From positions 1-20,921 of the IMG/VR virus record IMGVR_UViG_3300022225_000010: 20,921 nt of DNA. One strand, 5' to 3'. The translations under genes were made by a program, and so were the position numbers. Shown here one piece after another: positions 1-20,921 of this stretch; position 1 is the stretch's first letter, and every line of letters begins with the position of its first letter. The notes beneath the pieces were generated by a model, which saw only the letters and a program-made list of their open reading frames with translations, was not told where the DNA came from and did not search any database. Source of the stretch: a virus.

Positions 1-28
1 TAGCACAAATAATAATTAATTTTTTCAT
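1..28 (-). CDS. Start of a gene cut by the window edge, possible signal-peptide protein
   Basis: Nine codons are visible, reading MKKLIIICA. The start ATG lies at 28-26, and a good ribosome site (GGAGAA, 40-35) sits six bases upstream. Two lysines followed by a run of Ile are typical of a signal peptide or an N-terminal membrane anchor, but too little is present to name the protein. It is the next gene after the major capsid protein, separated from it by a perfect palindrome. A TATAAT box lies at 47-42, but its -35 region is poor, so a separate promoter is doubtful. Confidence 0.6.
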
Positions 29-65
29 TATAAATTCTCCAATTATAACTATAAAAATGTAGAGA

Positions 66-97
66 GAAACCAACATTAAATATTTAATGTTGGTTTC
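66..97 (-). terminator. Perfect 32-bp palindrome after the capsid gene, likely terminator or processing hairpin
   Basis: The arms GAAACCAACATTAAAT and its exact reverse complement are adjacent, giving a stem of about 14 bp with a small loop. In the minus-strand mRNA the hairpin starts about 28 bases after the capsid stop codon. It is preceded by five G and followed by an interrupted pyrimidine tract (UCUCUCUACAUUUUU). The U-tract is imperfect, so partial termination or an mRNA 3'-end stabiliser is as likely as full termination. This would let capsid mRNA outnumber that of downstream genes. Confidence 0.55.
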
Positions 98-124
98 CCC
101 CATTTTAAAACTAGAACTTTGTTA

Positions 125-1066
125 CTACGCATTAATACCTTCTAATGTTGCATGATGGACTGTAGATGCCATAACAAAAGCTTCATCAGAATAGATGTCA
201 AATTCATCATACTGTGAACTATTTTTACTCAAAGGAGTAACTGAAACATCATTCATATAACCAACCCAGAACTCATTAGTGTCTACAACAAATACATTTG
301 TAGTATCACCAGTAGCACCCAATTGATTTGTACCATCCCAATAGTAAGTATTTAATACATTAGTAGAAGCATAGACAGGTATATCATCATATGCCATAAC
401 TCTAAAACCACCCTTTACTTCTACAGAATCAATAAATCTTTGCTGACTCTGCAATAAGGCATTAATTTTTCTCCTACCAGATTTAGAAGTTGCTATTACA
501 TCAGGTGCACCAGCACATGCGTCAATAGTCTCATCTAACTTAGCCACAGTAAGAGCACTTCCACCAAGAGTAGTACCTTGAGCAATTCTTTGATTACCTG
601 TAATTAAAGTATTCAAACCATCAGGCTGATTACCATTGGAAGTATTATTACCATAGAACATGGCAGTTTCTTCCATATCTTTGAATGCTCTACCTCTTGC
701 TTCAATTTCTTCTGCAACTAAATCTTTATAACTTCTACCAGCATCCTTTGCAAATCTAGTTACCTTACCTCTTGCGAGAAGAGTTCTAAATTGAAAGGTT
801 ACCCTAGAATATGCTCCACGATCTGTATCTGGTTCTGCTGTATCAGCTATCCATTGTGCAACTGTATTTCCAGCAGCAGCAGTCCTTCTATTTAACAACC
901 AAGAATCAGAATTTCTCTGTTTTCTAGGTATGTTCTGCCTAAGAGGATTTTTATACTCTATAATTTCTGATATCACCTTGTCAACTTCTGGTTGAATAAG
1001 AACACCAGATGTACCAGCATAATCAAGAGACCTCTTAATCTCTGTTTGCCAATTTTTTTCACTCAT
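125..1066 (-). CDS. Major capsid protein, HK97 fold
   Basis: The 313-aa product is judged to be the major capsid protein that assembles the icosahedral head. The assignment rests on length, position directly after the protease/scaffold gene, and sequence character. It has a soluble, mixed helix/strand composition, a central stretch like the E-loop/spine-helix region (ARGKVTRFAKDAG onward, about residues 98-135), and an Ala/Thr/Gly-rich second half ending FVMASTVHHATLEGINA, as in phage_capsid-family proteins. It has no long N-terminal delta domain, which fits a separate scaffold supplied by the upstream gene. A strong ribosome site (AAGGAGAG) precedes the ATG. A hairpin follows the stop. I recognise the family from pattern and context rather than from a single diagnostic motif. 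Confidence 0.85.
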   Translation of the reverse strand: MSEKNWQTEIKRSLDYAGTSGVLIQPEVDKVISEIIEYKNPLRQNIPRKQRNSDSWLLNRRTAAAGNTVAQWIADTAEPDTDRGAYSRVTFQFRTLLARGKVTRFAKDAGRSYKDLVAEEIEARGRAFKDMEETAMFYGNNTSNGNQPDGLNTLITGNQRIAQGTTLGGSALTVAKLDETIDACAGAPDVIATSKSGRRKINALLQSQQRFIDSVEVKGGFRVMAYDDIPVYASTNVLNTYYWDGTNQLGATGDTTNVFVVDTNEFWVGYMNDVSVTPLSKNSSQYDEFDIYSDEAFVMASTVHHATLEGINA

Positions 1067-1089
1067 AATTATCTCTCCTTAAATGAATT

Positions 1090-1839
1090 TTACTTACTGC
1101 TTTCTTCAGCTTCAACTAATTCTTCTTCAGCTAAATCAAACATATACCTTAATTTATCACCTGGATTATCCATCTTACTCATCTTTTCAGATCTTGCAAG
1201 GTTTTTATCCTCTGACGTTAATTTTCTATTATCTTCCTTATGTTCCTCTGAACCTACACCTTTTCTTATTGGAAGCGTATCTTTAACTAAAGTAGATAAA
1301 GAGTCTAATGATCTTTGAAGTTCAGATATTTTATTATCTTCTTCTTCTTTAGCTTTAGCGACTTCTTCATCATTTTCTTCTTTAGCCCTAGTCACTTCTT
1401 CTACTTCTTCTTTAGCTTTAGCAACTTCCTCTTTAACTTCTTCTACTTCTTCTTTAGCTTCATCTTTAGCTTTAGCAACTTCTTCATCAGCTTTAGCTTT
1501 AGCTACTTCAGAAACAGATTTAGCAAATGCTTCAAGAGTTTCTTTTAGCTCATTAAAACTTGTAGACAAACACTCAGTCATAGCTTTCTTTACATCATCT
1601 ATACTAATACCTGAAGTATCTACTTTTCCACGAGCTTCTTCATCTGTTTTTACTTTATTCTCTAATTCTAAAGATGTTTTAAGAAAATCAAGTGCACTTC
1701 TAAGTGCATTAATTTGAATTTCTTTATCTTCAGTACTTAAAGCATCTTCTACAGATGAAATAAGAATTTCAATTTGATGAACATCTTTTTTTATGTTATC
1801 ATCTTTACTTTTCTTTACCTTCTTTTCCTTAGTAGACAT
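1090..1839 (-). CDS. Nested scaffolding protein from an internal in-frame start
   Basis: Inside the protease gene an in-frame ATG (codon 285, 1839-1837) is preceded by AAGGAG (1851-1846) with a 6-base spacer, as good a ribosome site as any in the window. It begins exactly where the protease domain ends. Translation here gives a 249-aa protein beginning MSTKEKKVKKS and made almost entirely of predicted coiled coil, with no protease part. This is the arrangement of lambda C/Nu3, where the scaffold is the C-terminal part of the protease gene. The start signal is seen directly; production of the short form is inferred. Confidence 0.6.
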   Translation of the reverse strand: MSTKEKKVKKSKDDNIKKDVHQIEILISSVEDALSTEDKEIQINALRSALDFLKTSLELENKVKTDEEARGKVDTSGISIDDVKKAMTECLSTSFNELKETLEAFAKSVSEVAKAKADEEVAKAKDEAKEEVEEVKEEVAKAKEEVEEVTRAKEENDEEVAKAKEEEDNKISELQRSLDSLSTLVKDTLPIRKGVGSEEHKEDNRKLTSEDKNLARSEKMSKMDNPGDKLRYMFDLAEEELVEAEESSK

Positions 1840-2691
1840 ACTATTCTCCTTATTAAATTGTTTACCTAACGACTTTTCAACATACCATGCTAACGTTCTA
1901 GAAGATGGATCTGCTGGAACTGTTACCAAAGATGTTTCAAATAACCTTATTTGGTTTACATATTGAACTACTTTATCTAAACCCTTAATAAATTTCTCTG
2001 TAAAATCTAAAGCAGTGCCACTTACGCTAAATTTATTAAGAACACCTTCTTTGATTTTCTGCCAAATATCTGGAACTGTTTTAGAAATTAGAGCTTTTAT
2101 CCATAAAGCCCTTTCTTCAGGTACATATTTAACTTCTAATATTTTACCTATTTCTTTATCCCTGTCGTGATTATATAAAAGAGTTGTATACTTTTTAAGA
2201 TCATTTTCAGCACCGATTAAAGCGCTTTCTGATATATATAAATCATCAACATCTAAATCTGCAGTTGTTGCAATACCTTCTATTATATTCTTACCATCTT
2301 CTTCTGCATATCTTTTTATTTCCAATAAAGAACTAAAATCAACCCCTTTGATATTACCAATACTACCTAACTTTTCCTGTTTAGAAATTTCCTTTTTTGA
2401 ATCATCTCCACTATCTTCCATACTTCTATCTAGTTCTACTAAATAGTTTCTACCCCTAGCTTCAAATTCTTTTACAATTTCAGCATATTTCTTTTCTAAA
2501 TCAGATTTACTAAATCCGTAAACAGGTTTACCAGTTCTTACAACTATTTCATAAAAGGATTTAACTATTGACTCTCTAAAAAGTAGATCTTCATCACTTA
2601 AAGTACTAAGTTCAATATTTGTACTTAAATCAAATGTTTCAGGTCTATCATCAATACCTTCTTCCTTTGAAAAACTTTTCTTTATTCCCAT
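1090..2691 (-). CDS. Prohead protease fused to a scaffolding domain
   Basis: The 533-aa protein has three parts. Residues 1-115 are a charged N-terminal extension. Residues 120-275 resemble the HK97-type prohead serine protease (S78/U35 type), with candidate catalytic His175 (YNHDRD) and Ser222 (FSVSG) and the family-typical ETSLVTVPADP segment near 252-262. Residues 285-533 are an acidic, Lys/Glu/Ala-rich coiled coil typical of scaffolds. The protease would cleave scaffold and capsid precursors inside the prohead. I chose the ATG at 2691 because AGAGG lies at the right distance; an in-frame ATG 32 codons further upstream lies inside the preceding gene without a convincing ribosome site. An internal start at 1839 (separate entry) would release scaffold alone. 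Confidence 0.85.
   Translation of the reverse strand: MGIKKSFSKEEGIDDRPETFDLSTNIELSTLSDEDLLFRESIVKSFYEIVVRTGKPVYGFSKSDLEKKYAEIVKEFEARGRNYLVELDRSMEDSGDDSKKEISKQEKLGSIGNIKGVDFSSLLEIKRYAEEDGKNIIEGIATTADLDVDDLYISESALIGAENDLKKYTTLLYNHDRDKEIGKILEVKYVPEERALWIKALISKTVPDIWQKIKEGVLNKFSVSGTALDFTEKFIKGLDKVVQYVNQIRLFETSLVTVPADPSSRTLAWYVEKSLGKQFNKENSMSTKEKKVKKSKDDNIKKDVHQIEILISSVEDALSTEDKEIQINALRSALDFLKTSLELENKVKTDEEARGKVDTSGISIDDVKKAMTECLSTSFNELKETLEAFAKSVSEVAKAKADEEVAKAKDEAKEEVEEVKEEVAKAKEEVEEVTRAKEENDEEVAKAKEEEDNKISELQRSLDSLSTLVKDTLPIRKGVGSEEHKEDNRKLTSEDKNLARSEKMSKMDNPGDKLRYMFDLAEEELVEAEESSK
1333..1510 (-). repeat. Imperfect repeat coding an acidic coiled coil in the scaffold
   Basis: Related units encoding variations of EEVAKAKEE recur several times, visible on the plus strand as repeated CTTCTTTAGCTTTAGC. 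They encode a Lys/Glu/Ala heptad-like coiled coil. The length of this region may vary between relatives by slippage. Confidence 0.6.
1846..1851 (-). promoter_or_regulatory. Internal ribosome binding site for nested scaffold
   Basis: AAGGAG, read on the minus strand, stands six bases (AATAGT) before the internal ATG at 1839. A consensus site at ideal spacing in the middle of a coding region is unlikely to be neutral, because it would interfere with elongation or start translation. Confidence 0.6.
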
Positions 2692-2714
2692 AATTATTTC
2701 CTCTTTCTTTTGTT

Positions 2715-3608
2715 TTAAACCTTTTTCGGTTCTACTGAAATATTCATATATTCCAGAATTTCTTTCATACCCAAACCTTTCATACAATATTTATAAAGTT
2801 TTGGGTGTGTTTTATACATAATTTGAAATTTATTTTCAACAGGTGGTTTATCTAAATGCGCTCCAAATGCACAAAATACACAACCAGTTCTACTAAATCC
2901 TTTATCGTAAATTTTAGAATACAATAATTTTTCTTGTCTTATGTATTCCCATATATCTTCACCTAACCAAAACATTAAAGGTCTAGACTGTTTACCATTA
3001 GGTTTATTACAACCATCTTTTGCATAACTTTGTTGTCTTAAAAGAGATTCTTCTGCCATAACACCAATAAAAGGTAATTTACCATTTTTCTCATAAATCT
3101 TAAAAGGTCTTTTTTTCATAACCTCACAACATTTATCAGATATTTTAAATGGGGCATCAATTAAATATTGCCATTTCTTACTAATTACCCCAGACCTATT
3201 ACCATTTATACCATGTAAACGTCTTTCTATACCATCTTCACAAACACCACGTTGAATTTCACCTATAAATTGAGCCTGTTCTTTAGAAACAACTGGATAC
3301 CCATATCTTTCTAATACCATCTTAAACTTCATCTTAGGTTTAATCCATTCAATATTAGGAACAGTCTTTACAAACTCTCTTATTTCAGGAAATTCTAATC
3401 CTGTATCACAAAATATACCTTGTATATCTGGATATAAAGACCTTACTAAATGTAATAAAACTGTACTATCTTTACCACCAGAAAAAGCTACATAAACTTT
3501 ACCATGACGTTTCTTATAGTATTCACTTATCCTCACCTTTGACATAGCCACCTTTAAATCAAGAGGATATCTTTGTCTTGTCCTTAATGCATTAACACCA
3601 TTACTCAT
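2715..3608 (-). CDS. PAPS-reductase-like PP-loop (ATP pyrophosphatase) enzyme
   Basis: The 297-aa protein carries the PP-loop motif SGGKDS at residues 43-48, followed by a Rossmann-like pattern (GIFCDTGLEFPE). This is the signature of the phosphoadenosine-phosphosulfate reductase/adenine nucleotide alpha-hydrolase superfamily. It also has a Cys pair (KCCEVMKKRP) and a CVFCAFGAH motif near residues 242-250 that could bind zinc or an Fe-S cluster. The family activates substrates by adenylation or handles adenylylated sulfur; members include sulfate assimilation enzymes, tRNA thiolases and the DNA-sulfur protein DndC. The substrate cannot be read from sequence. It sits between the portal/56-aa gene and the prohead protease, inside the head operon, an unusual place for a metabolic enzyme. 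Roles in nucleic-acid modification or host sulfur metabolism are guesses. Confidence 0.75.
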   Translation of the reverse strand: MSNGVNALRTRQRYPLDLKVAMSKVRISEYYKKRHGKVYVAFSGGKDSTVLLHLVRSLYPDIQGIFCDTGLEFPEIREFVKTVPNIEWIKPKMKFKMVLERYGYPVVSKEQAQFIGEIQRGVCEDGIERRLHGINGNRSGVISKKWQYLIDAPFKISDKCCEVMKKRPFKIYEKNGKLPFIGVMAEESLLRQQSYAKDGCNKPNGKQSRPLMFWLGEDIWEYIRQEKLLYSKIYDKGFSRTGCVFCAFGAHLDKPPVENKFQIMYKTHPKLYKYCMKGLGMKEILEYMNISVEPKKV

Positions 3609-3618
3609 GAATTAATTT

Positions 3619-3789
3619 TTATCCAATCATGTCTATATTGCCATGTTTAAATACATCATTTTGTTCTTTATCATGTTCTTTTTGTCTATCATCCCATGCT
3701 TGAAGTATATGTATTATCATATCTATTCTACTATGATTACATGTACCAATTACTTTAGTACACACTGGGCAATAAATATTTTTATACAT
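3619..3789 (-). CDS. Small Cys/His-containing protein of unknown function
   Basis: The predicted product is 56 aa. It has a C-x2-C...C-x-H pattern near the N terminus (YCPVCTKVIGTCNH), a possible zinc site, followed by an acidic/Lys-rich helix. I chose the ATG at 3789, which overlaps the portal stop by eight bases, so translation is probably coupled. A longer reading begins inside the portal's Lys-rich repeat, lacks a ribosome site, and is only the shifted frame of that repeat. It lies directly before the PP-loop enzyme, ten bases away, and may be cotranslated with it. I do not recognise the family. Confidence 0.65.
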   Translation of the reverse strand: MYKNIYCPVCTKVIGTCNHSRIDMIIHILQAWDDRQKEHDKEQNDVFKHGNIDMIG

Positions 3790-5308
3790 TAGGTTTCTTT
3801 TTAGGTTTCTTTTCTGGTTTCTTTTCTGGTTTCTTTTCTGGTTTTTCAATTTCATTAACATTATCTGTTACATCATCACTACTTTCATCAGATATATTAT
3901 TATCTTCTAATGCTGTAGGTTCTGTATTAGATATTTCATTATTAGAAATACCAGTAGGAACACCACCATCATCATCTAATACAAGATATTGATTTCCTAC
4001 CCTTACAGCCAATCTATCACCACCAGGAACTGGATCAAAATTTAATGCTTTTCTTGCTTCATTTTTAGTTATAATACCTGCATCAGACATCTCACGAGCT
4101 GTACTTGCATCAACTACAGGTTCTAATACAAAACTTAATTTTGCATTAGGTGATATTTCACTAATTAATTCTTTATTTAATTTATTTGCAATTAAATTAA
4201 CAAGAGGTCTAAATAATTTAGATCTTCCAGTTTTATATAACCTATCTACTGTGGCACGTGTTAAACCTTGAGCATCACCTAAATCAGCTGAACTAACACC
4301 AAAATTCTTATTTACCGTTTGTTCTATTATCAATGTAAGCTCTGCTAATTGCATCTCTCTAAAAGGTCTAGTGAATGATACCCAACCAGCACTCCCAACA
4401 TTATCTATAACATTAATTCTCTTTTTACCAGACTCACCACGATTAGCCTCAAATTGAGCTTTTGCTCTTTCATAGGCTTTTCTACCTATTGTTTCTAAAT
4501 GTAAAATACCAGGTGGTATTTCATCATCAACAAAATATTTAGCTATAGATTTAGAAGAGAACATTAATGCTGATACTTCATCTATAATAGTTTCTATTAT
4601 TGGAGTACCATAACTAGAATAGCTTCTAGGAAACTGTCTAACCCAAATTAAATCATCTACATCATGAGATATAGATGATTTCACTCTACCTGCTCTATCA
4701 ACTAAATCCTGTTTAAAATAACATATATAAGAACGCGAAGAATCTAGCATAGGTCTAAATTGTGAAGCATCTCTTACATAAATCTCTACTATATCACCAT
4801 TTATATTTCTTACTTTTTCAATAATAGCTTGATCTAATACTAATAGATCAATAAGAAATGAATGAAATAAAGTTGGCCAAGTTTCTTTTGATATATTAGG
4901 TCTATTTATAAAATCTTCTACTCTAGCTTTACCACGACCATCTATTTTTATAGGTAAATGTGCTATTTCTTTAACTATACTATCAATAGCTGGTCTTACA
5001 TGAGAAGATCTACGATATATTTCTCTTAAAGTATCAAAAGATAACAAAGAATCCCTTTTTATATCACTAGGGGAATATGTCCAAGATTCTGAACTAGTTG
5101 AATGATCATCTCTCCATCCACGTTGAACTGCAAACCCATTACCATCTATTAATTTTTCAGATAATCGTATTGTTTTCTCGCCTATTACTTCTGCTGAATA
5201 ATTTTTTACAGCCTCAAGAGCTTCTCCAAAATCCATTGGAATTTCTTTACCATCATAATCTAAAACATGAAAACCATTATTATTTTCTATTTTCTTTTTT
5301 CTTGCCAT
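3782..5308 (-). CDS. Portal protein
   Basis: The 508-aa protein matches HK97-like portal proteins in size, position after the large terminase, and sequence pattern. An N-terminal region (FDTLREIYRRSSHVRPAIDS, about 93-112) is followed by IVKEIAHLPIKI. Later come a helical stem-like part containing LTLIIEQTVNKNFGV and a conserved-looking tail segment (RATVDRLYKTGRSKLFRPL). Portals form the dodecameric ring at one head vertex through which the terminase pumps DNA and to which the connector binds. The start has a good ribosome site (AAAAGGAAC). The C-terminal tail of KPEK repeats is unusual and poorly conserved in type. The gene overlaps the following 56-aa gene by eight bases. Confidence 0.85.
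   Translation of the reverse strand: MARKKKIENNNGFHVLDYDGKEIPMDFGEALEAVKNYSAEVIGEKTIRLSEKLIDGNGFAVQRGWRDDHSTSSESWTYSPSDIKRDSLLSFDTLREIYRRSSHVRPAIDSIVKEIAHLPIKIDGRGKARVEDFINRPNISKETWPTLFHSFLIDLLVLDQAIIEKVRNINGDIVEIYVRDASQFRPMLDSSRSYICYFKQDLVDRAGRVKSSISHDVDDLIWVRQFPRSYSSYGTPIIETIIDEVSALMFSSKSIAKYFVDDEIPPGILHLETIGRKAYERAKAQFEANRGESGKKRINVIDNVGSAGWVSFTRPFREMQLAELTLIIEQTVNKNFGVSSADLGDAQGLTRATVDRLYKTGRSKLFRPLVNLIANKLNKELISEISPNAKLSFVLEPVVDASTAREMSDAGIITKNEARKALNFDPVPGGDRLAVRVGNQYLVLDDDGGVPTGISNNEISNTEPTALEDNNISDESSDDVTDNVNEIEKPEKKPEKKPEKKPKKKPNV
3791..3846 (-). repeat. 12-bp tandem repeat at the portal C terminus
   Basis: About four and a half copies of a 12-base unit (plus strand TGGTTTCTTTTC) encode the repeated tetrapeptide KPEK at the end of the portal. 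Because the period is a multiple of three, copy number can change without shifting the frame. The basic tail is probably disordered. Confidence 0.8.
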
Positions 5309-5320
5309 ATATAGTTCCTT

Positions 5321-6808
5321 TTAACCCATAGACCAACTAGCAAAACCACCTCTACTATTGATACCTTCACTTGAATATTTTTTACTTCCCTGTACTGCCA
5401 AATAACATGCTAGAACTGTATCAGAATATGTACCATATGGATATTGTAATAATTCTTCTATCCAAATACAAATAGAACAACCACAACCTTTTTCTAATTC
5501 CCAATCAAATTCATCATCTTCCATAGGAACCATCCATCTACCATTCTGAAAGTCCGTAGCCATCGCAGGTACACCAAAATCTAAACTTCTTTTTTGTTGT
5601 GCACCTGTTGTAAATGGCTCAATATTCATATCAATACCTTCTAGATCTTCTAACCAGTCTATTATAGCTTGTTGATAAAAATTATTTTCTACAACAGCAG
5701 CTATAGGCTGTATATCATTATACATCTCTATTAGTTCTCTTGCTGTATCTGGTGAAGAAAATTTACCCCTCCTTATTTCAACAGGATAGCGTCTTTTCTT
5801 TTCTTCATCAAAAGCTAAACAGAATAATACAGTATACTTAGCGCCACTTTTTTGACCTATAGCTAAATCGACACCTATATATTTCTCTTTATCATCATGA
5901 TAAGGAATCTCATCTCTAGGAAAACAACAAGCACGAATATGTTCTTTATTAAATGTCTTGTCAAATTCAGACATCATCAATCCACGAAATGCAGGATTAA
6001 AATACATCTCACCTCTAAACTTAAATTCTTCTATTAAAGCTTCTTTTGGCCATCTTTCAGGCCACACAGGTGTAAATTTTTCATCTATAGCATATCTATA
6101 TGATTTAACTTTAGGTGTCTTTAATAACTTTGCAGTTAAATCATCTTTATGCCACGGTGTTGCTACATATATAATTCTAGATTCAGGGCCACTACGTATA
6201 TCCATCCAGTTACCAAAAAATGCATCTATTACTTGTTGCCTCATACTAGGGTTGAGTATAGCATTTTTAAAACTTACAACATCATCAAAGATGACTAAAT
6301 CAGCTTTACCACCAGTAGCAGATGCTAATACACCACAAGCTTCTACAGATGAATCTTTACGAATTTTAGAACCCGCCAGCCGAATTTTTGATGATGACCA
6401 TAATAAAGCACCTTCATCTGTTATACCTGGGAATATATCATGGTATTTACCCCCCTCTTTAGATATATGACCTTTAATCTCTGATAATATTTTACATGAT
6501 AAATCATCAGAATGACTTATAATTTTTATTCTTAAGTCTTTATTATTACCTAATTCCCATAAACATCTTTCTACTGAAATAGAAGTAGTTTTACGGTGGT
6601 CTTTAGGCGATGTTATAACAACAAACCTATTTTTTGTTATCTTATCATGCCATTCCTTGTGCATTGTAGATAAAGGAAACTCAAAATCAGTAGACATATA
6701 CTGAGAAAAAATAAAAGGATCTTTTATAGCAGATTTTTTAATCTTTTCCAGGTTCAATAAGAGCAATTGCTCTTGTTGTTTCCTCAATTCGTTTTGATAA
6801 TTCGGCAT
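5321..6808 (-). CDS. terL: Terminase large subunit
   Basis: The 495-aa motor protein packages DNA into the prohead. The N-terminal ATPase has a deviant Walker A (SPKDHRKTT, residues 67-75) and a Walker B LVIFDD (171-176). A coupling-like SATGG lies near 163-167. The C-terminal nuclease shows the expected acidic residues: Asp314 (YIGVDLAIG), Glu374 (AVVENN) and Asp463 (TYSDTVLACY). Length and layout are normal. The gene starts 71 bases inside the small terminase gene, and AAGG is a modest ribosome site eight bases before the ATG, so coupling is likely. The cysteine cluster GCGCSIC (441-447) is distinctive. The portal follows 12 bases after the stop. Confidence 0.92.
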   Translation of the reverse strand: MPNYQNELRKQQEQLLLLNLEKIKKSAIKDPFIFSQYMSTDFEFPLSTMHKEWHDKITKNRFVVITSPKDHRKTTSISVERCLWELGNNKDLRIKIISHSDDLSCKILSEIKGHISKEGGKYHDIFPGITDEGALLWSSSKIRLAGSKIRKDSSVEACGVLASATGGKADLVIFDDVVSFKNAILNPSMRQQVIDAFFGNWMDIRSGPESRIIYVATPWHKDDLTAKLLKTPKVKSYRYAIDEKFTPVWPERWPKEALIEEFKFRGEMYFNPAFRGLMMSEFDKTFNKEHIRACCFPRDEIPYHDDKEKYIGVDLAIGQKSGAKYTVLFCLAFDEEKKRRYPVEIRRGKFSSPDTARELIEMYNDIQPIAAVVENNFYQQAIIDWLEDLEGIDMNIEPFTTGAQQKRSLDFGVPAMATDFQNGRWMVPMEDDEFDWELEKGCGCSICIWIEELLQYPYGTYSDTVLACYLAVQGSKKYSSEGINSRGGFASWSMG

Positions 6809-7232
6809 CTTCTAAACCTTGAACTTCTACACTAACAGTTTTTTCAGTTCTTATAGTAGGTTGTCCTAAAAGTAAACGTTTTTGTTCAGTTGTAAATCTT
6901 AGAGTACTTATTATTTCATTCCATGTAGTAGGTTCTATTTCACCTGTATATACCTTTTCTACTACTATATTTTCAAGTTCTTTTAACATACCCAAAGTTA
7001 CTTCATCTTTTTCTACCATAGCTATATTTTCAGAAGTTTCTTTAAGTGTGAGTTTTGTTTTTAATAAATCTTGAAGTTGAAGTAATTTATCATCCCATTC
7101 ATCTTCTTTCTTCCATAATGTAATTAATGATGGGGATACACCTACTTCTTCTGCAACTTTACTTAAATTACTATGTTGACGGTAAAGTTTAAATGCAAGC
7201 TTTCTTTTTTCTATTTGTTTAGGTCTACTCAT
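6738..7232 (-). CDS. terS: Terminase small subunit
   Basis: The 164-aa protein has an N-terminal helix-turn-helix (about residues 10-42: AFKLYRQHSNLSKVAEEVGVSPSLI in separate helices) followed by WKKEDEWDD, a pattern typical of phage small terminases that bind packaging DNA and regulate TerL. The remainder is helical and probably oligomerises. It overlaps terL by 71 bases, and that adjacency strengthens the call. No Shine-Dalgarno sequence precedes the ATG; instead a strong promoter ends ten bases upstream, so the mRNA may be nearly leaderless. It is the first gene of the packaging/head transcription unit. Confidence 0.85.
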   Translation of the reverse strand: MSRPKQIEKRKLAFKLYRQHSNLSKVAEEVGVSPSLITLWKKEDEWDDKLLQLQDLLKTKLTLKETSENIAMVEKDEVTLGMLKELENIVVEKVYTGEIEPTTWNEIISTLRFTTEQKRLLLGQPTIRTEKTVSVEVQGLEDAELSKRIEETTRAIALIEPGKD

Positions 7233-7241
7233 ATTATGCGA

Positions 7242-7270
7242 AATGTAACATAAATTTATTTATATGTCAA
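7242..7270 (-). promoter_or_regulatory. Sigma70-like promoter for the packaging/head operon
   Basis: The minus strand reads TTGACA (7270-7265), a 17-base spacer ending in TG, one base, then TACATT (7247-7242): a consensus -35 with an extended -10. The predicted start is near 7235, only about 1-4 bases before the terS ATG at 7232. It lies directly downstream of the recA terminator, so it plausibly starts the late transcription unit. Confidence 0.7.
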
Positions 7271-7294
7271 CAAGTATTTCCTCACCAAGAACAT

Positions 7295-7335
7295 AAAAAA
7301 ATCCTACAACACTAAAATAACTAGCGTTGTAGGAT
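7295..7335 (-). terminator. Rho-independent terminator after recA
   Basis: The minus strand reads ATCCTACAAC, a 15-base loop region with a further 3-bp CTA/TAG pairing, then GTTGTAGGAT followed directly by a run of T (7 T from 7301 to 7295). A perfect 10-bp stem with a U-tail is a textbook intrinsic terminator. It lies 65 bases past the recA stop and ends the replication block. Confidence 0.85.
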
Positions 7336-7400
7336 CTCGGAGGATACTTAAATAAAATTAATAAAGTATAAAAGTAAAACAAAAATAAAGAAATATAAAA

Positions 7401-8396
7401 CTACTCAGTACCCTCGCTGTAAAAGCTCTCAACTAGAGAGCCATCTTCAATTTGTTTCTTAAATTTTTCACCAAACTTCGTAAGTCTGTACTTTTCACCT
7501 TTATATTCATAGAATCCACCCTTATGAAACATAATCTTTTCCAACTTAATACCTAACATTACAGTATCTTTAATATTATCAAATCCTTTAGAATATAAAA
7601 CATCTACTTCAACAGGACCTCTTGGTTGAGACATTTTATTCTTAATTACAGATAATCTACATTCCATACCTATAGGATCATCTTTTACAACATTTTTAGG
7701 ATATATAAATCCTTTATTATGTGTCTTAACTCTAACACATGAATAAAACTTAATAGAATTCCCATAAGGAGTTGTTTCTGGATTACCAAACATTACACCA
7801 ATTTTCTCTCTTATCTGAGAAACTAATATAAGTGCTACTTTACTATCCCATATTATCTTATTAATTTTTCTTAATGCTTTAGATACTATTCTTGCTTCTT
7901 CACCTAATGCTTTGGTATCTTCAATTTTCTCTGATTCTAATTGAGCTTTACTAGGTAATACTGAAATTGAATCTACAACTAAACACGCTTGTATTTTCTT
8001 ACTTTTAGCAAACTCACATGCTATAATTATCTTATCAAAAGCATCTTCCAGATATTTTGAACTCAATATTAAAAGTTTTGAATCATCTAAACCTAAAGTT
8101 GTAGCCCAACCTGATAATAAAGAGTTTTCTGTATCTAACATTATGGCAAGCCCACCCTTCTTCTGACAACTTGCAAGAAGATTTGCAGCTAGGATGGACT
8201 TGCCTGAACTTTGCCACCCAAATATCTCTGTTAATCTTCCATAAGGAACACCACCACCTAATGACCAATCTAAAGTCATAGAACCGGTACTAAGAAAACC
8301 TAATTTATGTTCTGGTAACGGTTTATCCTTTAAAGTACAAGCGTCTTTGCCAAAACTGGCTAATAAATCATTAAATATGTTCTCATTTTTACTCAT
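7401..8396 (-). CDS. recA: RecA-like recombinase
   Basis: The 331-aa strand-exchange ATPase has Walker A GWQSSGKS (residues 60-67), Walker B LVVDSIS, the L2-region pattern (LVSQIREKIGVMFG...TPYGNSIKFYSCVRVK), and the RecA-typical KNKMSQPRGPVEVDVLY. It is shorter than cellular RecA but otherwise complete. It would drive recombination-dependent replication and repair with the gp32-like SSB and the UvsW-like helicase. I chose the ATG at 8396 because AAAGG stands five bases before it; an in-frame GTG two codons earlier overlaps that site. Three copies of a 13-bp repeat lie just upstream, as also happens before the primase gene. An intrinsic terminator follows. Confidence 0.9.
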   Translation of the reverse strand: MSKNENIFNDLLASFGKDACTLKDKPLPEHKLGFLSTGSMTLDWSLGGGVPYGRLTEIFGWQSSGKSILAANLLASCQKKGGLAIMLDTENSLLSGWATTLGLDDSKLLILSSKYLEDAFDKIIIACEFAKSKKIQACLVVDSISVLPSKAQLESEKIEDTKALGEEARIVSKALRKINKIIWDSKVALILVSQIREKIGVMFGNPETTPYGNSIKFYSCVRVKTHNKGFIYPKNVVKDDPIGMECRLSVIKNKMSQPRGPVEVDVLYSKGFDNIKDTVMLGIKLEKIMFHKGGFYEYKGEKYRLTKFGEKFKKQIEDGSLVESFYSEGTE

Positions 8397-8410
8397 ATAC
8401 ACCTTTCGTA

Positions 8411-8447
8411 CAGATATTTTGCACAGATATTTTGCACAGATATTTTA
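8411..8447. repeat. 13-bp direct repeat array (three copies) upstream of recA
   Basis: The plus strand shows CAGATATTTTGCA at 8411-8423 and 8424-8436, then a shortened copy CAGATATTTTA at 8437-8447. The array ends 15 bases before the recA ATG. The same unit, with GTA in place of GCA, forms the array before primase. It could be an iteron-like protein-binding site, an operator or part of a replication origin. Confidence 0.85.
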
Positions 8448-8450
8448 CAA

Positions 8451-8543
8451 CTATTCCCACCATAAAATCGACCATAATCCAAGAGGGAAAAAGCATATAG
8501 AAATAACAATAATTATTACTCTTCTTTTTGTCCAACAATCCAT
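8451..8543 (-). CDS. 30-aa single-span membrane peptide
   Basis: A short ORF fills the gap between ssb and recA. It has an excellent ribosome site (AAAGGAGAATATT before the ATG). The product begins MDCWTKRRV, followed by a hydrophobic stretch (IIIVISICFFPLGLWSI) and ends LWWE. Positive charges before one membrane span suggest an inner-membrane peptide with its N terminus in the cytoplasm. Its stop lies four bases before the 13-bp repeats. I do not recognise it. Confidence 0.6.
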   Translation of the reverse strand: MDCWTKRRVIIIVISICFFPLGLWSILWWE

Positions 8544-8555
8544 AATATTCTCCTT

Positions 8556-9344
8556 TTAACTAATTAAACTTTCTATTTCCTTAAGAAGATTTTCTTTTGA
8601 TTTATCATTACTTTCTGTTTCTACAGTTGTTGGTGCTTCAATAGCAAGGGTCTCTGTTTCATCAACAACAGTTTCCATTTTTTTACCATGAATATTATTA
8701 ACAACATTCTGTAATTCAGTTGGATCTCTAAAAGAAGCAATATCTTTATCCAAATCAAACATAGTATCAAGCCATTTTGCTGCTATAGCTTTATCAGTAT
8801 GTAATGGTGAAATATTTGCAGCAGGTTTTAAAGTATATTTAGTATCTTCTTTAGTTGTACCAACCCTTTCTATAACCATATCTCTACCTTCAACTATATC
8901 TGTTATATCACCATAATCCTCATCATATAAATAACTTAATATATTCTCATATAACAATATACCCGATCTCATTATCTGAACACCTTTATCTTCTTCACCT
9001 CTTACTACAATATTGTAATAAACACTTTTAGATGGATATAATGTTGATGCTAATTCTCTATTACCAGTTCTTTTAAGCTCACTAGCAAATTCACAAATAG
9101 GACATTCTTTATTAATAACTCTTAAACAATTATACATACTATCATTTGGTGGAACTTTCCAATGCGATCTGCATTCAAAAGCTATATCACCTGCTTCACT
9201 CCAAGGTGGCAATATTCTAATTTTAGTTGAACCCTGTGGTATCTTCCACATAGGTAAACCACTTCTTTGAGATTCTTCTTCTAATCTCTGCTTAGACTGT
9301 TTTGCCCTTTCTTTATCTACTTTAAAAATCTTTCTTGTTGCCAT
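8556..9344 (-). CDS. ssb: gp32-like single-stranded DNA-binding protein
   Basis: The 262-aa protein resembles the T4 gp32 class. It has a basic N terminus (ATRKIFKVDKERAKQSKQRL) and a zinc-type pattern in the core: Cys/His at FECRSHW, then NCLRVINKECPICEF. A beta-rich OB-fold-like middle (YYNIVVRGEEDKGVQIM) and an acidic, Ser/Thr-rich C-terminal tail ending LLKEIESLIS follow. This class coats ssDNA cooperatively and recruits replication and recombination partners through the tail. It sits among polymerase, recA and other replication genes, with a good ribosome site (AGGGGGAAAG). The core match is by pattern, so gp32-like is an inference from cysteines, layout and context. Confidence 0.8.
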   Translation of the reverse strand: MATRKIFKVDKERAKQSKQRLEEESQRSGLPMWKIPQGSTKIRILPPWSEAGDIAFECRSHWKVPPNDSMYNCLRVINKECPICEFASELKRTGNRELASTLYPSKSVYYNIVVRGEEDKGVQIMRSGILLYENILSYLYDEDYGDITDIVEGRDMVIERVGTTKEDTKYTLKPAANISPLHTDKAIAAKWLDTMFDLDKDIASFRDPTELQNVVNNIHGKKMETVVDETETLAIEAPTTVETESNDKSKENLLKEIESLIS

Positions 9345-9383
9345 AATCTTTCCCCCTAATCATTCTATCAAATAAATTAAAAA

Positions 9384-9434
9384 CTACCAATAATAAATTA
9401 AAAATGTAGTTACAACAATAGCTGAAATAATCAT
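9384..9434 (-). CDS. Possible 16-aa hydrophobic peptide
   Basis: The ORF MIISAIVVTTFLIYYW is preceded by AAAGGGGG four bases before its ATG, the same style of ribosome site used by neighbouring genes. It lies in the otherwise empty gap between the 133-aa gene and ssb. Its length is at the limit of belief, and only the ribosome site and membrane-like sequence support it. Confidence 0.35.
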   Translation of the reverse strand: MIISAIVVTTFLIYYW

Positions 9435-9447
9435 TTTACCCCCTTTC

Positions 9448-9849
9448 TTATGAATTATCTGTAACTTCTGAATCTACTTTGCGATTAAATCCTATACTCT
9501 TTAGCATATCTTTTTTCATTACAACTGTATCTCTATTACTTTTATAAAGTTCCCATTTACGTACCTTATCTATATATGCTTTTTTGGCTTTAATCACATT
9601 TGGACTAATATTAACTACCTCTTTACATTTATTATCTGTACTACCCTCACTTTTTGCATCTAGAAAAACTTGTGAAGAGATTTTTTTTAATTCCTCTTTT
9701 GCTGTTAATGAATCTGCATATGCTTCTGATGTCAACCTAGAAAATATATAAAATGACTTAACTACTTTTATATACTCACCTTCTAAATCGTCTGGATTAA
9801 TATTATATAAATCTTCCACATATTTTTCAAATTCCTTATTTAAATTCAT
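9448..9849 (-). CDS. Conserved-looking helical protein of unknown function
   Basis: The 133-aa product is predicted to be mostly helical and charged. Its C-terminal part (KVRKWELYKSNRDTVVMKKD, then MLKSIGFNRK) resembles in style the roughly 130-aa helical proteins often encoded beside phage ssDNA-binding proteins, whose role is not known to me. It lies directly upstream of ssb and downstream of a consensus promoter, with no ribosome site in its leader, so it probably starts a leaderless transcript that also carries ssb and recA. A role with SSB in replication or recombination is inferred from position only. Confidence 0.7.
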   Translation of the reverse strand: MNLNKEFEKYVEDLYNINPDDLEGEYIKVVKSFYIFSRLTSEAYADSLTAKEELKKISSQVFLDAKSEGSTDNKCKEVVNISPNVIKAKKAYIDKVRKWELYKSNRDTVVMKKDMLKSIGFNRKVDSEVTDNS

Positions 9850-9855
9850 AATCTT

Positions 9856-9884
9856 ATTATACCCTATTTCATAAAAAAAGTCAA
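9856..9884 (-). promoter_or_regulatory. Consensus sigma70-like promoter driving the 133-aa gene, ssb and recA
   Basis: The minus strand reads TTGACT (9884-9879), exactly 17 bases, then TATAAT (9861-9856). Six bases (AAGATT) separate the -10 box from the ATG at 9849, so the predicted transcription start is the A of the start codon. This would give extra expression of SSB and RecA relative to the polymerase. Confidence 0.8.
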
Positions 9885-9886
9885 GT

Positions 9887-10243
9887 TTATTTATTAGAAT
9901 TATTTTTACTTGATATATCGTACTTTTTCTTTAATCTCATTAATGCAACTATTTCTCTTTGTTCTGGTGGTAAATACCAATATATGTAATTAGAACTATT
10001 TTCTGGATAACATTTTAATAACTCTTTAACATCTTTATGACAAACTAAAATATACTTTCTTTCTGTATCATTTAATTCGGTATAATAAAACTTATATAAA
10101 TCTTTTCTTTTTTTATTACACAATTCACACCTATCAATTAAATTTCCATCTATAGCATATCTTCTTTCATAACAATAATGTCCATTTGGAATTTCATTAT
10201 CAACCTTATGCCTTGCAAGATTCATAATATGTATACCTTTCAT
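9887..10243 (-). CDS. Cys-containing phage protein, paralogue of its upstream neighbour
   Basis: The 118-aa product shares its whole second half with the gene immediately upstream: LIDRCELCNKK, YKFYYTEL, ILVCHKDVKELL, YLPPEQRE and LKKKY all have close counterparts there. CELC plus the later CH could form a zinc site. Function is unknown. It has a usable ribosome site (AAGG ten bases before the ATG); a second ATG seven codons in is also preceded by AAAGG. It is the last gene before the internal promoter of the ssb/recA group. Confidence 0.7.
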   Translation of the reverse strand: MKGIHIMNLARHKVDNEIPNGHYCYERRYAIDGNLIDRCELCNKKRKDLYKFYYTELNDTERKYILVCHKDVKELLKCYPENSSNYIYWYLPPEQREIVALMRLKKKYDISSKNNSNK

Positions 10244-10255
10244 AGTATTATTTCC

Positions 10256-10822
10256 TTATCTAGAGGTGTAAAGTTGATTATACTTTTTTCTCAAACTTAT
10301 TACTGCTAATAATTCTTTTTGGTCTGGTGGTAAATATGCGAATATATTTCCTTTTAATTTATTATCTAGTTCTTCATAACATTCTAATAATTCACTAATA
10401 TCTTGATGACAAACTAAAATAAACATTTTTCCCTTAATTAAGTTTGCAGAAGTTCTTACTGTATTCTTTGATTTACCTAATTCTTTATAATAAAATCTAT
10501 ATAACTCATTACTCTTTTTATTACATAATTCACATCTATCAATTAAAACCTTATCTATATTATATCTTTTTCCAGTTCTCCAACTCTCTCCTTCTTTATA
10601 TACTTTATCATCTGGTGTATCATCATATTCTATATCAGCAATTTTTTTTGTAGTATGTTCTATTGAACTATTTGGTTGACTACATATATTATTTAAATTT
10701 TTATTTTTATAAAGAGTTTGATAGTAAGAATAATAATTTTTATTTTGTGTTTCCATTTTAACAGAAAAATTTGCAACATATGGGTCTGAACTATACTCAT
10801 TAGTACCTTCAATTTTCTTCAT
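10256..10822 (-). CDS. Cys-containing phage protein with N-terminal extension, paralogue of its downstream neighbour
   Basis: In this 188-aa product, residues from about 75 onward align by eye with the next gene (LIDRCELCNKK, YRFYYKEL, ILVCHQDISELLECY, YLPPDQKE, LRKKY), so the pair arose by tandem duplication. The first 70 residues, rich in Asn, Ser and Tyr, have no counterpart and look disordered. A likely insertion (KSKNTVRTSANLIKGK) separates the shared blocks. The Cys/His arrangement suggests metal binding. The ribosome site GGGGGG lies inside the end of the polymerase gene. Function is not recognised. Confidence 0.7.
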   Translation of the reverse strand: MKKIEGTNEYSSDPYVANFSVKMETQNKNYYSYYQTLYKNKNLNNICSQPNSSIEHTTKKIADIEYDDTPDDKVYKEGESWRTGKRYNIDKVLIDRCELCNKKSNELYRFYYKELGKSKNTVRTSANLIKGKMFILVCHQDISELLECYEELDNKLKGNIFAYLPPDQKELLAVISLRKKYNQLYTSR

Positions 10823-10823
10823 A

Positions 10824-13178
10824 TTAACATTCCCCCCATGATTTACCTATTTTTATATCAACAAAAACATTTCCTATTAAAGTATCTTTTTCTAATATAG
10901 ATTTAATTTTTTCAATTAAATCTTCTTCATCATTATGTACAATAAAATATACAGCATCATGTTTTGTATGTATAATTTTACTCTTTTTATCTTTTAAGAA
11001 ATTGTGAACTAATAAAACTTTAGACCAAAATATAGCTGAACTACCTGATTGTATAGGAAAATTAACAGATTGTCTGGTAATATCATGGTCTATATCATAG
11101 ACCTTATATTGTGATGTTATAAATCTTCTAGTTCTACCTACCATATCAGCAATATAACCATAATTTAAACCAAAATCACTATATTCTTCAAGTAAATTTT
11201 TTACTTTAGGAAACTTTCTAAAGAAATCCTTTTTTAGTTCTATCGCATAATCTAAAGAAAGACCAAATTCTTCGCATATACTTTTAGAACCTCTACCATA
11301 TAAAGTACCATAAACAACACCTTTAACCTGTGCCCATATCTCTTCATCATACTCTATACCAGCAATTATTCTCGTTAGTTGTTCTTTTGCATCTGAGGAA
11401 TCTAATATTTTAATTAATTTCCTGTCTTTTGATAAATATGCAGCTATTCTAAGTTCAAATTGTTTATAGTCCATACCTACAAATTTATAATCTTTTGGTG
11501 CTATATAACAATCTCTAAATCCACCTTCTCTTGGTATTGTATGTAAAGATGAAGCTAAACGACCACTTATTGTGCCATTAAGATTGTTTTCATTATGTAT
11601 TTTATTATCATCTTGTAACATACAAAATAAATCATTACTAAAATCAGGTTTATAAGAATCAAGATCTTTTAATAAAGATAATAGTTGTAATTCATTATTC
11701 ATTGATAAATATTTTGACCTATCATCTTCAGAAATTGTTTCTGGAACTTCAATATCAAATTTAATCTCTTTCATCAAATATGTGCCTAAACTCTTAACAA
11801 GTACCCTTGAAGTATGTAATAAATTAGGAGCCTTATGTTTAGACTTTAAAGACTTTAATACCTTTTCATCTGTACTATAACAACCTGATGCTGTTTTCTT
11901 ATCAGATTGCAGTCCTAAAACATTAAATAATACATCACCAACCTGTTTAGGCGATTGCCAATTTATATCAGCGATATCAGTCAGTTCACGCTTAATTTTG
12001 ACAAGTTCTAAGTTCTTATTTATATTTAATAATTTTAATTTATTAATATCAATAAGAATTCCTTCCTGCTCTATATCTATTAACATCTGATTTACTGGCA
12101 TAACAGTATTAAAGAATAGTTTGACAAAACATTCATCTATTATCTGCTTATAGAAAAGTTTATATAACCTGTAAGTTACATCAGCATCAACATTATTGTA
12201 TTCTGCAACAACTTTTCTATCCATATCTTGCATAGATATTTTGGAAGATAAATTATAATAAGAAACATCAGTATATAGAGAAGCTAAAGACTTCAACCCA
12301 TATGAAATATTATCATTTAATATACCAATAGCAGCATATGTATCAAAGAACCAATTATTTGTATCAATACCATATCTTACTTTAAGAAATTTACAATCAA
12401 ATTTTGAATGTGTAATCTTTTTAGCTGGTAGAGAAAATATCTTTTTATAATGTTCTAGTGAAAATGGTATACATATGGCAACACCTTCTTTAAATGAAAA
12501 TGAACATGTTATTATATCATTTTTATATGGATTAAGTCCAGTTGTTTCTATATCAAATGCAAATTCATCTACACTTTTTAATAAGTTATATACCTTATCT
12601 ATATCTTCTGTGAACAGATATTTTGTAGGTATTTGTGAATATTTATCATCTGCAACTTTAAAACTTTTCTTTATATCTGATTGCATAGCATATAAATTCT
12701 TTATTACACTCAAAGATGCTTTTGGAGCAAAAGTAGGAATTACACTATATTTATCTTTTTTAAATACATACCCGCGAACATCAGATAATTTAATACCACC
12801 TAAAAAATACTTTGCTGCCATAGCACCTAAAGCAACAATAACTTTAGGTTTTATTACTTTTATTTCTTTTTCTAATAGTTTAGAACATGTATTTATTTCG
12901 GTTATTTTAGGATTTGCTCCACCTTTAGTATTACATTTAACCAACATTGTAACATAAACATCATTTCTTTTATAACCAGCTTTTTCTATACATTCATTTA
13001 ATAAAGATCCAACATTACCAGAAAAAGCGTTACCAAATATAGAATCATTTTGACTTATAAAATCACCAACAAACATAATATTACTATTTGTATTACCGTT
13101 ACCAATAATACAATGTTCTCTACACTTATTTCTATTATACTCACCTAAATTACATAAATCACATTGTTTTTCAATCAA
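10824..13178 (-). CDS. polA: Family A DNA polymerase with N-terminal uracil-DNA-glycosylase-like domain
   Basis: This is the replicative polymerase, 784 aa from the chosen start. Residues 1-170 resemble a family 4 UDG (C-x2-C, C-x3-C, VTMLVKC, VIVALGAMA), but the usual GEAPG and HPS-type catalytic motifs read GDFIS and APKAS, so glycosylase activity is doubtful. A DnaQ-like 3'-5' exonuclease follows with intact motifs FDIETTGL (209-216), HSKFDCKFL and YNNVDADVT. The PolA palm has motif A DYKQFELR (Asp570), the O-helix Lys619/Tyr623 (K-GVVYG) and motif C KHDAV (Asp741). Similar UDG-exo-pol fusions are known, for example in SPO1-like phages. I prefer the TTG at 13178, nine bases after GGGAGG; an ATG at 13187 abuts that site, and an ATG at 13226 preceded by GGAG is also possible. 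Confidence 0.9.
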   Translation of the reverse strand: MIEKQCDLCNLGEYNRNKCREHCIIGNGNTNSNIMFVGDFISQNDSIFGNAFSGNVGSLLNECIEKAGYKRNDVYVTMLVKCNTKGGANPKITEINTCSKLLEKEIKVIKPKVIVALGAMAAKYFLGGIKLSDVRGYVFKKDKYSVIPTFAPKASLSVIKNLYAMQSDIKKSFKVADDKYSQIPTKYLFTEDIDKVYNLLKSVDEFAFDIETTGLNPYKNDIITCSFSFKEGVAICIPFSLEHYKKIFSLPAKKITHSKFDCKFLKVRYGIDTNNWFFDTYAAIGILNDNISYGLKSLASLYTDVSYYNLSSKISMQDMDRKVVAEYNNVDADVTYRLYKLFYKQIIDECFVKLFFNTVMPVNQMLIDIEQEGILIDINKLKLLNINKNLELVKIKRELTDIADINWQSPKQVGDVLFNVLGLQSDKKTASGCYSTDEKVLKSLKSKHKAPNLLHTSRVLVKSLGTYLMKEIKFDIEVPETISEDDRSKYLSMNNELQLLSLLKDLDSYKPDFSNDLFCMLQDDNKIHNENNLNGTISGRLASSLHTIPREGGFRDCYIAPKDYKFVGMDYKQFELRIAAYLSKDRKLIKILDSSDAKEQLTRIIAGIEYDEEIWAQVKGVVYGTLYGRGSKSICEEFGLSLDYAIELKKDFFRKFPKVKNLLEEYSDFGLNYGYIADMVGRTRRFITSQYKVYDIDHDITRQSVNFPIQSGSSAIFWSKVLLVHNFLKDKKSKIIHTKHDAVYFIVHNDEEDLIEKIKSILEKDTLIGNVFVDIKIGKSWGEC

Positions 13179-13458
13179 AATAATCATCCTCCCAATAACT
13201 CTTAGGTAAAGTTTCATCTTCATCATCTAAATAAGCTCCACCAATTTTTACCTTTTGAATCCATGCTCCATAGTATTCATCAACTGGTGTTTTATCTGAA
13301 TCACCTATTACATATTTAGCTACCAATCCACGACTATCTTTCATATGTAATTTCCAACGCTTATATAACAACTTCCTACATTCAGATTTTGTTTTACCTA
13401 CTGTCATCCATTGAAAATGTTCTGTATTCATAGTTAATATATAAAATGTTTCATCCAT
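13171..13458 (-). CDS. Small acidic protein of unknown function
   Basis: The 95-aa product has a mixed N-terminal half (FYILTMNTEHFQWMTVGKTK, then a Lys/Arg-rich helix CRKLLYKRWKLHM) and a strongly acidic tail ending SYWEDDYFD. The start has a good ribosome site (AGGAGAATAAAT). Its last codons carry the GGGAGG used by the polymerase gene, so the two genes overlap by eight bases and are probably translationally coupled. No motif identifies it. Confidence 0.65.
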   Translation of the reverse strand: MDETFYILTMNTEHFQWMTVGKTKSECRKLLYKRWKLHMKDSRGLVAKYVIGDSDKTPVDEYYGAWIQKVKIGGAYLDDEDETLPKSYWEDDYFD

Positions 13459-13468
13459 ATTTATTCTC

Positions 13469-13720
13469 CTAATGAAATTTATAATTTTCTGGAGGAGTTA
13501 TAGTATACTTATAACCTGCAATATTATTAATACATTGAACTTTCATTGATGCTGTTTCAGCATTGTTACCACAAAAAATATCTATTATAGGATAATCTTC
13601 ATTCAACTCTCTATTATTAGCATCATATGCCCAGGGAACTGTATAACCTTCTTCCCCTATTTCCATATCTTTTATTTTTCTTTCTATTTTTAATTCACCT
13701 ATAACTTTTACATTACCCAT
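13469..13720 (-). CDS. Small protein of unknown function
   Basis: The 83-aa product starts at MGNVKVIGEL. I chose this ATG because GAGGGGG stands six bases upstream, inside the end of the preceding gene; an earlier in-frame ATG (13738) would overlap that ribosome site. The sequence is mixed beta/charged with two cysteines and no recognisable domain. It overlaps its upstream neighbour by eight bases and is followed ten bases later by the 95-aa gene. Confidence 0.6.
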   Translation of the reverse strand: MGNVKVIGELKIERKIKDMEIGEEGYTVPWAYDANNRELNEDYPIIDIFCGNNAETASMKVQCINNIAGYKYTITPPENYKFH

Positions 13721-14012
13721 TCTTTTCCCCCTCTTCATTTTTCATATATATTTCTTTTACTTCTATCCATTTAGGGTTACAAGTCTTTCCATATACTCTT
13801 TTATAAATATAAAATTTATAAATCTTAAACTGGTCTGAATTAAAATGTTCTTTCATATGTTTTGTAATTCTTTCTTCAGTATATCCTTTACTTATACGCA
13901 TACAACCTAACCAATCTTCTGGAGATTCCCAATCATATTTTCTTACTTTAACACTTAATAAATCATCACTTCCACCACCATTTTCAACAGGATCATTACA
14001 ACCTTCAGCCAT
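13713..14012 (-). CDS. Protein of unknown function with a probable nucleic-acid-binding basic patch
   Basis: The 99-aa product begins MAEGCNDPVENGGGSDDLL. Its central region (YDWESPEDWLGCMRISKGYTE in two blocks) leads into a basic segment (FKIYKFYIYKRVYGKTCNPKW), then an acidic tail. I chose the ATG at 14012 because GGGG lies nine bases upstream; a GTG five codons earlier would overlap that site. No family is recognised. Basic residues hint at nucleic-acid contact, weakly. Confidence 0.6.
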   Translation of the reverse strand: MAEGCNDPVENGGGSDDLLSVKVRKYDWESPEDWLGCMRISKGYTEERITKHMKEHFNSDQFKIYKFYIYKRVYGKTCNPKWIEVKEIYMKNEEGEKNG

Positions 14013-14035
14013 AATAGTTTTCCCCACTAAAAATA

Positions 14036-14398
14036 TTAAAAATATCTATTATTAATTTCTGGAACGCAACATGTTACTTTATGTCTAGGTCTAGACGATA
14101 CTACTTTTTTATTCTCATGATTACAACTTTGACATAATCTATTTTGTATACCGTAACTTGTAAATTGTCTCTCGCATTTCAAACAAACTCTAGTTTTGAT
14201 AAAAATACCAATCATCTTTTTAGTATATAAATCAGCTTCAGTTTTTCTAATACCAAACTTTCTAGCGTGTTTACGACAATATTTTTTACTTGGTGCTCTA
14301 GTATATAATATCTTATCGCAACCTCCATATATACAAGGTTTTTTAATAATCTTTCTTTTTAAAAACATCTTTTTTCTTTTTCTATACAACTCGTTCAA
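14036..14398 (-). CDS. Zinc-ribbon protein of the type common in phages
   Basis: The 120-aa basic protein has two Cys/His clusters. The first is near residues 22-44 (CIYGGC...YCRKH). The second, near 72-92 (VCLKCERQFTSYGIQNRLCQSC), matches the short zinc ribbon with a C-x2-C, F-x-S-x-G-x-x-N-R-x-C-x2-C pattern seen in many phage proteins of unknown role. A start at TTG (14398) is favoured because GGGGG lies six bases upstream; an internal ATG at 14368 has a weaker site. It is the first gene after the 333-nt gap, so its promoter may lie in that gap. DNA or RNA binding is likely from charge and zinc sites. Confidence 0.7.
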   Translation of the reverse strand: MNELYRKRKKMFLKRKIIKKPCIYGGCDKILYTRAPSKKYCRKHARKFGIRKTEADLYTKKMIGIFIKTRVCLKCERQFTSYGIQNRLCQSCNHENKKVVSSRPRHKVTCCVPEINNRYF

Positions 14399-14414
14399 TA
14401 TATACCCCCATTAA

Positions 14415-14524
14415 GATAAATTAAATACTTGATATTTAAGTCAAGCAAAAATTATTAAATTTAAATAAATATTTTTTATCATAAGTATTAATATAATAAA
14501 GATTTAAAAAAAATTTAAAAAACC
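14415..14524. other. Very AT-rich noncoding stretch, candidate unwinding or regulatory region
   Basis: Nearly all A and T, with runs such as AAAAAAAATTTAAAA. It includes an imperfect inverted repeat CTTGA-N8-TCAAG at 14428-14445, whose minus-strand reading gives TTGACT (14444-14439) without a convincing -10 box. It is the longest noncoding AT-rich segment in the window and sits beside a + strand promoter. That combination is compatible with a transcription-primed origin, though no initiator boxes are recognisable. Confidence 0.4.
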
Positions 14525-14554
14525 TTGACTTTTTAACTAAAAATATGTTATAAT
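14525..14554 (+). promoter_or_regulatory. Near-consensus + strand promoter opposite to all genes
   Basis: TTGACT (14525-14530), an 18-base spacer, then TATAAT (14549-14554) with TG one base before it (extended -10). The predicted start is about 14561. No + strand protein gene follows, so the product should be an RNA. Confidence 0.75.
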
Positions 14555-14560
14555 AGGTAG

Positions 14561-14652
14561 AAATATTTTCTTTTAAACGAAAGAAAAAATATTCCATGAA
14601 TATTATTTATTTGTTTTTTCTTTCGTTTTTAAATTTGCGTAGCAAATTTAAA
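14561..14652 (+). ncRNA. Candidate structured + strand RNA
   Basis: Downstream of the + strand promoter, a perfect 15-bp stem is formed by AAACGAAAGAAAAAA (14575-14589) and TTTTTTCTTTCGTTT (14614-14628). Inside its loop is a second perfect hairpin, AATATTC-CAT-GAATATT (14588-14604). The big stem is followed by two further T (five in a row, 14626-14630), so transcription may stop there, giving about 70 nt. Otherwise it continues into a third hairpin, TTTAAATTTGC-GTA-GCAAATTTAAA (14628-14652). It would be antisense to any minus-strand read-through mRNA. Promoter and hairpins are seen; the RNA itself is inferred. Confidence 0.5.
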
Positions 14653-14723
14653 TCACCTTTTACCCTACTATTACTCTTACACCAAACATATGCTTTGCGA
14701 TTTGCGTTGAATTCCCTTTTCAT
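14607..14723 (-). CDS. Possible 38-aa basic peptide
   Basis: An ORF beginning MKREFNANRKAYVWCKS and ending RKNK starts eight bases after the preceding gene and ends inside the hairpin region. It is rich in Lys and Arg. Its ribosome site is weak (GGAAA directly before ATG) and it uses CGC codons that are rare in neighbouring genes. Open reading frames this long are less expected in AT-rich DNA, so it is reported, but it may be chance. Confidence 0.3.
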   Translation of the reverse strand: MKREFNANRKAYVWCKSNSRVKGDLNLLRKFKNERKNK

Positions 14724-14731
14724 TTTCCAAA

Positions 14732-15067
14732 TTAAAAACTATCAACATTATCCTTTTCAGTAAGTACACAATATTTTCCAGTTGTTAAATTATAAAGTAA
14801 TTTTGCGTTGCCATTACACCTGAATAAATTATATGAAATTAATGATTCCAGCTTTGAACCATACCATAGCATGATATAATGCTCATCATTATCTGTGTCC
14901 CAATTATGCCCATTAAATTCTGTTTCTTCTTTAATTATAGAATATTTCTCTTTATTTGAAAAATAATTGCTATCTGTAGCTGTTACATATAAATAGTTTT
15001 TAATATCATCTGCAGTAAGTAAATTATGTATCCATGAATCAGACTTATATTCCATTAAATCTTTCAT
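14732..15067 (-). CDS. Protein of unknown function
   Basis: The 111-aa acidic protein, beginning MKDLMEYKSDSWIHNLLTAD, has a strong ribosome site (AAAGGAGAAATTAA). The sequence has a predicted helical N terminus and a beta-rich C terminus (HYIMLWYGSKLESLISYNLF, KYCVLTE). No motif is recognised. It is the last well-supported gene before the 333-nt gap that contains the + strand promoter. Confidence 0.6.
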   Translation of the reverse strand: MKDLMEYKSDSWIHNLLTADDIKNYLYVTATDSNYFSNKEKYSIIKEETEFNGHNWDTDNDEHYIMLWYGSKLESLISYNLFRCNGNAKLLYNLTTGKYCVLTEKDNVDSF

Positions 15068-15084
15068 TTAATTTCTCCTTTTAA

Positions 15085-15243
15085 TTATTCATATCCATAT
15101 TCATTTACTATTTGTTGACACGTTTCTAATAATAAAATCTGTGCCTCTTTTTCTTCATAACTAAGTTCTTCATCCCAATTTGAGTAGCAATCTTGCAAAT
15201 CAGTTAATGTATTTTGAAATCTACAATATCCCATATTAGACAT
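15085..15243 (-). CDS. Small conserved phage protein (YCRFQNT...DLQDC type)
   Basis: The 52-aa acidic protein carries the block MGYCRFQNTLTDLQDCYSNW. This Y-C-R-F-x-N-T-x-x-D-L-x-x-C pattern is found in many unrelated phages in small proteins of unknown function. The start at 15243 is chosen because GGGGG lies eight bases before it, inside the end of the primase gene; it overlaps primase by eight bases. A later in-frame ATG at 15234 lacks a site at good spacing. The rest is helical and acidic (DEELSYEEKEAQILLLETC). Confidence 0.75.
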   Translation of the reverse strand: MSNMGYCRFQNTLTDLQDCYSNWDEELSYEEKEAQILLLETCQQIVNEYGYE

Positions 15244-16021
15244 TTTTTATACCCCCTTTACAAAGTTCTAAAATTTCTATTTGTGATAAATCACCAGGAT
15301 CCCCGGAATCAATAATAATAGGGACCATATTAAAATATTCTGATAATTCCTCACAAATTTTTAATGTATATTCTTTAGCATCACTATCAAGCATAACAAA
15401 TATTGTCTTTATATTTAAAAAAGCTGTAAATAACCTTATTTGTTCTTTGCTTATTCTTTTACCTAATATTGCAATTCCGTGATCTGGTATTTTAAGTATA
15501 TCAAATACACCTTCAAATAATATTATAAAATTCTTATATTCATCTAAACTTTTTAAAGAAAAAACACCTAAATTTTTCTTACCATAAGTTAAATATTTGG
15601 GTGTTTTATCAAAGACTGTTCTACCCTGCCAACCAATAATTGTATCATTAACTTTAACAGGAAAAACTATTCTTCCAGATAATACACCAGTCTGTGTATA
15701 ATAACCTTGTAACTTGACACAAGAATCAACAGTTATATCTCTATTTTTAAGGTATTTTATAGCCTGATGTTCATTTGATAAATCTGTTAATTTAATAAAT
15801 TCTTTAGTATTTACTAAATTTCCCTTTGTTTCAGGCTTTTTAATCACCTTAACTGGTTTAATAGTTTTTAATAAATTTAAGATATCTTTATTATTTACTA
15901 TTTTACCACCCCAGTCACATTTCCAACAATGAAAAACACCTTTCTTAACATTGATGCTAAGATGGTCTGTTTCATCATCACAACTAGGATTTATGCAAGT
16001 TGTTGTTATTTCTACTGTCAT
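15236..16021 (-). CDS. DnaG-like primase with zinc finger and Toprim domain
   Basis: The 261-aa protein has an N-terminal zinc ribbon with Cys9, Cys14, Cys32 and Cys35 (CINPSC...HCWKC). A DnaG-core-like segment (GRIVFPVKVNDTIIGWQGR, about 116-134) leads into a Toprim fold with Glu170 (FEGVFD) and Asp212/Asp214 (LDSDA). These are the template-recognition and metal-binding parts needed to make RNA primers for the DnaB-like helicase/PolA replisome. It lacks the helicase-binding domain of cellular DnaG, as short phage primases do. No Shine-Dalgarno sequence precedes the ATG; instead four copies of the 13-bp repeat stand directly upstream. The small YCRFQNT gene overlaps its end by eight bases. 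Confidence 0.85.
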   Translation of the reverse strand: MTVEITTTCINPSCDDETDHLSINVKKGVFHCWKCDWGGKIVNNKDILNLLKTIKPVKVIKKPETKGNLVNTKEFIKLTDLSNEHQAIKYLKNRDITVDSCVKLQGYYTQTGVLSGRIVFPVKVNDTIIGWQGRTVFDKTPKYLTYGKKNLGVFSLKSLDEYKNFIILFEGVFDILKIPDHGIAILGKRISKEQIRLFTAFLNIKTIFVMLDSDAKEYTLKICEELSEYFNMVPIIIDSGDPGDLSQIEILELCKGGIKNV

Positions 16022-16028
16022 TTTGGCA

Positions 16029-16078
16029 TAGATATTTTGTACAGATATTTTGTACAGATATTTTGTACAGATATTTTA
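16029..16078. repeat. 13-bp direct repeat array (four copies) upstream of primase
   Basis: The plus strand shows TAGATATTTTGTA (16029-16041), CAGATATTTTGTA twice (16042-16067), then a shortened CAGATATTTTA (16068-16078). The last, shortened copy is identical to the last copy of the recA array. The array spans the whole gap between the HNH gene stop and about eight bases before the primase ATG. Confidence 0.85.
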
Positions 16079-16615
16079 TTAATTATTACTTTTTATACAA
16101 ATTTCATCATCATGAATATTATCTTTAATTAATTTTAAATCATTTTTTAATGTTTTATTATTATTATTATTATTTTTATCAATTCTTTTTTGTGCTAATG
16201 TTGATTCTTTTTTTAATCGTTTAATTAATTCTTCTTTTGTATCACAACCAGGTAATATTCTATTATAAACAGTATAAAAAGAAAGATTATACTTACTTCT
16301 CATTTCATTTATTGTCATACCATACTTTCTTTTAATCTTAGATGTCTTTTTAGTACCACAACATAATGAACATTTTATTTCAAGATTACTTATTTTATGG
16401 TCATTTATATCACCATTTTTATGTCTTGCTATTAATATTACAATATTCCCATCTGCACCACAATCCTCACATTTATTACCAATTTGTTTTATTTTTTCTG
16501 CTCTATTTAACTTTAGTTGATAATGGTCTTTATAATATGAACCTTTACCACCACTCCATCTACTATTGTTCTCACCAGCATTATAACTATTTCTTTTTTT
16601 CTTTACATGTTCCAT
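16079..16615 (-). CDS. HNH homing-type endonuclease
   Basis: The 178-aa basic protein has an N-terminal NNSRWSGG motif (17-23) often found in phage free-standing HNH enzymes. A zinc-type HNH core follows: Cys49/Cys52, His65-x-N67-GD, Asn77 (SNLE) and Cys82/Cys85. The final His of the usual C-x2-C-H is replaced by Cys86. A helix-turn-helix-like part (EMRSKYNLSFYTVYNRI, about 104-120) should bind DNA, then a Lys-rich tail with an Asn run. Such genes spread by cutting alleles that lack them. It sits between a 67-aa gene and primase, directly next to the 13-bp repeats, as an insertion would. The ribosome site is GGGAG. Confidence 0.85.
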   Translation of the reverse strand: MEHVKKKRNSYNAGENNSRWSGGKGSYYKDHYQLKLNRAEKIKQIGNKCEDCGADGNIVILIARHKNGDINDHKISNLEIKCSLCCGTKKTSKIKRKYGMTINEMRSKYNLSFYTVYNRILPGCDTKEELIKRLKKESTLAQKRIDKNNNNNNKTLKNDLKLIKDNIHDDEICIKSNN

Positions 16616-16618
16616 AAA

Positions 16619-16822
16619 TTAACTCCCTTTAATTAAATTTTCACTTTTATTTAACCAACCAACAATAAGGTTAGCATGATGAAATAATCGTTGTGATCTT
16701 TCCCAACTATGTATACCTTTAGAATCAAATGTATCACCAAGATATATATCATAGTCAATACCCTCTATATTACCTAATAAATGTGCTTCAGTACCAGCTT
16801 TTCTTGCTTCACATATCCACAT
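16619..16822 (-). CDS. Small protein of unknown function
   Basis: The 67-aa product starts MWICEARKAGTEAHLLGNIE. A good ribosome site (AAAGGGGG, four bases before ATG) supports translation. The sequence has a short beta-like part then an amphipathic helix (ERSQRLFHHANLIVGWLNKS). No family is recognised. It lies between the 104-aa gene (one base apart) and the HNH gene. Confidence 0.6.
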   Translation of the reverse strand: MWICEARKAGTEAHLLGNIEGIDYDIYLGDTFDSKGIHSWERSQRLFHHANLIVGWLNKSENLIKGS

Positions 16823-16823
16823 T

Positions 16824-17138
16824 TTACCCCCTTTCTATAAAAAGTCTAACATTAATAATTTGTCCTTGAACGGTATTATATTGCCAATTAAAAACTCTAC
16901 CATCCATTAATTCATGGCAATCACTTTCAGTAATATCAAGTTCAAGATCATTTTGTACTTCTCCATCTAATAACCATTTCAAAGCTTCTGCTTGACCTTG
17001 CAATATTAACATATCATCGGTGATAGTATTACCATTTAATTCTTCTGATAATTCGTAAGCACCATCTTTGTAACCATATTCTTCTATGGTTTTTAATACA
17101 TCTTCATACTCATCCATTACTTCTTTTCTAAATCGCAT
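16824..17138 (-). CDS. Acidic protein of unknown function
   Basis: The 104-aa product begins MRFRKEVMDEYEDVLKTIEE, strongly helical and acidic, with a beta-like C terminus (FNWQYNTVQGQIINVRLFI). The ribosome site AAAAGGA stands before the ATG. It lies 25 bases after the DnaB-like helicase gene. Nothing in the sequence points to a role beyond membership of the replication operon. Confidence 0.6.
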   Translation of the reverse strand: MRFRKEVMDEYEDVLKTIEEYGYKDGAYELSEELNGNTITDDMLILQGQAEALKWLLDGEVQNDLELDITESDCHELMDGRVFNWQYNTVQGQIINVRLFIERG

Positions 17139-17163
17139 TTTCTTATCCTTTTATCAATTACTA

Positions 17164-18399
17164 TTATAATATATTTGCATCCCATATTCTAACTTTAGCT
17201 AAATTGATATTACATGATATAACTCCACCTTTTGGGCCTGCTTTTTGTTTACTTACTAATAATCTTAATTTATTATTTTTTAATTCATCTTCTGTTTGAC
17301 ATACTGTTAATACTATATGTGCTATATGTACTTTACCTTTACCACCATATGTATCTCTCAAACCAACAAATTCCTTTCCATAACTAGAAGCTGCTGTTTG
17401 AGAAGCTGTCCATATAGGAATATTAGTTTCATTTGCTAATGATTTTAGTTCTCTTGCTGCATCTTCAACTTCTTGCCATCTACTATCTCTTTTTGAAACA
17501 GTTGCTATTTCATCTAAATAATCTAAAATAATAAGATCTATATTTTTCATACTAGCAACAATAGAACCTAATTTAGAAATAGAAAAATCTCCGCCTGTAA
17601 AATCTTTTATATATAATAAGTTTTTATGTTTTTCTACCTTTTTTAATAATGTTTTTGATTTATCAGGATCTTTTCTAAATGTTATAAAATCAAGATTAGA
17701 AAATAAAGCATCAAATCTTTGCATAACTGTTTCTATTGAATCTTCTAATGTTACAAATAATACTTTTTTCTTATCCATAACAGCACCCCAAGCAAAATTT
17801 AATAATAATGTTGATTTACAACCGCCTGTTTGTGCGTTAATTAAACCAAATTCTCCAGGTGCTATCCCACCACTTAATTTATTATCCAAATCATTTATTT
17901 TTGTTGGTATAGGAGAAGGTCGTGATTTTCTATTATTTAAAGAAGATACATATTCAACTGGTTTATTACTATCTGGATTATATTTATTTATATTCTTTAA
18001 ATCAGAAAGTATAGTTTCTACCTTATTAATATCAAAATCTTTTATTGCCTGTGATAATCTCTTTTTAAATTTTCGTGTTTTAATATGACTACTTAATTCT
18101 TCTTTTATAAAATTAATATCATATTTAGTATTGAATATCTCAGTTATATTTTTTACTATGATAGATGATTCTTCTTTATGAAAACCCTGACTATTTATAG
18201 TTTTCTGTAATAAAAAGATAAAAGTTTCATAAGGTATAATGTCTTTACATTTTTTATGATATGTTTCAATTATAAAAAAGAAATATTTGTAATATTGATT
18301 TTGAAATATATCATCATCAATATAAGATATTGATTCATTTAAAAATTGTTTATCTTTTAATAGAGCAGATAATAACAATTTTTCAAATTGTGTGTTCAA
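17164..18399 (-). CDS. DnaB-like replicative helicase
   Basis: The 411-aa ring helicase has a DnaB-N-like helical domain (1-110, opening FEKLLLSALLKDKQFL), a linker, then a RecA-fold motor. The motor has Walker A AQTGGCKST (189-197), Glu219 in TLED, Walker B LIILDYLDE (289-297) and a later AHIVLTVCQTEDE region. The Walker A has Cys194 where nearly all P-loops have Gly before the Lys, an unusual substitution. It would unwind the fork together with the primase encoded 1.1 kb further on. The start is TTG (18399) with GAGGGG six bases upstream; it overlaps the upstream stop codon (TTGA), so translation is coupled. Confidence 0.88.
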   Translation of the reverse strand: MNTQFEKLLLSALLKDKQFLNESISYIDDDIFQNQYYKYFFFIIETYHKKCKDIIPYETFIFLLQKTINSQGFHKEESSIIVKNITEIFNTKYDINFIKEELSSHIKTRKFKKRLSQAIKDFDINKVETILSDLKNINKYNPDSNKPVEYVSSLNNRKSRPSPIPTKINDLDNKLSGGIAPGEFGLINAQTGGCKSTLLLNFAWGAVMDKKKVLFVTLEDSIETVMQRFDALFSNLDFITFRKDPDKSKTLLKKVEKHKNLLYIKDFTGGDFSISKLGSIVASMKNIDLIILDYLDEIATVSKRDSRWQEVEDAARELKSLANETNIPIWTASQTAASSYGKEFVGLRDTYGGKGKVHIAHIVLTVCQTEDELKNNKLRLLVSKQKAGPKGGVISCNINLAKVRIWDANIL

Positions 18400-18878
18400 T
18401 ACATTCCCCTCTTTACTATATTTTTAAGTTTAGGTATTCTTTTTATTTCTTGTAAAACTTTAGTATTCCATTCTTTAGGGTGATTTTTTAATTTCATACA
18501 TCTAAAATAATAATAAAATATATCTATTCCTAAAGCTTCTTCAACTGTATAACCGTTTTCAATAAGATTTTTTAAATAACTTTCTTGTATTTCATGTATA
18601 CCTTTTACATCAATAGAATTAGAATAGTTTTTAAATCTATTTATTGCTTGTTTAGATATTAATTGATTTGGATAAGGTCTGTTACCTCTTTCTTCAAATT
18701 GTGCAACCATATACTCATATGGTGGAATATCCAAATTAATTAAAATTGTTCTTAATTTCTTAAATGTCTTTTTAAAATTAATAAAATTTTTACCATGTCT
18801 ATTAATCTTATATTGTGGTATATGATATTTCCTTACCATCTCTTCATATAATATTAAAATATCTAATGTCTTAATCAT
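18396..18878 (-). CDS. Unknown replication-operon protein, possible helicase loader
   Basis: The 160-aa basic, helix-rich product begins MIKTLDILILYEEMVRKYHI. The ATG at 18878 is chosen because it overlaps the SF2 helicase stop by eight bases; a longer reading would run inside the helicase gene. No motif is recognised. Position between the two helicases, and a stop codon overlapping the DnaB-like start, suggest an accessory or loading factor. That is inference from context only. Confidence 0.65.
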   Translation of the reverse strand: MIKTLDILILYEEMVRKYHIPQYKINRHGKNFINFKKTFKKLRTILINLDIPPYEYMVAQFEERGNRPYPNQLISKQAINRFKNYSNSIDVKGIHEIQESYLKNLIENGYTVEEALGIDIFYYYFRCMKLKNHPKEWNTKVLQEIKRIPKLKNIVKRGMY

Positions 18879-20178
18879 ATTTACATCCACTTTTTCCAAA
18901 GACATCACAAATGCGAATATCATATTTTTCTTTAGTAAGTTCATCTACTCTTATTTTAGTATGCTGTTCAAAATACTTATTACCCAGTTCAGCAAAACAA
19001 AATACTTCAACTGAATCCTTGCCTTTACAATTTCTTAATGCTCTACCTATCTTCTGTGTTAATCCAAAAGGACTTTTGCCAGCCCACGCTAATATTAATG
19101 TTTTAATATTATTTAAATTAACACCAGTATCAAATATATTAGATGATAATAATACCTTAATTTTACCCTTTTTAAAATCTTTTTTAATTTTATCTCTTTT
19201 AGATTTAATATCATTACCATCTATATAAACAGAATCAGGTATTAAATTATGTAATATTTTTCCATGATCTATTCTTCTGAATAATATCATAACTTCATTT
19301 CTATTTTTACATAAATCAGCAATTATTTGATTTCTTTTTTTATCGTTTATTAACATATCTTCTGCTCTACTATATGATTTATCATCGATAAAATCTACTT
19401 TATAAGGTATTAAATAAATTTTTGGTTTTACAGATATACCCTTTTCTATTAATTTTGATTGTTCTAATTTAATAATAGGTTTACCAACAGCAGCTTCTAT
19501 ATAATAATCTTTACCATCACTACGTTTTGGTGTTGCACTAAAACCTAATCTTATATTAGCATTAACACAACTACTGACTATTTTATAAAATGTATTTGCT
19601 GCGACTGTTTGTACTTCATCAACTAAAACACCATTAAATTGTATTAAATCATACTTTTTAGCACTTTGAAATGTTGATAACTCATAATTTTGCATTGTTA
19701 AAAATTCATCAAATGTTTCCTGAAGTTCTGTTAATATATCTATCCTATGAGCTAATACAAGAAATTGTGATTGTGGAAATGCTGATATTATACCTGCTAT
19801 ACATCTGGATTTACCAGCATTTGCTGCAAGATTTATTATACCTAGTCTATTTTTAATACCACATTTTATTGCATCAACTTGATAATCTCTTAAATTTGCT
19901 CTATCTAGATATTCTGTTAAATTATTAAGATCAACTTTAGGATAATTACCAATATATTCTATTTCTACATCTTGACCTAATACTTTAGTTGCTCTTTGTA
20001 AAAAGCCAACAGGAAATTTATCATTTTTTAAAAATTTAACACGACCATCCCATACACCTGATTTATAGGCTGGTGAAAACCAGTAATTAGGTGATTTAAA
20101 TGTTAAAGCCTTATTTAAAGAAGCAATATCATAATTACCAGATATTTCTGCTATATTACCTTTTATTTTGATTATCAT
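18871..20178 (-). CDS. UvsW-like SF2 DNA helicase
   Basis: The 435-aa protein opens with an about 95-aa domain containing YWFSPAYKSGVWDGRVKFL, typical of UvsW-like phage helicases. The motor motifs follow in order: RDYQ (97-100), motif I AANAGKS (118-124), motif II DEVQ (187-190), motif III SATP (214-217), a motif V-like SSNIFDTGVNL, and motif VI QKIGRALR. UvsW remodels stalled forks and Holliday-like branches and clears R-loops, fitting a phage with RecA and gp32-like SSB. The start lacks a clear Shine-Dalgarno site; it lies 23 bases inside the preceding gene, so coupling is likely. The DEVQ box, rather than DEAH, is normal variation. Confidence 0.85.
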   Translation of the reverse strand: MIIKIKGNIAEISGNYDIASLNKALTFKSPNYWFSPAYKSGVWDGRVKFLKNDKFPVGFLQRATKVLGQDVEIEYIGNYPKVDLNNLTEYLDRANLRDYQVDAIKCGIKNRLGIINLAANAGKSRCIAGIISAFPQSQFLVLAHRIDILTELQETFDEFLTMQNYELSTFQSAKKYDLIQFNGVLVDEVQTVAANTFYKIVSSCVNANIRLGFSATPKRSDGKDYYIEAAVGKPIIKLEQSKLIEKGISVKPKIYLIPYKVDFIDDKSYSRAEDMLINDKKRNQIIADLCKNRNEVMILFRRIDHGKILHNLIPDSVYIDGNDIKSKRDKIKKDFKKGKIKVLLSSNIFDTGVNLNNIKTLILAWAGKSPFGLTQKIGRALRNCKGKDSVEVFCFAELGNKYFEQHTKIRVDELTKEKYDIRICDVFGKSGCKYD

Positions 20179-20371
20179 ATTGTTTAATTTTTAATTTTAT
20201 ATATTGTCTATGTTGTTCTTTTGGTACATATGTAGGTATTTCATATACAGGTAATCTAAGCCAACAATGATAACATAGTATTCCTCTTAAACGGGTATAA
20301 TAACCTAGATCTCCATTAAGATTTTTTTTACACCATAAACATTTTTTAATAGATACTTCCAATATTTCCAT
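20156..20371 (-). CDS. Zinc-ribbon-like small protein, member of a tandem triplet
   Basis: This 71-aa protein is the most divergent of three neighbours. It shares CLWCKKN, GILCYHCWLRLP, YVPKEQHRQYIKLKIKQY and spacing with the other two. Two C-x2-C pairs about 21 residues apart suggest one zinc ribbon, and the C-terminal half is a basic helix. Function is unknown; nucleic-acid or protein binding is possible. It overlaps the UvsW-like gene by 23 bases. Confidence 0.7.
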   Translation of the reverse strand: MEILEVSIKKCLWCKKNLNGDLGYYTRLRGILCYHCWLRLPVYEIPTYVPKEQHRQYIKLKIKQYDNQNKR

Positions 20372-20378
20372 TACTGTA

Positions 20379-20636
20379 TCAACTTACTTTTCTATAAACA
20401 TGACCATTAGATAATCTTTTAAATTGATATTGCTTAAATTTTGCTTTAAAGTATTGTTTATATTGTTCTTTTGGTATATATAGTGGAACGTTAGAAACTT
20501 CAAACATATGTAAAGGTAATTTAAGCCAACAGTTATAACATACTATTCCTTTTATACGGGTAACATTAATTCTATCATTAGGAAGTATATCATTTTTACA
20601 ACATATACATTTTTTATTAGACTTTTCCATCTTCAT
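20379..20636 (-). CDS. Zinc-ribbon-like small protein, member of a tandem triplet
   Basis: This 85-aa middle member has C-x2-C (CICC), then GIVCYNCWLKLPLHMFEVSN, and YIPKEQYKQYFKAKFKQY. It is closest to the upstream copy, sharing the FE-x-x-x-x-P-x-YIPKEQY segment, and has an extra 13-residue basic C-terminal tail. Its ATG overlaps the upstream gene's end by 20 bases, with no separate ribosome site visible, so coupled translation is likely. The role is unknown. Confidence 0.7.
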   Translation of the reverse strand: MKMEKSNKKCICCKNDILPNDRINVTRIKGIVCYNCWLKLPLHMFEVSNVPLYIPKEQYKQYFKAKFKQYQFKRLSNGHVYRKVS

Positions 20637-20838
20637 ATTGTTTAAGTCTTAATTTTAAATATTGTCTATATTGTTCTTTTGGTATATATTGAGGTATACT
20701 TTTTAATTCAAATATTTTTAAAGGTAATTTAAGCCAACAATTATAACATATCATTTCTTTTATAAAACTAAAGTTATTTGTTTCATTATTAGGCACATGC
20801 TTTTCACAATATATACATTGTTTAACAGATATTTCCAT
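20617..20838 (-). CDS. Zinc-ribbon-like small protein, member of a tandem triplet
   Basis: This 73-aa first member in transcription order has CIYC, MICYNCWLKLPLKIFELKS and YIPKEQYRQYLKLRLKQY. Its ribosome site is AAAGGAT before ATG. The second Cys pair is always CY-N/H-CWL, a conserved core across the triplet. Tandem duplication with divergence is evident. Function is unknown. Confidence 0.7.
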   Translation of the reverse strand: MEISVKQCIYCEKHVPNNETNNFSFIKEMICYNCWLKLPLKIFELKSIPQYIPKEQYRQYLKLRLKQYEDGKV

Positions 20839-20920
20839 CTTTATCCTTTAATTTTTCTATACGTTTCCATCTTGTAATAGCCAATTTTGCTGCATTTTTA
20901 CTTATACTGTAATTTTTCAT
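20822..20920 (-). CDS. Small basic ORF at the window edge, complete or C-terminal fragment
   Basis: Thirty-two codons read from an ATG at 20920: MKNYSISKNAAKLAITRWKR, then a Lys/Asp-rich end. The window stops one base before the ATG, so this may be the real start or the middle of a longer gene. Its stop overlaps the first zinc-ribbon gene by 17 bases, and the SD of that gene (AAAGGAT) lies within it. The AAKLAITRWKR segment looks like a basic helix that could bind DNA. Confidence 0.45.
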   Translation of the reverse strand: MKNYSISKNAAKLAITRWKRIEKLKDKDGNIC

Positions 20921-20921
20921 T

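Follow-up and report, generated by a model that had tools for sequence, protein, structure and literature searches.

This locus raises the question of why a phage whose recognisable genes all lie on one strand should carry a promoter pointing against them, into DNA that folds into large hairpins and holds no coding gene. The stretch of DNA analysed, here called the window, was the 20,921-base virus record IMGVR_UViG_3300022225_000010 (positions 1-20,921). Relatives were collected by scans of IMG/VR, giving a small family with few independent lineages, all of them metagenome contigs. The promoter and hairpins are a genuine conserved element and not a product of chance, and the locus is most likely a control site for the start of replication or for a small RNA.

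An antisense promoter reads into perfect hairpins

The promoter and hairpins lie in a 333-base intergenic gap (14399-14731) between gp120 and gp111, surrounded by replication genes and immediately upstream of the DNA-polymerase operon (Table 1). The recognisable genes in the window were all on the - strand, so the promoter is opposed to every one of them, as the original prediction had stated. The first gene of the divergent block leading to the DNA polymerase is gp120, and every lineage has kept it close to the locus. A conserved inverted repeat with CTTGA...TCAAG arms, CTTGATATTTAAGTCAAG, lies between the divergently transcribed units and is a possible operator; its counterpart is TTGACAT...ATGTCAA at the same place in L019, and three spaced CTTGAC copies in L022.

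Table 1. Positions of the locus, its gene setting and corresponding features in relatives.
Feature	Record	Position	Strand	Remark
Sigma-70 type promoter	window	14525-14554	+	TTGACT 14525-14530, 18-nt spacer, TATAAT 14549-14554, TG extension
AGGTAG discriminator	window	14555-14560	+	adjoins -10; invariant in close relatives
Alternative early hairpin	window	14566-14587	+	TTTTCTTTT with GAAAGAAAA; energy prediction only
Stem P2	window	14575-14628	+	perfect 15 bp, arms 14575-14589/14614-14628
Inner hairpin H2	window	14588-14604	+	7 bp, AATATTC-CAT-GAATATT, arms 14588-14594/14598-14604
Hairpin P3	window	14628-14652	+	perfect 11 bp, arms 14628-14638/14642-14652, loop GTA, apex C-GTA-G
AT-rich segment	window	14400-14524		upstream of promoter; 100 bp of it at 99.9th percentile of instability in window
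Inverted repeat	window	14428-14445		conserved
gp120	window	14036-14398	-	small protein, two zinc-ribbon-like Cys clusters
gp111	window	14732-15067	-	convergent, far side of locus; close relatives only
UDG-exonuclease-PolA polymerase	window	10824-13226	-
Primase	window	15236-16021	-
DnaB-like helicase	window	17164-18399	-
SF2 helicase with UvsW_N domain	window	18871-20178	-	30.1 bits against a Pfam cut-off of 25.3
UvsX-like recombinase	window	7401-8402	-
SSB	window	8556-9344	-
Antisense promoter	L010	5927-5898
Antisense promoter	L012	1528-1499
Antisense promoter	L019	6539-6511		12/12 with TG
CxxC/'IP-x-x-Q' proteins	window	20156-20838, 9887-10822
CxxC/'IP-x-x-Q' proteins	L019	6900-8011
CxxC/'IP-x-x-Q' proteins	L023	7075-7902

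The predicted promoter with its extended -10 was present, and was the only site in the window to match at least 11 of 12 positions with the TG, compared with a mean of 0.15 in shuffled windows. A promoter of equal quality turned up in 28 of 200 shuffled windows, and on its own the promoter is only mildly unusual. The start of its RNA, deduced from the promoter alone, is predicted at ~14560-14562, and a non-coding transcript would be made from ~14561. A scan with the promoter core recovered 50 stretches, mostly from outside the family, several of which serve coding genes of other marine phages as promoters; the AGGTAG discriminator also followed the same core, ahead of coding genes, in unrelated marine phages. 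That the core TTGACTTT...ATATGnTATAATAGGTAG also stands before coding genes of marine phages outside the family speaks for a working type of promoter. It was found directly 5' of a gene starting with MTDNELE in many contigs of unrelated marine phages, among them L184, L192, L208, L210 and L219. Separately, a gene-strand promoter, TTGACT-17-TATAAT (9856-9884, - strand), lies a short distance downstream of the polymerase gene, has a counterpart in the other lineages and probably marks the start of the recombinase/terminase block.

The perfect 15-bp stem with a second perfect hairpin inside it and the 11-bp hairpin that follows were also found at the expected coordinates. Perfect arms of at least 15 bp did not arise in any of 200 dinucleotide shuffles of the window, nor did a comparable pair of hairpins (0/200), and the + strand RNA fold had a z of -6.3, with no equally stable fold among 200 shuffles. 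The - strand folded nearly as well (z = -4.1, with values of about -4 to -6 overall); since both strands fold well, folding alone is uninformative on which strand does the work. The alternative hairpin at 14566-14587, which P2 excludes, is predicted to form first on the emerging RNA. Template switching between hairpin arms can yield perfect palindromes without selection, a caveat on the perfection of the arms and a point against the origin reading. Three further structures were considered and rejected: a pairing of AGGT (14555-14558) with ACCT after P3, seen in folds, because AGGTAG precedes the expected RNA start; the TCACC after P3 as a mimic of the 16S rRNA tail, because it is absent from L007; and a U-A-U triple helix, possible in close relatives, because L019 is without the strands.

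The promoter and a C-GTA-G cap are kept in six lineages

At the equivalent place, an antisense promoter was found in six lineages, whose DNA polymerases are 54-100% identical to that of the window: 93% in L005/L006, 83% in L007/L012, 58% in L015-L019 and L021 (among which the locus is identical), 55% in L020, and 54% in L022 and L023. The promoter sequences of L019, L020, L022 and L023 had diverged, and those of L020, L022 and L023 were weaker. In every lineage covering the place, the promoter stood immediately upstream of, and divergent to, the gp120/gp104 and polymerase cluster. Beyond this family, no DNA similarity was found among GenBank phages, where the best polymerase match was ~26% identical over the full protein. 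Bacterial genomes scanned with the polymerase alignment yielded distant matches only, with no more than 32% identity over the best segment, and no host is therefore named. The hairpin core AAATTTGCGTAGCAAATTT was found in IMG/VR only in L008 and L009, and the scan shows the promoter-hairpin unit in neither.

In all six lineages the promoter was followed by a hairpin capped by C-GTA-G, on arms that in distant relatives are quite different. The cap reads GC-GTA-GC in the window, L005, L007, L022 and L023, AC-GTA-GT in L019 and CAC-GTA-GTG in L020. The motif was close to unique in each record. When five further outward pairs were required, with G.A allowed, such a hairpin occurred once each in the window, L012, G007, G001 (133 kb, both strands) and G003, always at the locus, and twice in L023, one of the two being at the locus. 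The L020 hairpin fell below the five-pair rule, and CGTAG occurred only twice in its 27 kb (both strands), both times in the intergenic region of the locus. Thus a host-type antisense promoter is coupled, across the family, to hairpins with maintained pairing and a C-GTA-G cap.

Compensatory base changes in relatives had been named as the test of the locus, and they were found. Of the 33 stem pairs compared across the three nearest lineages, 10 had changed on both sides yet still paired and only one had changed on one side, and standard pairs made up 90.9% of cells, a level of covariation reached by none of 500 shuffles and in no slid register, in a set of three sequences whose stems were juxtaposed by hand before alignment. 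Almost none of the stem changes were to G-U. In H2 the relatives have C-G where the window has T-A. Tandem G.A steps flank the cap in L019, L022 and L023, and one lies in P2 of the close relatives L005/L007; all of these steps are in a Py-GA-Pu context. A covariance model (R1) built from the close relatives gave the L023 locus as its best distant match, at 18.1 bits and an insignificant E of 0.54. The possibility that AT-rich DNA had acquired a promoter and palindromes by accident draws on the frequency of such a promoter alone in shuffled windows, and is barely conceivable in the face of a hairpin pair missing from all shuffles, the conservation in six lineages and the covariation.

A peptide gene, a terminator and an antisense RNA to a fixed neighbour are unlikely

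The absence of a coding gene after the promoter was borne out: the + strand ORF at 14596-14763 shifts frame between the window, L005 and L007, and no conserved reading frame was found. No match to Rfam was obtained at gathering score, and at E up to 10 the only matches were far below gathering, none of them above chance. No intrinsic terminator was found within 500 nt of the locus in any of seven records; good gene-strand terminators are present elsewhere in the phage (7338-7298 and 101-62). Termination or insulation of the convergent gp111 and primase block on the - strand would suit hairpins that lie 80 nt past the gp111 stop and a - strand that folds well. However, the hairpins hold no terminator-like site on either strand, P3 of L005 and the L019 hairpin have their T-run first and A-run last on both strands, like a terminator reversed, and the promoter would go unexplained, making this role highly improbable.

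The gene facing the promoter was found to differ between lineages. Close relatives have gp111 there, L019 and L023 have a phrog_11227 gene, and L020 has an ATP-dependent DNA ligase; in L022, the end of an ORF of 60 aa was not found within ~900 bases. Since the facing gene is not fixed, a cis-antisense role on a set neighbour is unlikely, and the proposal of an antisense regulator of the neighbour did not hold. The results thus speak against all three roles: terminator, peptide gene and antisense RNA acting on a conserved neighbour.

An origin-type transcript and a trans-acting small RNA are the leading readings

Our preferred reading, held tentatively, is that the locus produces an origin-type transcript that forms an R-loop and leaves the displaced strand to fold into hairpins. 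RNA polymerase would open the region, and the RNA would be kept paired to its template as an R-loop, aided by the adjoining easily melted DNA. The displaced + strand could then form GTA-capped hairpins, which would keep the bubble from closing or flag it to the phage helicase and primase, and the RNA would prime leading-strand synthesis; a UvsW-like phage helicase may later remove the R-loops, as in T4. Several observations favour this reading. The antisense promoter and the C-GTA-G hairpin are kept together in all six lineages, the GTA loop is on the + strand, which is the strand that an R-loop would displace, and the location is in a replication module of a phage that encodes a UvsX-like protein and a UvsW_N helicase. 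The two-sided changes outnumber the one-sided, and the scarcity of G-U is consistent with pairing as DNA, as is the context of the tandem G.A steps with an origin. Mini-hairpins of the d(C-GNA-G) type are known to be unusually stable, as are d(Py-GA-Pu) steps. In L022, a 14-nt tandem repeat directly after the hairpins (6137-6234) is homopurine-rich on the antisense-transcribed strand.

DNA that melts easily was also found at the locus. The very AT-rich segment described beside the transcript is real and lies upstream of the promoter. In six of seven records, very unstable DNA (98.5th-100th percentile) adjoined the locus, a signal that is partly expected, since the largest gaps tend to be AT-rich. 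It was downstream of the promoter in G001, G003 and L023, but upstream in the window, G007 and L012, contrary to the downstream position required in T4, and G005 had no marked unstable DNA. Base composition gave weak support for an origin. The best GC3 break fell at the locus or 1-2 genes from it in five of six records; it ranked ~10/500 against shuffles in G001 and ~48/500 in the window, stood out in no other record and was reversed in sign in L023. The break was not confirmed at four-fold degenerate sites, and the overall GC skew of G001 turned at 12-20 kb with no turn at the locus.

The nearest known parallel is in T4, where oriF and oriG consist of a promoter and an unwinding element and their R-loops are unwound by UvsW (PMC3016281). 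As there, a promoter at this locus reads into a small non-coding candidate origin with AT-rich DNA nearby, and the phage encodes UvsX-like and UvsW-like proteins, the helicase being accessory and not site-defining. The T4 promoters are MotA-dependent middle promoters, whereas the one here is plain sigma-70 type, and the T4 unwinding element is downstream, unlike the unstable DNA in our nearest relatives. The hairpins conserved here also have no reported counterpart at T4 origins in PMC3016281; that T4 origins need none counts against giving ours an origin role. We consider it rather unlikely that the locus represents a novel kind of phage origin, where firing of the antisense promoter would bare the non-template strand and let GTA-capped DNA mini-hairpins with tandem G.A form, as the site at which the phage helicase-primase loads.

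A close rival of the origin-type transcript, possible though less probable, is a trans-acting structured small RNA of ~90-100 nt, its end set by processing or by Rho, which would bind a host or phage protein or mRNA, with the GUA-capped hairpin as its recognition element. The strong promoter, the very stable fold, the covariation and the missing coding frame would all suit such an RNA, as would a C-GUA-G cap that is invariant in otherwise differing stems and the correct placement of L023 by R1, at its insignificant score. Against this, no lineage has a terminator, so the RNA would have no defined end; length and layout are highly variable between lineages; the cap is the sole unpaired stretch conserved in all of them; and G-U changes are scarce and an Rfam relative is missing. 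Phages do encode solitary structured RNAs, the RNA anti-CRISPRs or Racr (PMC10651486), which the structured RNA predicted here from sequence resembles in being solitary. The arms at this locus vary freely between lineages, and by arm comparison alone no mimicry of a CRISPR repeat is apparent; a GTTTC...GAAAC palindrome was found in L023 only. The absence of a terminator, the rarity of stem changes to G-U and the adjacent easily melted DNA tilt the balance slightly toward the origin-type transcript.

Two further readings, promoter interference and a put-like role, are less likely than either of these. The lambda promoter pO is opposed to the main operon, and its loss harms replication (PMC3985674). 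An interference promoter of this kind, by firing against neighbouring early operons, would tune them and thereby replication, with hairpins that slow or shape the polymerase and an RNA that itself does little. The setting resembles that of pO and OOP, with a short predicted non-coding transcript opposed to early genes in a replication region, and the promoter has been retained while the RNA sequence diverged. Nevertheless, interference leaves the conservation of the C-GTA-G cap unexplained, the promoter here points away from the polymerase operon, and the gene in front of it changes from lineage to lineage. OOP is antisense to cII mRNA; the hairpins here lie in a gap and not over a gene. Lambda OOP also has its own terminator, for which the locus has no counterpart. 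We regard interference as improbable.

Less probable again, with a very slim chance, is a cis-acting RNA like the put elements of HK022, where putL has two stem-loops in ~70 nt (PMC9378689). Such an RNA would bind the transcribing RNA polymerase through its two stem-loops and render it resistant to pauses and terminators, put itself binding the zinc-binding domain of RNA polymerase beta-prime. Two adjacent stem-loops do lie here directly after a promoter, within ~95 nt, one of them GTA-capped, in which it differs from put. The genes downstream, however, are on the other strand, leaving none in the same direction to express, and antitermination would only give a long antisense RNA.

Whichever reading holds, the locus is a precisely placed non-coding element, conserved in a family of phages that has no cultured member and is known from metagenomes alone, and it yields base-level predictions testable outside the native host, the invariant C-GTA-G cap pinpointing the bases for mutation. 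As an origin, the locus would join promoter firing, hairpin DNA and replisome loading in one unit of ~130 bp; as a small RNA, it would found an RNA family absent from Rfam.

Other features of the family

Further non-coding sequences were seen beside the hairpins in distant relatives. The 567-base gap of L020 (6573-7139) holds several strong hairpins in a row, none with a T-tail; among them are an 18-bp GGCTCCC/GGGAGCC element and, on the gene strand, a second GTA-capped hairpin, GTGGC-GTA-GCCAC. A 20-base non-coding sequence, AGGTAYRCACTYATTTTATT, lies 3' of the hairpins on the - strand in L019 (6322-6341), L022 (6095-6114) and L023 (5815-5834), and is absent from IMG/VR contigs outside the phage family. 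Small CxxC proteins with 'IP-x-x-Q' near the C-terminus form an expanded family in these phages, with several tandem paralogs per phage (Table 1).
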